DNA of 64,000 bases from Brevibacillus laterosporus (GTDB taxonomy: Bacteria; Bacillota; Bacilli; Brevibacillales; Brevibacillaceae). Shown in pieces: positions 1-64,000 of this stretch; the stretch's first letter is position 1, and the number at the start of each line of letters is the position of its first letter. Where the stretch lies: contig CP033464.1 of NCBI GenBank assembly GCA_007833815.1, positions 3,962,001 through 4,026,000 of the forward strand, given 5' to 3'. Below the pieces are notes generated by a model. The model was given only the letters and a program-made list of their open reading frames with translations. It was not told the DNA's origin and ran no database searches. A program made the position numbers and the translations under genes.

Positions 1-2577
1 GCTCAAGAAGATCGTCGTAGAATCGCAGACACTTTTTAGCTCTTCAAAGGCCAGTTTTACGGATACAGCATGCTCAGCAATTTCCTTTGGGTCATTCAAG
101 AGCTCATCCTTGAGCCTGTACCCCTCGTCCTCGTTGCATCCGCTCGACCGTGTTCCTGCAAGCGGAAAGGTACTTACCCATCCATTGCCATCGACCTCAA
201 CAACTGTTTCCGGACTGAAGCCAGCCACGCTCAGACCATCGAGGCTAAGCAAAAAAGAACGAGCAGGAGTGTTGACTCTTCTGCCTGCGATATAGCTAGC
301 CACCATATCAAGCTCTTGGTGAATCGGAATTTTTCTGGATAAGATCACTTTGTGATATTTGCGCTCCTTAATCTCTCGCACGGCGTCCGCTACTCCTTGC
401 ACATAGGCTTCAGCACCATACGTATTAACCTCAGGAACATCCAGCTTGTGACTGTCCACTCTTTGCACAAGAGCATTTTTCTCTTCGTCTAGACCATTCA
501 CTTGAATCCCCCGTAGTAACGCACCGAATTCATTTCGTTTTTCTTCACTCAGTGCTCTGAGCAGGATGGAGCCTTTTGTAAAGCGTATCTCCACCTCAGG
601 TATAAACAGCTTGAGAAGGCAACCGTCTTCAGACAGTAGTGGCAGATTTTGATAATAGCGGGCCATTCCAAAGTTAACGGTTCCATAGGCACGCCAGTTT
701 TTTAGCGGGATGGATGCAAACGCTTTGTCAATCGTTTCACTTAACAGGTTATTTTCAAAGCGGATTGTTTGGTTATTGTAGGCTAAGGTTGTATATTGGG
801 CATCTACGGATACAAGGGCATGAATCCCCATTCCCAACGACAACTCATCTCCGTTTTCATAGAGCAGATAGTTTTCAAAAAGACCCTGCTCGACAATTTG
901 AGAAGCTGCCAAATGAGCATCTCCCTCAAAAGCAACGATTTCCTCCAGATAGGAGACCTCGCACATCTTTGCATTGTTCTTTGGTGCTGTCGCCAACTCT
1001 TTGAGCTTGGCTTTATTGACTTTGCCAACGCTGGTAAGCGGCCAGTAATCGATGAATTCGATTTGATCTGGCATTTTATAACGTGCCACTCCCTTTTCAT
1101 GGAAGAAGGCATGAATATCAGCAAGACTGATTTCCTGATTGTCGGTAATCAAATATGCGCAGCTTTTCTCACCAAGCGTCTGGTCGGGAAGAGTAATCAG
1201 GGCAGCGTCTTTGATATCTAGATGCATACGAAGGTACGACTCCACTTCAGCCGGCATGATTTTTTCGCCCGCACGGTTGATTTGCTCTTTGATCCGTCCA
1301 CCGATCTGGAAATTTCCCTCCGGAGTAATCCTCGCCTTGTCGCCAGAACGGTAAAAGCCATCGGGAGTAAAACTCTCGCGGTTCTGTTCCAAAGCTCTGT
1401 AGTACCCGCTTATTGTATAGGGTCCTCGCACAAGAAGTTCTCCGTATGCGCCTGCCTCAACGTCATTTCCATGCTCGTCAACAATTCGAACCTCATCTGC
1501 ATCGGAGAGTGGACGTCCCTGGCAGTTGGCTACGACAGACTCAGGATCGTCGAGGGATGTGCAACAAATGAGTCCCTCCGCCATCCCAAACACCTGCTGA
1601 AGCTTGCATTTCATTTCCTGTATGATCCGTTTCGCGAGATTTTCATCTAGCATGGAGCCGCCTACCTGTAGGACTTCAAGACTTGAGAGATCGTTTGAGG
1701 TATCCCATTCCAGCACCTCAAGCCATACATGGACAATAGAAGGTACAAGGGCGGTGACGGTCACCCGTTCTTTTTCAATAAGGGGAAAAGCTTCATCGCA
1801 GCTTGTCGTTTTACATAACACGACTTTGCCTCCAGCCGACAGTGTGCCAAGGATTCCGGGGCAGCAGAGAGGAAAGTTGTGCGCAACCGGTAGAACAGCA
1901 AGATAGACGCTTTGCGGAGTCAACTTGCAGCGTGTCGCGGCTGCTTTTGCATTGTATGCGTAATCGGCATGGGTTCTTGGAATCAGCTTTGGAGTACCGG
2001 TCGTTCCGCCAGACAAGAGCAAGAGAGCGGTGTCTTTGTACGACGGAGATTCTAGCTCTACCGGCGTCCCGCTGATATCCGCAAGATTAATGCCGATGTC
2101 ACTGTCTCCATCGGTCATGATAAATTTGACAGATGGATGCTTTTTAACCAGCTGCTCCGCCATTTTTGTGTAGTCAAAGCCAAGAAACGTAGTTGGAATT
2201 ATATAGGCAACCGGCTTGGCGAGCGTAAAAATTCCGTCTAGTTCAGCCTCTCGATGAGCCGGTAAAACCAGAATCGGCAAAGCGCCAATGCGAAACAGGG
2301 CAAAGCATGTGAGTACGAAGGAAATCCGATTCGGAAGCTGTACAGCCACATTGTCTCCCTTCTTGATTCCTATCTGGAAAAAACCAGAAGCTAGCTCATC
2401 AACCTTACTGTCGAGCTCCCTGTAGGTGAGTCTGTTCTCCTCTTCTACTAGCGCTTCTCGATTCTGGTATTGTTCAGCCCATATGCGCAATTGCTGCCCA
2501 AGCGTTTTTGGCTCCCAAAATCCGAGTTGTTCGTAATTTTTTGCAGTATCCTCAAACCATTCTGTAGTTGCTTTCAT
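1..2577 (-). CDS. Fused aryl-acid (salicyl) adenylate ligase - salicylate synthase, 3' end outside window
   Basis: The frame is open from the ATG at 2577 (AGGAGG-type RBS just upstream) to base 1, giving 859 codons with no stop; the C-terminus lies off the left edge. Residues ~1-535 are a stand-alone adenylation enzyme of the EntE/YbtE/MbtA type: the ATP loop SGGTTGTPK, the core FGMAEGL, and YRSGDKAR are visible. From residue ~540 the chain continues into a chorismate-utilising domain of the salicylate synthase type (YbtS/Irp9/MbtI), with KYHKVILSR, NTPARSFLL, FPLAGTR and DPKEIAEHAVS. The two activities, making salicylate from chorismate and activating it as salicyl-AMP for an NRPS, are normally separate proteins. 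I checked most lines of the reverse frame and saw no frameshift at the junction. A Fur box lies 115 bases upstream. Choice of salicylate over 2,3-dihydroxybenzoate is inferred from the second domain. Confidence 0.9.
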   Translation of the reverse strand, partial: MKATTEWFEDTAKNYEQLGFWEPKTLGQQLRIWAEQYQNREALVEEENRLTYRELDSKVDELASGFFQIGIKKGDNVAVQLPNRISFVLTCFALFRIGALPILVLPAHREAELDGIFTLAKPVAYIIPTTFLGFDYTKMAEQLVKKHPSVKFIMTDGDSDIGINLADISGTPVELESPSYKDTALLLLSGGTTGTPKLIPRTHADYAYNAKAAATRCKLTPQSVYLAVLPVAHNFPLCCPGILGTLSAGGKVVLCKTTSCDEAFPLIEKERVTVTALVPSIVHVWLEVLEWDTSNDLSSLEVLQVGGSMLDENLAKRIIQEMKCKLQQVFGMAEGLICCTSLDDPESVVANCQGRPLSDADEVRIVDEHGNDVEAGAYGELLVRGPYTISGYYRALEQNRESFTPDGFYRSGDKARITPEGNFQIGGRIKEQINRAGEKIMPAEVESYLRMHLDIKDAALITLPDQTLGEKSCAYLITDNQEISLADIHAFFHEKGVARYKMPDQIEFIDYWPLTSVGKVNKAKLKELATAPKNNAKMCEVSYLEEIVAFEGDAHLAASQIVEQGLFENYLLYENGDELSLGMGIHALVSVDAQYTTLAYNNQTIRFENNLLSETIDKAFASIPLKNWRAYGTVNFGMARYYQNLPLLSEDGCLLKLFIPEVEIRFTKGSILLRALSEEKRNEFGALLRGIQVNGLDEEKNALVQRVDSHKLDVPEVNTYGAEAYVQGVADAVREIKERKYHKVILSRKIPIHQELDMVASYIAGRRVNTPARSFLLSLDGLSVAGFSPETVVEVDGNGWVSTFPLAGTRSSGCNEDEGYRLKDELLNDPKEIAEHAVSVKLAFEELKSVCDSTTIFLS

Positions 2578-2693
2578 TCTGTCCTCCTCTTGAATACCTG
2601 CGGGTCAATCATTGTGCACCCGAAGCGGGATCATGCAGGGTACTGTCAATCTGGTTGCATGCATCGTGTTGGTTTGTCTAACAATACAATATT

Positions 2694-2712
2694 GATAATG
2701 ATAATCATTGTC
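2694..2712 (-). promoter_or_regulatory. Fur box upstream of the salicylate ligase/synthase gene
   Basis: GATAATGATAATCATTGTC matches the 19-bp Fur consensus in 18 of 19 positions and extends as an inverted repeat to 2692-2714. It sits about 120 bp before the ATG at 2577, where it could repress the leftward gene when iron is plentiful. The 331-bp interval 2578-2908 otherwise holds only this promoter region and the decayed end of the phosphopantetheinyl transferase. Confidence 0.85.
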
Positions 2713-2849
2713 AATACTTTTTGGACGATAAATTTTCTTTATATTGGTAAAACATGCCGGATTCCCTTCCAATTTCTCACTTTTTCTTCGTTTCACTCGA
2801 TTAGTATCATAATCTTGCATTTCGTTATCGTACTGCATTTTCAAAAAAG

Positions 2850-3223
2850 CCTGCTGCCTTTCGCAAAAAGATAAACGTTGATTGCTCTTTCGTCTGGATG
2901 AAAGCAGTTCACGATTTCATTGAGTCTGGTATGCGCCAAATATGCTCTACATCAATGCCCAGGCTACGATAACGCGAGAATGCAACCGCCACAGGATGGT
3001 GCGAATACGACAGATTGAAAGAAAATGCTTCCGGATCACTCCGTCCGCACAGTGCCGGCTTTCTGTTGAAAGTGCTATCAGTTCGGTTCTGCCAATTTTC
3101 GAACTCCAGAAAAGAGTACTTCCAGCTCTTTGCTTTAGCTTCAAATGCCTGCGCAAAGGCAAACCAAATATGCACCTCGCCGCCCGCTAGCCACAGAGGC
3201 GAGGATAAATTGGTTCCTGCCAT
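2850..3223 (-). pseudogene. Degenerate Sfp-type 4'-phosphopantetheinyl transferase
   Basis: The open part (104 aa from 3223) ends in the diagnostic PPTase core: FSFNLSYSHHPVAVAF followed by LGIDVEH, which in Sfp bind CoA and Mg. The reading frame then stops at 2909, but a one-base shift continues as NEIVNCFHPDERA, the next conserved PPTase segment. The W..KEA..K motif of the C-terminal half, needed for catalysis, is absent; the sequence runs straight into the Fur-box promoter of the next gene. The N-terminal half is also shortened compared with the ~230 aa family. It lies 71 bp after the thioesterase, where siderophore loci often carry their own PPTase. I judge it dead; activation of carrier proteins must then come from another genomic PPTase. 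Confidence 0.65.
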
Positions 3224-3294
3224 TCCATTATTCGTGTAATTATAGCAATGACTGCTGCTTATTTTTCCATCTAGACCGGTTGGCCTCTTATCCG

Positions 3295-4074
3295 TCAGCT
3301 GTCCCTTCTTGCTGACATCACTTCCCGATGCTGTGCAATGATTCTTGCGACAGACCGCAAAAGCAACTCCCTTTTTGTCGTCAGAAAAAAATGATCCCCC
3401 TCAATCATTTCAAGCGTAAAAGCAGAGCTTGTATAAGGCGCCCATGCTTCAATCTCCTCCCGATTTGCCTCTGTATCCACGGTCCCGCCGAATGCAGAAA
3501 TCGGACAATCGAGCGGCTCCTCATTTGCATAAACATACGTTTCATCAGCGGTAAAGTCTGCGCGCAAAACTGGGAGGAACAGATTCATGAGTTCCCTGCT
3601 TTGCAATATTGCCTCGGGTGTACCGGAAAAACGACGTAGCTCCCTGACAAACTGATCATCCGGCAGATGGTGCATTTGCTTTGGCTCTGGTATGTGCGGA
3701 GCGCGGCTTCCTGAAACAATCAGGCGGCAAGGCTGGAGCTTCCATTTTCTTCGAACCGTTCGTGTCAGCTCAAAAGCGACTCGTGCGCCCAAACTATGAC
3801 CAAAAAAGATAAACGGGCGATCCAAATACGGATAAATCGCTTCGGAAATTACTTCCACCAGCACCTCCATTTCACACAAAGCCAGTTCAGTAATCCTGTT
3901 TTCCCTGCCTGGAAGCTGTATGGGGTAAACGCCCACATCATTAGGAAAAGCATTTGTCCATCCTCTGTAAGCAGAGGCGCCTCCTCCTGCATAGGGAAAA
4001 CAGAAAAGGCGAATGATGTCTTTCGCTTCAGGATGAGTAAGCAGCCATGGAGTGGCTGATTTATCAGTTTCCAT
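3295..4074 (-). CDS. Type II thioesterase of an NRPS/PKS siderophore pathway (YbtT/GrsT family)
   Basis: A 259-aa alpha/beta hydrolase. Near the N-terminus it has LFCFPYAGGGAS, typical of editing thioesterases; the nucleophile elbow is GHSLG with Ser94, the acid is Asp200 (GTVD) and the base His228 (GDHFF). These proteins clear misprimed or stalled acyl groups from carrier domains of assembly lines. It is transcribed leftward toward the decayed PPTase and the salicylate gene, and a Fur box (4197-4215) lies about 125 bp upstream of its start, so it is probably iron-repressed. Length is normal for the family. The NRPS modules it would serve are not in this window. Confidence 0.92.
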   Translation of the reverse strand: METDKSATPWLLTHPEAKDIIRLFCFPYAGGGASAYRGWTNAFPNDVGVYPIQLPGRENRITELALCEMEVLVEVISEAIYPYLDRPFIFFGHSLGARVAFELTRTVRRKWKLQPCRLIVSGSRAPHIPEPKQMHHLPDDQFVRELRRFSGTPEAILQSRELMNLFLPVLRADFTADETYVYANEEPLDCPISAFGGTVDTEANREEIEAWAPYTSSAFTLEMIEGDHFFLTTKRELLLRSVARIIAQHREVMSARRDS

Positions 4075-4196
4075 CGTAACTCCTCCATTCTTTCTATCAG
4101 TCGGGCGCTTTGATCCACCTTGTCCCTGACAAGCCCTTGAACAATCGTCACTAATATCTGCGCTGCTTCGACCGTAGAGAATATAACAATGATAAT

Positions 4197-4215
4197 GATA
4201 ATGATAATCATATTC
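4197..4215 (-). promoter_or_regulatory. Fur box upstream of the thioesterase gene
   Basis: GATAATGATAATCATATTC fits the Fur consensus. The hexamer GATAAT occurs three times in register from 4191 to 4208, so more than one Fur dimer could bind in overlapping fashion. It lies 123 bp upstream of the leftward thioesterase start, within the 691-bp divergent region 4075-4765. Confidence 0.8.
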
Positions 4216-4495
4216 ACATTTATTGGCGAATTTACAAAATCTTCTTTTGATCTATTTTTTGTAAAATTAGCTGGTTTTTCTCCAATTATCTCGTCCTAGG
4301 TCCTCCAGATTGATTTTTTTGCAGATTATGCCAGCCTTGTAGCACATGAGGGGGTCGTTTCCGATGAACATTACTGTGTTAGGAGTGAGTCATTCCTTCA
4401 CTTTAATCAAGAAATACGAAGAAACATTGAGATAATTGGCGAAAATAGCAGAAATATATACCAAAATATAGGGATTTCAACTTTTAATTTACTTT

Positions 4496-4514
4496 GACTA
4501 TGATTATCATTATC
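4496..4514 (+). promoter_or_regulatory. Fur box upstream of the ECF/ABC importer operon
   Basis: GACTATGATTATCATTATC matches the Fur consensus with one or two changes and extends as an inverted repeat to 4494-4516. It precedes the rightward operon by about 250 bp, leaving room for a long transcribed leader. Confidence 0.8.
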
Positions 4515-4516
4515 AA

Positions 4517-4765
4517 TATTGTTATCCTATACCAACATCGGTGGGATGGATGCGAGACTGGCTACATAACCGTTTCACCAGCATTTCTAAAAAAGGGGGA
4601 TAGAGAAGAATCTGATTTGGTGTCAAGGAAGCGATTTGGGCTGAAATGAGGCTCAGGTCAGGAAACGGGAGGAAAAGGAAAAGCAATTCGGTGGTACCGG
4701 AAATCTTGTCCCACCGCCTCGGCGGATGCCGATAGGCTACATTTACCACACAGGGAGGATTTAAC
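4517..4765 (+). promoter_or_regulatory. Long, probably structured 5' leader of the importer operon
   Basis: About 250 bases between the Fur box and the first ATG, with a good RBS (GGGAGG) at its end. At 4690-4699 it contains GGTGGTACCG, close to the T-box core, inside an inverted repeat of CGGTGG (4689-4694) with CCACCG (4710-4715), followed by a GGC/GCC hairpin at 4719-4735. No run of Ts follows, so it is not a plain terminator. I could not fit a full T-box, cobalamin or other known riboswitch. Confidence 0.35.
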
Positions 4766-5368
4766 ATGCAAACACAGACAGCAGCCGACCAAAACAGATG
4801 GAAAATGCGTGATTTCATTACACTTGCCATTTTTAATGTGGTGATGCTCATTATTATGACGATTAGTCCGATCTTTACGGTTGTTTCTTATTTGGTTGTA
4901 GGAGGAGCCGCTGCGCTGTTTAGTGGGCCGATTTATATGGTCATGTCCAATAAAATCGCTAAACGCGGAGTTTTGTTTTTTACTTGCATCATTACAGGCT
5001 TATATTTTGTAGCTTTTGGTTATGCCCATTATCTGCTTACGCTAGCTGTGATCGGAGTTATCTGCGAACTAATCTTATGGGGAGGCGATTCTTATAAGAA
5101 CCCTGTCCGCAATGCCGTTGGCTACGCTATTTTTTATGTGGGTTGGTCTCTTTGCGGCGTTGTACCGCTTATTTTCTTCCGGGATCAATACATGGCTATT
5201 TTGAAGAAAAGCTACTCTCCGGAACAGCTCGAAACAATGCTTTATTATTTTGATACGCCAAGCATGATTCTTATTATGTGCACAATCTCCGCTATCGGTG
5301 GACTAGCTGGTTGCTATATCGGGAATTTGCTGATGAAAAAACATGTGAAAAAGGCAAAGTTAGTATGA
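4766..5368 (+). CDS. ECF transporter substrate-specific (S) component, MptD/Trep_Strep family
   Basis: A 200-aa hydrophobic protein with about five or six membrane segments, beginning with a short cytoplasmic stretch (residues 1-16) and a first helix at ~17-40. Sequence and length fit the Trep_Strep (TIGR02185/MptD) family of putative S components. S components bind the substrate and dock onto a shared T-ATPase module. It is the first gene of a rightward operon; its stop overlaps the T-component start in an ATGA. The substrate is not known from sequence. Its Fur-controlled position beside siderophore genes points to an iron chelate rather than the vitamin typical of ECF systems. The start has an RBS (GGGAGG) 7 bases away. 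Confidence 0.82.
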   Translation: MQTQTAADQNRWKMRDFITLAIFNVVMLIIMTISPIFTVVSYLVVGGAAALFSGPIYMVMSNKIAKRGVLFFTCIITGLYFVAFGYAHYLLTLAVIGVICELILWGGDSYKNPVRNAVGYAIFYVGWSLCGVVPLIFFRDQYMAILKKSYSPEQLETMLYYFDTPSMILIMCTISAIGGLAGCYIGNLLMKKHVKKAKLV

Positions 5369-6045
5369 GCAGGCTCGGTCCCAAAACGCATTTATTTGTG
5401 CTTATTTTGGCAAGCATCCTCTCCACGCTTGTGAGCAATTCTTTGCAAGCACATTTGATGGTGCTTACATGTGCACTGTATTTGCTTTGCAACAAACTGC
5501 CCAAAAAGGCGCTTTTTTTTGTGCTGTTATATATAGCTCTAATGTCGATTTTATCTATTTTGCCGGATGGCGCAGGAACAGCAATCATTATTCTCTATAC
5601 GTTTGCCAGAATGATTCCGATGGTCATGATCGGGATTGTGTTGATGCATTCGACACCCAGCAGTATCATGTGCGCTTTTGAAAAGGTATACGTCCCAAAA
5701 TCTGTGCTGATCATGATCTGCATTCTAATCCGCTTCTTCCCCGTTGTCTTGCTTGAAATGAAAGCAATTCGGGACGGCATCCGGTCCAGGGGCATATTCC
5801 CACAGTGGTACAGCCCTCTCATTCACCCAGCCATGGCCTATGAGTGTTTTTTTATGCCGCTGATTGTTCGATGCCTAAAACTATCAGCAGAGTTGGCCTC
5901 GTCCGCAGAGCTGCGGGGAATTGAGTGCAGCTGCGCCAGAACCTCTATCCATCCCGTAGGCTTTCGGGCCATAGATGGGATGGCGGTAGGGCTGTACACC
6001 CTGATCGGAGCGGCGATTTATTGGACAGGAGGTTTGAACTTGTGA
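5365..6045 (+). CDS. ECF transporter transmembrane (T) component, CbiQ/EcfT family
   Basis: Starts at the ATG overlapping the S-component stop (ATGA, 5365-5368), giving 226 aa. Several hydrophobic helices are followed by the cytoplasmic coupling region, where SRGI (after IRDGI) and ELRGI correspond to the paired A-R-G coupling motifs of EcfT that touch the ATPases. It should transmit ATP hydrolysis to the S component. A longer upstream reading is possible in the same frame but would run inside the S gene without its own RBS. Its TGA overlaps the next gene's GTG (GTGA), indicating translational coupling across the operon. Confidence 0.88.
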   Translation: MSRLGPKTHLFVLILASILSTLVSNSLQAHLMVLTCALYLLCNKLPKKALFFVLLYIALMSILSILPDGAGTAIIILYTFARMIPMVMIGIVLMHSTPSSIMCAFEKVYVPKSVLIMICILIRFFPVVLLEMKAIRDGIRSRGIFPQWYSPLIHPAMAYECFFMPLIVRCLKLSAELASSAELRGIECSCARTSIHPVGFRAIDGMAVGLYTLIGAAIYWTGGLNL

Positions 6046-7487
6046 TTGAGTTAAACGGCGTCACCTTTCGCTATGGCTATGAAGGCGGGGAGGCTGAAAA
6101 CGAAACCGGTGTGGAGCAAATCAATCTATCCGTGGAGGCTGGGCAATGTGTCGTGCTTTGTGGCCGTTCGGGCTGCGGTAAAAGCACGATCATGCGCCTG
6201 ATCAACGGGCTTGCACCCAGCTTTTATTACGGGAGCCTTACTGGTCAGGTAAACGTTGGTGGAAGAAGCCCTGATTCCCTTAGCCCAGAGGAGCGCACTA
6301 GGATGATGGGTGTTGTGTTTCAGGATCCTCGTAGCCAGTTTTTTATGGAAAACGTGCGGGACGAGCTGGCGTTTTCAGCTGAAAACCTTGGAATCTCACC
6401 GAAAGAAATTATGAATCGGATTGAAAAGCAGGCGAAAGAGTTGGACATTTCCCACTTGCTTGACCGCCCGTTACATATGCTGTCTAGTGGGCAAAAACAA
6501 CGTGTAGCCATCGCCGCTGTATCCGTTCTTTCACCACCGCTTCTGATTCTTGACGAGCCCACTGCCAATCTGGATCATCGCTCCACACAAAATCTAATCG
6601 AAATCCTCGGCAGGCTAAAGAAGAACGGTACTACCCTCTTCATCAGCGAGCATCGACTGCATCCACTCTTGCCTGTTGCCGATATTTTTGTCTGCATGGA
6701 AAAAGGTAAAATCGCACGAACATGGACAAAAGAGGAATTTTCTCAGCTTGCCTATGAAGACGTACGTCCATACGGTCTGCGACATCCAGATATGGTTAAA
6801 AGCCGACCGGAAAACCAATCATCAGAAGCACCTCAAGCCGCCCCTGCGCTGGAAGGCCGTAAGCTTACCTATCAGTACAAAAGAAACGGCGACGGAATTA
6901 AAGATTTGGACATCTCGCTCCCAAAAGGAGGCGTTACCGCCCTTACTGGTGAAAACGGAACAGGAAAAACCACCCTATGCAAAGTTTTATGCGGTCTTCT
7001 ACGCCAGCACAAAGGAGCGATCTTCAGCCAGGGAATCCGCTTATCGGCAAGCCAAAGACGCTCCTCCAGCTATCTTGTCATGCAGGATGCTGACTATCAG
7101 CTCTATGCGGACAGCGTCGGAAACGAGATTGTTTTGGGTAGGCTTGTCGATGATTCGCTTCGTCTGAAAGCCTATGAAGCACTGGAATCTTTTGGCCTGG
7201 GAGAGCTTCGTGATCGGCACCCTGCCTCCCTTTCCGGCGGAGAAAAGCAGCGGGTCACCATGGCTGCGGCCTACTGCTCAGATGCGGAGCTAATTATACT
7301 CGATGAGCCTACCAGCGGACTTGACGGCGACAGTGTGCTTAAAGTTGTTGCATGGGTAAGAAAACTTGCACAAGCTGGCAAAACCGTCGTTATCATAACA
7401 CACGACAGAATCCTATCCGAACTCGCCTGCGATCAGATCATTGAGCTGAAGCATCAGCAGAAGGGAGTGAGAACCGTTGAAAGCTAA
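6042..7487 (+). CDS. ECF transporter ATPase, two ABC domains fused in one chain
   Basis: Begins at GTG 6042, coupled to the T-component stop and preceded by AGGAGG; 481 aa. The N-terminal ABC domain has Walker A GRSGCGKST, signature LSSGQKQRV and Walker B ILDEPTANLD. The second, from about residue 265, has GENGTGKTT, LSGGEKQRV and ILDEPTSGLD. Most ECF systems use two separate ATPases (EcfA1 and EcfA2); here both halves are in one polypeptide, as in YkoD-like proteins. All catalytic motifs are intact in both halves. It powers the S/T pair encoded just upstream. Its 3' end overlaps the following ABC gene by 11 bases. Confidence 0.92.
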   Translation: MIELNGVTFRYGYEGGEAENETGVEQINLSVEAGQCVVLCGRSGCGKSTIMRLINGLAPSFYYGSLTGQVNVGGRSPDSLSPEERTRMMGVVFQDPRSQFFMENVRDELAFSAENLGISPKEIMNRIEKQAKELDISHLLDRPLHMLSSGQKQRVAIAAVSVLSPPLLILDEPTANLDHRSTQNLIEILGRLKKNGTTLFISEHRLHPLLPVADIFVCMEKGKIARTWTKEEFSQLAYEDVRPYGLRHPDMVKSRPENQSSEAPQAAPALEGRKLTYQYKRNGDGIKDLDISLPKGGVTALTGENGTGKTTLCKVLCGLLRQHKGAIFSQGIRLSASQRRSSSYLVMQDADYQLYADSVGNEIVLGRLVDDSLRLKAYEALESFGLGELRDRHPASLSGGEKQRVTMAAAYCSDAELIILDEPTSGLDGDSVLKVVAWVRKLAQAGKTVVIITHDRILSELACDQIIELKHQQKGVRTVES

Positions 7488-9288
7488 GGAGAAAAAGGGA
7501 ATCTCAAGGCTGTTGGAGCTTGCAGGTGAAAAAAAATCGCTTATGGTGTGGTCCGCGATTTTATCTACCGTGAGCGTGTTTTTGTTGCTGGTTCCGTATG
7601 TCTCGGTCTACTATGTGATGGCTGAGCTTTTAACACATGCTTCGGACATTTCCGCTGTGGACGCCGCGTACGTCTTACGGTGGGCCATTTGGGGCATTGC
7701 GGGAATGGTTCTGGGTTATTTCTTCATGTATGTCGGAGGGATGTGCTCGCATATTGCGGCATTTCGTATCCTGTACGGCATCAGGGTCAAGCTGTCGGAT
7801 CACATTGGAGCGCTCCCTCTCGGCTACTTTAACAAAAATGCCACGGGGAAAATCAAAAAAATCGTTGAGCAAGATGTAGAAAAAATCGAGCTGTTTATCG
7901 CCCACCAGTTGCCCGATCTGATCAACACTGTCGTCATGATCGTTGCAATCATTGTCACGATGTTTTCATTGAACATCTGGCTTGCACTTGCCTGCGTCAT
8001 CCCCATGCTGATCGGATTTGCCTCCCAATACTCCATGATGGCCGGGAAAAAAGCAAAGGAGGGACTGAAGGAGTATTTTGACGCGCTGGAAAACATCAAT
8101 ACCTCCTCCATCCAGTATGTGCGGGGTATGCCCTCCATCAAAATCTTCGGGCAGACGGTCCATTCTTTTCGGAAATTCCATGATGACATGCTCCATTACC
8201 GCAATTTCAGCGTCAAGTATACGGACAATTTTCAAAACGGTTATGTATCCTTTAAAGTCATCATTTTATCGCTGGCGACTTTCTTTTTGCCTGTCGGGCT
8301 GTTTTTCATCAGCACAGATCCGCATAACGTGGCCTTTGCCGCAACGCTCTTGTTTTTTCTCGTTTTGACACCGGGTATTTCTACGCCAATTTTCAAACTG
8401 AACAGCTTTGCCTCCACCCTTAATGTCATTGTCGAAGGGGTCAACCGCATTGACGAAATATTCAAGGAAACGACCATAAAGGAGCCTGAAGTCGGCAAAA
8501 AACCTTCCTCTTATGACATCGGGTTCCATGAGGTTTCCTTTTCTTACGGCGGTGAGGGCAGTGCAGAGGTTTTGAAAGAAATCAGCTTTACTGCACCTCA
8601 GGGAAAAATCACGGCTCTGGTCGGCCCCTCCGGCTCTGGAAAATCCACCGTTGCCCAGCTTATCTCCCGGTTTTGGGACGTGCTAAAAGGAAGCATCACT
8701 ATTGGCGGCGTGGATATCCGCGACATGAGAATGAACGAGCTGATGGATACCCTGTCCTTTGTGTTTCAGGATACGTTTCTGTTTTCAGATACACTCTATA
8801 ATAATATTTTGGCGGGCAGGCCGACTGCAACAAAAGAGGAAGTCCACGCAGCAGCCAAAGCCGCGCAATGCCATGAGTTTATTGAGCGTTTGCCAAATGG
8901 CTACGATACACGGATCGGCGAGGGTGGGGTTTATCTGTCGGGTGGTGAGGAACAGCGGGTATCCGTCGCAAGAGCCATCTTGAAAAATTCACCCATTCTT
9001 GTACTTGATGAAGCCACAGCTTACGCTGATCCGGAAAATGAATACCAAATGCAGCTTGCGTTACGCGAGCTCATCAAGGACAAAACGGTGCTGATCATCG
9101 CCCATCGTTTGACAACCATTTGCGAGGCGGATCAGATCATTGTATTGAAGGAAGGGAAAATCGACGATATCGGCACCCATGGCGAGCTTCTTGCTCACGG
9201 GGGTTTATACAAAAGCATGTGGGACGCCTACACATCTTCCGCGGAATGGAAAATCGACATTTCGCAGGAGAAGGAGGAATTCGTGTGA
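7477..9288 (+). CDS. ABC permease-ATPase fusion, YbtP/IrtA-like siderophore transporter half
   Basis: A 603-aa half-transporter starting at TTG 7477 (RBS AAGGGAG), overlapping the ECF ATPase by 11 bases. Residues ~1-330 are a six-helix ABC type exporter-fold membrane domain; the C-terminal ABC domain has Walker A GPSGSGKST, signature LSGGEEQRV, Walker B ILVLDEATA and the H-loop IIAHRL. DEATAYADPENE is typical of the YbtP/Q and IrtA/B branch, which have an exporter fold but import ferric siderophores. It should form a heterodimer with the next gene product. Context in a Fur-controlled salicylate locus supports iron-chelate uptake; export of the siderophore cannot be excluded. Confidence 0.88.
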   Translation: MKAKEKKGISRLLELAGEKKSLMVWSAILSTVSVFLLLVPYVSVYYVMAELLTHASDISAVDAAYVLRWAIWGIAGMVLGYFFMYVGGMCSHIAAFRILYGIRVKLSDHIGALPLGYFNKNATGKIKKIVEQDVEKIELFIAHQLPDLINTVVMIVAIIVTMFSLNIWLALACVIPMLIGFASQYSMMAGKKAKEGLKEYFDALENINTSSIQYVRGMPSIKIFGQTVHSFRKFHDDMLHYRNFSVKYTDNFQNGYVSFKVIILSLATFFLPVGLFFISTDPHNVAFAATLLFFLVLTPGISTPIFKLNSFASTLNVIVEGVNRIDEIFKETTIKEPEVGKKPSSYDIGFHEVSFSYGGEGSAEVLKEISFTAPQGKITALVGPSGSGKSTVAQLISRFWDVLKGSITIGGVDIRDMRMNELMDTLSFVFQDTFLFSDTLYNNILAGRPTATKEEVHAAAKAAQCHEFIERLPNGYDTRIGEGGVYLSGGEEQRVSVARAILKNSPILVLDEATAYADPENEYQMQLALRELIKDKTVLIIAHRLTTICEADQIIVLKEGKIDDIGTHGELLAHGGLYKSMWDAYTSSAEWKIDISQEKEEFV

Positions 9289-11027
9289 TAATGAAACAGC
9301 TACGCAATATTACTGCGGGTGATCCACAGAAAATGTTGAAGCCCATCCTTTGGGCGGTCTTGGCCAATTTGGTCAATATATTTCCGTTCGGGTGCATGGC
9401 CGCCGCAGTGAGTATGATTTACGCATACTATTCAAAGGAACAGTCATCTTTGAATATGCAAGGCTTATGGCTCGCATGGGGGTGCATGGTGTTATTCCTT
9501 GTCCTTGTGTTTCTGTGCGAACGGATGTCTTACCGTTCTACTTACCGCAGTGCGTACGAGTCTTCTGCTGATGGACGGACACATCTAGCAGAGCATATGC
9601 GCAAGCTCCCTCTAGGCTTCCTCATGAGAAAAGACCCCGGAGAACTCGGCCATATGATGATGAATGATTTTATCCATTTAGAAAATGCCGCGACGAATAT
9701 TTTACCGCAACTTGTAAGCGGTGCGATTATACCCATTTTGGCCTTTCTTGGTCTGCTTTTTATGGACTGGCGAATGGCTGTGGCCATGCTTGCGGGGTTT
9801 CCCGTAGCTGTGCTGTTGCTATGGGGTGTTTCCGGTTTGGAACGAAAACTCGGCAAGAGTCATTCCAAGGCCAAAATCGTTCAGGCCAATTGTTTGCAGG
9901 AATACCTGTTTGGGATGAAAATTATCAAGGCTTACAACCTGCGCGGTGAGAATTTTAAAAGATTGGAACAGTCTTTTTCTCATTATATGAAGGAAAGCAT
10001 CAAGCTGGAGGGCGTGCTTGGTCCATTCTTTTTGGTCGCAATGGCCTTTATGCAAACCGGCGTGTCCTTGATGACGATCGTGGGAGTATATCTCATATTG
10101 GGTGGTGAAATTACGATCCCTTTGTTTGCTATGTTTCTGCTGGTGGGCACTCGTGTTTTTGATCCACTGTCGGTTGCCATCATGCGCCTCCCTGCGTTCA
10201 AATATGACGCCATGGCGGGCGAACGCATAGTCAGCCTACTGGATGAGCCTGTCATGAGGGGCGAAAAAGAACCGCCGGAACACCACGATATCCGCTTTGA
10301 CAGCGTAACCTTCGGCTATGACAAAAGCATCGTGTTGGACAATGTTACCGTGGAAATGAAGGAAGGGACGCTTACCGCGATCGTCGGTCCTTCGGGAAGC
10401 GGGAAAAGCACGCTGCTACGCCTGATTGCGCGGTTTTACGACCCTCAGCACGGGAAAGTGCTGTTTGGCGGCAGTGATGAACGCGAAATGGACCCGGAAA
10501 AGCTCATGAAAAAAATCTCCATGGTATTCCAGGACGTTTATCTGTTCCAGGACACCATCCGCAATAATATCCGCTATGGGCGGGAGAACGCCACACAAGC
10601 GGATATTGAGGAAGCTGCAAAAGAAGCTTGCTGCCATGATTTCATCATGAAGCTGCCCCATGGTTATGACACCATGGTGGGAGAAGGCGGGTCCACCCTC
10701 TCTGGTGGTGAGCGCCAGCGCATCTCCATCGCCCGGGCCATACTCAAAAACGCTCCCGTTATATTGCTCGACGAGGCCACTTCCTCCCTCGATCCGGAAA
10801 ACGAGGTAGAAATGCAGAGAGCGATCCGCCGCCTGATCAAGGGGCGCACTGTCATCATGATCGCCCACCGGCTGAAAACCATTGTCAACGCAGACAGAAT
10901 CATCGTGCTGGACAAAGGCAAAATCGTCGAAGAGGGGCGGCATGAGGAGCTCATCAAAAACGACGGACTATACGCCAAGCTATGGGAGCTCCAGACCAAA
11001 ACGAGTGGCTGGAGGATTACTGCATAA
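9285..11027 (+). CDS. ABC permease-ATPase fusion, YbtQ/IrtB-like partner
   Basis: I place the start at GTG 9285, which overlaps the previous stop as GTGA and lies 6 bases from AAGGAGG; an in-frame ATG at 9291 is the alternative. The product (about 580 aa) has an exporter-fold membrane domain (~1-320) and an ABC domain with GPSGSGKST, LSGGERQRI, ILLDEATSSLD and MIAHRL. Last gene of the rightward operon; a terminator-like hairpin stands at 11286-11335. The pair with the preceding gene matches the arrangement of ybtP-ybtQ and of eqbK-eqbL in gram-positive siderophore loci. Confidence 0.88.
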   Translation: MIMKQLRNITAGDPQKMLKPILWAVLANLVNIFPFGCMAAAVSMIYAYYSKEQSSLNMQGLWLAWGCMVLFLVLVFLCERMSYRSTYRSAYESSADGRTHLAEHMRKLPLGFLMRKDPGELGHMMMNDFIHLENAATNILPQLVSGAIIPILAFLGLLFMDWRMAVAMLAGFPVAVLLLWGVSGLERKLGKSHSKAKIVQANCLQEYLFGMKIIKAYNLRGENFKRLEQSFSHYMKESIKLEGVLGPFFLVAMAFMQTGVSLMTIVGVYLILGGEITIPLFAMFLLVGTRVFDPLSVAIMRLPAFKYDAMAGERIVSLLDEPVMRGEKEPPEHHDIRFDSVTFGYDKSIVLDNVTVEMKEGTLTAIVGPSGSGKSTLLRLIARFYDPQHGKVLFGGSDEREMDPEKLMKKISMVFQDVYLFQDTIRNNIRYGRENATQADIEEAAKEACCHDFIMKLPHGYDTMVGEGGSTLSGGERQRISIARAILKNAPVILLDEATSSLDPENEVEMQRAIRRLIKGRTVIMIAHRLKTIVNADRIIVLDKGKIVEEGRHEELIKNDGLYAKLWELQTKTSGWRITA

Positions 11028-11285
11028 CGGTTTTACCCTTTGATCCTGTAAGAGTCGTTTACTGGCAAGCAAAGAAAACACACTATCCCTGAATCATTTT
11101 TATCAAGATGAAAAATGTTAGAAAAAAAAAGCATTAGACTAGAAAACTTGACTCGATTAATAAAAAGAAAATCACTCGCAGAAAAAAGTACATGTATCCG
11201 GATTATATATTTTATCTTGCAATTAGGGATAGCACCCTCTTGTTACTTCACTTCTTCTGGATCATGCACTTTCTGCCCTATAAGG

Positions 11286-11338
11286 AGTACCTCCTGAATC
11301 GTATTCAAAGTATGATTCGAAGGAGGTGCTTTTTCCTT
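11286..11338 (+). terminator. Rho-independent terminator after the importer operon
   Basis: AGTACCTCCT (11286-11295) pairs with AGGAGGTGCT (11321-11330) with one G-U, and GAATC pairs with GATTC inside; a T-rich run follows. It lies 260 bp beyond the last ABC gene; 11028-11285 shows no convincing gene. Confidence 0.6.
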
Positions 11339-11500
11339 TTATGTTGCTATTATTGTAATATTCTTAAAAAAAGCATTATCCCCTCCCCCCTTCAATGAAA
11401 TGGCTGAAATTCGGCTGTTTATACTCTTTATTAGTAATTTTTGTATTTTCAAGTCCCTTTTTATTATTGAACATAATTATGAGAACTGTTTTATGAATTA

Positions 11501-11580
11501 GCCGAGAACACTCGTGATTTTAATCATGAGTGTTCTCGGCTTCGGACAAAGCGTGTCTTCTGACACGTTAATTGTCCGAC
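11501..11580. repeat. Two tandem stem-loops in a non-coding region
   Basis: First stem: GCCGAGAACACTCGTGAT (11501-11518) against ATCATGAGTGTTCTCGGC (11523-11540), 17 of 18 pairs canonical and one wobble. Second stem: TCGGACAA...GTGTC against GACAC...TTGTCCGA (about 11542-11579), with a few mismatches. Neither is followed by a T-run. They precede the omega-RNA-like segment by about 100 bp and could be the left end of the same IS200/IS605-derived element, or an unrelated palindromic repeat. Confidence 0.5.
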
Positions 11581-11679
11581 TACTTCTTTGAATAACGAAC
11601 AAGAACAGGTATACTAATCTTGTACAGATTGCTCATTGAAAACTGAATGTATGGGGTTGCCATAAGGAATGCTTTGTGG

Positions 11680-11865
11680 CGTAAAACATTCAAGCACCTT
11701 CGTCCTCTCTGACCGAAAAGCGAAAACCAAGCAGTAGGTCAGAGAGAAGAGTCCAACGTACACTTTTTTTCAATAACCGTAGGGACTACGGGGATAGCCT
11801 GCTAATTCTCACTTCGTTGGATGTGATAGCGCAGGAATCTCGTGGCTTTAGCCATGAGAGGTTCA
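11680..11865 (+). ncRNA. Orphan omega-RNA / reRNA-like right end of an IS200/IS605-family element
   Basis: Four nested stems can be drawn: CTCTCTGACC/GGTCAGAGAG (11705-11714 with 11737-11746), CCGTAG/CTACGG (11777-11782 with 11786-11791), CCTGC/GCAGG (11798-11802 with 11831-11835), and the terminal hairpin TCTCGTGGC-TTTA-GCCATGAGA (11838-11859) ending in GGTTCAA. The last hairpin plus GTTCAA is the classic right end of IS605-group elements, and the segment before it has the form of TnpB guide-RNA scaffolds. No tnpB or tnpA coding sequence is present nearby, so this is a stand-alone or miniature element. A TnpB encoded elsewhere would read the flanking bases from 11866 as guide. The exact 5' end is uncertain. 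Confidence 0.6.
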
Positions 11866-12753
11866 AACCTGTTTATTTTCTATTATCTCAACAAATTTTG
11901 TTGAAGCTGGTGATAGAGGCACACTTTTTAAAAAACATACTCCTATATTTCTCTTTGGTATTTCTTCAATTAGTCGTATTTCATATAATAATCCTTTATG
12001 TAAATACTCTTGGGAAAATTCTTTAGTTACACATGCTATCCCTAAATTTATTTTAGCAAACTCCAATAATAAATCATGTGAGCCTAATTCAAATTCTGGC
12101 GAAATCTTTATCCCTCTAGATATCATATAATCCTCTACATACTTTCTTGAATTTGATTTCGTTTCAAGTAATATTAATGGCAGTTTTACTAGTTCATCAA
12201 GGCTTAATGGTTTAGAAAATATATTCTTATATTTCTCCCCGCAAACAAAAATATCATGGATATCAATACATGATCTTAGTTCTAATGTAGGATCATCAAG
12301 CGGAAAATTACAAATTGCAATATCAACCTCTCCCGATTTTAATATAGAACAGATCTCTATTGTTGTACCATTGACAATATTAAACTTAATATTGGGATAT
12401 CTATTATGAAAAGCTTCTAAATAGGGAAGTAAAAAATACCTAGAAATAGTATCACCTACGCCTATCTTTAATTCCCCCGTTGTTAAATTCTTAAACTCTA
12501 AAATCTTTTTTTCCCCAACTTCAATTAAATTAATAGCCGAATTAACATATTCAAATAGAAGGCTACCTTCAGTTGTTAAAGATACCCCTTTAGGTGTTCT
12601 ATTAAATAGACGTATATCTAATTCTCTTTCTAATTGCATTATCGCTTGACTAACAGCTGGTTGAGTCATATAAAGATCTTTTGCTGCCTTGGAAAAACTT
12701 TCACTTTTCCCTACCTTACAAAATACTTTATACAAATCTAATTTACTCACCAT
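11863..12753 (-). CDS. LysR-family transcriptional regulator
   Basis: A 296-aa LysR regulator starting at ATG 12753 (AAGGAG RBS); an upstream in-frame start would lack an RBS. The N-terminal winged helix-turn-helix is clear (SFSKAAKDLYMTQPAVSQ), followed by a two-lobed effector domain. It is divergent from the F420-ligase-like gene, 120 bp away, so it probably controls that gene in response to a small molecule. Its stop codon TGA (11863-11865) lies in the terminal TTCAA of the IS605-type right end, so the insertion touched the last codon(s) without removing the effector domain. Base composition is markedly AT-rich compared with the siderophore locus, like its partner. Confidence 0.9.
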   Translation of the reverse strand: MVSKLDLYKVFCKVGKSESFSKAAKDLYMTQPAVSQAIMQLERELDIRLFNRTPKGVSLTTEGSLLFEYVNSAINLIEVGEKKILEFKNLTTGELKIGVGDTISRYFLLPYLEAFHNRYPNIKFNIVNGTTIEICSILKSGEVDIAICNFPLDDPTLELRSCIDIHDIFVCGEKYKNIFSKPLSLDELVKLPLILLETKSNSRKYVEDYMISRGIKISPEFELGSHDLLLEFAKINLGIACVTKEFSQEYLHKGLLYEIRLIEEIPKRNIGVCFLKSVPLSPASTKFVEIIENKQV

Positions 12754-12873
12754 ATAAACACTCCTTATACCTACCATTCGATATATTAATTTTACTTATA
12801 TCATTAAGCCGATGTATATTACAAGTATCTACATAATATAAATTAACTTTACTAGTTAAAAGGAGTGATTATA

Positions 12874-14064
12874 TTGGAAAGAGTAGTTGGAACAGTTGTT
12901 AGAGGTCTTCGTTGCCCGATAATAAATCAAGGGGACAACTTAGAAGAAATCGTTGTAGATAGTGTGTTAAAAGCTTCAGAAGTTGAAGGCTTTAACATTA
13001 ATGATAAAGATATCGTTACGATAACAGAATCAATTGTTGCTCGTGCTCAAGGTAATTATGCTACTATCGATAATATTGCTAAAGATATTAATTCAAAATT
13101 TGGGGAAGAAACTGTTGGAGTAATATTCCCTATCTTAAGTCGTAATCGTTTTGCAATCTGTCTCCGCGGTATTGCAAAAGGAGCTAAAAAAATTGTTTTA
13201 ATGCTTAGCTATCCATCTGATGAAGTTGGTAATCACTTAGTGGATTTAGACACGCTTGATGAAAAAGGAGTTAATCCTTGGACAGATGTTTTAACAGAAA
13301 AACAATTCCGTGATCATTTTGGATATAATAAACATACTTTTACTGGTGTTGATTATATTGATTATTATAAATCGTTAGTTGAAGAATATGGTGTTGAATG
13401 TGAGGTTATATTCTCAAATAATCCAAAGACCATTTTAGATTATACAAAAAATGTTCTTACTTGTGATATCCATACAAGATTCAGAACTAAGAAAATATTG
13501 AAAGCAAATGGTGGGGTTAACATTTATAGCCTCGATAACATATTATCAGAGTCTATTGATGGCAGTGGATGTAATGAAGCATATGGTCTGCTAGGATCAA
13601 ATAAATCAACAGAAGATAGTGTTAAACTTTTCCCACGTAATTGTCAACCGATAGTTGATAAAATACAACATATGCTCAAAGAAAAGACTGGCAAAAATGT
13701 TGAAGTCATGATTTATGGAGATGGAGCATTCAAAGACCCAGTAGGTAAGATATGGGAACTTGCTGACCCAGTTGTATCACCAGCTTACACATCAGGACTT
13801 GATGGTACACCTAATGAAGTAAAGTTAAAATATCTTGCTGATAATAACTTTGCTGATTTAAGAGGCGAAGAACTTAAACAAGCTATATCTCAATACATTA
13901 ACAATAAAGGTTCTGATCTTGTAGGATCGATGGAAGCACAAGGTACTACACCTAGAAAACTTACTGATCTTATAGGTTCTCTATCCGATTTAACTTCGGG
14001 AAGCGGAGATAAAGGAACACCCGTTGTCTTTTTACAAGGTTATTTTGATAATTATACAAAATAA
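12874..14064 (+). CDS. Coenzyme F420-0:L-glutamate ligase (CofE)-like protein
   Basis: Start chosen at TTG 12874, eight bases after AAAGGAG; an in-frame GTG at 12865 lies inside that RBS. The 396-aa product begins ERVVGTVVRGLR and carries LSRNRFAICLRGIA, SYPSDEVGNHLV and MIYGDGAFKDPVGKIWELAD, the hallmarks of the F420_ligase family as found in Bacillota and clostridia. CofE adds gamma-linked glutamate to F420-0 in archaea and actinobacteria. I see no other F420 gene here and Bacillota do not generally make F420, so the real substrate is unknown; an ATP/GTP-dependent amide ligase acting on another acid is my inference. It is paired with a divergent LysR gene, and its likely terminator is now 1.6 kb away because of an IS insertion. 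Confidence 0.8.
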   Translation: MERVVGTVVRGLRCPIINQGDNLEEIVVDSVLKASEVEGFNINDKDIVTITESIVARAQGNYATIDNIAKDINSKFGEETVGVIFPILSRNRFAICLRGIAKGAKKIVLMLSYPSDEVGNHLVDLDTLDEKGVNPWTDVLTEKQFRDHFGYNKHTFTGVDYIDYYKSLVEEYGVECEVIFSNNPKTILDYTKNVLTCDIHTRFRTKKILKANGGVNIYSLDNILSESIDGSGCNEAYGLLGSNKSTEDSVKLFPRNCQPIVDKIQHMLKEKTGKNVEVMIYGDGAFKDPVGKIWELADPVVSPAYTSGLDGTPNEVKLKYLADNNFADLRGEELKQAISQYINNKGSDLVGSMEAQGTTPRKLTDLIGSLSDLTSGSGDKGTPVVFLQGYFDNYTK

Positions 14065-14095
14065 TATTATTAATCAATGAATGAATTGATTAGAT

Positions 14096-15662
14096 AATTG
14101 AATCAATTTCATAAATCAGAGCCCTACGGGCTCAAGGGTTTTTGAGCATAGAAAAAGGAGTACCTCCCCAAATCTCTAATAAGTTAAGTGCGATCTAAAC
14201 TTAAGAGGTGGTGGTGACTCCCAGTGTCTATTATAAAACAAGGAAGCCTATTTGATATACAAGAATTATTCGACTTAGAACCTCCCAAACGTTTTGAGGC
14301 TATTTTCTCTACTCTTGACATTGAACCGATTCTTTTCTATATTTCCAAAAAATCGATCTATGGAGCTCCTACTGAGTTGAATTATGCTGCCATGCTGTAT
14401 TCTCTGGTCGCTCGAATCGTAGAACGGATTCCAACTGTGAAAGATTTGCGGAAACGTTTAAAACATGACTTTATCTTTCGAATGGAATGCGGTTTTCTAT
14501 TTTGTGACAGTCTTCCTTCCGAGGCATCGTACTCTCGTCTGGTTCATAAACTTTCTGAAACAGCACACCTCGAAAAAGTCCAAGACAAGTTACTCTTGCA
14601 AGCAATTCAGGAAGGGTTCATAGGCGATGAAGCAATTGCCATCGATGCAACCCATTTTGAATCCCGTGATCGTGGTGTGGAAAAAGAAAAAAAGACGAAA
14701 CCAGAATTGAAAAAACGCGGACGTAAATCAAAAGCAGAAAAAGATATCTACGACAAGCAAAAGCAAGAAAAGGAAGCCCAGAAGTCCTTATATGAAAAAA
14801 CCATTGCAGCTCAACTGGATGTGACGTTGGAGGACCTACGGTCCCAAGTTCCTATCAAACCTGATTGGGGAATTAAGAAAAATAGTGATGGAAAGAACAT
14901 GTTTTGGTTTGGATACAAAGCTCATCTTGCAGTCAGTACGAAAAGTCAGTATATTCTTTGCTCCCTCATGTCCTCTGGAAGTATGAACGATGGGAAAGCA
15001 GCGATTCCTTTGTTGAAGGGAATTCAAACTGTCCTGCCCAATCACATGCGATATGCAATCATGGATGCGGGATATGACTATGTCCCGATCTATCAACAAA
15101 TCGGACGAATGAACGCACAAGCGATTATTGCTTACAACAAGCGGAATGAAGGAGAAATGATTGGGTTCGATTCACATTTTGCGCCAACTTGTGTTCGAGA
15201 ATGCTCTTATCGTTACGACAGTTATGATAAAAAGTACAAAACGTTGAAATTTGTACGGCCAAAAGAATGTAAAGACTGTCCATTGTCTCAAGATTCTCTC
15301 TGTCAAAAAGTCTATAAAATCAAGGCTGAAACCGATCTTCGAAAGTACACCGCGCCAGCCAGAGGAACGAAAACGTGGGAAGAACTCTATGACCAGAGAA
15401 CAGCTGTGGAGCGAGTACATGCTTATTTGAAGGAGTTCTTTCAGCTAAACAATGTCCGATATCGCACAGGAAAGAGGGCAAAAGTCCATTTTGATTTGGT
15501 TACTCTTGTTTATAATGCATCCAAGTTAGCAGTGGATCGAATTCGTAAGGAACTGGCAAGTAGGATGAAAGTAGTAGCTTAATTTTTTCAAAAAAACAGC
15601 ATAGATCCCGTAGGGATAGTCTAATCATTTTTGAAAAAAGCCTTTATGAAATTGATTCAATT
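14096..15662 (+). mobile_element. IS1182-like insertion sequence
   Basis: A single transposase gene is bracketed by perfect 20-bp inverted repeats: AATTGAATCAATTTCATAAA at 14096-14115 and its complement at 15643-15662. Small CCCTACGGG / CCCGTAGGG palindromes lie just inside each end. I see no clear target duplication, so the true tips may differ by a few bases. The element separates the F420-ligase-like gene from a strong terminator. Confidence 0.75.
14224..15582 (+). CDS. IS1182/IS4-like DDE transposase
   Basis: A 452-aa transposase starting at GTG 14224 with GAGGTGG upstream. The N-terminal part (to ~130) looks like the DUF772 transposase domain (PTELNYAAMLYSLVARIVER, PSEASYSRL). The catalytic DDE residues are probably in IDATHFESR (first D), MDAGYDY (second D) and the C-terminal TAVERVHAYLKEFF (E). 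A basic spacer, KKRGRKSKAEKD, and a cysteine cluster (CKDCPLSQDSLC) that may bind zinc are also present. It appears full length, so the element may be active. Family assignment is from domain layout, not from a search. Confidence 0.82.
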   Translation: MSIIKQGSLFDIQELFDLEPPKRFEAIFSTLDIEPILFYISKKSIYGAPTELNYAAMLYSLVARIVERIPTVKDLRKRLKHDFIFRMECGFLFCDSLPSEASYSRLVHKLSETAHLEKVQDKLLLQAIQEGFIGDEAIAIDATHFESRDRGVEKEKKTKPELKKRGRKSKAEKDIYDKQKQEKEAQKSLYEKTIAAQLDVTLEDLRSQVPIKPDWGIKKNSDGKNMFWFGYKAHLAVSTKSQYILCSLMSSGSMNDGKAAIPLLKGIQTVLPNHMRYAIMDAGYDYVPIYQQIGRMNAQAIIAYNKRNEGEMIGFDSHFAPTCVRECSYRYDSYDKKYKTLKFVRPKECKDCPLSQDSLCQKVYKIKAETDLRKYTAPARGTKTWEELYDQRTAVERVHAYLKEFFQLNNVRYRTGKRAKVHFDLVTLVYNASKLAVDRIRKELASRMKVVA

Positions 15663-15668
15663 GTATAT

Positions 15669-15708
15669 AAAAAAGCAATGCTAGCTTTTACTAGTATTGC
15701 TTTTTTTT
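15669..15708 (+). terminator. Strong rho-independent terminator, probably that of the F420-ligase-like gene
   Basis: AAGCAATGCTAG pairs with CTAGTATTGCTT around a short loop and is followed by eight Ts. It lies 7 bp outside the IS right repeat. If the IS is removed, it would sit about 40 bp after the stop of the gene ending at 14064. Confidence 0.75.
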
Positions 15709-16082
15709 ATTCTATACGTTCACAATACGATTTACTCTCATCATAAGGTTTCTTAATCCATATCTAACGAAAAATCATGGATACATATAAATTACTATTT
15801 GCGGTCCAACATAGTTCAAAAAGAAGTTCGAAGAAGCAATAGCTGTTTTGACATTGAATCGAAAAATAGTCCTTAGTCTTGGCTTTTTCGGACAAAAGAT
15901 AATATTAAGTAACCGAGGAACAAATTAAACTCTTTGAAAGACTTTACTATCACAAAATTGATATATCAGATGAAATCTATGTATCAATGTAAATGAATAT
16001 ATCGGTGATTGGATATGCTATTCAAAATGGCAAGAAAGTAACTTACTTTGAACCAATCAAATAGAGCAAGTCTTATTGGGCT

Positions 16083-17049
16083 TCACAGGCAGGATGGCTT
16101 GTAAGTATATTTGCTTTAGTCGTTGCCATTTCAGGTCCATTCCTGACATTACTCGCTTCCGGTATTAATCGTAAAGTCATTCTCTTAACTGCTGTACTTA
16201 TTTTCGCGATTTCAAATATTGTTTATGCCTATACTACGAAATTCGATGTTATGCTAGCTTTCCGTATTCTTCCTGCCATTTTTCATCCTGTCTTTTTTTC
16301 AGTAGCCCTTGTGACTGCAGCTAAACTTGTCCCTTCGGAAAAAAGCAGCAAAGCGGTTACAAAGGTTTTTGCCGGAATAACTGTCGGGTTTGCTTTTGGT
16401 GTGCCTATGACTTCTTATCTCGCGGAACAGTTTTCGTTAGAAGCTGCTTTCTTGTTTGGAGCATTTGTAAGTGTGATTGCCTTTGTAGGAATATTAGCTT
16501 GGCTTCCCTCCATGCCTGTTAAGGAAAAAATGTCTTATGGCAAGCAGCTTGGTATATTACGCAAACCTCAATTGTGGTTAAATATCGTGACAGTTATTTT
16601 TCTCTTTGCAGCTATGTTTTCTGTGTACAGCTACTTTACTGAATATCTTGGACAAGTAACACATATGAACGGATCATGGATTAGTATCATGCTGATGGCT
16701 TTTGGTCTAATTATGATTTTGGGAAATTTTTTATTTGGGTTCTTATTTCATTCCGATGGTTGTTATCGTGTTCATTTGGGGAGCAGTGCATTCTGGCGGG
16801 CTTATTGTCAGTCAAGCATGGTTAACGACTGAGGCAAAAGAAGCTCCCGAATTCGGCAACAGCTTGTTTGTCTCATTTTCCAATCTTGGAATTACTGTAG
16901 GGACTTCTATTGGTGGTTGGTTTATTTCTCACTTGGGTATACATCAACTCTTCTGGAGCGGAATTATGTTTACACTGCTTGCTTTCTTATTGATTATGAT
17001 AAAAATAAAATTTTTCAAATCGAGCGCAGAGGAAGTAAACGTACTTTAA
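16083..17049 (+). pseudogene. MFS transporter (DHA1 drug/purine efflux type), truncated and frameshifted
   Basis: In one frame from 16083 the sequence reads SQAGWLVSIFALVVAISGP and on through NRKVILLTAVL, FRILPAIFHP and KVFAGITVGFAFGVP, i.e. MFS helices 2 to about 9. A stop at 16062 cuts off the N-terminal helix, and near 16740-16760 the frame changes: the C-terminal helices (WGAVHSGGLIVSQAWLT to the end at 17049) continue in another frame with part of the chain missing. No start codon with an RBS is present. The family resembles PbuE/YdhP-type exporters. The region 15709-16082 before it shows no gene I can support. Confidence 0.75.
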
Positions 17050-17200
17050 ACTAACGGGGACGATAGTTCAATAAAAGGTGGCAGTTAAGAATGTGGCTTA
17101 TATGACCTGTGGTGAGGCTTACTATAATTAGCTGTTTATAGGTGTGGTCTTGCGTTCGGGTCGTAGCTTATACAGTGGATAGCCCCTGAATTAAATTGTT

Positions 17201-17473
17201 CTATGAATGTAGGTGGTAAACGAAATAGCTCAATGTCAGAAATATATCGGGTAGGCTTAACTTGCTCCAATGAGTCTTAACATTCCACTTAACATCGCCA
17301 TCACTATAATTCCCATCTACTGTTAACGAGATTTTCCTCCCAGCTTCAAAGCTCCAACTAATCCCCCAAGGTAAGCTTACAGTAAAAGAAGAGAAATCTT
17401 TATCAGTATCAGGAGAGAATTTTTTCAGTACATTATCAACCTGTTTGAAATGCTTTGAATTCAAAACTGTCAT
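17201..17473 (-). CDS. Hypothetical protein, 90 aa
   Basis: The ATG at 17473 is preceded by GGAAG at a good distance, and the product (90 aa) has a plausible amino-acid mix with alternating hydrophobic residues (FTVSLPWGISWSFEAG, ISLTVDG) that suggests a beta-rich fold. No signal peptide or membrane segment. I do not recognise the family. It stands alone between a broken MFS gene and mrfB, so context gives no function; it may itself be a fragment. Confidence 0.45.
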   Translation of the reverse strand: MTVLNSKHFKQVDNVLKKFSPDTDKDFSSFTVSLPWGISWSFEAGRKISLTVDGNYSDGDVKWNVKTHWSKLSLPDIFLTLSYFVYHLHS

Positions 17474-17717
17474 TCATTGCACTTCCTTTTATGATATCTA
17501 GGAGCTATGGAAGTGATCAGCCCCATATTGGAACATGCACATGCTGAATGGATGTAAACTATCCCCGCTTCCTGGACCAATAGAGCGCCTGAACTATCGG
17601 GAATTTATATGAGAAAGACAAAAAGACTCTCCCTCAGTACTGCCACTGCCTACTAAGAGAAAGTCTTTCCTTTCAAACTATATGAATTGATAAGCTGACA
17701 TACAATCGTAGTAAAGA

Positions 17718-19019
17718 TTACTTGGCATAATCCCCTCGAAACAAACTCTCACTAGTCCGACCCAGCTTTTTCTCTAATCGAATGAGTCGTTTCTCGTACA
17801 TATCCCGTTCTGCTTTATTGCGTTGTCGTAAATACGCCGTTTTCTTTTGCCAGCGCTCGAATGCCAGTTTTGTATACGCATATGCCTTATCATATTCTTT
17901 CAATTGATGCTCATATATCTTGGCTACCTCGATACAAATGTCTTCGGTGCCCCATTCTTTCTCTCTCATGCAAGCTTCATAGCAATAAAGCGCTTTGGTC
18001 CAGTCCCTTTGACGTTTGTATAAGTGCCCAAGCGCAGCTTTTGCCCGCCCTGCATAGGGATGTGTACTCCGTGCCACTTCCTTATAATGGGACAAAGCCA
18101 TCTGCTCTGCTCCTATCGCTTCGTACCAGCGAGCCACTTCATAGCGTTCTTCCATAGAAATCGTAACAGTCTCTACAGACAGTAGCATGTTAGAAATATG
18201 AATATATAAGGTGATTAGAGAGAGTACATCTACTTCGTTATGCTGCAAAACACCAGCGATATGCTCTGGATCCTGCTGGCGTACGTAATCAAAATAAAGC
18301 ATGGGAGCAAGTGAACCCGGAACATCCTCCAAGCGTCTGATTCCCAGCTTTTGTTCTTCTATAATGGACAAGCGACAAGATACCAGCTCATTCTTCCATA
18401 GTCGTCTCGCCCCGTGTAGCAAATCGATATGTCCAAATACAGGCAGGGCAGGCACATCATTTCGGACCAGAGTATGCCTAGTTTTCACCTGCGGCCAGTC
18501 AAATGATTTTCCATTGTACGTGACAAGCTGTTTGGACTCTTTTACATCTGCTAAAAAAGATTGATACAACGTAATTTCAGAAAAAGGATCGGCCAGAAAA
18601 TGCTGTCGAACTACCACTTCATCTTGTTCGAGCTTGCTGTAGCCTAACAAAAATATGGTATTGCCCACTCCGCCGTGTAATCCAGTTGTTTCCGTATCAA
18701 AAAACAGCAAATCCTCTGGACGTTTGTTAGCAGCAGATAAGGGATGCTCCAAACCACTTTCGTTCCATCTATGAATGACGTCAAGTAACGCCGAAAATTC
18801 ATAGTTTCCATGAATCATGTCTAACGGATAGCGCACTTCTCGCACCATAGCATACTCTTCCTCACCAAAGAACGGTTTGGCTTGAAGTCGTCTCCACGTA
18901 TCCGCATACGGAATCTGGGATTCAGGTTGTTCCGGTTTTTCCTGCCCGTCCACCTGCTCCTTGTTACTACCAGTCGTCAGATGCTTTCTCATCCGCTGCA
19001 ATTTGTTTTTAAGAGACAA
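17718..19019 (-). CDS. mrfB: MrfB/YprB: DEDD-type 3'-5' exonuclease with TPR-like tail
   Basis: Start chosen at TTG 19019, six bases after AAGGAGGTG; an upstream in-frame ATG at 19043 lies further inside mrfA without an RBS. The 433-aa product has a charged N-terminal tail (to ~80), an RNase H-like exonuclease domain with LFFDTETTG, LVTYNGKSFDWP and the late HNEVDVLSL (the acidic metal-binding residues), and C-terminal tetratricopeptide-like helices from ~290. In Bacillus subtilis YprB (MrfB) acts with helicase YprA (MrfA) in a UvrABC-independent repair path for mitomycin C adducts. The gene overlaps mrfA by 11 bases, so the two are co-translated. Confidence 0.9.
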   Translation of the reverse strand: MSLKNKLQRMRKHLTTGSNKEQVDGQEKPEQPESQIPYADTWRRLQAKPFFGEEEYAMVREVRYPLDMIHGNYEFSALLDVIHRWNESGLEHPLSAANKRPEDLLFFDTETTGLHGGVGNTIFLLGYSKLEQDEVVVRQHFLADPFSEITLYQSFLADVKESKQLVTYNGKSFDWPQVKTRHTLVRNDVPALPVFGHIDLLHGARRLWKNELVSCRLSIIEEQKLGIRRLEDVPGSLAPMLYFDYVRQQDPEHIAGVLQHNEVDVLSLITLYIHISNMLLSVETVTISMEERYEVARWYEAIGAEQMALSHYKEVARSTHPYAGRAKAALGHLYKRQRDWTKALYCYEACMREKEWGTEDICIEVAKIYEHQLKEYDKAYAYTKLAFERWQKKTAYLRQRNKAERDMYEKRLIRLEKKLGRTSESLFRGDYAK

Positions 19020-21291
19020 ACGCTGCACCTCCTTGCGCCACACGCAACAGAGATAGTGCTAGTTCTTTTCCATCCTGTTCTACATATCCGATACAAGAAG
19101 GACATCCTGAGGCACATGGACACGAGCTAATCATCTCTTCCGCTTTAGCAAGAATGATTTCCATCTGTTTATAAACCTGTTCGCTAAGCCCAATGCCACC
19201 TGGATAGCGATCGTAAAAGAAAATAGTAGGTTGACTAGAATGAACAGCTTTTCGCTGGGTGATTACATGTAAATCTTTAGGATCGCACATCACCCACAAA
19301 GGCGCAACGTGTTGCAACACATGTCCTGCCCCAACAAGCCCCAACTCCACTTCCTCTTGTCCAATTGTCTGTAGGATGGATTCTGGAAAGCTAATCCAAG
19401 CTGCATTCGTATGCAATTCTTCTTCTGGCAAATGAATCGGACCTGATCCAATGTTCTCATGCGTCTCAAACTTGATTTTCTTAAAAATCGTTGCCATCGC
19501 ATTGACGGCTACTTCTCCGTAAGCCAATTCGGTCTCTTTGTGCATACGTGTAGCATCTGACTCTAGCACTTTTAGCTGCACAGCCAAGTTAGCATCTGTA
19601 TAATAATCGACCTGAACCTCACGAATAAAAGCCTTCTTCTCTTCATAATCCAGTTTTTCCACCTGATACTGCACTCCTTGATGCAGATAAATCGCTTCTT
19701 CATGCAATAGCGTCATGGAGCTGAAACGGTCCATTTCTCCAATAACCTTTTCCTGTCCACGTTCGGTAATGTCGACAATGACCACATTCTCTTGTGAAGC
19801 AGAACGCAAGCTGATGTTATGCGCCGGGAAAGAGTCGTTCATCCAGAACCACTTCCCTTTAGAATAATGCAGAATCTGTTCTTCTGTTAAAAATTCTAGA
19901 ATCTCTACAATTTCAGCCTGACCAAATGCATCTCCTTTGTTGAAAGGTAGCTCGTAAGCTGCACACTTCAAGTGATCCACGAGAATGATCAGATTATCAG
20001 GATTAATACGCGCTGATTCAGGATTTCGTTCAAAAAAATACTCAGGGTGTTGAATAATGTATTGGTCGAGTGGTGAAGAACTACCTACCATGACAACAAC
20101 AGACTCGTCTTGACGACGCCCAGCTCTTCCTGCCTGCTGCCATGTACTAGCCACGGAACCCGGATAGCCCGTAATGACGCATGCTTGCAATTGTCCAATA
20201 TCCACCCCAAGCTCCAGTGCATTCGTACTAACCACCCCAACAATGTCACCTTGTCGCAGTCCCCGTTCGATTTGTCTTCGTTGCGTTGGTAAATACCCGC
20301 CTCTGTAGCCTTGAATCGTTTTAGGTCCCAGTTTTTTACGGATCAGCTCCTGTAAGTAGGTAAGAAGAATCTCTACACGCACACGACTTCTCGCAAATAA
20401 AATGGTTTGAATTCCGTTTGTCAAAAAGGCGGAAGCAATGTCCCTAGCTTCTAAAGTTGCACTGCGTCGTATATTTAATTGATGGTTTACGATAGGTGGA
20501 TTATAAAAAATAAAATGCTTAGTCCCTGTCGGAGCTCCATTGTTGTTTACAAGCTCCATCTGCTCCTCTGTAATCTGTTCTGCTAATTGCAATGGATTCG
20601 CAATGGTTGCGGAAGTACAAATAAACTGCGGATGTGAGCCATAATAGGCGCAGATACGCTTCAATCTTCTAATAACATTAGCAACGTGACTCCCAAACAC
20701 ACCTCGATATATATGCAGCTCATCAATTACCACATATTTCAAATGTTCAAAAAAAGCCACCCATTTGGTATGATGAGGCAAGATTGCAGAATGTAGCATG
20801 TCCGGGTTAGTAATTACAATATTGCCGGCTTTCCGCACCATTTGCCGGATATTTGCTGGTGTATCCCCATCATAGGTTTCCGTTTTGATAGATAGTCCCA
20901 TCTCATTAATTAATTCATGTAATTCACTCTTTTGATCTTGCGCCAAGGCTTTAGTGGGAAACATATATAACGCTCGCGCCTGAGCATCATGAGCCAACGT
21001 TTGCAATACCGGCAAGTGATAGCACATGCTTTTTCCCGAAGCGGTGGGAGTTACTGCGACTATATGCTTCCCATTTTGAATATGGCGAAAAGCCGTTTCT
21101 TGATGTGTATATAAAGAGGAAATTCCTCGTTTACTTAAAGCTAGTGCGATGCGCTCATCCAATTGCTCTGGGAACGGCACCACTTTTGGATCACGGGGCG
21201 GAATGGTCGTCCAGTTGACGATGTTTTGTTTGATCCGTTCGTCGGAACGAAACTCTTCCAAGAGTTCTGTCATGTTTTTCTTTCGTAGCAT
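19009..21291 (-). CDS. mrfA: MrfA/YprA: DEAD/DEAH-box helicase with C-terminal zinc domain
   Basis: A 760-aa superfamily 2 helicase: motif I TPTASGKS, motif II DELH, motif III TSAT, and motif VI WQQAGRAGR. The C-terminal DUF1998 region ends in a four-cysteine cluster (CPCASGCPSC) for zinc. Length agrees with YprA. The protein moves 3'-5' on DNA and with MrfB excises mitomycin-damaged sites in B. subtilis; that role is carried over by homology. The start at ATG 21291 has a GAGGGTGATC RBS. mrfA is first of the two-gene operon, 113 bp from the Rrf2 gene, which is transcribed in the same direction upstream. Confidence 0.93.
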   Translation of the reverse strand: MLRKKNMTELLEEFRSDERIKQNIVNWTTIPPRDPKVVPFPEQLDERIALALSKRGISSLYTHQETAFRHIQNGKHIVAVTPTASGKSMCYHLPVLQTLAHDAQARALYMFPTKALAQDQKSELHELINEMGLSIKTETYDGDTPANIRQMVRKAGNIVITNPDMLHSAILPHHTKWVAFFEHLKYVVIDELHIYRGVFGSHVANVIRRLKRICAYYGSHPQFICTSATIANPLQLAEQITEEQMELVNNNGAPTGTKHFIFYNPPIVNHQLNIRRSATLEARDIASAFLTNGIQTILFARSRVRVEILLTYLQELIRKKLGPKTIQGYRGGYLPTQRRQIERGLRQGDIVGVVSTNALELGVDIGQLQACVITGYPGSVASTWQQAGRAGRRQDESVVVMVGSSSPLDQYIIQHPEYFFERNPESARINPDNLIILVDHLKCAAYELPFNKGDAFGQAEIVEILEFLTEEQILHYSKGKWFWMNDSFPAHNISLRSASQENVVIVDITERGQEKVIGEMDRFSSMTLLHEEAIYLHQGVQYQVEKLDYEEKKAFIREVQVDYYTDANLAVQLKVLESDATRMHKETELAYGEVAVNAMATIFKKIKFETHENIGSGPIHLPEEELHTNAAWISFPESILQTIGQEEVELGLVGAGHVLQHVAPLWVMCDPKDLHVITQRKAVHSSQPTIFFYDRYPGGIGLSEQVYKQMEIILAKAEEMISSCPCASGCPSCIGYVEQDGKELALSLLRVAQGGAAFVS

Positions 21292-21404
21292 TTTTTGATC
21301 ACCCTCTTCTCTTTCTATTGTACAAGTGAAGGCAGAAGAATAGACGGTCGATCGCTAGCTTTACATGCACAACGTATTTGTACTCTTATTTACCCGTTGA
21401 TGAG

Positions 21405-21833
21405 CTACTCTGTCAGCTTTTTACTCACACCAAGTCCATTCAACACATCTGCTACGGTTTTACTTGCTAGTTCTCTCTCCATCGCTTGCTGGGCACTCGA
21501 AAAGACGTCGGTCAGGGTGTGTTGAATCTGTTTCCCAATCGAACAATCTGGATTAGGCTCCTCATGAATAGCAAACAGCTCATCTGGGCTTTGCACTGCT
21601 TTGTAAACGTCAAGAAGAGTTATCTCCTCTGGGCTTTTTGTTAACGTGGCACCGGGAGCACCGACTGTAGACTCTAACATTCCTGCTTTTTTTAACATAC
21701 TACTAATGCGACGAATAACCACCGGATTCGTATTTACACTTCCAGCTATATAAGCTGATGTAGCCTGTCCACAGGGAGTGGATGCTACTAATGAAAGGAT
21801 ATGAATAGCTACTGCAAAACGACTATTTACCAT
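21405..21833 (-). CDS. Rrf2-family transcriptional regulator, YwnA-like
   Basis: Start at ATG 21833 behind GGGGAGAG (an upstream in-frame ATG at 21854 lacks an RBS); 142 aa. The N-terminal winged helix begins NSRFAVAIHILSL, with the HTH around AYIAGSVNTNPVVIRRISS, the usual Rrf2 layout. Only one cysteine is seen in the region where IscR and NsrR carry three for an Fe-S cluster (PDCSIGKQIQ), so it is probably a non-cluster member such as YwnA or CymR-like proteins. Its targets are not evident. It lies between the pit terminator and mrfA. Confidence 0.85.
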   Translation of the reverse strand: MVNSRFAVAIHILSLVASTPCGQATSAYIAGSVNTNPVVIRRISSMLKKAGMLESTVGAPGATLTKSPEEITLLDVYKAVQSPDELFAIHEEPNPDCSIGKQIQHTLTDVFSSAQQAMERELASKTVADVLNGLGVSKKLTE

Positions 21834-21893
21834 TTGCTCTCCCCCTATATCCATGTTTGGATAGTCGCTACTCCTACTTTATACTTTTTTCGA

Positions 21894-22005
21894 CACAAAA
21901 AAAACACCTAAAAGATACACCTCCAAATAACATGTAGGAGGTAGCTTCCAAACAGACTCTGCTCTATTATGAACATAATCGGTTTTCTTTATCTTTTAGG
22001 TGTTC
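21894..22005 (-). terminator. Terminator of the phosphate transporter gene with an unusually large apical region
   Basis: On the minus strand AACACCTAAAAGATA (22004-21990) pairs perfectly over 15 bp with TATCTTTTAGGTGTT (21917-21903) and is followed by eight Ts. The 72-base apical region holds an inner hairpin ACCTCC/GGAGGT. Confidence 0.7.
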
Positions 22006-22010
22006 TTGTT

Positions 22011-23012
22011 TTACACAAATAGCATGACTACCTTGAATAAACCAGCGGACAACAGTGCTGTAATCGGCATGGTGATTATCCAAGTGAACACAATCCGTCG
22101 TGCTACCCCCCACTTCACATCTTTCACACGCTGTGCCGATCCTACCCCCATAATAGAAGAGGAGATTACGTGTGTGGTACTTACAGGCAAGTGCAGGAAA
22201 GTAAATCCAAAAATGATAAAGGCCGACGACAAATCTGCTGCTGCACCACTAACCGGCTTTAATTTAGTAATTTTGCCTCCAACCGTTTTAATAATTCTCC
22301 ATCCACCTACCATAGTACCAAGTCCCATTGCTAATGCAACAGATACTCGAATCCAGGTCGGAATGTCTGTAGTGGTCTGGAGACCGGCTGTTATCAAGGC
22401 CATCGTCATAATCCCCATCGTTTTCTGTGCATCGTTTGTTCCATGGCTAAACGATTGCAAAGCAGCCGTCATCATTTGAAAGATACGAAATCCCTTATTC
22501 GTTTTGGCCAAATTAGAATTGCGGAATACAATCTTGAATAAAGACATAATTAAAAATCCAAAGACTAACGCTACGATAGGAGAAATCAGCAAGGCCTCCA
22601 TAATACGAATAAATCCTGAATAATTTAAGCTCCACAATCCTTCTGAAGCGATAGCAGCACCAGCGATTGAACCAACCAGCGCATGTGAAGAACTGCTAGG
22701 AATTCCATAGTACCATGTAATTAGATTCCAGGCTATTGCTCCAATTAGAGCGCATAAGAGCACAATCGAACCATTTTCTAAGGAGAAAGGATCGACAATA
22801 TCTTTTGTGATTGTTTGGGCTACCCCGGTAAATAATAAGGCACCTAAAAAGTTCATCAAAGCTGCCATTACGATTGCTACATGAGGAGGCAACGCTCTTG
22901 TAGATACGGAAGTTGCAATCGTATTGGCTGTATCGTGAAATCCGTTTATAAAGTCAAAAGCCAAGCCTAGGATGATGATACAGACCAAAATAAAAAGTAC
23001 ACTATCCATCAT
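22011..23012 (-). CDS. pit: Low-affinity inorganic phosphate transporter, PiT family
   Basis: A 333-aa membrane protein with about ten hydrophobic segments. The N-terminal FDFINGFHDTANTIATSVST and the second, C-terminal GTNDAQKTMG repeat are the two PiT signature motifs that line the phosphate and cation path. It moves metal-phosphate with protons or sodium. It follows a DUF47 (PhoU-like) gene by 14 bases, the standard ykaA-pit arrangement in bacilli. Start at ATG 23012 with an AAAGGGG RBS. The stop is followed directly by a strong terminator. Confidence 0.93.
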   Translation of the reverse strand: MMDSVLFILVCIIILGLAFDFINGFHDTANTIATSVSTRALPPHVAIVMAALMNFLGALLFTGVAQTITKDIVDPFSLENGSIVLLCALIGAIAWNLITWYYGIPSSSSHALVGSIAGAAIASEGLWSLNYSGFIRIMEALLISPIVALVFGFLIMSLFKIVFRNSNLAKTNKGFRIFQMMTAALQSFSHGTNDAQKTMGIMTMALITAGLQTTTDIPTWIRVSVALAMGLGTMVGGWRIIKTVGGKITKLKPVSGAAADLSSAFIIFGFTFLHLPVSTTHVISSSIMGVGSAQRVKDVKWGVARRIVFTWIITMPITALLSAGLFKVVMLFV

Positions 23013-23026
23013 GGAACCCCTTTTCT

Positions 23027-23647
23027 TTAGACATTTCTCATGATGATCGTTTCAAGTGCATTGGCTACATCTTCACAACTATCTGCAACGCCTTCGAACA
23101 TCTCATAAATCTCTTTATATTGCATGATGGCAATTGGGTCCTTTTGATTAGCAAAAAGTTGACGAATACTTCTATCCAGAACAGCATCCGCTTTTGATTC
23201 CAAGTCGTTAATCTTTACTACATAAGGATGAATATCGTGCATTTTCTTTTGAAACAGCAGATCGGTTGCCCCTGCAATCTCCTTAGTAGCTGCAAGCAAC
23301 AGAACAGTAAATTCTTTCATATGCTCGTCCCACGTTTTGATATTATACATCTCTAAGCGAGAAGCAAGCTCTTCAAAACCGTCCAATACATCGTCTAGCT
23401 TCACAGCCAAAGCCAAGATATCTTCGCGCTCAATCGGTGTGATAAATGCTTTGTTTAATTCCATAATAACTTTATGTATATGTGTATCTGCCTTATGCTC
23501 ATAGTCTTTCATGACACTAGAGAAGGTCACCAGATCTTCCTCGTTCTTCTCGGGAAAATGGGCAAAATACTGGGCAGACTCCTCAATAATGCTTACAACC
23601 TGGCTCAAAGTGCTAAAAAATTTATCGTCTTTTGGTCTAAAAATCAT
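23027..23647 (-). CDS. DUF47 PhoU-like accessory protein of the Pit transporter (YkaA family)
   Basis: Start at ATG 23647, preceded by AGGAGG; the longer in-frame reading from 23686 lies within the TetR gene. The 206-aa all-helical protein begins IFRPKDDKFFSTL and contains KDYEHKADTHIHKV and LDDVLDGFEELASR, the acidic metal-binding motifs of DUF47/PhoU-like proteins. Such proteins regulate PiT activity. It overlaps the upstream TetR stop by 4 bases (ATGA), so regulator, accessory protein and pit form one transcription unit. Confidence 0.9.
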   Translation of the reverse strand: MIFRPKDDKFFSTLSQVVSIIEESAQYFAHFPEKNEEDLVTFSSVMKDYEHKADTHIHKVIMELNKAFITPIEREDILALAVKLDDVLDGFEELASRLEMYNIKTWDEHMKEFTVLLLAATKEIAGATDLLFQKKMHDIHPYVVKINDLESKADAVLDRSIRQLFANQKDPIAIMQYKEIYEMFEGVADSCEDVANALETIIMRNV

Positions 23648-24270
23648 AAATTCTCCTCCTCTTTCTCCAAATCTCGTGCAAAACAATCAGAAGGAGTCCC
23701 AGGTGATATCCCTCGGATGAATGTGTTTATAGTATGGTGTATTATCTCTTGCTCATTCAACGTAATTAACGACTGACACATACTCAGTCGCATAAAAAAG
23801 TAGCCCGTGGTGAGACAAATAAATAATTCTGCCGTAGCAACACAATCAATATCAGCTATCTTACCTTTATCCTTCATCTTAGTAAAATAATCAGTCAGCA
23901 TTTGTTTAAACTGATTCGGCTGGATCGAGATTTTTTTCACAAGCTCAGCAAACACAGTTGGGTCACGAAAACTAATTGAAATAATATCCTGCATCTCGGT
24001 AAGTTGCCGCAAAAAATATTGGCCGATATGTAACAGGTCCACTTCCAGTTCCCATGTGAAGTAATCTCTAATGTTGTCCATCTTAAAAGTGTGCCTTTGC
24101 ACGATCATTTCCATAATTTTGTCTTTACTACCAAAGTTTCTAAAAATTGTCACTTCATTAACTCCGGCTTTTTCGGCAATTGCTTTCGTAGTCGTAGCTC
24201 TGTAGCCCTGTTCTTTCAACAAGTCTATCGTAGCTTGCAGAATTTTATCATTTGTCGATTCTTTCCTCAT
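23644..24270 (-). CDS. TetR-family transcriptional regulator
   Basis: A 208-aa regulator with an N-terminal helix-turn-helix (ATTTKAIAEKAGVNEVTIFR, about residues 24-43) and a helical ligand domain typical of TetR proteins. It starts at ATG 24270, divergent from the two-gene membrane system at 24448, and is coupled by a 4-base overlap to the DUF47-pit pair downstream. A perfect TGCAAG-N6-CTTGCA palindrome in the divergent region is the likely operator. It could therefore regulate phosphate uptake, the divergent genes, or both. The inducer cannot be deduced. Confidence 0.88.
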   Translation of the reverse strand: MRKESTNDKILQATIDLLKEQGYRATTTKAIAEKAGVNEVTIFRNFGSKDKIMEMIVQRHTFKMDNIRDYFTWELEVDLLHIGQYFLRQLTEMQDIISISFRDPTVFAELVKKISIQPNQFKQMLTDYFTKMKDKGKIADIDCVATAELFICLTTGYFFMRLSMCQSLITLNEQEIIHHTINTFIRGISPGTPSDCFARDLEKEEENL

Positions 24271-24294
24271 CTCTTTTCACCCTAGTTTTATGAA

Positions 24295-24312
24295 TGCAAG
24301 CACTTACTTGCA
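24295..24312. promoter_or_regulatory. Palindromic operator candidate for the TetR regulator
   Basis: TGCAAGCACTTACTTGCA is a perfect inverted repeat of TGCAAG with a 6-base spacer, 25 bp before the TetR start and about 135 bp before the divergent permease gene. Size and place fit autoregulation by a TetR dimer. Confidence 0.6.
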
Positions 24313-24447
24313 AGGAAAAGTATAGTTCACAGACAGAACAGATGTCAATTTTTTAGAAAACTTAGCTGTGTTAGAAAAAAAATTAAATCGTAATGATTTC
24401 GGTTTATCTGTTATAGTATGTTATGAATACTTGAATAGGAGGTTTAT

Positions 24448-25449
24448 ATGCTCGCAAAACTTCGTACGATTTCTCTAGAAATGGGCTTTGCTCTGATCAT
24501 GGGGGCTTTGTTATACCTATTTCTGTCAGGAGGTCAGCTCCCATCAATTCTTTCAAATCTACATTACTCTACCCAGCTATTAGATGTAAAAACTCTATTT
24601 CTTAGTATTTTGCTTGAGGCTATTCCATTTGTGTTGATTGGTGTGTTCTTTTCTGCATTATTACAAACCTTCGTTAGTGACGAAACTGTCCGAAAATGGA
24701 CACCTAGGAATCCGATCCTAGCTATTCCGTTTGCTACCATGCTTGGGTTTCTATTTCCCGTCTGTGAATGTGCTATCGTGCCGATTGTACGTCGCCTGAT
24801 TCATAAAGGTATGCCTGTTTATGTGGGGATGATCTTTCTGTTAGCAGGACCAATCGTTAACCCAGTTGTAATGGCAGCTACTTATACTGCCTTTCCTAAT
24901 CAGCCACAGATGGTTTTGTATCGCACTCTGTTTGCTTTTATTGTTGCTGCTGCTGTGGGGCTCATTCTTTTTTTTACACAAAAAACCAGCCCTTTGAAAA
25001 TAGGTAGTGAATATGAAATAAAACATGAGGAACAGCATCTCAACATGCAGGGAAAAAAGCTAAGTAGTACGTTTACTCACGCGGTCGATGAGTTCTTTGA
25101 TATGGGGAAATTCCTCATTTTCGGGGCGTTGATTAGTGCGATTATTCAAGTGTATGTCTCTCGGGATGTTCTGACCTCTTTCTCAGAAACTCCCTTACAT
25201 GCCAACCTAACAATGATGGGGCTCGGGTTTATTTTTTCTCTCTGTTCAGAAGCAGATGCTTTTATTGCAGCATCGTTTTCTGGCACATTTAGCAAAGGCT
25301 CTTTACTCGCTTTCATGGTGTTTGGCCCGATGATCGACTTGAAAAATACGTTACTGTTAGCAAGTGTCTTCCGTATCGGGTTTGTTGCGAAATTGATTAG
25401 TTTAGTGACGTTATTGGTTTTGTTGCTAACTCTATTTTATCCATTATGA
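24448..25449 (+). CDS. Permease, UPF0718 / YcgR family
   Basis: A 333-aa membrane protein with about eight to ten helices. The conserved FPVCECAIVPIVRRL motif after the third helix and the late SLCSEADAFIAASF motif, each with a cysteine and an acidic residue, are typical of UPF0718 permeases; they suggest metal or thiol chemistry in the membrane. The RBS is AGGAGG and the next gene starts 15 bases after the stop. Members are found beside metal-resistance genes in some bacteria, so transition-metal export is possible but unproved here. Probably controlled by the divergent TetR gene. Confidence 0.82.
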   Translation: MLAKLRTISLEMGFALIMGALLYLFLSGGQLPSILSNLHYSTQLLDVKTLFLSILLEAIPFVLIGVFFSALLQTFVSDETVRKWTPRNPILAIPFATMLGFLFPVCECAIVPIVRRLIHKGMPVYVGMIFLLAGPIVNPVVMAATYTAFPNQPQMVLYRTLFAFIVAAAVGLILFFTQKTSPLKIGSEYEIKHEEQHLNMQGKKLSSTFTHAVDEFFDMGKFLIFGALISAIIQVYVSRDVLTSFSETPLHANLTMMGLGFIFSLCSEADAFIAASFSGTFSKGSLLAFMVFGPMIDLKNTLLLASVFRIGFVAKLISLVTLLVLLLTLFYPL

Positions 25450-25464
25450 TAGGAGGTCTCGATA

Positions 25465-26403
25465 GTGCGTCCCCAAACGAAAAAACATCATTACTATTTA
25501 CGTAGTTTTTTATTGTTAGGTTTTTCTCTGGTCCTAGCTAATCTGATCTGGACAGGCTCGATCAATTTATATCTAGCACCACGTTTACATATGTTATGTC
25601 ATGTAACCTTTGCTATTTTGCTTCTATTAACTGGAACTAGTTTTTGGCAAACGTGGCGAACTAATGATCAGACAGATGAAATATGCGACTGTGGTGGCTC
25701 ACATGGATTACCATCAACCCGCTGGAAAAGTACGTTTGTATATGGGCTTTTCCTTCTTCCCGTTTTAATGGGACTTTTTATGCCTGATAAAGTACTAGAT
25801 AGTGCGATTGCCAAGCAAAAAGGGGTTAATCTATTGCAAGGAGATGCTAAAAAATTACTTTCAAAGGAACCTGAAAAGATCACAGTAAATGCTACAAATG
25901 ATCGTGTGGAGTTAGATTCGACTTCGACTGCAACTACGGATGTCTCTACTGCTCTCTCTACACAAGAGGTGCGCAAGATGTTTGAGGGGTTTGGCGATTT
26001 TTATCAGGATTTCGCTACTTCATTGTACAAGGAGCCCGTCATGAAACTAACCGACCAAAACTTTTTAGATGGTTTAACGGTACTATCTGTATTCAATCAT
26101 GAATTTGATGGACACCCACTAGAAATGAGTGGATTTGTCTACCGTCAGCCCGATATGCAAGAAAATGAATTTGTGGTTGCTCGTTTCTCCGTATCATGTT
26201 GTACAGCAGACGCACAGGTCTCGGGAGTTCTCGTCCAATCAGCCAATGCCAAAGAATTTAAGACAGATAGCTGGGTTAAGGTTAGCGGAACCTTAGGTTT
26301 GACATCGTTTGAAGGCAATGAATTACTGGTCCTACAGGCTAAACAAATCTCTCAGGTTGATGCACCAAAAGACCCGTATGTCTATTATTCAGCTCTACCC
26401 TAG
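25465..26403 (+). CDS. TIGR03943-family putative permease subunit (YcgQ-like)
   Basis: Starts at GTG 25465 (AGGAGG, spacing 7); 312 aa. Two to three membrane segments occupy residues 12-60 and 95-115, followed by a long external domain that contains FSVSCCTADAQVSG and ends in beta-rich sequence. A CDCGGSH segment around residue 72 adds potential metal ligands. In many Firmicutes this family is encoded directly after an UPF0718 permease, as it is here, so the two probably form one complex. The substrate is unknown. Confidence 0.82.
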   Translation: MRPQTKKHHYYLRSFLLLGFSLVLANLIWTGSINLYLAPRLHMLCHVTFAILLLLTGTSFWQTWRTNDQTDEICDCGGSHGLPSTRWKSTFVYGLFLLPVLMGLFMPDKVLDSAIAKQKGVNLLQGDAKKLLSKEPEKITVNATNDRVELDSTSTATTDVSTALSTQEVRKMFEGFGDFYQDFATSLYKEPVMKLTDQNFLDGLTVLSVFNHEFDGHPLEMSGFVYRQPDMQENEFVVARFSVSCCTADAQVSGVLVQSANAKEFKTDSWVKVSGTLGLTSFEGNELLVLQAKQISQVDAPKDPYVYYSALP

Positions 26404-26452
26404 CAAGTATTTCTAAAAATGTTTTGTTTTTTTACCATATAAGGATTCAAAT

Positions 26453-26511
26453 ACCTCCTTTAGTGTTAAAACCTATGTGTACCCTGTTTTTTCATATACA
26501 CTAAAGGAGGT
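26453..26511 (+). promoter_or_regulatory. Perfect inverted repeat that hides the Shine-Dalgarno of the next gene
   Basis: ACCTCCTTTAGTGT (26453-26466) is perfectly complementary to ACACTAAAGGAGGT (26498-26511); the right arm contains AAGGAGG, the RBS of the gene at 26519. In mRNA the 14-bp stem with a 31-base loop would block ribosome binding. There is no T-run after it, so it is not an ordinary terminator for the upstream pair. Confidence 0.7.
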
Positions 26512-26518
26512 TGTTTAG

Positions 26519-28093
26519 ATGCATAAGGAGTTAGAAACAGAGGTTGCCATCATCGGTGGCGGTGTGGGTGGAGTTGCAGCAGCATTAGGCGCAGCACGGC
26601 TTGGAAAGAAAGTCGTACTTACAGAAGAAACAGACTGGATTGGAGGTCAATTTACCAGTCAAGCTGTTCCACCCGATGAACATCGTTGGATTGAACAGTT
26701 CGGTTGTACTCAGACATATCGCCAATTTCGTAATCAAGTACGTGAATACTACCGTCAACATTTCCCACTAACGACAGAAGCACGATTAACATACAATCTA
26801 GATCCTGGTAACGGCAGTGTTAGTAGGCTATGTGCTGATCCACGTGTCTATTTATCCGTCATGGAAGAAATGTTGGCACCCTACGTACATAGCGGACTCG
26901 TCACGGTTTTAACCCGTTTAAAAGCGATTTCTGTTGAAACAAACGGAGATACCATCTGCTCCGTCACGCTTTCTCAGCTCGACAACGGTATCTATTTTAC
27001 AGTGCGGGCCCCCTATTTCCTAGATGCTACAGAATGTGGAGATCTATTGCCAATGGCTAATGTCGAGTATGTCACTGGTGCGGAATCGCAATCCGATACA
27101 GGTGAGCCTCATGCGATAGACGGGGATGCAAAACCTTTTGACATTCAAGCCGCAACCTATGTATTTGCTATGGACTATGTGGAAGGGGAAAACCACATCA
27201 TTGATAAACCAGCAGACTACGATTTTTGGCGAAATTACAAACCTGATTTTTGGCCAGCTTGCCAGCTAAGTTTTACAGCAGCAGACCCTAGAACATTACA
27301 GCCGATAGAATATGCCCTCTTTCCTGGTACTGATAAATTTTCCTTATATACGTATCGACGAGTTATTGATCAATTACATTTTGTTCCTGGAACCTTTTCG
27401 ACAGATATTACCTTGGTAAACTGGCCACAAAACGATTATTGGCTTGCTCCCATTTATGATCTTCCACCTGAAGAGGTCACAAAGCATTTGTATCAGGCGA
27501 AACAATTAAGCTTGTCGCTATTGTACTGGATGCAGACAGAGGCACCTCGACCAGATGGTAAGGAGGGGTATCCAGGGTTACGATTACGACCAGATGTGAT
27601 GGGAACCATAGACGGATTAGCTAAATATCCATACATTCGAGAATCTCGCCGTATTAAAGCAGCATTCACTGTTCTAGAACAGCATGTGAGCGCGGAATGG
27701 AGAGGTGATGAGGGTGCCGAACCTTTCCTTGATACGATTGGTATTGGAAGTTATCGCATTGATCTACATCCAACCACGGAAGGTACTACGTACGTTGATG
27801 TAGCATCCTTGCCATTCCAAATTCCATTAGGCGCCCTCATTCCAATACGTGTCCAAAATCTTTTGCCTGCTTGTAAAAATATTGGAACGACCCACATAAC
27901 AAACGGTTGTTATCGGTTACATCCCGTAGAATGGAATATTGGTGAATCAGCAGGGATGTTAGCTGCTTTTTGCGTCGAAAAAGGATATCACCCTAGAGAA
28001 GTGTGGGAAAATACAGCTAAGCTTAAAGATTATCAACAATTATTAACCCAGCAAGGTGTAGAATTGTTCTGGCCTAAACTGACATCCGTATAA
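26519..28093 (+). CDS. FAD-dependent oxidoreductase (FAD_oxidored family)
   Basis: A 524-aa flavoprotein. The N-terminal dinucleotide-binding motif AIIGGGVGGVAAALGAARLG (residues ~11-30) is followed by LTEETDWIGGQFTSQ, which contacts FAD in this family, and a C-terminal TTHITNGCYRLHPVEWNIGESAG segment closes the cofactor site. The substrate of this family is mostly unknown; members act on sugars, thiols or secondary metabolites. It stands alone between a YcgQ-like gene and a shared terminator. Its RBS lies in a perfect inverted repeat (26453-26511), which suggests control at translation. Confidence 0.85.
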   Translation: MHKELETEVAIIGGGVGGVAAALGAARLGKKVVLTEETDWIGGQFTSQAVPPDEHRWIEQFGCTQTYRQFRNQVREYYRQHFPLTTEARLTYNLDPGNGSVSRLCADPRVYLSVMEEMLAPYVHSGLVTVLTRLKAISVETNGDTICSVTLSQLDNGIYFTVRAPYFLDATECGDLLPMANVEYVTGAESQSDTGEPHAIDGDAKPFDIQAATYVFAMDYVEGENHIIDKPADYDFWRNYKPDFWPACQLSFTAADPRTLQPIEYALFPGTDKFSLYTYRRVIDQLHFVPGTFSTDITLVNWPQNDYWLAPIYDLPPEEVTKHLYQAKQLSLSLLYWMQTEAPRPDGKEGYPGLRLRPDVMGTIDGLAKYPYIRESRRIKAAFTVLEQHVSAEWRGDEGAEPFLDTIGIGSYRIDLHPTTEGTTYVDVASLPFQIPLGALIPIRVQNLLPACKNIGTTHITNGCYRLHPVEWNIGESAGMLAAFCVEKGYHPREVWENTAKLKDYQQLLTQQGVELFWPKLTSV

Positions 28094-28142
28094 TATCTAT
28101 TACCCATATCAATTTACCTTTGCATCAATTCTTCAAAAAAAT

Positions 28143-28207
28143 ACTCGGCTACTACAGTAACAAGCCCCTTCTCATAAACTAGGGGTTTGTTACTGTAGTA
28201 GCCGAGT
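28143..28207. terminator. Bidirectional terminator between convergent genes
   Basis: A 26-bp stem (28143-28168 with 28182-28207, one G-U) with a 13-base loop, placed exactly between two convergent genes. It has the stem of a shared terminator, though the flanking T-tract is short. Confidence 0.75.
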
Positions 28208-28214
28208 TTCTAAT

Positions 28215-29864
28215 CTAGCTTAATAACCGCTTAATCACTTCATTTGTAATCGTGGGCACCACCTCAGTGGAATATGTCACTTCCATTCGTTCATATTTGT
28301 TATGGGCATCATACCCATACGGCCCTATATTTATAGCTGGAACATTTAGGTCGCGTATATCCTGATAACAGACAACATGCTTACTGCCCCAACTCGGATT
28401 ATTCTCACGTACAGCTTGTATTCCACTCTCATCATCACTCATGGCCACACAGCTCATGTCGCAGATGTATGGGAAAAAATTACGGGTTACAATCGGATAG
28501 TCATATTCGGGCTGAGTACTTTGGATCGCCTCGTCCAACGCTTGTAACAAACGGATTTCATCCCATGTCTTTCCAGTAACTTCAACACGTGGAGAGTATA
28601 GCGAGGAGTAGAATAGAATAATGGCTGGACTTTTATCACTCATCCACCTCCACTCTTCTTCCACAACTCGACAGGCAAACATTCTGGTATCAAGGCTCTT
28701 ATCTTGTAAAAGCTGTTGTTTAAACAAAATCATATGGGCTTCTAGTATTTCACCGTACTCCCGATCTAATTGCTGTTTCATTTGCTCATAGGTCATCACA
28801 CGTGTTTTCCACGGCAATGCTTGAGCCTCTTCTCCCAAGCGTTCACGATACGTATTATATCGGTTTTGTAACATATCTAACGCTTGTTGAAAAGCCATTT
28901 CTGCCTGCTCACTTAATTTGTCTAATACTTGCTTAGGAGACCAAGATTGGATAAAAAAATTAAAGTAAACATAGGCAGCTAATGCTGTTTGCACAGTGTA
29001 CGAAGACTTTAAATCCATTTGCTTTAATGAGACTGGAGGCGCAGGCAATTCCCCTAATGCCTCATCACACAAAACAGGATTATAACTAATCTGCTTGGTT
29101 AATTCAGCAGCCAAATAATTGGGGTCAAGTCCTTCAAAAGCAGAGCCTACATGTGTTTCTGCTCCCGTGATGAAGAACGAGGGTAACAGCTTTCCAATTG
29201 TTCCTTTGTAAATGTATCGATTAGGGTCACCCGCATATCTAGGGGCTACGAAATCTGAATTAATAAGTGCTACATATTCAAATCCATGGATCTCTCTCCA
29301 TTTTTTTAAATCCTGCAGAGCGGACAGAACCCCATGGGAGCTATCCTCCTCATCGCATTCTGCCAATAGTACCAGATTTCCGGCCAATTCTTCTGGATGG
29401 TTGGCGTAATGCTCCAGTAAGAACAGATGACTAGCAACTCCACTTTTCATATCTAGCACACCACGTCCAAAATGCCATTCACGTGAATCCAAGTGCTCTT
29501 TTACCAATTCAGGTAACTGCTCCTGCTGTAAAGCATTCATAAGCGCTTCGGGATCGCAAGCCATCTCCTTTAAATGAGCAAAGTCTTCCACCCCCACCGT
29601 ATCAATATGTCCCATTAGGATGACTGTACGATTACTAGGTTCCTTCGTTCCCCTTACACATGCCAGCACATTATAGCGCTCTATCTCATCTCGCTCTGTT
29701 TGTGACAGGATGACATCTTCAGGATGCTTTTGAAAATACGTCCATTTTTGTAATAGCTGATAAATATAGCGGGCAACATTGATTTCTCCGGAGGTATTTA
29801 CGACACTTGCCACCCTGACCAATTCATCTGTTACTTGCAACACTTTCTGTCGACTATTTAACAT
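28215..29864 (-). CDS. M20-family metallopeptidase, RocB-like
   Basis: A 549-aa zinc hydrolase. The M20 active site is visible as ILMGHIDTVG (first metal His and Asp), GRGVLDMKSG (bridging Asp) and LAECDEEDSS (general base Glu and metal ligand). Length and the long insertion between the halves fit RocB, the arginine utilisation protein of bacilli, rather than the ~400 aa amidohydrolases. It is the last gene of a leftward unit after a polar amino-acid binding protein and a permease, which suggests it processes an imported amino-acid derivative or peptide. The exact substrate is unknown. Confidence 0.85.
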   Translation of the reverse strand: MLNSRQKVLQVTDELVRVASVVNTSGEINVARYIYQLLQKWTYFQKHPEDVILSQTERDEIERYNVLACVRGTKEPSNRTVILMGHIDTVGVEDFAHLKEMACDPEALMNALQQEQLPELVKEHLDSREWHFGRGVLDMKSGVASHLFLLEHYANHPEELAGNLVLLAECDEEDSSHGVLSALQDLKKWREIHGFEYVALINSDFVAPRYAGDPNRYIYKGTIGKLLPSFFITGAETHVGSAFEGLDPNYLAAELTKQISYNPVLCDEALGELPAPPVSLKQMDLKSSYTVQTALAAYVYFNFFIQSWSPKQVLDKLSEQAEMAFQQALDMLQNRYNTYRERLGEEAQALPWKTRVMTYEQMKQQLDREYGEILEAHMILFKQQLLQDKSLDTRMFACRVVEEEWRWMSDKSPAIILFYSSLYSPRVEVTGKTWDEIRLLQALDEAIQSTQPEYDYPIVTRNFFPYICDMSCVAMSDDESGIQAVRENNPSWGSKHVVCYQDIRDLNVPAINIGPYGYDAHNKYERMEVTYSTEVVPTITNEVIKRLLS

Positions 29865-29928
29865 TTCATCACCCTTTATATCACTGAATTTCCTGTTATT
29901 TCATAACCTTTTTTATTATTTACACTGA

Positions 29929-30630
29929 TTAAGAGGCTATTGTATGCCCCGATCCCGATGTTTTGGCTGTACGTCCTGTATCCATTCGCTTTTCTACGTA
30001 ATGTAAAAAAAGCGTAACCAACAATACAAGCACAAGATAGTACATGCCAACTACAAAATAGGTTTCAAATGGTAAATAATTTTCAGCCTGCGCGGACAGC
30101 GCATTGTTAAATAACTCGGAAACAGCAATATAAGCAACCAATGAAGAATCCTTTAATGTAATAATACATTGATTCCCAAGGGGAGGGATCGCACGTCGAA
30201 ATGCTTGAGGCAAAATAATATGCCACATAGATTTTTTATAGGTCATGCCAAGAGAACGAGCAGCTTCTGTTTGTCCACGGTCGATGGACTGAATCGCTCC
30301 CCGAAAAATTTCGGCAATATACGCTCCTGTATGGATAGCCAAAGCTATAGAACCAGCGGCAAAATCACTTAACACAAAGATACTAGAAATTCCATAATAC
30401 AAGAACATGATTTGAACAATTAGTGGCATGCCCCGTACTAAAAAGATATAGATATCAGCTATTTTTCGTAAAAATCGGTTATGTGAAACCCTGAAGAAAG
30501 CAAACACCAGACCAATCAGGGACGCAATTATGAGTGAAACCAGGGTAAGACTGATCGTTGTCCATGTTGCTTTAAGAAAGGCTATTCCGTGTGTTTCAAA
30601 AATGGATAGGATATTAAAAAAGAAGCTCAT
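29929..30630 (-). CDS. Amino-acid ABC transporter permease (His/Glu/Gln/Arg/opine family)
   Basis: A 233-aa inner-membrane permease with about five helices. The EAARSLGMTYKKSMWHIILP stretch at residues ~142-161 is the EAA loop that contacts the ATPase, and the HGAYIAEIFRGAIQSI-type region before it (TGAYIAEIFRGAIQSID) is characteristic of polar amino-acid uptake permeases. RBS GGGAGG before ATG 30630. It follows the binding-protein gene by 92 bases. No ATPase gene follows, so it must share one encoded elsewhere. Confidence 0.92.
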   Translation of the reverse strand: MSFFFNILSIFETHGIAFLKATWTTISLTLVSLIIASLIGLVFAFFRVSHNRFLRKIADIYIFLVRGMPLIVQIMFLYYGISSIFVLSDFAAGSIALAIHTGAYIAEIFRGAIQSIDRGQTEAARSLGMTYKKSMWHIILPQAFRRAIPPLGNQCIITLKDSSLVAYIAVSELFNNALSAQAENYLPFETYFVVGMYYLVLVLLVTLFLHYVEKRMDTGRTAKTSGSGHTIAS

Positions 30631-30722
30631 ATACTGACACCTCCCCAGAAAAGTGGCAAATCGCTAAGCGAGTGAAAGAGATTTGTTATTCGTTGTCATT
30701 TTTCCACAATCCTTTGTTTCCC

Positions 30723-31550
30723 TTACTTTTTCTCCATTAGATCAACACCAAACCACTTCTTACTGATCGTGGCGTATGTTCCATCTTTCACCATCGCAGC
30801 TAGAGCTTCATTGATTTGCTTGGTTAACTCGGAATTATCCTTATTTACTGCAATTGCAATTTTCTCCTTTAGCAAAATCTCGTCGATCAGCTTTAGCTTC
30901 AGACCTTCCACTTGGATTGCTGATACACCGACAATCTTATCGGTAATAACAGCATCCACTCGACCAGAGGTTACATCCTGCAAAGCGTAAACATCACTCG
31001 GATAGCCCCTTACTTTATCTGTGTAGACTTCCGCAACTGTCTTGTACGTACTGGCTTGAACCACTCCAATGACTTTATCTTTCAAATCAGCTGCGGATTT
31101 TATAGATTCATTAGTCTCTGCTACGAAAATCTGGGCTCCCGATAAATAGTAGGGCTCAGTAAAATCCACCTGCTTACTACGTTCTTCGGTAGCTGTCATA
31201 CTGCCGATAATGGCATCATACTTTTTGCCTTTCATTCCTTGTATAATAGTCTCCCACGGATTGCTCACTGGATTTGGTTGTAGCCCTATTCTGCTGGCAA
31301 TCTCTTTGCCGATCTCCACATCAAAGCCGGTCAGTTCTCCCTTGTCTTTATAATTGAGCGGCTTGAATAAGCCACTCATCGCAAAAGTAAATGCTCCCTC
31401 TTTTGTAAGCTTTAGGGTAGCTTTCGTTGAGGATTCGGTTGGTTGTGAGCTTTCTTTGTTAGAAGATTGATCCGATTGTCCGCACCCACCTACCATAAAT
31501 AAACAGGCGACAAGCGTAAAAACCACAGAAGAGAACTGCTTCTTAGACAC
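30723..31550 (-). CDS. Amino-acid ABC transporter substrate-binding lipoprotein
   Basis: A 275-aa family 3 solute-binding protein. It starts at GTG 31550 with GGGGGAGG upstream. The lipobox MVGGC ends the signal peptide at Cys23, followed by a Ser/Thr-rich linker. NYKDKGELTGFDVEIGKEIA and DAIIGSMTATEERSKQVDFT are the classic polar amino-acid binding motifs. It captures an amino acid, probably polar or cystine-like, for the permease downstream. First gene of a three-gene leftward unit with the permease and the RocB-like peptidase. Confidence 0.92.
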   Translation of the reverse strand: MSKKQFSSVVFTLVACLFMVGGCGQSDQSSNKESSQPTESSTKATLKLTKEGAFTFAMSGLFKPLNYKDKGELTGFDVEIGKEIASRIGLQPNPVSNPWETIIQGMKGKKYDAIIGSMTATEERSKQVDFTEPYYLSGAQIFVAETNESIKSAADLKDKVIGVVQASTYKTVAEVYTDKVRGYPSDVYALQDVTSGRVDAVITDKIVGVSAIQVEGLKLKLIDEILLKEKIAIAVNKDNSELTKQINEALAAMVKDGTYATISKKWFGVDLMEKK

Positions 31551-32149
31551 AGAAACCTCCCCCTTTTTCGTTTTGTACCGTTTTCTTCAAATAAGCTCTC
31601 CAACTGATCGCCCATTGATCTAGATCATCAAAGCTTGCTTCATCAATATGTGCCTAATCGCTCTAATGGTCGACCACACGCAGACGAGACCAAAAATGCT
31701 CCCTCCTCTTCATTCAGGTGACGTGCCTCTTCACGTAGTAACGGCATATCTGTATCGGACCTAGTCGATCTACCCTCTTCCTATAAGTAAGTCTCATTCC
31801 AACTTAGTAAATTACATTAAAAAACAGAACTCCATCTTTGAAAAAATCTTTGCCTCGTTAAAAGTAACTCTTCTCAAGCAGATCGCCGCTTCACTCACAG
31901 GATAGACAGGATCAATCACCCGTTCAAAGATTTGAACTCTTTTTCACTAGCATAAAATCAAGTATAATCAATCTTAATACATATCAACGTATAGATGCCC
32001 AGTTATCATCACCAGACTAGTTAACTGGTCAATCTCGGATAAAAACGCATGTATGGAGGGAGACAATGGTAGTAAAAACACATATTGACTCTATATGTAT
32101 CTCCCAATTTATTATCATGTAGAAAGTAACTTGTTTAGGAAGTGATTAT
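31551..32149. other. 600-bp intergenic region with possible gene relic
   Basis: I find no complete gene. On the minus strand two short open stretches (about 31765-31640 and 31640-31552) read with protein-like composition, for example EARHLNEEEGAFLVSSACG and ASFDDLDQWAISWRAYLKK, separated by stops and lacking start codons. They may be remains of a gene once upstream of the binding-protein gene. Promoters for the two divergent neighbours must also lie here. Confidence 0.3.
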
Positions 32150-32554
32150 ATGACTCAAAGGTATGTTCATCATATTTGTATACAAACGAATACGTATAAG
32201 GAGTCGTTACAGTTTTATCAAGAAGCTCTAGGGTTTGAACTAGTCCAAGAAACACCTAATTTTCATCAACGCGATTTTAATACCTGGTTAAAGCTGAATT
32301 CTTTTTATATCGAACTCCAAACAGGGAAAGCAGGAGAAATACTTGATGCTTCTAGTCAAAATACCCTAGGACTTGTTCATTTCTGTTTATGGGTGGAAAA
32401 CTTGGATGAAGAATTTCAAAGAGTGAAGAAATTAGGTTATCGCTTTAAAATGAAGGATGGAAAAGAAATCTATACAGTCGAAAATGGGCGGTTGCTAAAA
32501 TTGCTAGCTCCTGAAGGAACTGTTATCGAACTTAGAGATAATCGAGGCGTCTAA
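32150..32554 (+). CDS. VOC-family (glyoxalase/dioxygenase fold) protein
   Basis: A 134-aa single-domain protein. It begins RYVHHICIQTNTYKESLQFY and continues EALGFELVQET, the standard start of the first beta-alpha-beta-beta-beta module, with the second module around LVHFCLWVENLDEEFQRVK. The His at residue ~8, the Glu in FYIELQ, His in LVHF and the final VIELRD could supply the metal ligands. Many VOC members are lyases, epimerases or resistance proteins; nothing here decides between them. RBS AGGAAG before ATG 32150. Confidence 0.85.
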   Translation: MTQRYVHHICIQTNTYKESLQFYQEALGFELVQETPNFHQRDFNTWLKLNSFYIELQTGKAGEILDASSQNTLGLVHFCLWVENLDEEFQRVKKLGYRFKMKDGKEIYTVENGRLLKLLAPEGTVIELRDNRGV

Positions 32555-32591
32555 GAAAATAAACAAGAGGCTGTCTTATGATTGATATGCT

Positions 32592-32608
32592 CCCCTTTAA
32601 GTAGACAG
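32592..32608. repeat. Solo terminal-repeat remnant of the IS3-type element
   Basis: CCCCTTTAAGTAGACAG differs in one base from CCCCTTTGAGTAGACAG, the right terminal repeat of the IS3-family element at 58247-59560 (read on the opposite strand). No transposase sequence accompanies it, so it may be a scar left by an older copy. Confidence 0.45.
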
Positions 32609-32720
32609 GTGAAATAATAAAACAGATACATAATCTAACAAACCGAGCCCCTATCTCAACAAGTACTGTACAACACTGAATGAAAAAATATAGGAATAGA
32701 AAGAAAGGATTGACTTCAAC

Positions 32721-33242
32721 ATGGCTGAATTGATGATTCGACAACTTGGTGATCCTGTGCTACGCAAAGTATGCAAACCTATTACCCAAATCACAGATCG
32801 CGAACAAAAATTGTTACAAAATTTGACTGACACTCTATATGCCGATGCTGGTCGAGCAGGTTTGGCAGCGCCACAGGTAGGCTTTTTAAAACGGATGGCC
32901 GTTCTTGATTGTGGTGATGGATTAGTAGAATTAATCAATCCAGAGATTATCTCTCAATCAGGGGAAACTCTTGAGTATGAGGCTTGTCTCTCCTTACCAG
33001 GTATGTACGGAGCTGTGAAACGAGCTGAGTCCATCGTGATAAAGACATTAAATCGTCAAGGGGAAGAAGTACATATTGAAGCTTCCGGGCATAAAGCACG
33101 CTGTATTCAGCATGAAATGGATCACTTGGATGGAATATTGTACATTGATCATGTGAAAAATGGGCATCTTTTTCAAGAACCAACGAAAAAGCCATTAGAT
33201 GTGTATCAAATCATTCAACTCTCAAAACAAAATGCTTTGTAA
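32721..33242 (+). CDS. def: Peptide deformylase
   Basis: A 173-aa metalloenzyme that removes the formyl group from nascent N-formyl-methionine. The three signature motifs are in order: GLAAPQVG (residues ~48-55), EACLSLPG (with the metal-binding Cys) and QHEMDHLDG (two metal His and catalytic Glu). The usual second motif is EGCLS; here Ala replaces Gly, which several bacilli tolerate. The 173-aa length is normal. It is followed 40 bases later by a small membrane-protein gene; the pair may be co-transcribed. Confidence 0.95.
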   Translation: MAELMIRQLGDPVLRKVCKPITQITDREQKLLQNLTDTLYADAGRAGLAAPQVGFLKRMAVLDCGDGLVELINPEIISQSGETLEYEACLSLPGMYGAVKRAESIVIKTLNRQGEEVHIEASGHKARCIQHEMDHLDGILYIDHVKNGHLFQEPTKKPLDVYQIIQLSKQNAL

Positions 33243-33282
33243 AGCGGTCAATGGTCGATAGATTGTCAGTAGAGGAGTACAT

Positions 33283-33492
33283 ATGGGAAAAACCTTAGTC
33301 ATTATAGGCGTCATCTTGATTGTAGTAGGTTTACTCTGGCAAGTAGGTGGTCGTTTCTTTCATTTTGGGCGTTTACCAGGTGACATTGTAGTGGAAAAGG
33401 AAAACTTTCGTTTTTATTTTCCGGTGGTTACCTGTATTATTATTAGCGTGGTGCTATCTCTAATCATGTATGTTATACGTTTCTTCAAATAA
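33283..33492 (+). CDS. DUF2905 small membrane protein
   Basis: A 69-aa protein with two membrane segments (residues ~4-22 and ~47-65) linked by a short conserved loop with FGRLPGDIVVEKENFRFYFP, the DUF2905 signature. The function of this family is unknown. It lies 40 bp after def with a GAGGAG RBS and is followed by a terminator, so it closes that transcription unit. Confidence 0.88.
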   Translation: MGKTLVIIGVILIVVGLLWQVGGRFFHFGRLPGDIVVEKENFRFYFPVVTCIIISVVLSLIMYVIRFFK

Positions 33493-33508
33493 ATAATAGG
33501 AAAGCTCA

Positions 33509-33553
33509 GGCAAGTTACCGTTGAATTTCCCGATCGTGTAACTTGCCATTTTC
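33509..33553 (+). terminator. Terminator after def / DUF2905
   Basis: GGCAAGTTAC (33509-33518) pairs perfectly with GTAACTTGCC (33538-33547) and is followed by ATTTTCGTTTCTT. It can also serve the convergent broken carboxypeptidase gene. Confidence 0.7.
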
Positions 33554-33570
33554 GTTTCTTCAAAAAATAC

Positions 33571-34115
33571 TTAATGTCTCAGAATGCGAAGCTTGGTTCC
33601 TTGATCGTTTGCTACAAACTCCGCCATCCCCCCTATTGGAAAAGGAAAACAAGGTGTGGTATGCCCGAAGTCCAAACCGGCAATCACAGGAAGATTTTGT
33701 AGTTCGCGTTTCGTCAGAATAATCTCTTTTAGCACATCGGGCAGAATGTTTGATTGCTTTTGAAAACGTCCGAAGCAGATTCCTTTGACTTGCCCTTGGT
33801 AATGAACGCTGTGTAACAACGATTGTAAATTACGATCAAATTCTTCTGCAAAACTAAGATAGTCATCCTCTATAAACAGAATGGCATCGTTTAAATCTGG
33901 CATATATGGGGTTCCCTGCAATAAATTCAACGTACATAAATTTCCCCCTGCATCTCTTCTGCATGTCTTGAAAACGTAACACGTAATCCCTGCTTACTTA
34001 ACACGTGTAGCGCCTGTTCACGTAACTCCTTCGCAATAATCCCTAAACTACGAGAAGGAGATATGACCCGAATCATATCCCCCATTTGTAATTTATCAGG
34101 AAAAATACTCTCCAT
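33571..34115 (-). pseudogene. LD-carboxypeptidase (MccF/S66 family) with internal deletion
   Basis: The first 60 residues (from ATG 34115: PDKLQMGDMIRVISPSRSLG) match the N-terminus of S66 LD-carboxypeptidases, and a second frame ending at 33571 gives their C-terminus (GGNLCTLNLLQGTPYMP to the final FPFPIGGMAEF). The two meet near 33935-33950 out of frame, and about 140 central residues, including the nucleophile serine region, are missing. An intact member is about 340 aa; only about 180 remain. It would have recycled LD-linked peptidoglycan peptides or given microcin C-type self-protection. A single deletion explains the state. Confidence 0.85.
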
Positions 34116-34165
34116 ATGTATTCCCCTTCTTATTAGCGTTTCTGATTAATCGACTCTTGGTGCAT

Positions 34166-35507
34166 TTACCTGTTACCTTGTTGTTCTAATTCTTCCTGCA
34201 ATTGATTTAATGACTGAGCAGATTCAGAAACCTTATGAGTAGAATTCCCAATCATTTCGACATCTTCAATAAATTGAGCCATTTTGATAGTGGCAATGTC
34301 AATTTCGCTTATGCTTGTTTGCATGGAAATTACAATTTGGTTAAGTGCTACTTCTGTTTGATCAGATTCTTTTTGTCCCTTATTCACTAGAAGCTGGATA
34401 TGACGGATGGAGGAGACTACGTCTTGCATAAATTGACTAGATTGGGCAATAAGCGAAGAAACATCTTGAACGGATTGTCTAGTTTGTTCGGAAAGCATAC
34501 GTACTTCTTGAGAAACGACGGAAAATCCCCGTCCATGCTCTCCTGCTCTAGCCGCTTCAATGGCGGAATTCAAAGCAAGTAAATTGGTCTGTTCTGCGAT
34601 TTGTTGCACAAGATTTACAATTTTTTGAATCTCATTTGAAGAGTGATTCAGCTTTTCAATCAGCTCTTCCATGTCATTCATTCCACCGTTGATATCTCGA
34701 ATACGCGACTCAAGTTCTTTCATCCGCTGCTGTCCTTCACTCGCTAATTGGAGGGTCTCTCTAGATTTGTCTGCGCTATGCTGAACAGCAATATTCATGT
34801 CTTGACCACTGGATATTAACTGTTTTACGGATGAAGTGGTTTGTTGGCTTAGAGATGCCAGCATAAGGCTGATATCCGCCATTTTCGTTTGAATTTGTTC
34901 ACGACCTCGGTATTCTTGCTCTCGCCGCATGTTTTCTTTCTCATATGATTCAAGCACGACCTGTTGTTCGAAGTTAAACATCTTAGAAACAACAATGCTT
35001 GCTTGTAATAATAGCTTCGTATCTGTCAATTGATCAAAGATAATTTGCAATACATGCTCCTGAACATTTTGAAACGCAGCGATGTACCATTTTGGTTCTA
35101 ATCCAATGCGCACATGCACTTCGGCTACTTTAAAACGTTTGTGCAAAAACTCATCGTTAATATGCCCATCAAACATATCCAGCAAATGTATCTCTAGACT
35201 TTTCGCAAGTCGCTCCACAGTGCTATGCTTTGTCAAAATTTGTTTTAGATGAGGGACACTGAGAATTGTTTTGTAAAAAGTCTTGGCAATATCATGAATA
35301 TGAGTCGCAATGATCGGCTGTAATGCTTTCGCGATTTTTAAAATCCTCTGGACTTAATCGAATCATGTTCATCTGGGTTACAATATCTGCATGCTTTATA
35401 TTCATGGTGACTTGGCTAGTTACCATCTGTTCTTTAAAGATTTTTGTTTGCGTAGATTCTTCTGCCTTTGTGCTGAACCAATTCGTAAATAAAAAGCTTT
35501 TCCCCAT
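34166..35507 (-). pseudogene. HemAT-type heme aerotaxis transducer with a one-base frameshift
   Basis: The N-terminal part (from ATG 35507) reads into [20 protein letters not shown], the start of a globin-coupled sensor. At the T5 run 35335-35339 (five As on the coding strand) the frame is lost; with one A removed it continues [18 protein letters not shown] and joins the long downstream frame (34166-35236), which carries the heme His in [12 protein letters not shown] and the methyl-accepting signalling hairpin [20 protein letters not shown]. Restored, the protein would be about 447 aa, normal for HemAT. It senses oxygen and signals to CheA. The lesion could be a real mutation, a reversible slippage event or a sequencing error. 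Confidence 0.85.
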
Positions 35508-35823
35508 ATGCTGTTATCACCTTTGTTAGTTTTGTATTTTCAGATAAATCAGTCGTATAATCACAGACATTAACAATTATAACAAGCCTTATATAGCATT
35601 GTAAATCATTGTACGGATACTATTCGTTAAAAGCTTGTGAATTATTTTGAAAGAAAATTTCGGTTGTTTTCCAAATGAAAAAACTCCTATAGTTTCCTAT
35701 AGAAGCATCATGTTAGGTAACCATGAACGAAATATTCAAAATATGATAAGATTATAGAGACCTCTATACGCGGGACATTTCAATTATATATCATATTATC
35801 CCATGAAAGGTGTCTGAATCCAA

Positions 35824-36453
35824 ATGAAGCCATTCCGAAAAGCGATCCTAACAGAGGAAGAACTGCGTAACCTTACTGGTACACCAGGCCCATTAGCTAG
35901 TAACAAGGTCATCCCCTTCCTAGATATTCATTGTCGTTCCTTTTTAGCAAAATCTCCTTTTTTACTCCTATCTACAAGCAGCAACAAAGGGCTCTGCGAT
36001 GCTTCTCCGCGTGGAGATCATCCTGGATTCGTTCATGTATTGGATGAGCACCATCTTCTCATACCAGAACGTCCAGGTAATCGTCGAGTAGACTCTCTAC
36101 GAAATATTATTGCCAATCCTTATGTAGGCTTGCTCTTCATGATTCCAGGTCTTGAAGAAACATTACGTATCAACGGAAAAGCATGGGTTATTCAAGATCA
36201 AGAACTTCTCGAACCAATGCAAGTACAAGGGCGAATCCCTCAACTTGGAATTGCAGTAGAAGTGGAAGAATGCTTTATTCATTGCGCTAAATCGTTTAAA
36301 CGTTCCGGCCTCTGGGAACCAACTACTTGGTTGCCAAAGGATAGCCTTCCTAAGCCAGCGGTAATGTTAGCCGAGCACGCCAAGTTACCCAATGTGTCCG
36401 CAGAAGATGTCGCAGACTTATTACATGACAGCTACACCAAACGGATGTATTAA
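35824..36453 (+). CDS. PPOX-class FMN-binding flavoprotein (MSMEG_1061 family)
   Basis: A 209-aa protein of the pyridoxamine 5'-phosphate oxidase-like split-barrel fold. The motifs LLLSTSSNKGLCDASPRGD, LIPERPGNRRVDSLRNI and NPYVGLLFMIPG are the conserved FMN-binding elements of the subfamily. Members reduce or oxidise small substrates; the specific reaction is unknown. The ATG at 35824 follows AAAGGTG at 11 bases. It is monocistronic; the 316-bp interval before it (35508-35823) shows only promoter-like AT-rich sequence. Confidence 0.85.
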   Translation: MKPFRKAILTEEELRNLTGTPGPLASNKVIPFLDIHCRSFLAKSPFLLLSTSSNKGLCDASPRGDHPGFVHVLDEHHLLIPERPGNRRVDSLRNIIANPYVGLLFMIPGLEETLRINGKAWVIQDQELLEPMQVQGRIPQLGIAVEVEECFIHCAKSFKRSGLWEPTTWLPKDSLPKPAVMLAEHAKLPNVSAEDVADLLHDSYTKRMY

Positions 36454-36631
36454 GATTATGATCTGGTAAGAAACACACCTGTCCATTTATGAACTCCTCC
36501 AAAACATTAATAAGGCTGCCGGATTTGCATCCGACAGCCCTACAGGAGACCCAATTCTTCACTTATCTATGTTACATTGTCCAATTCACAAGCACTTACT
36601 CTATTCTTCCATGTTCCTTCACAAGTTACCT

Positions 36632-36865
36632 CTATTGTTTCTTCTGTTTTTTCTTAGATTTCATTTGCATTTTTTGCGTAACATCTTCATAAGTGGCATC
36701 ATCCATCTTTTTTAGCAATTTATGATGCTCAGTTACATCCTGGATACCTGCTTCAACGGTTTGTGTGCGAAGATCTTTCCGTACCAAAACCGTAGAGAAC
36801 CAGAAGCCGATCATCGCCATCGATAATAAAACAGGTCCAGTAAAATATGATATTTCATAAGACAT
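36632..36865 (-). CDS. Small membrane-anchored basic protein, function unknown
   Basis: A 77-aa protein with a strong GGAAGGAG RBS. One membrane segment occupies residues ~8-28; the rest is charged and probably helical, ending in the lysine-rich tail KSKKKQKKQ. I do not recognise a family. The tail could bind nucleic acid or phospholipid, but that is inference. A GGCTG/CAGCC hairpin at 36513-36540 lies downstream and may end its transcript. Confidence 0.55.
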   Translation of the reverse strand: MSYEISYFTGPVLLSMAMIGFWFSTVLVRKDLRTQTVEAGIQDVTEHHKLLKKMDDATYEDVTQKMQMKSKKKQKKQ

Positions 36866-37044
36866 GTTCTTTTCTCTCCTTCCTTGGTTTTGTGATCTCT
36901 ACCTCGCTGTTTCTTATTTTACTAGAAAAATAAAGAAATAATATGGAAAACTAATAGAAAAATCATCACAATGACATCATATTCTGCTATAGCCTAGAAG
37001 GTTCTGTGCCTTTTACCTATTAAAAAGCTTATTCTTCCTTACCC

Positions 37045-37083
37045 GAAAAAAGAGCAGATAACTCAGGTAATTCTGCCCTTTTT
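37045..37083 (-). terminator. Terminator of the YtvI-family gene
   Basis: On the minus strand AAAAAGGGCAGAATTACC pairs imperfectly with GTTATCTGCTCTTTTTT around a CTGA loop and ends in six Ts, 18 bp after the stop at 37102. Confidence 0.7.
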
Positions 37084-37101
37084 GTCGTCTTATGACCTAA
37101 A

Positions 37102-38157
37102 TTAAAGCTTAACATCCAGTTTAATCATGCCAGACTCTCTCATTGCCTTATAAATGATCACTAGTAAAGGACCTAAAAGTAAACCCACTCCACCAAATAT
37201 CTGAATACCGATAAATAGCGAGGCTAAGGTAGCTACAGGAGACAAGCCCATATGTTTCCCCATAACCTTAGGCTCGACTGTTCGTCGGATAATTAGGAGA
37301 ACTACCCCTAAAAGTAACAGCTTGGTTCCCATGACGGGATCTCCTGAAACATAATAGAAAATCGACCATGGCGCCATAATGACAATGGAACCTATAATCG
37401 GTATTAGGTCAATAATCCAAATGATTAAAGACATAACCAGCGCAATTTTTGGGTTAATAAGTAACAAGCCAATTAATGTAACAGCAAAAATAACTAAGCT
37501 GACCAAAATTTGCGCTTTAAAAAACCCTGTAAAAAAAGAGGCTATTTTGTTGAAAATAAATTTGACCTTTTGCTCGGTTTGTTCAGTTAATTTTGCATAA
37601 AACGCAGCTTTAAGCCTTTCTAAATCAGCCATGATGAAGAATAAAGCAATCAAGTAAACAAGGAAATTAACTAGGAACGCAGGTATTTTTGTAAACACTT
37701 GCTTAATCGTATCTATATTTAAATAGGTTAACAGTCCTGTTTTAAATGTTTCTAGCAACGCACTAATCTGCTTGGTGCCCTCTTCAACTAACTCATTGGG
37801 TAAATCAACTGAAAAAGCGTAGATTTTGTCCAACATCTCTTGCCATAGTCTAGAAAATACACTTACATAATACGGAATATGTTCTATTACATAAAGTAGT
37901 TGTGTGGTCGCTTTTGTTACAATAAAATATCCACTTACAGCCATAACTAGAACAAAAATAAAAAATACAATCAACACTGAAAAATTACGACTCATCTTAA
38001 AGCGCTCTTTCAGAATACGCACCAGAGGATCCAACATGATTGCCGTCAGTAAAGCAAGTAGCAATGGAATGGACACCGGAATAATGACAATAAGTAAGAG
38101 AACAATAAGTAAGATGGTCACCCATTTAATCATTTTCTTTTTATTTTTGAAGTTCAT
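37102..38157 (-). CDS. AI-2E family / YtvI-like membrane protein
   Basis: A 351-aa protein with eight predicted membrane segments: a hydrophobic N-terminus (~10-45), a long extracellular stretch (~85-150), then four to five closely spaced helices with IWIIDLIPIIGSIVIMAPW and GKHMGLSPVATLASLFIGIQ, which are typical of the AI-2E/PerM superfamily and of the YtvI branch found in spore formers. YtvI is made in sporulating bacilli, but its transport substrate is unknown. The gene is monocistronic with its own terminator. Confidence 0.82.
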   Translation of the reverse strand: MNFKNKKKMIKWVTILLIVLLLIVIIPVSIPLLLALLTAIMLDPLVRILKERFKMSRNFSVLIVFFIFVLVMAVSGYFIVTKATTQLLYVIEHIPYYVSVFSRLWQEMLDKIYAFSVDLPNELVEEGTKQISALLETFKTGLLTYLNIDTIKQVFTKIPAFLVNFLVYLIALFFIMADLERLKAAFYAKLTEQTEQKVKFIFNKIASFFTGFFKAQILVSLVIFAVTLIGLLLINPKIALVMSLIIWIIDLIPIIGSIVIMAPWSIFYYVSGDPVMGTKLLLLGVVLLIIRRTVEPKVMGKHMGLSPVATLASLFIGIQIFGGVGLLLGPLLVIIYKAMRESGMIKLDVKL

Positions 38158-38346
38158 CGGAGTATCGAAGGCTCCTCTCTTATCTCTATCCCCTATCTAA
38201 ACAGTAGGCTTTACATCCTTTTATCTATTTGTATAGTAGCATACTTACCTACTAGATAATAGTTTTGTAGCTAAAGACATACTTAATCTATGCTTAAATC
38301 TTCCTTAAATATGATCTTCATGCTCTGTTTTGAAAAAAAAATAACA

Positions 38347-38378
38347 TAAAAAAAGACGCTAAACTAGCGCCATTTTTT
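38347..38378 (-). terminator. Terminator of the heme monooxygenase gene
   Basis: GGCGCTA and TAGCGTC form a stem with a 3-base loop on the minus strand, followed by seven Ts, 16 bp after the stop. Confidence 0.8.
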
Positions 38379-38393
38379 ATAACATTGCCTCTG

Positions 38394-38723
38394 TTATGAC
38401 TGTATAAAAGCTGATTTACTAGATTTCACATCATAAACGCCATGAGTTGAACTAACGATGTGGTCTGGTTTTGGCTTGCCACGGCTTTGACGGTGACCCT
38501 CCAAATGTGCTTCACTTGTTTCCCATCTCTTCCAGGCTTCTTCTGATTCCCAGCGAATTAACACAATGACTTCTTCATCATGACCTTTTCGTGTTCTTTT
38601 CACTAAAACGCTCAAATCGATAAAACCCTCAATTTTTTCAATATCGCCTTCGCCAGTAAAATGCTTTACGACTATGTCTGAAGTACCTTCTTTTACAACA
38701 ATCGTTTTTGTTTCGATAAACAT
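38394..38723 (-). CDS. hmoA: Heme-degrading monooxygenase, HmoA/IsdG-like ABM-domain protein
   Basis: A 109-aa single antibiotic-biosynthesis-monooxygenase domain. It begins MFIETKTIVVKEGTSD, contains FTGEGDIEKIEGFIDLSV and VLIRWESEEAWKRWETSEAH, and matches B. subtilis HmoA (YetG) in length and layout. The conserved Trp of EEAWKRW and the following His fit the heme-contacting residues. These enzymes open heme to release iron. A Fur-like palindrome lies 80 bp upstream and a terminator directly after, so it is a single iron-regulated gene. Symbol given by similarity. Confidence 0.82.
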   Translation of the reverse strand: MFIETKTIVVKEGTSDIVVKHFTGEGDIEKIEGFIDLSVLVKRTRKGHDEEVIVLIRWESEEAWKRWETSEAHLEGHRQSRGKPKPDHIVSSTHGVYDVKSSKSAFIQS

Positions 38724-38802
38724 AAGATTACACTCCCTTTATATGTATCGTTAGTAACATCCATAAATTCCTATAGATCATCATTCTTTCTTTATTTTAG
38801 TT

Positions 38803-38821
38803 GATAAAGATTATCATAGTC
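38803..38821 (-). promoter_or_regulatory. Fur box upstream of the heme monooxygenase
   Basis: GATAAAGATTATCATAGTC keeps most positions of the Fur consensus and is flanked by TTG and CAA to make an inverted repeat of 23 bp (38801-38823). It lies 80 bp before the start at 38723. Confidence 0.75.
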
Positions 38822-38905
38822 AATTATTGAATCATGTAAATTGTAAAACAAGCATATATGGTCGAAAATCAACCGAACCATATATGCTACACGTAAAGTA
38901 AGCTA

Positions 38906-39720
38906 TCATTTGCCTATCAATTTTTTTAGCCTAGTCCGTTGCTCTAGTAAAGCTTGATAGTGACGCTCCTGTTCCTGAATATAAGAAGTGAGAAGAACTT
39001 CGAGTGCTTGAATGGTGGGGGTATCTAGATAGGTTGTTGGTTCATCTAAAATCATCATATCAATGTCGCTTACCATGATTTTTGCTAAAGCTACCTTTAC
39101 CTTTTCCCCACCGCTTAACACTCGTACCGTCTTGTAAATGGCATCTTGTTTGAAAAGTAGCCGAGCCAGCACATCTCGTACTGTTTGCTCCGTTTGTCTA
39201 GAAGTTTCCTTCACATTTTCTAGAATTGTTTTGTCTAGAGTAAAGGACGTCTAAATTTTGGCTAAATAGCCTATTCTAGAACCACCAGTAAGTTGAATAT
39301 CTGAGTCACGTCCGACTATCTTTTTTAATAAAGTACTCTTGCCTGATCCATTTTACTGTTGCCATCTCTGTGGGCTTCTCTACTTTTTCTAGCTTCTTCA
39401 TTCGCGTTTGCACCGACTTCATTGTGCGATGGATCGATTTTTGTTGACTTGCTTTGTGCATTTTCCAGTTTCTTGTTTCTGAGGTACTCATCCGTTTAGA
39501 CGGTGCTTTTCGAAGGTTATTCGCTATTTGTGATCTCTTTTGGAGAGCGGTTTCTAGCTGACTCACTTTAGACAGGTACTCTTGATGCTTTATCCTTGAT
39601 CGCACAAACCTACTCCTGTTTTGTCATTATAATTCTCTGCCATACCAGCTTCATTAGCCATCCGACAGAAGCCTGTAACAAACGAAGATTTCGTCCTTCT
39701 GTTAGTTGTCCGAAACTTTC
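38906..39720 (-). pseudogene. Remains of a Vga/Msr-type ABC-F ribosome protection factor
   Basis: Several pieces occur in order but in different frames. From upstream: an inter-domain linker (39605-39306, HQEYLSKVSQLETALQKRSQ, SQQKSIHRTMKSVQTRMKKL, LEKVEKP), then a Walker A NGSGKST with SRIGYLA after it (~39355-39250), then signature VLSGGEKVKVALAKI and Walker B MMILDEPTTYLD (39214-38906). The first ATPase domain is almost gone. ABC-F proteins of this type dislodge lincosamide, streptogramin or pleuromutilin drugs from the ribosome. With at least two frame changes and a deletion it cannot be functional. Confidence 0.8.
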
Positions 39721-39802
39721 TTAATTTAAAAAATTAAGAATGGTGTCTTTTTGTTTGATCCTATTCGACTGAATGTTTTCAGGAACGTTCCTTACAACAA
39801 AA

Positions 39803-39841
39803 AAACCGTCCTCTCCAAGCTAGCTGGAAAGAGGACGGTTC
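39803..39841 (-). terminator. Terminator after glycyl-tRNA synthetase
   Basis: On the minus strand AACCGTCCTCT pairs with AGAGGACGGTT around a CTAGCT-containing loop and is followed by a run of eight Ts, about 70 bp after the glyS stop. Confidence 0.8.
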
Positions 39842-39913
39842 CGTTTTACTATATAACAGAATCAAACCATTGAGGCAGTTTATCTTACTTTGTTTGTAGC
39901 ATATGGTACTCAA

Positions 39914-41296
39914 TTAAAAAGAAATCTTATTTTCAACAAAGGCTTTCAAATCTGCAATTGCTACGCGTGTTTGTTCCATCGTATCACGGTCACGTACAGT
40001 TACCATACCATCTTGCTCGGACTCAAAGTCATACGTAATGCAAAGCGGTGTACCAATCTCATCATGACGGCGATAACGTTTACCAATGGAACCAGATTCA
40101 TCATAATCTACTACAAAATGCTTGGATAAGTCAGCAAAAACTTTCATAGCAGGTTCAGACAATTTTTTGGACAAAGGGAAAATGGCAGCCTTGTAAGGTG
40201 CTAATGCTGGATGGAAACGTAGAACGGTACGACTGTCTCCACCTTCCAGTTCTTGCTCCTCATACGCATCAATTAGGAATGACAACGTTACACGGTCTGC
40301 ACCAAGAGATGGCTCGATGCAATAAGGTACATAGCGTTCGTTTGTTTCAGGGTCAAGGTAAGAGAAGTCCTCTCCAGAATGCTCCATATGTTGCTTGAGA
40401 TCGAAGTCCGTACGGTTTGCAATTCCCCATAGCTCGCCCCAACCAAACGGGAATTTGTATTCAATATCGCTAGTGCCTTTGCTATAATGGGACAATTCAT
40501 CGTCGTTATGATCACGAAGACGAACATTCTGTTCTTTTACTCCCAACGTCAACAACCATTGGAAACAATAGTTACGCCAGAACTCAAACCATTTCATGTC
40601 CTCGCCTGGTTGGCAGAAGAATTCAAGCTCCATTTGTTCAAATTCACGTGTACGGAACGTAAAGTTACCTGGTGTGATTTCATTACGGAAGCTTTTACCG
40701 ATCTGTCCGATACCAAATGGCATTTTCTTACGCATAGTGCGTTGTACATTTTTAAAGTTTACAAAGATACCCTGTGCCGTTTCTGGACGCAGGAAGATTT
40801 CATTCGTACTAGATTCTGTTACACCTTGGAACGTTTTAAACATCAAGTTGAACTGACGAATGTCCGTAAAATCTTGACTACCACAATCTGGGCAAACAAT
40901 GCTATGTTCCGAAATAAGTTCCTGCATTTTTTCAAAGGGTAGGCCATCTACAACTAACTCAATGTTGTTTTCTGCAAGTTTATCTTCAATCAGTTTGTCA
41001 GCGCGATGACGTGCCTTACATTTTTTACAATCGATCATAGGGTCGTTAAAGTTACCAACATGACCAGATGCAACCCATGTTTTTGGATTCATCAAGATCG
41101 CCGCGTCAATACCAACATTGTACGGGGACTCTTGAATGAATTTTTTCCACCAAGCCTTTTTAATGTTGTTCTTTAGCTCAATACCAAGCGGACCGTAATC
41201 CCACGTATTAGCAAGACCCCCATAAATTTCGGATCCTGGGAATACAAATCCTCTGTGTTTGGCAAGAGCGACGATTTTGTCCATGGTTACACTCAT
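39914..41296 (-). CDS. glyS: Glycyl-tRNA synthetase, homodimeric (alpha2) type
   Basis: A 460-aa class II synthetase that charges tRNA-Gly. It begins with the eukaryote/archaeal-like [18 protein letters not shown], and contains the motif 2 region [20 protein letters not shown] and motif 3 [19 protein letters not shown]2-C ... C-X2-C pair (CKKC, CPDCG) suggests a zinc site. Length is normal for the one-chain form; most bacilli instead have separate alpha and beta chains or this single-chain form. RBS AAAAAGGAG. Its leader has a terminator-like hairpin (41331-41369). Confidence 0.96.
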
Positions 41297-41330
41297 TCTC
41301 TAAAACTCCTTTTTATCCAAATAAGTATTG

Positions 41331-41369
41331 AAAAGCTCTCGTCCCTTCCAAAATATACGGGATGAGAGC
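41331..41369 (-). terminator. Intrinsic terminator-like hairpin in the glyS leader
   Basis: GCTCTCATCCC and GGGACGAGAGC form an 11-bp stem (one mismatch) on the minus strand, followed by TTTTCAAT, 35 bp before the glyS start. In T-box leaders the attenuator ends in just such a GGGACGAGAGC arm, but I do not find the conserved T-box sequence in 41370-41600. The rest of 41297-41688 holds no gene. Confidence 0.6.
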
Positions 41370-41610
41370 CTATGCTTCGCTTAACAGTCAACAACATAAT
41401 AATCATGCCGTTTACCAGTACATATGTATGACTTCCTAGCTTTGCGCTTATCCCAAAGAGACAAGACACCAGTAATTTTAGCCTACATAAACTCTCTTAG
41501 GTATTGTAAACCATGTATTACATGTTACATTGTTTACGCCCAAAATTCAATTGACAGTTAACAGAATCCCCGATAATCTTTACGACGTTTTGATTTGAGT
41601 AACGATTAGA

Positions 41611-41646
41611 AAGGCATTTCCGAATACGCTTATCCAGAAATGCCTT
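41611..41646 (-). terminator. Hairpin terminator after the CNNM transporter gene
   Basis: AAGGCATTTC pairs perfectly with GAAATGCCTT (41611-41620 with 41637-41646), about 40 bp after the stop on the minus strand; the T-run is short (TTTCT). Confidence 0.6.
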
Positions 41647-41688
41647 CCTGTGTCTCTTATGATTCAATTCGTTTCGATTACAAGTAGA

Positions 41689-43017
41689 TTACTCTTTAAT
41701 CATTGATTCATCCGCTTCTGGCAGAACGACTGGTTTAATCTCTACGCGCTTAATGTGATTAACATCCTTTTCCAGAATGCGCAATTCATAACCCTCAAAC
41801 ACGATTGGCACATTTTTGCGTAAATCTGGATTTTGCATTAGCATCCAGCCTGCAATGGTATCTACATCTTCATCATCCATACACAGATCAAACATCTCGT
41901 TTACTTCGCTAATCAGCACTTTGCCATCAACAATTTTATGGTTCCAGCCCACCTCTTGAATGCGAGGGCGTTCATCTTCGTCATATTCATCACGGACTTC
42001 GCCGATTATTTCTTCAATAATGTCTTCCAAGGTGACCAATCCAGCTGTACCACCATATTCATCATACAAGATAGCCATTTGAATACGTTTCTTTTGCATT
42101 TGTAGCAAAAGGTCGTGGATTGCCATGGTCTCTATCACTTTTAAGACAGGACGTGTAAACTCTTTCAAACTGGTAATCTGCAACTCGCTCTCACCCAAGC
42201 TATGAATGAAAAAGTCTTTTACGTTGACAATACCGACTACATCATCCTTATCTTCGCCAAAAACTGGGTAGCGCGTATATTGTTCAGATTTTAAGGTTTT
42301 AATATGTTCTTTAATGGGGTCTTCAAGATATAGACCTACCATTTCTGTCCGCGGTACCATAATCTCCTTTGCGAGACGGTTATCAAATTCAAAGATGTTA
42401 TTCACATATTTAAATTCGGTTTGATTAATTTCACCGCTATGGTAACTTTCCGATAAAATCAGTCGTAGCTCTTCTTCTGTATGAGCCACTTCATGCTCAG
42501 ATGCAGGTTTTAGACCGAACACTCCGGTAAGTAAGCGAGCAGAACCATTCAGGACCCAGATGAACGGGTACATTACTTTATAAAAATAAATTAATGGTTT
42601 TGAAAACAACAGAGTAACTCTCTCTGCCTTTTGAATAGCAAAGGTTTTAGGAGCTAATTCTCCAACAACCACATGCAAATATGTCATGGTTCCAAAAGCA
42701 ATAATAAAAGAAAGGGTGTTGGCTACTCCTACCGAAATGTTCATTCTTTCGAAAAGAGGTTGTAACATATGATGCACAGTAGGTTCACCTAGCCATCCCA
42801 AACCCATTGCTGTAATCGTTATCCCCAACTGACACGCGGACAAATATTCATCCAAGTTGGTAATTACCTTTTTTGCTGCTAATGCACCTGGCTTCTTTGC
42901 TGCGACCAATTGATCAATGCGACTAGTACGAATCTTGACAATCGCAAATTCTGCCGCCACGAAAAAACCAGTAAAGGCAATCAAAATGAAAACCATGACT
43001 AAATTAAATATCTCCAA
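41689..43017 (-). CDS. CNNM/CorC-family membrane protein with CBS pair (hemolysin-like)
   Basis: A 442-aa protein starting at TTG 43017, in register with homologues (EIFNLVMVFILIAFTGFFVAAEF-type start). The CNNM/DUF21 membrane domain (~1-200) carries LSACQLGITITAMGLGWLGE and VVVGELAPKTFA; two CBS domains follow (VPRTEMVGLY, YTRYPVFGEDKDDVVGIV and DEYGGTAGLVTLEDIIEEIIG), then the C-terminal CorC_HlyC transporter-associated domain (~360-430). This family handles magnesium or other divalent cations, probably by export. It shares orientation with a MerR gene 59 bp upstream. Confidence 0.9.
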   Translation of the reverse strand: MEIFNLVMVFILIAFTGFFVAAEFAIVKIRTSRIDQLVAAKKPGALAAKKVITNLDEYLSACQLGITITAMGLGWLGEPTVHHMLQPLFERMNISVGVANTLSFIIAFGTMTYLHVVVGELAPKTFAIQKAERVTLLFSKPLIYFYKVMYPFIWVLNGSARLLTGVFGLKPASEHEVAHTEEELRLILSESYHSGEINQTEFKYVNNIFEFDNRLAKEIMVPRTEMVGLYLEDPIKEHIKTLKSEQYTRYPVFGEDKDDVVGIVNVKDFFIHSLGESELQITSLKEFTRPVLKVIETMAIHDLLLQMQKKRIQMAILYDEYGGTAGLVTLEDIIEEIIGEVRDEYDEDERPRIQEVGWNHKIVDGKVLISEVNEMFDLCMDDEDVDTIAGWMLMQNPDLRKNVPIVFEGYELRILEKDVNHIKRVEIKPVVLPEADESMIKE

Positions 43018-43076
43018 CCAGTTACCTTAATCCATCACTGAATTAAGGTGTTCACCTCCATTGAGTCTTTCTCTCT

Positions 43077-43502
43077 CTAAATTTTTTCTTGCATGTAAGG
43101 CAAAAGAAGTAATAAAGAGTGTAAAAGCGTGGTTCCTTGTACCGACAGTTTTTGCCGGATTTCCTTTTGATCCTCTTCCGACAAAGAATTGATCTGGCTA
43201 GCCAGCAAACTCATCTCTTGTTCGAGCTGTTGCATACGCTGGTTCACATCTTTAGTTAATACCAACAATTGATCTGCATTCGGTGCTTCCCGTTTAGTTT
43301 CCACCAATTCCTTAATCGCACAGAGCGGCATATGTAATAACTTGCATTGTTCAATCATCTGCAAGATTTCCAAATCACACTCGTTATAATAACGGTAATT
43401 GGAAGTAGACCGCTTCGGTTGCAAGAGCCCCAAATTGGTGTAATAATCCACGGTTCGCTTTGAAATGTTTGCCAAAACAGCCAATTCCCCTATACGATAC
43501 AC
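43077..43502 (-). CDS. MerR-family transcriptional regulator
   Basis: A 141-aa regulator. The N-terminal HTH reads YRIGELAVLANISKRTVDYYTNLGLL, the classic MerR signature, then a wing (SNYRYY) and a long dimerisation coil (~75-120). The C-terminal tail lacks paired cysteines, so it is not a standard metal sensor. It lies 59 bp upstream of the CNNM gene and could regulate it, or respond to a small ligand. A Bacillus YfmP/YhbI-like role is possible but not shown. Confidence 0.88.
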   Translation of the reverse strand: MYRIGELAVLANISKRTVDYYTNLGLLQPKRSTSNYRYYNECDLEILQMIEQCKLLHMPLCAIKELVETKREAPNADQLLVLTKDVNQRMQQLEQEMSLLASQINSLSEEDQKEIRQKLSVQGTTLLHSLLLLLPYMQEKI

Positions 43503-43790
43503 TGCCCCATCACTTTTCCCCCCTCTCTTCTAAATAATGATGTCACATCAAAAGCGTACAGTCAAACGTGATGGTTGTTCATTTTGGAGAAAAAGGAGCA
43601 TTTTTAGACTATTTACCAACTTTACCAACCTGACAGACCTTGTTACTCTCTATCACGCTAGCTTTCTTGGAAAAATTCAAATCATTGCCTTATTAAAACT
43701 CTCAAACGTTATTGAATATTGGCACGGCTTTGGGTAAAATCATACGAGTATTAAAATATACTAGAAACATGGAGAACGAGACGAAACGAC

Positions 43791-44672
43791 ATGAGTACTG
43801 CTGACATTCCTGAGAAAACAAAACGCTTTTTTTACCATCCAGTTTGTTGTGTTTGTCGAGATTTACTAGGCATTCTAATTGGTTGCGCAGTGTTTGCCTT
43901 CGGAGCTAATACTTTGATTGCCGCACACCAGCTGTTACCCGGTGGTTTAACCGGAATCTGTACCCTTCTTTATCGGCTCACGGGTGTGAGTGTTGGTACC
44001 TTATATTTTGTACTAAACATTCCTCTATTGATTCTTGGTTATCTACAAATCGGCAAGAAATTTATTTGCTATACCATTTACGCAGTTGTTTGTATCTCTA
44101 TCTTCCTAAATGTAATTCCACAAGAACAATTATGGACACATAACATCTTACTCGGTGCTGTTTTTGGTGGGTTCATTGCTAGTATGGGAACAGGTTTTGT
44201 ACTACGCGTAGGTGGCTCTACCGGAGGAACAGACATTTTAGGCAGAATTGCTGTAAAGTATTTTCAAATTCCGATGGGCGTTTTTGGACTATGTATAAAT
44301 GCCTTGATCGTGGTAGCTTCATCCTATTTTGGTAATCCAGAGCTAGGGATGTATACGATCATCTCTATGTACATTGGAGCACGGACGGTTGATTTGGTCT
44401 TGAATCATATCGATCGCATTACTGTAACCATTATCTCCAAAAAAGGGGAAGATGTAGCCGAAGCGATCACAAAATCAGTTGTTCGACGCGGTGTGACCAT
44501 TTGGAATGCAAGCGGTGCCTATACACATCAAGACAAACAGGTACTAATGTGCGTTATTGTAAAACACCAATGGTCGGAAACAAAGAAAATTGTGCTTGCT
44601 ACTGATCCAGAAGCTTTTATTACAGTGGCACCTATTAAACGTATCGTAGGTAACTTTAAAGAGACCTGGTAA
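43791..44672 (+). CDS. YitT-family membrane protein (DUF161 + DUF2179)
   Basis: A 293-aa protein with five to six membrane helices in residues 20-200 and a C-terminal soluble DUF2179 domain (~210-290). HQLLPGGLTGICTLLY and GGSTGGTDILGRI are family motifs. Many copies exist in bacilli, and their transport role is unknown. A cysteine-rich HPVCCVCRD near residue 20 is not a family feature I know and may be specific. Monocistronic, ending in a strong terminator. Confidence 0.9.
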   Translation: MSTADIPEKTKRFFYHPVCCVCRDLLGILIGCAVFAFGANTLIAAHQLLPGGLTGICTLLYRLTGVSVGTLYFVLNIPLLILGYLQIGKKFICYTIYAVVCISIFLNVIPQEQLWTHNILLGAVFGGFIASMGTGFVLRVGGSTGGTDILGRIAVKYFQIPMGVFGLCINALIVVASSYFGNPELGMYTIISMYIGARTVDLVLNHIDRITVTIISKKGEDVAEAITKSVVRRGVTIWNASGAYTHQDKQVLMCVIVKHQWSETKKIVLATDPEAFITVAPIKRIVGNFKETW

Positions 44673-44712
44673 CCGCCTTTCTCGAATACGATCTATAGTT
44701 ACATACTATAGC

Positions 44713-44749
44713 AAGACCCACGAAACAGTGAGATCCGTGGGTCTTTTTG
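44713..44749 (+). terminator. Terminator after the YitT-family gene
   Basis: AAGACCCACG pairs with CGTGGGTCTT around a 13-base loop and is followed by TTTGTT. It is 40 bp beyond the stop. Confidence 0.85.
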
Positions 44750-44793
44750 TTATAGCCTTTGTTTTCAGGTTCCAACATTGCCTGTCTATTTCA

Positions 44794-45645
44794 TTATGAA
44801 TCGTTTTGGCAACCCATTTCCACCGTACTATCCTTCCTTTTTACAAAAATTGAATATGGTGTCGGATCATCAAAACCTGTTTTTTTGGCCAATTTTTTGC
44901 TCCCTATATTTTCAGCGTCACAATCCCAGAAAGGGGTCAGTTGATGTAAGAGGCAATGTTTTATAAATAAATGGGCTACAAGCTGTGCTAAACCTAGTCC
45001 CCTATGATTTTCATGTGTTTCAATATCAATTTCAGCAACATGCCTACTACTAAAAATAGATGTTCCTTCACAAACGATCTGCCCTTCAAAAAATACACTA
45101 TACCCAAAGCCGTACTTCAAGTATTGCTCTGTCGATCCCCAAAAGCGAGTATAATACTTTGCATGAAAAAAGGGACTTTTTGAAATAGTTTCCTTGCTTA
45201 TTCGTTGAACCTGATAGCCTTCCGGTAGTTCAGCATAAAGATCAGTGGAATTGTACACCTCGGAATTAAATGAACGGAATGCATAGGACAGCCTTCCCAT
45301 CTGGTTACAGTCGTCTCCAAACATGTGAGCAAGGACAGTATCCCATTCTTCTGTTGGAGAAAATATGACGAAGGTAGCATGCTTGTCCTCTTTGATCTTT
45401 GTATAATGACTCTCGAAAAAGTCTTGAAATTCCTGATTATTTTTATCCCCCATGATGTAATAAATACCTGAGTCCGTACCAATCATAAGAGTCTTGGGTT
45501 CTTCTACCTGATCGACAAATACCATGCCGTCAATATAGTTGTCGACCACTGAATAAGCGAAGGAGGGACAATTTCCTTTGTTAGTTTGCAAAAGGGGATA
45601 TACTTTATGGTATAAATGCTTTGCTATCTGCAACAACTTCAACAC
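44794..45645 (-). CDS. GNAT-family acetyltransferase, 283 aa
   Basis: The start is TTG 45645 after AGGGGTG. The N-terminal half (to ~140) is poorly conserved; the C-terminal half holds the acetyl-CoA fold: GTSIFSSRHVAEIDIETHENHRG, LGLAQLVAHLFIKHCL (A motif, with the R/Q-x-x-G/A equivalent in HRGLGLA) and the final KLAKKTGFDDPTPYSIF. The two-part architecture recalls the GNAT_acetyltran family that includes antibiotic self-protection acetyltransferases such as ZmaR. Substrate unknown. It starts 9 bases after the end of a truncated permease gene. Confidence 0.8.
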   Translation of the reverse strand: MLKLLQIAKHLYHKVYPLLQTNKGNCPSFAYSVVDNYIDGMVFVDQVEEPKTLMIGTDSGIYYIMGDKNNQEFQDFFESHYTKIKEDKHATFVIFSPTEEWDTVLAHMFGDDCNQMGRLSYAFRSFNSEVYNSTDLYAELPEGYQVQRISKETISKSPFFHAKYYTRFWGSTEQYLKYGFGYSVFFEGQIVCEGTSIFSSRHVAEIDIETHENHRGLGLAQLVAHLFIKHCLLHQLTPFWDCDAENIGSKKLAKKTGFDDPTPYSIFVKRKDSTVEMGCQNDS

Positions 45646-45653
45646 CCCTATTC

Positions 45654-46088
45654 TTACGTATGTATGTGTTTCTTTTTCTCAAAAAAAAGAACTAGCAGGA
45701 AAATACAAAGGGGATACAACCCACCCCAACCGAGAAAAGGATATAAGCACAGCGTAACCACAAGTGATATCCAAGCAGAGACATGCCCCCATTTGTTTCC
45801 ACGCAGAAGCTTGACCCCTGCAAGACACCCGCCTAAATATGTAGCCATAAAAGTAGCATTTGGTACTTGAATCAGCTTTTCTAGTGAGATAGCACCACTT
45901 GCAAGTAACAGTAAAGCTAGCACAAAACCACCACTAAGAAACAGAAGTCCTCCCAAAGGGGCCTGTGTTTGTGGGTGTAATTTAGCCATCCATGCTGGAG
46001 CACTTTTAGCTTTAGCTAGCGAAAAGGCGATCCTCCCTGCCGCATTTGCTGGAGAACGATTTATAATTGTTACTATTCTTTCGAACAA
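45654..46088 (-). pseudogene. C-terminal fragment of an APC-family amino-acid permease
   Basis: The frame (144 aa from TTG 46088) covers only the last four or so membrane segments of an APC permease: SPANAAGRIAFSLAKAKSAP and LHPQTQAPLGGLLFLSGG belong to the loop before helix 9, and EKLIQVPNATFMATYLGGCL to the helices after it. About 300 N-terminal residues are missing; upstream the frame is closed by a stop and then a terminator hairpin. No RBS is seen. It is probably a deletion remnant; the small intact GNAT gene downstream shares its direction. Confidence 0.75.
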
Positions 46089-46126
46089 AACAACAAGGAA
46101 CCAACGTTCCTACTCCCTAGACCAAA

Positions 46127-46164
46127 AAGGCGTGTGCCTTATCTTGCACACACGCCTTTTTGGT
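46127..46164. terminator. Bidirectional terminator
   Basis: AAAAAGGCGTGTG and CACACACGCCTTTTT form a strong stem with A and T tracts on opposite sides, serving genes on either strand, chiefly the small secreted-protein gene at 46195-46413. Confidence 0.8.
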
Positions 46165-46194
46165 GTTCCTATGCTACGATCATCTTTTCATAGA

Positions 46195-46413
46195 TTAGAT
46201 GTCTCCATGAATAGATTTTTTCATTGCAGCATTCTTTCGGGGTTTCGTCTTCTTTTGTATTTTTGTTTGTGTTTTCTCAGGTGCTTGTATGGTAACAACT
46301 TCTTTGCTTTTTGTTTGCATACTGCTAGTCATCTCTTCTGCCCAAACCGGGCTAATTGACAACATGCCCACTGTTAAAAAGCTAGCTGTGAGCGATTGTA
46401 ATTTTAGACTCAT
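46195..46413 (-). CDS. Small secreted basic protein, unknown function
   Basis: Start chosen at ATG 46413, eight bases after AAGGAG; a GTG at 46422 lies inside that RBS. The 72-aa product has a signal peptide of about 26 residues ending SPVWA, then a 46-aa mature part rich in Lys, Thr and Gln (EKTQTKIQKKTKPRKNAA). No cysteines. Unknown family; it resembles in style the lysine-rich secreted protein at 60764-61105. Possibly a cell-wall or spore-associated polypeptide, but this is inference. Confidence 0.6.
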   Translation of the reverse strand: MSLKLQSLTASFLTVGMLSISPVWAEEMTSSMQTKSKEVVTIQAPEKTQTKIQKKTKPRKNAAMKKSIHGDI

Positions 46414-46512
46414 GTAACCCACTCCTTACGTAAGGGATCAATCCCCTATCTATTAAGACGTTTTAAACTCCAAAAGGGTCACATTTTTACCAATAACCAT
46501 TAGAAAGATCAT

Positions 46513-47379
46513 TCACTTAAGGGCTGTCGAAACATTTGAATACTCTTCAAGTGTTATGCCTTTTTCGTGAATCTCGCCTGCGGCTTCCTTACCAACATAC
46601 CGAAGATGCCACGGCTCATATTGATATCCCGTAATGGCTTCTTTCCCTTTTGGATAGCGAATAATAAATCCGTATTCGTGAGCATGATCAGCTAACCAGA
46701 CAGCTTCAGGAGTGCCATCAAAACAATCTTCCGCCGCACATTTTCCTGTGCTTCCAGAAACATCAATAGCAAGCCCGGTTTCATGTTCGCTATGACCTGG
46801 TACTGCGCTGTATTTTTTGGCAGCTTCCTCTCCATCTTTTTTCACATATCGAGTAAATAGAGTAGTTTGTGTAGAATGCGAACGATAAGCGGATACCCCT
46901 GCCAGCATTATACCTTCCTGCTTAGCTCCAGCAAATAATTGTTGCAGACCATCTGCGGCTTCTTTTCGCATCATACGCTTCTCTATTTTTTCATTAAATA
47001 AAAAAGGAACATCTGGATAAACAAGATCTTGAGGTTTGTAGCTATCTGGTAGCTTGTACTGTTTGTTAACTAGCACCTCGACACTATCTGGAGTCGTCAC
47101 TTGTAATATACTTCCCGCCTTGTCTGTTGTACCCTCAGTAGAAGTAGACGGTGTTGTTGTATTTCCTGAAGCTCCCGTTTTCTCTTTTTCGGTACTTCCC
47201 TTACTGTCTATCGACTGCTCTGTTTGCTGACTAGGCTTTGTTCCCTGGGTTTCAGTGGTTTGCGCACTCTCAGTACCCTTAGATGGTGTCTTAGTCGATG
47301 TTTCCTCACAACCAACAACCAGTGAAGCAGATAACGCTATGAGTATGGCTGTAGCTGATATGGTGCGTATGCTTTTCAT
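46513..47379 (-). CDS. VanY-type D-alanyl-D-alanine carboxypeptidase lipoprotein (M15B)
   Basis: Start at ATG 47379, giving 288 aa; the in-frame extension to 47502 lacks an RBS. The lipobox LVVGC is at the end of the signal peptide, followed by a ~75-residue Thr/Ser-rich spacer (KGTESAQTTETQGT...). The C-terminal catalytic domain has SAYRSHSTQ, GHSEHETGLAIDV (zinc His and Asp) and EPWHLRYVG (zinc His), complete for an M15B metallopeptidase. It trims the terminal D-Ala from cell-wall stem peptides. No van genes are nearby, so it is a general wall enzyme rather than a resistance cluster. Confidence 0.9.
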   Translation of the reverse strand: MKSIRTISATAILIALSASLVVGCEETSTKTPSKGTESAQTTETQGTKPSQQTEQSIDSKGSTEKEKTGASGNTTTPSTSTEGTTDKAGSILQVTTPDSVEVLVNKQYKLPDSYKPQDLVYPDVPFLFNEKIEKRMMRKEAADGLQQLFAGAKQEGIMLAGVSAYRSHSTQTTLFTRYVKKDGEEAAKKYSAVPGHSEHETGLAIDVSGSTGKCAAEDCFDGTPEAVWLADHAHEYGFIIRYPKGKEAITGYQYEPWHLRYVGKEAAGEIHEKGITLEEYSNVSTALK

Positions 47380-47600
47380 AGTTTCCTTTTTTCCTCCTCT
47401 TTCCAAACACAATGCCTGCTCAACTGCTTCATGTGGAAAATCGTTGTACAAAGTAAGTGACGATTTAATTAAGAAAAGGGTTTCCTTATTTTTAAAAAAC
47501 AACCCCCTAAAAATAAAAAAGGCGATGTAAATTGAACACTCTGACCAACCTGATCAACATACAATAAAAGCACCTACAGGAACGTGGGGGAACAGCAAAA

Positions 47601-47624
47601 CCCGCCGGGACTAATGCCGGCGGG
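47601..47624 (-). terminator. Terminator after glutamate dehydrogenase
   Basis: CCCGCCGG and CCGGCGGG form a perfect GC-rich stem with an 8-base loop; on the minus strand it is followed by TTTTGC, about 55 bp after the stop at 47680. Confidence 0.75.
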
Positions 47625-47679
47625 GAATAAACATGTCATACCGTTTATCATAAGAAAAAGCGCTCATGTTAGCAAGGAA

Positions 47680-48945
47680 TTAAATCCATCCTCTCGCTTT
47701 CATTCCTTCTGTAATACGGAGTAAAGAGATCATAAAAGCGGCTGTTCTTCTGTCTGTTTGATATTGTTTAGCGATTTGACTTACTTCCTGATAAGAGCGC
47801 ACCATAACATCTTTCAATTTTTCATTTACTTCCGATTCCGACCAGTAAAAGTTCATGAGGTTTTGCACCCATTCAAAGTAGGAAACCGTTACTCCACCTG
47901 CATTGGCTAAAATATCAGGAATGACTAGAATGCCCTTTTGTTGCAGAACCTCATCTGCTGCTGGCGTCGTAGGTCCGTTTGCAGCTTCTGCAATAATTTT
48001 AGCCTTAATTCGATCTACATTGGCTGCTGTAATTACATTTTCTAAAGCGGCGGGAATCAAGATATCCACTTCTACTTCCAACAATGCATCGTGCTCAATA
48101 AGACTAGCGCCAGCCACACTCCCTAAAGACCCTGCTTCTTTGGCTGCAATAACATCAGGAATATGCAATCCTGCCTCTGCGTAGATAGCTGTCTTAGAAT
48201 CACTCACAGCCACTACTTTGGCCCCCAATTCGTGCAGCAGACTTGCAGCGATTTGCCCAGCATTGCCGAAGCCTTGAATTGCTACAGTTGCATCTGTTGG
48301 AGACATGCCTTTTTCATGTAAAGCTTCTAAGATGGTATACACACATCCACGCGCTGTAGCCTCATTTCTACCTTTTGACCCACCAAGAATAAGTGGTTTC
48401 CCGGTAATAACCCCCGGTGTGATCGCCCCTTTTAGGCGACTATAAGTATCCATCATCCATCCCATTACTTGTGCATTTGTGTAGACATCAGGAGCTGGAA
48501 TATCTTTTTCGGGTCCAACTACATCGTGAATTGACTCCATAAATCCTCTACTGACACGCTCCAATTCTCCCTGACTCATAGTTCGCGGATCACAAATGAC
48601 CCCACCTTTACCACCACCATACGGTAATTGCACCACACCGCATTTAAACGACATCCACATAGAAAGAGCTTTGACCTCATCGAGCGTTACTTGTGGATGA
48701 AAGCGAATTCCTCCCTTAGTTGGCCCAATGGCATCATTATGTTGCGAGCGATATCCATCGAATACACGAACAGATCCATCATCCATTTTCACTGGAAAAG
48801 AAACACTGACTACACGTTTAGGCTTTTTTAAAATCTCTACCGCTGCACGAGGAAGATTAAGTAATTTGGCAGCATTCTCAATTTGCTTCTGAACGATTTC
48901 GTACGGATTTAAGTTTTCAGTCATTTCTGTCGTCTGTTGTGCCAT
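47680..48945 (-). CDS. gudB: NAD-dependent glutamate dehydrogenase (GudB/RocG type)
   Basis: Start at ATG 48945 after GAGTGGGAG; 421 aa. The substrate-binding GPTKGGIRFH and KCGVVQLPYGGGKGG (catalytic Lys) and the NAD-binding GFGNAGQIAASLLHELGA are all present. It converts glutamate to 2-oxoglutarate and ammonia. Length and sequence fit GudB/RocG of bacilli. The catalytic stretch around PYGGGKGG shows no 9-bp duplication like that which inactivates B. subtilis 168 GudB. Assignment to gudB rather than rocG is not decided by sequence alone. Confidence 0.93.
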   Translation of the reverse strand: MAQQTTEMTENLNPYEIVQKQIENAAKLLNLPRAAVEILKKPKRVVSVSFPVKMDDGSVRVFDGYRSQHNDAIGPTKGGIRFHPQVTLDEVKALSMWMSFKCGVVQLPYGGGKGGVICDPRTMSQGELERVSRGFMESIHDVVGPEKDIPAPDVYTNAQVMGWMMDTYSRLKGAITPGVITGKPLILGGSKGRNEATARGCVYTILEALHEKGMSPTDATVAIQGFGNAGQIAASLLHELGAKVVAVSDSKTAIYAEAGLHIPDVIAAKEAGSLGSVAGASLIEHDALLEVEVDILIPAALENVITAANVDRIKAKIIAEAANGPTTPAADEVLQQKGILVIPDILANAGGVTVSYFEWVQNLMNFYWSESEVNEKLKDVMVRSYQEVSQIAKQYQTDRRTAAFMISLLRITEGMKARGWI

Positions 48946-49253
48946 GGTTTCTCCCACTCTCTTTCTCTACTATGATAAAGGAATTCTTACATTGTAAAGG
49001 AATAATGCAAAAAAAGGAACATAAAACACCTATTATTTTTTGATTTTACTGATAATTTTCGCACTCTTGTAACATTTCTCTTCATCTCTTAGTATGTAGG
49101 ATTTTGCTATCTGTATACATACGAGGGGTTTTTTGTCTCTTTTTGCGCTTTCCCAGAAAATAAAGAAAGGATTTCCCAAGTAATCTAGTAAATTGACTGG
49201 AAGTTTACTACAATAAGAGGAAGAATATCAAAAAATGAGAGGAGTTTTTCGAC

Positions 49254-49592
49254 ATGGATTGCTTATTTTGTAAAATTATTCAGGGAGATATCCCTTCTAA
49301 AAAAGTGTACGAGGATGATGATGTCTACGCGTTTCACGATATTAATCCCATTGCACCAGTACATATCCTCGTAATCCCCAAAAAACATATACCATCTGTT
49401 ATGGGATTGGATGAATCAGATAAAGAACGAATTGGTAACCTTCACTTAGCCATTCAAAAAGTAGCTAAAGAAGCTGGTTTGGAAGAAAATGGATTCCGTG
49501 TCGTGACAAATACGGGAAAACACGGACAACAAACTGTCTTCCACTTGCATTACCACATTGTTGGTGGCAGACAATTAGAATGGAACATGTAG
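49254..49592 (+). CDS. hinT: HIT-family nucleotide hydrolase (HinT)
   Basis: A 112-aa histidine-triad protein. DCLFCKIIQGDIPSKKVYED at the N-terminus has the usual C-X2-C start, and the HIT motif is HLHYHIVGG with the catalytic middle His. These enzymes cleave AMP-lysine and related phosphoramidates. RBS GAGAGGAG before ATG 49254. Monocistronic with a terminator at 49624-49664. The 308-bp gap 48946-49253 before it contains only promoter-like sequence. Confidence 0.93.
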   Translation: MDCLFCKIIQGDIPSKKVYEDDDVYAFHDINPIAPVHILVIPKKHIPSVMGLDESDKERIGNLHLAIQKVAKEAGLEENGFRVVTNTGKHGQQTVFHLHYHIVGGRQLEWNM

Positions 49593-49623
49593 GATAATCT
49601 TTTCACACAAAACAAATAAAAAA

Positions 49624-49664
49624 ACACACAAACCAGCAAGAACAAGCTGCTTTGTGTGTTTTCT
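49624..49664. terminator. Terminator between hinT and the convergent MFS gene
   Basis: AACACACAAA pairs with TTTGTGTGTT, enclosing an inner AGC/GCT pairing; A and T tracts on both sides permit use from either strand. Confidence 0.75.
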
Positions 49665-49694
49665 TCATATATAGGTACAACATCTGTTTTATGA

Positions 49695-50954
49695 CTATTG
49701 TTCCGGCTGGGAAGCTGCTAAGGTCGGTTGCTCTGTTTGTCCAGGCTTTTGTAACTTGAGTTTAAACAGCGGAACCACAGCAAAGACACCTACTACAAAA
49801 AGTAATCCTGCTATTTGATAGCTTCCTTGCAACGTAAATGTTTCTTTTACAACGCCCGATACGCTCATCATCACAACCATCATACCTGAAAATAGAGGGC
49901 TGAGCACCCCATTTACCCTGCCAACAAACTCTTCTTCTGCTGAAACTAGGATCAAGGTATTGACCCCAATATGAATACAGGGGAAGAATAACCCATTTAT
50001 AAATTGAAAGGCAAGTGCTATGGCAAAGCTTTGTGAAAAGCTAATCCCAATTACGGAGATAGCGCTACTAATCATACCAATCGCTAACAGCTTCTGAGCG
50101 GAAACTTTTTTAGAGATCGTCATCACTATTGCCCCACCTAATAGCATGGCTACTCCATTGGTCATCAAAAACCATTGTAAGTTCTCTTTAGGTAATCCTA
50201 ACTGCTCTACTACCACAAATACACCCAATGGTTGCAATAACCCCACGGCCAAGCCTGCCACAATGAAACAGATACTCAGAGTTCTCAATACATATTTTGA
50301 CCATACATAACGAAACCCATCGCCCATCTCTTTTAAAATGCTTGTAGTAGCATCGTTCTTTTTGGGCATCTGATCGACTGGTAATTTATACAACACAGCG
50401 GCTGATAACAAGAAGGCAAGCCCCGTCAGAGCAATCGAAACGTCAATGCCAAAGCTCTGAAATACCATGGTACCAATAGCCGGTCCAACAATCATGAAGA
50501 TACCCATCAATGTTTGAAACATGGCCATCCCTGCTTGCAATTGCTCTGCTGGAACATGCTGTTTAAACAGTTTCATTGCCGATGGTTGAGAAAATTGAGA
50601 CAAAATAGCAGAAAACAGCGTGACAAAGAATATCGCTTTCCAAGACCCAAACATGAGAGTAAGCAGAACACAAAAAACAGAAACGGCACTTAAAATATCA
50701 CACCACACCATCGTTCTTTTTGGTCTCCAACGGTCAGCAAACGTCCCACCTATAAATGAGAAAATAAAGATAGGGGCAAATTCTGCTACAGAAATCATGG
50801 AGACCGCATAAGGATCATTATTGGTAACTTCCATAACATACAAGAGAATAGCAAAATTTCGCACCCACGTGCCGAGCTGTAAAAATACTCCCGATAAAAG
50901 AATAACGCGTATAAATGGATTAGATAAAATATGCGGTTTTTTTACGGTTTCCAC
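49695..50954 (-). CDS. MFS transporter, macrolide-efflux (DHA3/MefA)-like
   Basis: A 419-aa protein starting at GTG 50954 (GGGGGG RBS) with twelve predicted helices. NDPYAVSMISVAEFAPIFIF and GGTFADRWRPKR (the loop 2-3 motif of MFS) mark the N-half, and HIGVNTLILVSAEEEFVGRV plus LSPLFSGMMVVMMSVSG the C-half. This branch contains enterobactin- and macrolide-export proteins. No resistance gene is adjacent. Substrate unknown. It ends in a shared terminator with hinT. Confidence 0.87.
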   Translation of the reverse strand: METVKKPHILSNPFIRVILLSGVFLQLGTWVRNFAILLYVMEVTNNDPYAVSMISVAEFAPIFIFSFIGGTFADRWRPKRTMVWCDILSAVSVFCVLLTLMFGSWKAIFFVTLFSAILSQFSQPSAMKLFKQHVPAEQLQAGMAMFQTLMGIFMIVGPAIGTMVFQSFGIDVSIALTGLAFLLSAAVLYKLPVDQMPKKNDATTSILKEMGDGFRYVWSKYVLRTLSICFIVAGLAVGLLQPLGVFVVVEQLGLPKENLQWFLMTNGVAMLLGGAIVMTISKKVSAQKLLAIGMISSAISVIGISFSQSFAIALAFQFINGLFFPCIHIGVNTLILVSAEEEFVGRVNGVLSPLFSGMMVVMMSVSGVVKETFTLQGSYQIAGLLFVVGVFAVVPLFKLKLQKPGQTEQPTLAASQPEQ

Positions 50955-51063
50955 CTGATTCCCCCCTTTTAGAGATACTTCTTAACAGAAGCATCTCTAT
51001 ATCCTAACACATCTGTTTTGTTGAATACATGATTTTTTTCGTAACTTTCATCCAGGAACAAAA

Positions 51064-51093
51064 ATGCGAAGCCCATATACAGGCTTCGCACTT
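51064..51093 (-). terminator. Terminator after the aldolase gene
   Basis: GCGAAGCC and GGCTTCGC pair perfectly around a TGTATATG loop on the minus strand, followed by ATTTTTG, 30 bp after the stop at 51120. Confidence 0.8.
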
Positions 51094-51119
51094 TTGTTCC
51101 TTATGACGTACCTTCTATT

Positions 51120-51962
51120 TTATTTTGCTGGTGGTTGTAACTGGGATATTACCGCCTTGGTTACCCGAGTAATGATCTCTTCCATTTGTTGTTCATCTAT
51201 TTTGACAGTCAGCGGTTGGGCTGGGGTTGTAGCATGTTCAGATGGAAAGCATACATCCATACCTGGTGGACAGATTACACCTGTTGGCGTTTCCCCCTGC
51301 AATCCCATTTTCTCTCGCAAAGCTACCAGCTCTTTTACTCGTTCTATTGACAATTGTCGTGTCCCGTTCATTTGTCTTGCAATCCAGTTAATTTTCGCGG
51401 TAAATTCAAGCGACTCCATTAAGTAGTAGGCAGATTGAATATCTTTTCCCCACGTAAGTGCCCCGTGATTTTCTAGTAAAACTCCCTGATGGTTCATGAC
51501 ATGTGGGGCAATGGACTCAGGAAGAGCTTGCGTGGAGGGCGTCGCATACTTCGCTACCGGTATCGTACCGAGTAACACTACCGATTCTGGCAAAGTTGCC
51601 GCATCTAATGGTAGACCTGCTATAGCAAAAGCAGTGGCATACGGAGGATGAACATGAACGATCCCACCAATATCTGGACGCATTTCGTATACTTTTAAGT
51701 GCATTTTCATCTCGGAAGTAGGGCGTAGCTCACCTTCTAAGACCTCCCCCAGTAAATTCACTTTTACCAACATATCTGGTTGCAAAGCTCCTTTACTTAC
51801 ACCAGTTGGTGTGATCCAAATCTCGTTTGAAGAGAGACGAACCGAAATATTTCCATCGTTAGCCGCACCAAAGCCCTTTTCGTATACTTTACGTCCAATC
51901 TCACAGATATCCTGTTTCACTTTAGCTTCATTCTTCATCTGTTCGTTCGTTGGTTCGTTCAT
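51120..51962 (-). CDS. Class II aldolase/adducin-family aldolase with C-terminal extension
   Basis: A 280-aa protein. Residues ~15-215 are the class II aldolase fold: GNISVRLS, the catalytic Glu84 in PTSEMKMH, zinc His103 and His105 in VHVHPP and His166 in ENHGAL. Such enzymes (FucA, Ald2/DrdA) cleave sugar-1-phosphates to DHAP and an aldehyde. It lies 35 bp after mtnA in one unit, as in 5'-deoxyadenosine / methylthioadenosine DHAP-shunt clusters, so 5-deoxyribulose-1-phosphate cleavage is a good guess. The family is usually ~215 aa; here a linker (223-255) leads to an amphipathic helix-like tail at 256-275 similar in style to microcompartment encapsulation peptides. Confidence 0.85.
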   Translation of the reverse strand: MNEPTNEQMKNEAKVKQDICEIGRKVYEKGFGAANDGNISVRLSSNEIWITPTGVSKGALQPDMLVKVNLLGEVLEGELRPTSEMKMHLKVYEMRPDIGGIVHVHPPYATAFAIAGLPLDAATLPESVVLLGTIPVAKYATPSTQALPESIAPHVMNHQGVLLENHGALTWGKDIQSAYYLMESLEFTAKINWIARQMNGTRQLSIERVKELVALREKMGLQGETPTGVICPPGMDVCFPSEHATTPAQPLTVKIDEQQMEEIITRVTKAVISQLQPPAK

Positions 51963-51996
51963 GATCAGCTTTCCTCCTTGTTTCCTGTAGATCAGT

Positions 51997-53058
51997 CTAG
52001 TTGCTTTCTGTAGATTCTTGGAACAGCTCAGCCAAAGCTTTTTCGTAAGGAGCCCGTAAAATCCCTTTCTCCGTAATAATCGCTGTTATCAATTCGTGCG
52101 GAGTAACATCAAAGGCAGGGTTAAAGACTTTGACATCAAGTGGGGCCGTTTGCTTTCCAAACCCTTCTATAATCTCGCTAGCTTCTCGCTCCTCAATCGG
52201 AATTTCGGCTCCCGTAGCTGTCTCTAGATCGATCGTAGACATTGGAGCTGCCACATAGAACGGAATTCCATGAGCCTTGGCAAGTAATGCTACTCCATAA
52301 GTGCCGATTTTGTTAGCCACATCACCGTTCGCAGCTACACGATCGCACCCCACTATAACTGCTTGTACCCATCCTTTAGACATAACCATTGCGGCCATGT
52401 TATCCGTAATCAACGTAACATCAATGCCCGCTTCATGCAGTTCCCACGCAGTTAAACGTGCCCCTTGAAGCAAAGGACGCGTCTCATCGGCAAATACCTT
52501 GATGTTCCATCCTTTTTCTTTTGCTAAATAAATGGGAGCGAGCGCTGTACCATAACGCGCTGTAGCAATTCCACCAGCATTACAATGAGTCAACACACCC
52601 ATGCCATCTTCAAACAATGTTAATGCATACTCACCAATCATGCGGCATGTTTCTTCGTCCTCGTCACGGATTGCATGTGCTTCAGTTACTAGACGCTGCT
52701 TAATTTCTGCAACAGGTAGGTTCTGATCTGTCAAGGCTCGTTGCTCCATGCGGTTTAATGCCCAAAACAGGTTGACAGCTGTAGGTCTTGAAGATGCCAA
52801 ATACTCTTTTTGTTGTATGAATGTATTGTAGAATGCCTCGAAGGAGTCTTCTCGTGCGTCAAGAATTCCTAGTAATAAGCCATAAGCGGCAGCAATCCCA
52901 ATCGCAGGTGCCCCTCTTACCTTTAACTCCTTAATGGCAACCCAAGCATCTTTTATATTGTCTATTTCTAAAAATTCTTTCAAAGTTGGTAATTTCGTTT
53001 GATCCAAAATAAATAATGTGTTGTTTTCAAAGCGAACCGATTGAATAAACGCTGCCAT
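51997..53058 (-). CDS. mtnA: S-methyl-5-thioribose-1-phosphate isomerase (MtnA)
   Basis: A 353-aa aldose-ketose isomerase. The active-site motifs [15 protein letters not shown] (catalytic Cys), [20 protein letters not shown] and [20 protein letters not shown] (catalytic Asp) are complete. It converts 5-methylthioribose-1-phosphate, and in promiscuous members 5-deoxyribose-1-phosphate, to the ribulose form. In the Bacillus methionine salvage pathway it sits with mtnK, mtnB and mtnD; here it sits with an aldolase instead, which favours the DHAP-shunt reading. No SAM riboswitch (S-box) is visible upstream. Confidence 0.95.
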
Positions 53059-53387
53059 GCTTTAGTCTCCCCCTTCTTGCAAACGGCCAAATCCGATTCG
53101 AATGACGTGGAATTGACTGTTTGTCTTCTATCTATTTATAGCAAAAAAACAGAAAGTTTTCTGCTACTAATCAAATAACACACAAAACCACATAATCAAA
53201 CACTTTTAATGACCGATGACTTGATTTTACTAATCTAATCCCTTACTTTCAACCACTTTCCATCCCTTTCTCAAAACTTTATTTCTGTTTTTCCATTCTA
53301 CTTCTCTTCCTATAGACACAACGATTCAAATTTCTTTTCCTTCCATCTTTTTTTACAACGTTATTTTTGGTATCCTTTTTGGCAAGA

Positions 53388-53427
53388 GGACAGATCATTA
53401 CCTTAAGGTGGATGGGGACAGATCATT
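53388..53427 (+). promoter_or_regulatory. Direct repeat before the DeoR-type regulator gene
   Basis: GGACAGATCATT occurs at 53388-53399 and again at 53416-53427 (28-bp spacing), just before the regulator start at 53443 and between the divergent mtnA and deoR-type genes. Two copies on the same DNA face suit an operator for a multimeric DeoR protein. The rest of 53059-53387 is AT-rich with no gene. Confidence 0.45.
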
Positions 53428-53442
53428 GTTTTGGGAGGTATT

Positions 53443-54243
53443 ATGTTAGCAATCGAACGTCGCAAAAAAATTATGAATACACTATTTGAACAAGGAAATG
53501 TCATGGTAACCGAGCTTAGTAAACAATTCACCGTTTCTGAAGAGACCATCCGTCGTGATTTGGACAAATTAGAGAAGGAAGGTATTTTGATCCGTACTTA
53601 TGGAGGCGCTATTTTAGAAGATGGCCTACGTTCCGACTTTCCACTCTGGGTACGCGAAAGCTACTATGTCGATGTAAAGGAAAAACTGGGAGAAAAATGT
53701 GCCCAGCTCATTAAAAGCGGCGATACAATCATGCTCGACTCCAGCACCACTTCATTGTATATTGCCAAAAAAATAAAAACCAAACAGAATCTTACCGTTA
53801 TCACCAATTCATTTAAGGTCGAGTTAGAGTTGTCTGACACTGAGCATGTAAAACTGATATCTACAGGCGGAACCTTACAACGTCGCTCCCTTTCCTATGT
53901 TAGCCACTCAGCAACACGTACTCTTTCCCATTATTTTGCCGATGCTTCCTTCGTCTCCTGTTCAGGTCTTCATCTGCAACGAGGCGCTACGGACTCCAAC
54001 GAATTTGAAGCAGAAATCAGAAAGCTTATGTTAAAAAATTCTGAGCAAAAAATCTTAGTGTTAGATCATACTAAAATTGATAAAGCAGGTTTTACTTTAA
54101 TTACAGACTTTCATGGCATCACTAAGGTGATTACAGACCAAGCGTTATCTGTAGAATGGCGTCAGCTGTTGAATAGACATAGCATTGAGATCGACGACGA
54201 GGATATAGGCACTACTCCCTCTGAAGTAAATCCTACTTCTTAA
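53443..54243 (+). CDS. DeoR/GlpR-family transcriptional regulator
   Basis: Start at ATG 53443 after GGGAGG (GGAGG at 3-4 bases before); 266 aa. The N-terminal HTH (VTELSKQFTVSEETIRRDLD, about residues 22-41) is the DeoR signature and the rest is the NagB-like effector domain with DSSTTSLYIAKKI and TNSFKVELELSD. Such regulators sense phosphorylated sugars and usually repress. It is divergent from the mtnA-aldolase unit and convergent with the nucleoside transporter, so it is the probable local regulator of the salvage genes. Confidence 0.9.
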   Translation: MLAIERRKKIMNTLFEQGNVMVTELSKQFTVSEETIRRDLDKLEKEGILIRTYGGAILEDGLRSDFPLWVRESYYVDVKEKLGEKCAQLIKSGDTIMLDSSTTSLYIAKKIKTKQNLTVITNSFKVELELSDTEHVKLISTGGTLQRRSLSYVSHSATRTLSHYFADASFVSCSGLHLQRGATDSNEFEAEIRKLMLKNSEQKILVLDHTKIDKAGFTLITDFHGITKVITDQALSVEWRQLLNRHSIEIDDEDIGTTPSEVNPTS

Positions 54244-54295
54244 TAAGGATTTCAAAGAAATAGAATAAAAACGGCAAACCCCTAGGCTAAGTATG

Positions 54296-54341
54296 AAAAA
54301 ACGTAGCTCCTGCTCCACGAAGGTACGGAACTACGTTTTTT
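54296..54341. terminator. Bidirectional terminator between the DeoR and NupC genes
   Basis: AAAAAACGTAG (54296-54306) pairs perfectly with CTACGTTTTTT (54331-54341), with A and T tracts on both flanks between convergent genes. Confidence 0.85.
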
Positions 54342-54358
54342 CGTTTTTTATAACACCC

Positions 54359-55567
54359 TTACAAGAAAATCCCAGCAATCGCGGCATTTAGCAGGGAGGC
54401 CAAGGTTCCAGCAATGATAACCTTCATACCAACTTGTGCAATTTCACTACGTCGTTCGGGTACAAGTGAACCTAATCCACCAATTAGCATTGCCATAGAA
54501 CCAAAGTTAGCAAATCCACAAAGTGCAAAGCTTAAGATCGCTACTGTTTTTGGCGCTAAATTTGCCATGTTTTTAGCCATATCAATATAGGCTACGAACT
54601 CATTCAATACAATTTTTTGCCCAATATAAGAACCCGCTTGAACAGCCTCAGACCATGGTACCCCTACTGCAAAAGCCAGCGGTGAAAAGAGGTAACCAAA
54701 AATCTTTTGCAGGGTTAATTCAAAACCAAACAATCCCCCAACATAGCCAAGCAAGCCATTCGCCAAAGCAACCAATGCTACAAACGCCAACAGCATCGCT
54801 CCTACATTAAGTGCCAAATGCAGACCATCTCCAGCTCCACGTGCTGCTGCATCAAATATGTTAGTTGCTTCATTTTTTTCCAGCTTTACATCCCGATCTT
54901 TCATATTCTCGGTTTCTGGGAAGAATAGCTTGGCAATAACCAATCCAGCAGGTGCTGCCATAAAACTCGCTGCTAACAAATATTCCATCGGGATGCCTAA
55001 CAAGGAGTAAGCTGCAAGCATCGTACCTGCGATAGAGGCAAGTCCACCGGTTAGTACAGCAAACAGCTCTGAACGAGTCAATTGAGCTAAGAAGGGACGA
55101 ATAACCAACGGTGCTTCCGTTTGTCCCACAAAAATATTTGCTGCTGCTGACATAGATTCAGCCTTACTTGTACCTAAAATTTTAGAAATACCGCCACCAA
55201 TGTATTTAATAAAAAGTTGCATAATGCCTAAATAGTACAAAATAGAAATTAATGCTGCAAAGAAAATAACCATCGGTACTACATTAAATGCTACGACAAA
55301 CGAAATTTTAGAATCAGGAGTGTACAGTCCGCCAAAAAGGAAGGTGATTCCTTCATTTGCATACCCAATAATGTGGTTCATTACATCAGTGAACTTACTT
55401 AACGCAGCTCGACCTGCTTCCCACTTTAATACAATGAAGGCAAAAAGAAACTGAATAGCTAACCCACCAACGATTGGACGCCATTTGATGCCTTTCTTAT
55501 TGTTACAAAACAGGAACGCAATAAATAGAACAGCCATTACCCCAAGGAGGCCACGTAGAAAATCCAT
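54359..55567 (-). CDS. nupC: Concentrative nucleoside transporter, NupC/CNT family
   Basis: A 402-aa membrane protein. [17 protein letters not shown] carries the G-Q-T-E-A-P motif that binds the ribose in the substrate site, and [19 protein letters not shown] is the paired C-terminal motif. It imports nucleosides with a cation. It lies 53 bp after the purine nucleoside phosphorylase gene in the same direction, so the two form an uptake-and-split unit. CNT type is clear; specificity for purines or pyrimidines is not. Confidence 0.92.
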
Positions 55568-55620
55568 GATGTCTTACACCTCTGTTTTTTATTTTTACAT
55601 GCTCTTCTTTACCTACTATC

Positions 55621-56439
55621 TTACATATTTTTAACGATCCCTCGTAATAGCTTGGAAAAGTTTTCTTTTGCTTGACCTGCTGCCTCATATACCTCTTCCG
55701 CTGTAATAGGTTGTGGTAAAATACCTGCTGCTAGATTGCAAATACACGAAATGGTCAAAACCTTGATACCTGCATGATTTGCTACAATTACCTCTGGTAC
55801 GGTCGACATTCCTACTGCATCTCCACCTATCAAACGAGCCATTTTAACTTCAGCTGGAGTTTCAAAGGAAGGACCTGTAAAAGCAACATAGACACCCTCT
55901 TTTAAAGGAACATTTGTCTCCTTTGCTACCTGTCTCGCAATCTGAGCTAAGGATTTACAATATGTGGTGCTCATATCTGGGAAGCGATCCCCTAATCGAT
56001 CATCATTAGCGCCAATCAACGGATTTATTCCCATCAGATTAATGTGATCCGTTACCAGCATTAAATCACCTGGTTGTTGGTCTATATACAACCCACCACT
56101 TGCGTTTGTCAATATGATTTGCTCTACTCCCAGCATCCTCATTACACGAATTGGGAATGTTACTGCTTCGACACTGTGGCCTTCATAATAATGAAAGCGA
56201 CCTTGCATAGCTACAACAGTTTTGCCTTCTAGCTTGCCAATAACTAGCTTCCCTGCATGATAATCAACTGTCGACATCACAAAATGAGGAATGTCTTGAT
56301 AGGGAATAACAATGGCATCAGCTAACTCATTGGCTAATTCGCCTAGACCAGATCCTAGAATTAAACCGATTGTTGGGGTTTGATCTATTCTTTCTTTAAT
56401 ATACCTGTTAGCTTCATCTATAGCTTCCCACTTATGCAT
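55621..56439 (-). CDS. Purine nucleoside phosphorylase, trimeric type
   Basis: Start chosen at ATG 56439 after GGGAGG; the in-frame extension to 56541 is AT-rich leader. The 272-aa enzyme has GLILGSGLGEL (phosphate loop), GRFHYYEGH, LTNASGGL and GPSFETPAEVKM, all typical of PNP-I (PunA/PupG). It splits inosine, guanosine or their deoxy forms to base and (deoxy)ribose-1-phosphate. An Asn in the SCICNLAAG segment fits 6-oxopurine preference over methylthioadenosine. It is the first gene of a unit with the NupC transporter. Confidence 0.92.
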   Translation of the reverse strand: MHKWEAIDEANRYIKERIDQTPTIGLILGSGLGELANELADAIVIPYQDIPHFVMSTVDYHAGKLVIGKLEGKTVVAMQGRFHYYEGHSVEAVTFPIRVMRMLGVEQIILTNASGGLYIDQQPGDLMLVTDHINLMGINPLIGANDDRLGDRFPDMSTTYCKSLAQIARQVAKETNVPLKEGVYVAFTGPSFETPAEVKMARLIGGDAVGMSTVPEVIVANHAGIKVLTISCICNLAAGILPQPITAEEVYEAAGQAKENFSKLLRGIVKNM

Positions 56440-56835
56440 AAGGAACCTCCCTATTGTTCTTCTTTTTATCTTATTATTTTTTATCTCTATGATAACGTCA
56501 AAATACCACATTAACAAAGATAAACCAACAATTTGTAACATTTATATTTTAGTTCAATATCCGAATTTAATCAAGTTAAAATAAATAATTGTACGTCTTT
56601 TGGCTTGTTAACAAGGTTTTTATACTTTTTCAGCAAAGTTTTTTATGTATTTTACTTGTTTTCCGAAAAATAATCCTTTTAAAGCCATCTCCTTTTACTC
56701 TATAATATGAGTATGAAAAGAGACTTTATATTGGTATTTTGTGGATTTTAATAGTAGATACAAAACTAAACATCCTTTTTGCTTCAAAAAGTTTAGTTCA
56801 GTTGAAACTCATTTATATTTGGAGGTCAAACAAAC

Positions 56836-58227
56836 ATGAAACGAAACATGCAACCAATGAAAAAGTCTGGACTAGCTTTTGTCTTAGCTTTAAGTGTTTT
56901 TGCAACTACTCCTGCTGTTTATGCACAGGGAACGTTACCGCTTGCATCTCAAGTAGTAGCTTCTTCATCGAGTGCTGTTCTTTCTACTGAGTATGCTACA
57001 TTCTTACAAACAAAATATCAGCTCTCCTTTGAAAAGCAGGTAACACGAGGTCAATACCTACAAGCACTGACGATTATACTTGCTTTGGAACCCTCAAAAG
57101 AGAGCAAAACCTCATTTACAGATGTAAAAGAAGACTCTACTCTTGCTAAAGCTGTTACTGCACTACATGAACAAGGGATTGTCAATACCACAACAATTAA
57201 ACCAAACGAATCTTTAACAACTCAAGATGCCATCTCTTATGCGGTTCGTGCGGCTGGTCTAAAAGAGTTAGCCTATACGTACCCGGAAGCCAAAGTAAAA
57301 AAAGCCTTTACTTCTGCATCCCTCTCTTACAAAACTGGTCAGCTTCCCATAAAAGTGGCACAAGAGATTGCCGTAGCAATAGATACAAAGCTCCTGCCAG
57401 TATCAATTGCTGATGCAGTTGACAAAAATCAAGCTGTTTCTCCTCAAGTAGCGACGATATTGGTCGGAAAGGTTCTTGAATGTAAAGGTGAATATAAGCA
57501 CTTCCTTGGGTTAACAAGCGATGAGGATATATATGGTAAGATCTATCAATCTTGGAAAACCACCAATTTAATCAAGGCGGAAGAATTACAAAAAGTTGTC
57601 GACGAGGCACTGAAACAAGACATCGTGACAGGGTATAACCTCAAGGATAAGAGATTCGCACCACATTTTGACCCGACTCTCTCACTCACATATGGCCATA
57701 GCGACATTGAGCATGCCATTCAACTAATCGGTCTGTTAAAAAGTGAAGGCTTGATAGCAAAAGTACAGCTTGAGCCCAAAACCTCTGCATTTATCTATCT
57801 GGCTGAATGGGGCCAGCCCGTTATCACACCCGACTATCAAGTAGTAAAAATAGATAACGGAAAATACATTGCCTATTCCAAAGAGTACGATATCAGTTTT
57901 GAATTCGCTTCTGTTGCTGATAAAGAAGCCTTTGACAAAGTAGTTCACTCTTATGCAAAAAAAGATAAAGAAAATCAGTCAGGCTTGATTATTTCCTCTT
58001 GGTGGCAGCCTCTCTACTTCTCCATGAATGAAATGAAAGGCTACAGGCAAATTACCAATAATTTCATGGAACAAGGCAATTATATTGCTCAGTCTTTCTC
58101 ACTAAATGATAAATCAGCTCAAGTGGTTGCTGGTTTTAAGAAGATTGATTCCAAGGTAAAAGTTACTTCCTATCCATTTTATGTAGATACTCCATTCTAC
58201 AACTATCTAACAGGTGATTATAAATAA
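56836..58227 (+). CDS. Secreted protein with SLH-like N-terminal repeats
   Basis: A 463-aa protein with GGAGG RBS. The signal peptide runs to about residue 30 (PAVYA). Residues ~65-145 look like S-layer-homology units (TRGQYLQALTIILAL, FTDVKEDSTLAKAVTALHEQ, LTTQDAISYAVRAAGL), which would hold it to secondary wall polymers. The long C-terminal part (150-463) I do not recognise; it is mixed alpha/beta with few cysteines. Likely a wall-associated surface protein. A TATAAT box lies at 56701. Its natural terminator was split by an IS3 insertion 20 bp after the stop. Confidence 0.7.
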   Translation: MKRNMQPMKKSGLAFVLALSVFATTPAVYAQGTLPLASQVVASSSSAVLSTEYATFLQTKYQLSFEKQVTRGQYLQALTIILALEPSKESKTSFTDVKEDSTLAKAVTALHEQGIVNTTTIKPNESLTTQDAISYAVRAAGLKELAYTYPEAKVKKAFTSASLSYKTGQLPIKVAQEIAVAIDTKLLPVSIADAVDKNQAVSPQVATILVGKVLECKGEYKHFLGLTSDEDIYGKIYQSWKTTNLIKAEELQKVVDEALKQDIVTGYNLKDKRFAPHFDPTLSLTYGHSDIEHAIQLIGLLKSEGLIAKVQLEPKTSAFIYLAEWGQPVITPDYQVVKIDNGKYIAYSKEYDISFEFASVADKEAFDKVVHSYAKKDKENQSGLIISSWWQPLYFSMNEMKGYRQITNNFMEQGNYIAQSFSLNDKSAQVVAGFKKIDSKVKVTSYPFYVDTPFYNYLTGDYK

Positions 58228-58284
58228 GAAGATATTTTCCAAAAGCTGGACTTACCCCTGTCAAGTAGACAGCATTAAAAAAGC

Positions 58285-59112
58285 CTAAGCAGCCAGTGTG
58301 TTCCGGTATTCGACCGGGGCACACTGGTTTAGTTTTTTCTGAAATCGTTCATGGTTATAAAACCATATGTACTTTTCAATGGCTTGAAAGAGCTCTTCAT
58401 CTGTTTTACACTCAGAAAAGTACAATGTCTCTGTTTTGAGATGAGAAAAGAAGGATTCTATGCAGGCGTTATCGAGGCAGTTTCCTTTGCGAGAGTGGCT
58501 TCCTCTCACGCCAAACTCCCTCAGTCTCTTATTGTACTGCTTAGACGTGTATTGGAAGCCCTGATCAGAATGCAGGATGGCTTCCTGCACGTCTCTTTGT
58601 TTTGCTAACTGCTCCAGAGTATCTAAAACAAGTTTTAAATCATTCCGATGAGAAACCTTCCAGGCAACAACTTCGTTGTTAAAGAGATCTTGGATTACCG
58701 ATAGGTAATAAAATCGATCGTTCAGTGCTACAAATGTAATATCTGTTACATACAATTGATTTGGTTTTTCGGCTGTGAACTTTCGATTAAGTAAGTTAGG
58801 GTTAACAATGGATGCAGTTTTACCAAAAAAGCGCCGTTTCTTACGAATGATGGACTGAACGTTCATCTCCTTCATCAACCGATATACCCTCTTGTGATTC
58901 ACAATAAATCCTTTCTTTCTCAATGCAATTCGCATTCTTGGATAACCGAAGTATGGATGTACACGATGAATCGCCATCATATGTTCCTTTATGAGTTTAT
59001 TATGTTGTTGCCTTTTTGCACGTTCTTCTTGCGTATGTTTCCACTTGTAGTAACCAGCGCGGGAAACTTTGGCTATCTCCACTAACCAAGTAACAGGGTA
59101 CTTCCTTACCAA
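58285..59112 (-). CDS. IS3-family transposase OrfB (DDE integrase domain)
   Basis: A 275-aa integrase-like protein with the HTH_21 region (VHPYFGYPRMRIALRKKG) and the rve catalytic core: first Asp in YVTDITFV, second Asp in ILHSDQGFQY, and the Glu in CIESFFSHLKTE. All three are present. It is normally made as an OrfA-OrfB fusion by -1 frameshifting; the frame indeed stays open upstream to ~59133, overlapping the end of orfA in the -1 frame near the sequence CAAAAG. The independent start given here (about 59112) is uncertain. The reading frame has no damage. Confidence 0.9.
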   Translation of the reverse strand: MVRKYPVTWLVEIAKVSRAGYYKWKHTQEERAKRQQHNKLIKEHMMAIHRVHPYFGYPRMRIALRKKGFIVNHKRVYRLMKEMNVQSIIRKKRRFFGKTASIVNPNLLNRKFTAEKPNQLYVTDITFVALNDRFYYLSVIQDLFNNEVVAWKVSHRNDLKLVLDTLEQLAKQRDVQEAILHSDQGFQYTSKQYNKRLREFGVRGSHSRKGNCLDNACIESFFSHLKTETLYFSECKTDEELFQAIEKYIWFYNHERFQKKLNQCAPVEYRNTLAA

Positions 59113-59135
59113 CTGATCAATAACCGCAAACCGAG

Positions 59136-59474
59136 CTACTTTTGAAACCCACCCTCCCCGTGTAGATTTGGATAACGCTTTTTTAAGTATTCTACCTGCG
59201 CTTTTAAATAATCTCTTTCCTCTTCCACGTTAGTGAATTTTGTACGTGGACGCCCTATAAAAGGATTATCTCTTTTAGATGTTTTACCTCGTTGATCCTC
59301 TAAACCATCTCCGTCTCGGTATTTCCTGACCCAATTCTTGATCTGAGTAGGACTAGGCACTCCCAATTCTTTGGCAATCGCTTCATAGCTGATCCCTTTT
59401 TGTTCGTAAAGAGCAATAGCCTTCTGTTTAAATTCCATCGTATATCGTTGAAATGTTTGTCCTTTTTTAGCCAT
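59136..59474 (-). CDS. IS3-family transposase OrfA (HTH DNA-binding)
   Basis: Start at ATG 59474 (112 aa); an extension to 59561 would enter the terminal repeat. The helix-turn-helix lies at about 14-55 (EFKQKAIALYEQKGISYEAI, ELGVPSPTQIKNWVRKYRDG) and a leucine-rich coil near the C-terminus (EEERDYLKAQVEYLKKRYP) serves for OrfAB multimerisation. RBS GGGATTTTTCGT is weak, as usual for IS3 elements. Intact, so the element may be mobile. Confidence 0.88.
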   Translation of the reverse strand: MAKKGQTFQRYTMEFKQKAIALYEQKGISYEAIAKELGVPSPTQIKNWVRKYRDGDGLEDQRGKTSKRDNPFIGRPRTKFTNVEEERDYLKAQVEYLKKRYPNLHGEGGFQK

Positions 59475-59560
59475 ACGAAAAATCCCCTCCGAGGATAGTG
59501 TAGCACCCACCGCTAGGTGAGTGGGCTTTTTACACTGTCTACTCAAAGGGGATAATACCA

Positions 59561-59590
59561 AGCTCTGCTTACTAGCAGGGCTTTTTTGTT
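59561..59590 (+). terminator. Terminator displaced from the SLH-like gene by the IS3 element
   Basis: AGCTCTGCT (59561-59569) pairs with AGCAGGGCT (59574-59582) with one G-U around a TACT loop, followed by six Ts. With the IS removed, the left copy of AAGC joins it to the SLH-like gene 30 bp upstream. Confidence 0.7.
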
Positions 59591-59696
59591 ATTTCCCCCT
59601 CCTATCTCATGCTTTCGTAAAAACAGTGCATACTAGCATTTGAGCACGCATTTCCCGAACAGGTAAAGAAAAAGTCAGATCAGAAAGGAGTCCTTC

Positions 59697-60557
59697 ATGC
59701 TACGGAAAATCAGCTATGTATTGTCCCTTCTGCTTGTCTTAGGCATCTTGGTTCCGCAGGCTTGGACTGATACTCTTCATGCAGAAGAGACACAACTGCT
59801 TTTTGTTGATAAAAAACCAATCATGGATCATTTCTCCTCCCATGAGGTTACCATTCGGCAAAAAAATCGGGATTATTATGAAAAACGTGGGGAAGCCATT
59901 TGGGATCTGCCCACAGAAAAGAAAGCAATTGCTCTTACCTTTGATGATGGACCCAATGAGTCCTACACCCCACAAATCTTAGAATTATTAAAGAAATACG
60001 GAGTTAGGTCCACCTTTTTTACGGTCGGTACTCGTGTTCAAAAAAATCCCAAGTTGGCACAACAAATGGTACAGCAGCATCACGAACTAGCAAACCACAC
60101 ACTCACTCACCCAGATATGAGACGTCTTTCTAAACAGCGGATAAAAAAAGAATTGGAAACCGCTCAATCCATTATTCACACAACGACAGGGGTAGCTCCT
60201 ACTCTGTTTCGTCCACCTGGTGGTAGTTATAACGAAAAGATTGTAGGAACCGCAAAAGATATGGGATATTTGGTTGTCATGTGGTCCTGGCACCAAGATA
60301 CAAAAGATTGGACAAACCCTGGTGTACAAAAAATCGTCAATAAAGTCCTGACAAATGTACGGAATGGCGATATCATTCTATTCCATGATCACGGTGGGGA
60401 TCGTCAACAAACCGTAGATGCTCTGAAATTAATTTTGCCGGAGCTTAAAAAACGCGGCTTTGAAATGGTCACGGTATCAGAGTTAATTGGCATACGGAAT
60501 CAGTATCCGGTTAAGGCAAATTTACCTTCTCTTCTCCCAACGAAAATGAATAAATAA
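59697..60557 (+). CDS. Secreted polysaccharide deacetylase (NodB-homology domain)
   Basis: A 286-aa protein with an AGAAAGGAG RBS, a signal peptide (~1-28, ILVPQAW..), and a NodB domain from about residue 75. TFDDGP supplies the catalytic base and metal Asp, ANHTLTHPDM the two metal His, RPPGGSYN the third motif and LFHDHGG the final catalytic His. It would remove acetyl groups from peptidoglycan or chitin-like polymers. The length is that of Bacillus PdaA/PdaB-like enzymes; the exact wall substrate is not determined. Possibly linked to sporulation or wall turnover. Confidence 0.9.
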   Translation: MLRKISYVLSLLLVLGILVPQAWTDTLHAEETQLLFVDKKPIMDHFSSHEVTIRQKNRDYYEKRGEAIWDLPTEKKAIALTFDDGPNESYTPQILELLKKYGVRSTFFTVGTRVQKNPKLAQQMVQQHHELANHTLTHPDMRRLSKQRIKKELETAQSIIHTTTGVAPTLFRPPGGSYNEKIVGTAKDMGYLVVMWSWHQDTKDWTNPGVQKIVNKVLTNVRNGDIILFHDHGGDRQQTVDALKLILPELKKRGFEMVTVSELIGIRNQYPVKANLPSLLPTKMNK

Positions 60558-60584
60558 AGGTTATTCACCTGTCAGCACAGAAAA

Positions 60585-60617
60585 AACCGCCATAGCTGTG
60601 GTGGCAGCATGGCGGTT
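60585..60617 (-). terminator. Hairpin terminator, mainly for the leftward gene
   Basis: AACCGCCAT (60585-60593) pairs perfectly with ATGGCGGTT (60609-60617); the T6 run follows on the minus strand. It lies 30 bp after the rightward deacetylase and 150 bp from the leftward gene. Confidence 0.65.
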
Positions 60618-60763
60618 CAAGTGTGTGGGAGGATTCAGTTTAACAAATGATGCTTCAAAATGGTATTAGTTGGCCTTGCTTTTGGAAATCAGCGCATCGT
60701 TCTTTGACATTATAAAACAACTTTTCGCTTGTTGCTGTGAAATGGTTTGTTATCTTGTTTTTA

Positions 60764-61105
60764 TCAATGTGTCTTAGATGTAGTTACTTTAGTTGTTGCT
60801 TTGGTAGCTGCTTTGTTTGTGATGATCGTACTCTGTTTCTTTTGAACACCAACTACCTTAGCTTTTTTACTGTTTTTCTGAGGTGAATGGCCCTTTTTGA
60901 TGCTTACATTTTTACTACCTTTTGAATGAGTAACTTTGCTTGCCTTAGCCTTTACTACACCCGTTGTTTTCACCTGGGTTGCATGAGTAGCTTTGGTGAC
61001 CGGTGTTGTCGTTCCTGCTGGTTTTTCCTGAGCAAAAGCTGCTCCAGGTATCAGAAGTGAAGCGGCCAAAACAGTGGTTGTCAAAGTTTTTTTTACGTTT
61101 CCCAT
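60764..61105 (-). CDS. Secreted lysine/threonine-rich basic protein
   Basis: A 113-aa protein. The signal peptide ends at AAFA (about residue 25); the mature part is almost wholly K, T, S, V, A and H, with repeats such as KATHATQVKTT, KAKASKVTHSKGSKNV and KVTTSKTH. No cysteines or hydrophobic core, so it is probably disordered and strongly cationic. It could bind DNA, polyanionic wall polymers or spore surfaces. I do not recognise the family. Reading-frame composition, an RBS (GAGGG), and its own terminator support it as a real gene. Confidence 0.7.
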   Translation of the reverse strand: MGNVKKTLTTTVLAASLLIPGAAFAQEKPAGTTTPVTKATHATQVKTTGVVKAKASKVTHSKGSKNVSIKKGHSPQKNSKKAKVVGVQKKQSTIITNKAATKATTKVTTSKTH

Positions 61106-61413
61106 TCGTAATCCCTCTTTTCGTAATCTCTTATTTGAGACAACGTCAGTATAGTCGCATATTTAGGTAAAAAAAGGAAAAACAAAAGGAAAACCTGTGG
61201 AAAAATGGTACTGTGTAGTATTCCTATTTGAGCTTCTTTCATAGGTACTGTTGAACTGTATTCTCCCACACAAATCCTGGTGCAAATGGTAACATTCGCT
61301 AAGATGGTACCTATGCATACTCTCTGACCGATTTAGTTACAAAAAGGTTGCAGGAACAACTGTCTATTTATATAGACCAAGGGTAGATGATTCTTCTAGT
61401 ACTCAATCAAAAA

Positions 61414-61458
61414 AGCATATGTTGGGACACACTGTAAGCCATGTCCCAGCATATGCTT
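61414..61458 (-). terminator. Terminator of the iron-complex type ABC operon
   Basis: AAGCATATGTTGGGACA pairs with TGTCCCAGCATATGCTT over 17 bp with one G-U; six Ts follow on the minus strand, 16 bp from the binding-protein stop. The rest of 61106-61413 shows no gene. Confidence 0.85.
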
Positions 61459-61473
61459 TGCTTTTACTGATGG

Positions 61474-62505
61474 TTATTTTGTTTTAAATTTCTCTGGATA
61501 AAAACCTTTTGCCAGTATTTCTACTGCTCTCACATTTCGAACACCTTCAAAAGCATCGGAGAGCGGCAAGCTCACAAATCGCTTATTCTTAATAGCAGGT
61601 ATATCGGCAAGTGCTTTATTTTCTAATAGGTATTTAATCTTTTCCTCTGCACTTGGTTGGTCATAATCATTGATTACAATGACATCAGGAGCACGCTTAA
61701 TAGCTTCTTCCCAGCTTACTTCACTCCATGATTTTTCTAAATCACCAAAAACGTTTTGTCCACCAGCCATCTCTATCAAACGTGTTTCGAGTGAATTTCC
61801 TGTTGTATAAAGACCTGAATTTACACTGTCAAAGACCAATGCTTTGACTGGCTGTTCTATCTTCCCTATCTTTTGCTGGATGGCTTGAATATCTGTTTTC
61901 ATCTGTGTCACAATTTGATTAGCTCGATCTTCCACGTGCAGAATCTTCCCCAGTTGTAACATATCCTCATACACTTCGTCGATAGTCGGATGTTTTGATA
62001 ACGTTCCTGTAATGGTGTAAGCTGGGATACCGATTTTTTCTAGCTCAGCAACACTGCCAATGCCTTTAGCCGTAAATGCAGAGCTTCTGCCAACAACGAA
62101 ATCAGGCTCCACACTTAGAAAAACTTCTAAAGAAGGGTACTGTTTAGACAAGAGTTTGATCAAATCATATTTTCCCTTGTATTCAGGCAATACTTCATCG
62201 TCAGGATAAGCAGTACCAACCATTACATCTTGCACACCTAGCGCTAGCAACATTTCAGTAATATGCTGATTCATACTGACTACTCGCTTAGGTGCCTGTT
62301 CAAACGTTAGCGTATGTTCCCCATTCGTAATTTGCATTTTCTCAGACGTTGGTTGGACATTGGATGTTGCTTGAGGAGTTGCTTCGTTTCCACAGCCACT
62401 CACAAGTAGCGTAAGACCTGCAAACATAGCAATCATCATCCGCTGACCTCTATTCATGAGGCCCTGTTTCTTCGTTGTGGCATTTCGAATGTTACGTTTG
62501 TTCAT
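61474..62505 (-). CDS. FecB/BtuF-family substrate-binding lipoprotein
   Basis: A 343-aa protein. A lipobox LLVSGC (Cys38) follows a long basic N-terminus, so it is anchored to the outer face of the membrane. The periplasmic-binding fold of iron-complex/cobalamin type is shown by KRVVSMNQHITEMLLALGV at the start of the first lobe, GIPAYTITGTLSKHPTIDEV in the hinge region, and APDVIVINDYDQPSAEEK in the second lobe. It captures a ferric siderophore, heme or cobalamin for the permease and ATPase encoded just upstream. Which one cannot be said from sequence. RBS and start at ATG 62505 are plausible; the stop is followed by a strong terminator. Confidence 0.88.
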   Translation of the reverse strand: MNKRNIRNATTKKQGLMNRGQRMMIAMFAGLTLLVSGCGNEATPQATSNVQPTSEKMQITNGEHTLTFEQAPKRVVSMNQHITEMLLALGVQDVMVGTAYPDDEVLPEYKGKYDLIKLLSKQYPSLEVFLSVEPDFVVGRSSAFTAKGIGSVAELEKIGIPAYTITGTLSKHPTIDEVYEDMLQLGKILHVEDRANQIVTQMKTDIQAIQQKIGKIEQPVKALVFDSVNSGLYTTGNSLETRLIEMAGGQNVFGDLEKSWSEVSWEEAIKRAPDVIVINDYDQPSAEEKIKYLLENKALADIPAIKNKRFVSLPLSDAFEGVRNVRAVEILAKGFYPEKFKTK

Positions 62506-62539
62506 CTCGTTTTCCTACCTTTTCATATCATTTTTTCAA

Positions 62540-63340
62540 CTATGAGCATTGGTCTGGTGTCATATAACTTATGTTAACTCTGCCCGTACTTGGATGAATG
62601 GTTACTTCTGTTTGAATCTTATAGACTTGCTCTAAAATATCAGGTCTAAGCACTTCCTGAGGGGTTCCTGAGCAAACCACAACCCCTTTTTCTAAAACAT
62701 AGAGACGATCACAGAACATAGCAGCCAAGTTCAGATCATGTAAGGCAGCCAGTACGCTTTTTTGCTGTTGTTTCAGCAAATGTAGCATCCCCAGCTGATG
62801 ATGTATGTCTAAATGATTTGTTGGTTCATCTAGCAATAAAAGATCGGTCTCTTGTACAATGGCCCTTGCCAGTAAAACACGTTGTTTTTCCCCACCGGAC
62901 AAACTTAAATAACTGCGGTCTGCCTTGTCCTGCAAGCCTACTTGGGCTAGTGCACGATCTACTAAAGCTACGTCATGCTTATTCTCACTCTCCCACATAC
63001 TTTTGTGTGGAGAACGTCCCATCATTACAAGCTCGTATACATTAAAATCAAATTGAATCTGTGTCTCCTGCACTACCGCACTCAACTCTTTTGCCAATTG
63101 TTTCTGGTGATAGCGTCCAAGTTCTTTTTCAAGTAGCAGGATACTGCCTGCAGTGGGAGAGAGAGTCCGATATACTTGCTTTAAGAGAGTGGATTTACCA
63201 CTACCATTAGGGCCAAGTAGCCCAACGAATTCTCCTTTTTGCACATGCAAATCTATGTTATGCAATATACCTATTCCCTGGATCTCATACCCCACTTGCC
63301 TTAACTCGACATGTTTGTCTACTCCCATTTTTGCGGTCAC
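62540..63340 (-). CDS. ABC transporter ATPase for iron complex/heme/cobalamin
   Basis: I choose GTG 63340, seven bases after GGAGGA; an alternative in-frame TTG at 63355 overlaps the permease. The ~266-aa protein has Walker A GPNGSGKST, Q-loop VVQETQIQ, signature LSGGEKQRV and Walker B LLLDEPTNHLD, as in FepC/BtuD-type ATPases. It powers the FecCD permease. Transcription runs permease, ATPase, binding protein; permease and ATPase are separated by only one base or overlap, so they are coupled. Confidence 0.9.
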   Translation of the reverse strand: MTAKMGVDKHVELRQVGYEIQGIGILHNIDLHVQKGEFVGLLGPNGSGKSTLLKQVYRTLSPTAGSILLLEKELGRYHQKQLAKELSAVVQETQIQFDFNVYELVMMGRSPHKSMWESENKHDVALVDRALAQVGLQDKADRSYLSLSGGEKQRVLLARAIVQETDLLLLDEPTNHLDIHHQLGMLHLLKQQQKSVLAALHDLNLAAMFCDRLYVLEKGVVVCSGTPQEVLRPDILEQVYKIQTEVTIHPSTGRVNISYMTPDQCS

Positions 63341-63341
63341 A

Positions 63342-64000
63342 TTAGCTTCCTCCAAACGTGTACGCTTTACGACGAAGTAACCAGATAAAAAATGGACCGC
63401 CGCATAGCGCTGTGACTATTCCTATCGGCAATTCCTCAGGTGCGATGATCAATCTTGCCAGCACATCTGCCCAGATCATAAAAATGGCTCCACCACAGGC
63501 ACATAGGGGAATAAGTCTCCTATGATCGGAACCCACCCACAGCCGAAAGATATGCGGTAGCATTAAACCGACAAACCCAATGCTACCGCTTACAGCAACC
63601 AACAACCCCGTCACAAGGGAAATAGTAATCAGAAGAATCTTACGCATATTTTCTGGTTGTAAACCCAACAGCGTAGATGTTTCTTCCCCTAAAATCAACA
63701 AATTTAAATTTCGTGCGTTCATCCACAGAAATAGAAAAAAAGAAACTACCGCAATGGTTGGCAATACAAGTGAGTCCCATTTGGCCCGGGTAAAGCTTCC
63801 CATCATCCAGTACAAAACACTAGAAAGACTTTCTGCTCGCGGAGCCAGCATAATAAAGAAACTAGTTAGTGCTGACAACATGATAGAAACAGCTATCCCA
63901 GCTAGCAAAAGGCGAATTAACTGTACTCTTCCCCCTACCAGAGACAAAAGAAACACTAATACAATGGAAGCTAAAGCGCCTAAAAAAGCAGCAAAAGAAA
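63342..64000 (-). CDS. FecCD-family ABC transporter permease, N-terminus outside window
   Basis: The frame ends at 63342 and stays open to the right edge, so the gene starts beyond base 64000; an internal GTG at 63956 is not the true start. The C-terminal ~219 residues carry FecCD features: RLLLAGIAVS, a central GEETSTLLGL (the EAA-like coupling loop), GFVGLMLPHI, ICACGG-like GACGGAIF region as LCACGGAIFMIWADVLAR, and ELPIGIVTALCGGPFFIWLL. It forms the channel of the iron-complex/heme/B12 importer. About 110 N-terminal residues are missing from view. Confidence 0.9.
   Translation of the reverse strand, partial: SFAAFLGALASIVLVFLLSLVGGRVQLIRLLLAGIAVSIMLSALTSFFIMLAPRAESLSSVLYWMMGSFTRAKWDSLVLPTIAVVSFFLFLWMNARNLNLLILGEETSTLLGLQPENMRKILLITISLVTGLLVAVSGSIGFVGLMLPHIFRLWVGSDHRRLIPLCACGGAIFMIWADVLARLIIAPEELPIGIVTALCGGPFFIWLLRRKAYTFGGS

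Follow-up and report, generated by a model that had tools for sequence, protein, structure and literature searches.

MbtI and Irp9 make salicylate from chorismate via isochorismate. In the systems of YbtE and YbtS, of PchD, and of MbtA and MbtI, this reaction and the activation of salicylate are run by separate proteins. A single chain for both reactions is known from Xenorhabdus szentirmaii: PMC9396620 calls PxbJ, a product of the pxb (piscibactin/photoxenobactin) cluster, a 'bifunctional salicylate synthase/adenylation protein' and describes it as equivalent to YbtS plus YbtE. According to the same paper, the products were no longer made when PxbJ was deleted and reappeared on complementation.

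Here we describe a protein of Brevibacillus laterosporus that, like PxbJ, holds both enzymes in one chain. The domain order of PxbJ is probably synthase-ligase, as we infer from the gene order of the related Photobacterium irp cluster, and on that inference the Brevibacillus enzyme is a variant with the order reversed. The first-pass annotation of this DNA knew of no described example in this order. As regards the fused enzyme this has to be given up, since PxbJ is already described in PMC9396620, but the words 'in this order' may still stand. No description of a ligase-first fusion was found in the literature searched, and a metallophore survey (PMC12971057) contains 0 occurrences of fused or fusion; work on ulbactin biosynthesis from outside that search (Gu et al. 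2025, 10.1021/acs.jafc.5c02142) may describe a Pseudoalteromonas fusion. The ligase-first order, together with the repeated fusion or splitting discussed below, is possibly new.

The window, that is the whole stretch of DNA analyzed, comprises 64,000 nucleotides (G000:C4:3962001-4026000). Positions 1-2577 of its minus strand form a single open frame that is still open at the left edge. A 20-kb stretch fetched across that edge (L004) contains the complete frame, from an ATG at 19577 to a stop ending at 16584, and gives a protein of 997 aa. Coordinates of all features are provided in Table 1.

Table 1. Features of the fused gene and its upstream neighborhood (window positions unless L004 is given)
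Feature	Position	Strand	Remarks
Fusion, in-window part	1..2577	-	residues 1-859 of 997
Fusion, remaining 138 residues and stop	L004 16584-17000		left of base 1
Aryl-acid AMP ligase domain	994..2577	-	residues 1-528; TIGR02275 and code
Linker	898..993	-	residues 529-560; variable in first half
Salicylate synthase domain, in-window part	1..897	-	residues 561-859; K743, E790, E832, E835
Candidate internal start TTG, residue 556	910-912	-	GAGG stretch upstream
Promoter-like site TTGACA-17-TATTGT	2686..2714	-	~110 nt upstream of fusion ATG
Stand-alone thioesterase	3295..4074	-	Pfam Thioesterase, 159 bits; upstream of fusion; Fur-box matches 4190-4216 before gene
Divergent transport genes	4766..11027	+	Fur-box matches at 4495-4515
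ECF S component	4766-5368	+	
CbiQ	5278-6045	+	
ECF-type ATPase	5925-7487	+	model cut-off mostly not reached
Two MsbA-like ABC proteins	7477-9288, 9120-11027	+	curated cut-offs mostly not reached

The ligase half matches NCBIfam TIGR02275 (DHB_AMP_lig) over residues 4-526 with 618 bits, which is below the cut-off of 723.55, and the synthase half matches TIGR03494 (salicyl_syn) over residues 560-985 with 433 bits, which is above the cut-off of 325.15. The latter match spans positions 8-424 of the 425 in the model and hence its full length. Pfam agrees with these assignments (AMP-binding 32-393, AMP-binding_C 444-519, Chorismate_bind 723-976). The single-chain fusion proposed in the first-pass annotation is therefore borne out by the extended frame, and the domain borders it gave (~535 and ~540) fit the profile limits. 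It had also named two findings that would speak against a fusion: a stop or frameshift at the junction, of which the frame has none, and loss of catalytic residues past the left edge, where all those mapped, from H872 to K976 in the list below, are kept.

That a frameshift or mis-assembly joined two genes has next to no probability. No point in support of it was found, and the fused frame recurs in every one of the 12 carriers found in the order, in one genome of another family (G102), in two Pseudoalteromonas records and in one Klebsiella record. Moreover, differences are in excess at third positions in both halves. An assembly error as the origin of the fusion is thus refuted by independent genomes and by the coding pattern. 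Compared to the nearest relative, dN/dS is ~0.05 for the ligase and ~0.10 for the synthase, with a higher dN in linker residues 529-560; judged by these substitution rates, both halves are under purifying selection.

The conserved residues indicate what each half probably does. All 17 active-site positions mapped from MbtI are identical in the window protein: K743, E790, L806, A807, G808, T809, E832, E835, H872, T899, Y923, R943, G957, G959, E969, E972 and K976. The reference positions in MbtI include K205, E252, E294, E297, H334, T361, Y385, R405, E431, E434 and K438 plus six others. The full set is kept in 28 of the 29 aligned synthases. The synthase of Rhizobium etli 8C-3 (L045 2890-4305, +) has a G in the E252 column, where the other 28 have glutamate; this is either a change or a local misalignment.

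The ligase half carries the code N234 F235 C239 A276 Q304 G306 V329 I337. Read as N F C A Q G V I it equals the PchD code in the table of PMC3672683 and differs from the code given there for 2,3-dihydroxybenzoate (DHB), N Y S A Q G V V. Residues and code are thus shared with the separate proteins named at the outset. The salicylate pattern, with C at code position 239 and I or L at 330, is present in the window ligase (I at 330), and C at 239 is found in 22 of 22 ligases compared. At code position 278, G replaces A in six of the 13 copies from Bacillota. Among solved relatives, the best match to the ligase half is DhbE (1md9), a DHB-AMP ligase, followed by others including a salicylate-AMP ligase (5wm2) and, in fourth place, PchD; for the synthase half these relatives are Irp9 and MbtI.

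As the ligase half does not reach the cut-off for DHB ligases and, among solved structures, matches a DHB ligase best, the family does not certify the exact substrate, and no salicyl-ligase model is found among the matches listed (25 of 128). One might therefore argue that the synthase half stops at isochorismate, or that the ligase half uses another aryl acid such as 2,3-dihydroxybenzoate. We consider this very unlikely given the synthase score above the salicylate-synthase cut-off, the 17 of 17 positions kept and a code in which C occupies 239 and I occupies 330. The family score, the conserved residues and the code together favor salicylate as putative product and substrate, as the first-pass annotation had it.

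A search across Brevibacillus, which had been suggested as a check, found a synthase over the cut-off in four of the six genomes of the genus, in each case within a frame of 1006-1030 aa. At the level of the family, represented by the same 40 genomes as the order, there are 12 carriers, all with frames of 995-1030 aa. No split copy was seen among these 12. Class and phylum were searched at E <= 1e-75 using evenly drawn samples (399 and 398 genomes, respectively). The 17 carriers in the class sample are the 12 of the order, G102 and four genomes with separate frames of 456-470 aa; the two in the phylum sample are the window genome and G735, where the synthase is separate. In total, the phylum yielded 18 distinct carriers, 13 of them with a fusion; in each of these 13, namely the 12 from the order and G102, the frame was confirmed to include the ligase half as well. 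G102 has a fused frame of 1002 aa and is the only carrier among 11 genomes of its family. A scan of genome contigs gave two loci, L023 and L024. The first duplicates a contig of G005 and does not enter the counts, and the second is a distant ligase (22% identical).

Gammaproteobacteria and Actinomycetota were covered through a plasmid collection only, in which 19 records cover 80% of the protein. Three of these are fused (two from Pseudoalteromonas and one from Klebsiella), 13 list ligase and synthase genes separately (five of the 13 were fetched) and three are unannotated Vibrio records, of which the one read (H14) has separate frames. With fused frames in G102, Pseudoalteromonas and Klebsiella, the idea that the fusion is unique to Brevibacillus was rejected. 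Separate genes occur in both orders: in Pantoea At-9b the adjacent ligase and synthase genes have the order of the window and lie 15 bases apart, while in Photobacterium and Pseudonocardia the synthase comes first.

The fusions of Pseudoalteromonas sp. NC201 and P. piscicida (L039, L066) have the ligase-synthase order of the window in frames of 1009 aa, each with a large NRPS next to it. Identity to the window protein is ~50% for the ligase and ~46% for the synthase, and they group apart from the Bacillota fusions. The fusion on Klebsiella pneumoniae plasmid pINF237_01-VP (AYJ96642.1, L038 11980-14922, +) has the same order, a length of 980 aa and 51% and 43% identity, respectively. There is no long same-strand frame downstream of it in the stretch fetched. 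Genes for a TonB-dependent receptor and an ABC transporter are located nearby. The Klebsiella protein is annotated only as 'salicylate synthase', which illustrates how thin the annotation of such fusions can be.

How often the two enzymes were joined was addressed with trees of both halves. A first ligase tree of 22 rows places all 16 fused rows together (support 96/97). After addition of the separate ligases of G735, G147 and G070 (25 rows), the 13 Bacillota fusions group with these three (100/97) and the three proteobacterial fusions are found elsewhere. In the synthase tree (29 rows) the Bacillota fusions join three of the five separate Bacillota synthases, those of G070, G735 and G147 (support 100/99), and the remaining two, G132 and G316, lie elsewhere. 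Embleya, Pseudoalteromonas Bsw20308, G132 and G316 have no close ligase and were used in the synthase tree only. An AU test of a single fused clade yields p = 0.007 for the ligase and a borderline p = 0.049 for the synthase.

A single origin of all ligase-first fusions is consequently rejected by the 25-row ligase tree and the AU test, on trees with long branches. As far as the sequences tell, two scenarios would remain: two or more fusions, or one ancient fusion followed by later splits. At least two independent origins of the ligase-synthase fusion, one in Bacillota and one in Gammaproteobacteria, each reversing the domain order of PxbJ, and with no split copy among the 12 carriers in the order Brevibacillales, is a tentative reading that we regard as rather doubtful. 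If true, it would mean that the physical linkage of making and activating salicylate was itself selected, either by channelling or by keeping diffusible salicylate near its consumer. The copy in G102 (L057) is nested among the Brevibacillus-family copies in the ligase tree, which suggests transfer. No strong match was found in the 10 other genomes of its family. Acquisition of this copy by transfer is, from its placement, probable.

Putative signals for iron control surround the gene. Between the hexamers of the promoter-like site upstream of the fusion there are two overlapping Fur-box matches (2693-2707 and 2699-2713); promoter-like sites as such are found 10 times in that region, against 3.8 in shuffles. 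The window holds eight Fur-box matches against 0.65 expected, a number reached in 0 of 100 shuffles. Seven of the eight fall into three groups around the cluster, the pair at 2693-2713 and those at 4190-4216 and 4495-4515. The last two groups sit between the thioesterase gene and the divergent transport genes, which suggests that biosynthesis and transport may share iron control. A Fur-like overlapping pair is found upstream of 13 of 13 Bacillota fused loci when up to three mismatches are allowed; the pairs have one mismatch each in five copies and three and two mismatches in the other eight, counts that carry no shuffle control. No such pair was found upstream of the three proteobacterial fused loci, nor any Fur-like site upstream of the Pseudoalteromonas fusions.

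On the downstream side, a same-strand NRPS follows the fusion in 15 of 16 fused loci. Its ATG lies 27-31 nt past the fusion stop in all 13 Bacillota copies (one has an extra ATG at 8 nt) and 3 nt past it in both Pseudoalteromonas loci, and a carrier motif IELGL(D/N)S is present near the NRPS start in 15 of 15. At the window locus this NRPS has 3038 aa and reads carrier-Cy-A-MT-PCP-Cy-A-MT-PCP by motifs, with the domains found by Pfam. A second NRPS further downstream has an A domain with the same FDLSVYDIF stretch, so that it occurs in three of three A domains read; we take it as the cysteine-type D-L-Y pattern (table of PMC3672683). Also further downstream is a thiazolinyl imide reductase (TIGR01761, 311.6 bits, cut-off 188.8), which carries a methyltransferase domain.

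The thiazolinyl imine reductase, a salicylate starter and cysteine-type NRPS modules are what one would look for in an ulbactin cluster, though they are common to other thiazoline siderophores and not ulbactin-specific. Only one salicylate synthase in the window genome exceeds the cut-off. According to published antiSMASH runs, B. laterosporus XJ-24-3 and B.O.D. have an ulbactin cluster, as do some B. brevis strains (PMC12503217, PMC13308469, PMC12654256), and the title of a reference in PMC10080011 names a Brevibacillus as the source of ulbactins F and G. The neighboring genes, together with what has been published for these other Brevibacillus strains, suggest ulbactin as the product of the cluster. 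Pseudoalteromonas flavipulchra S16 makes ulbactin analogues according to PMC12819058. A ligase-first fusion followed by a large NRPS is thus shared by Brevibacillus and Pseudoalteromonas, both linked to ulbactins; this is an association and not a cluster comparison. Two imine reductases are reported for ulbactin in PMC12819058. Adjoining the thiazolinyl imide reductase is a 340-aa saccharopine-dehydrogenase-like protein (L004 6217-7239, -), which could be a second imine reductase.

Overall, the fusion protein is very probably a bifunctional enzyme that supplies the starter unit in an iron-regulated cluster for a thiazoline siderophore of the ulbactin type. The C-terminal half would convert chorismate to salicylate and the N-terminal half would turn salicylate and ATP into salicyl-AMP. 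The ligase half would subsequently load the salicyl group onto the aryl carrier domain that starts the next downstream NRPS, which would then add cysteines. The most likely benefit of the fusion is that the two enzymes are made at a fixed 1:1 ratio and that salicylate arises next to the enzyme that consumes it.

A stronger proposal, which the first-pass annotation named as something the fusion would allow, is true substrate channelling, in which the synthase site hands salicylate over to the ligase site and the protein never releases it. The same-order fusion may have arisen more than once, as if linkage were favored. However, the linker is short and variable and gives no sign of a fixed interface, and related clusters make do with separate enzymes. 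The C-terminal subdomain of ANL ligases swings during catalysis, and it is to this moving part that the synthase is attached. Taken together this renders channelling improbable. An AlphaFold2 model of the fusion, built from a two-sequence alignment, has a mean pLDDT of 28.7.

Another proposal is that the frame is also read from an internal start, so that both the fusion and a free salicylate synthase are made. Eleven of the 13 Bacillota copies have a start-like codon at residue 556 (557 in one), preceded by a GAGG or AGGAG stretch in five of the 13, the window copy included, and in L046 and L047 an AGGAG precedes an ATG at residue 530. Some free synthase could accordingly be made. Nonetheless, L046 and L057 lack a start-like codon at 556, eight of the 13 copies have no Shine-Dalgarno-like stretch there (by a crude test), and no start with such a stretch is common to all 13. 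Reading from an internal start is therefore unlikely, and we retain the bifunctional starter-unit enzyme as the preferred reading.

Such an enzyme would lead from chorismate to an activated aryl acid within a single natural polypeptide and would be useful as a compact part for pathway engineering. It also provides a clean system for asking whether fusing consecutive enzymes gives channelling: the pair exists ligase-first, in the apparently reversed order of PxbJ, and as separate proteins.

Two further observations concern the upstream genes. An ECF-type transporter set (4766-7487, +) adjoins the siderophore cluster, and similar-looking frames are found beside the separate salicylate synthase of G147 (L059). 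At 2909-3223 (-) the window has a 104-aa frame with NLSYSHH and LGIDVEH that is phosphopantetheinyl-transferase-like by eye, with no Pfam match. At the same place L049, L051 and L052 have frames of 252-263 aa matching Pfam ACPS; the gene in the window looks decayed.
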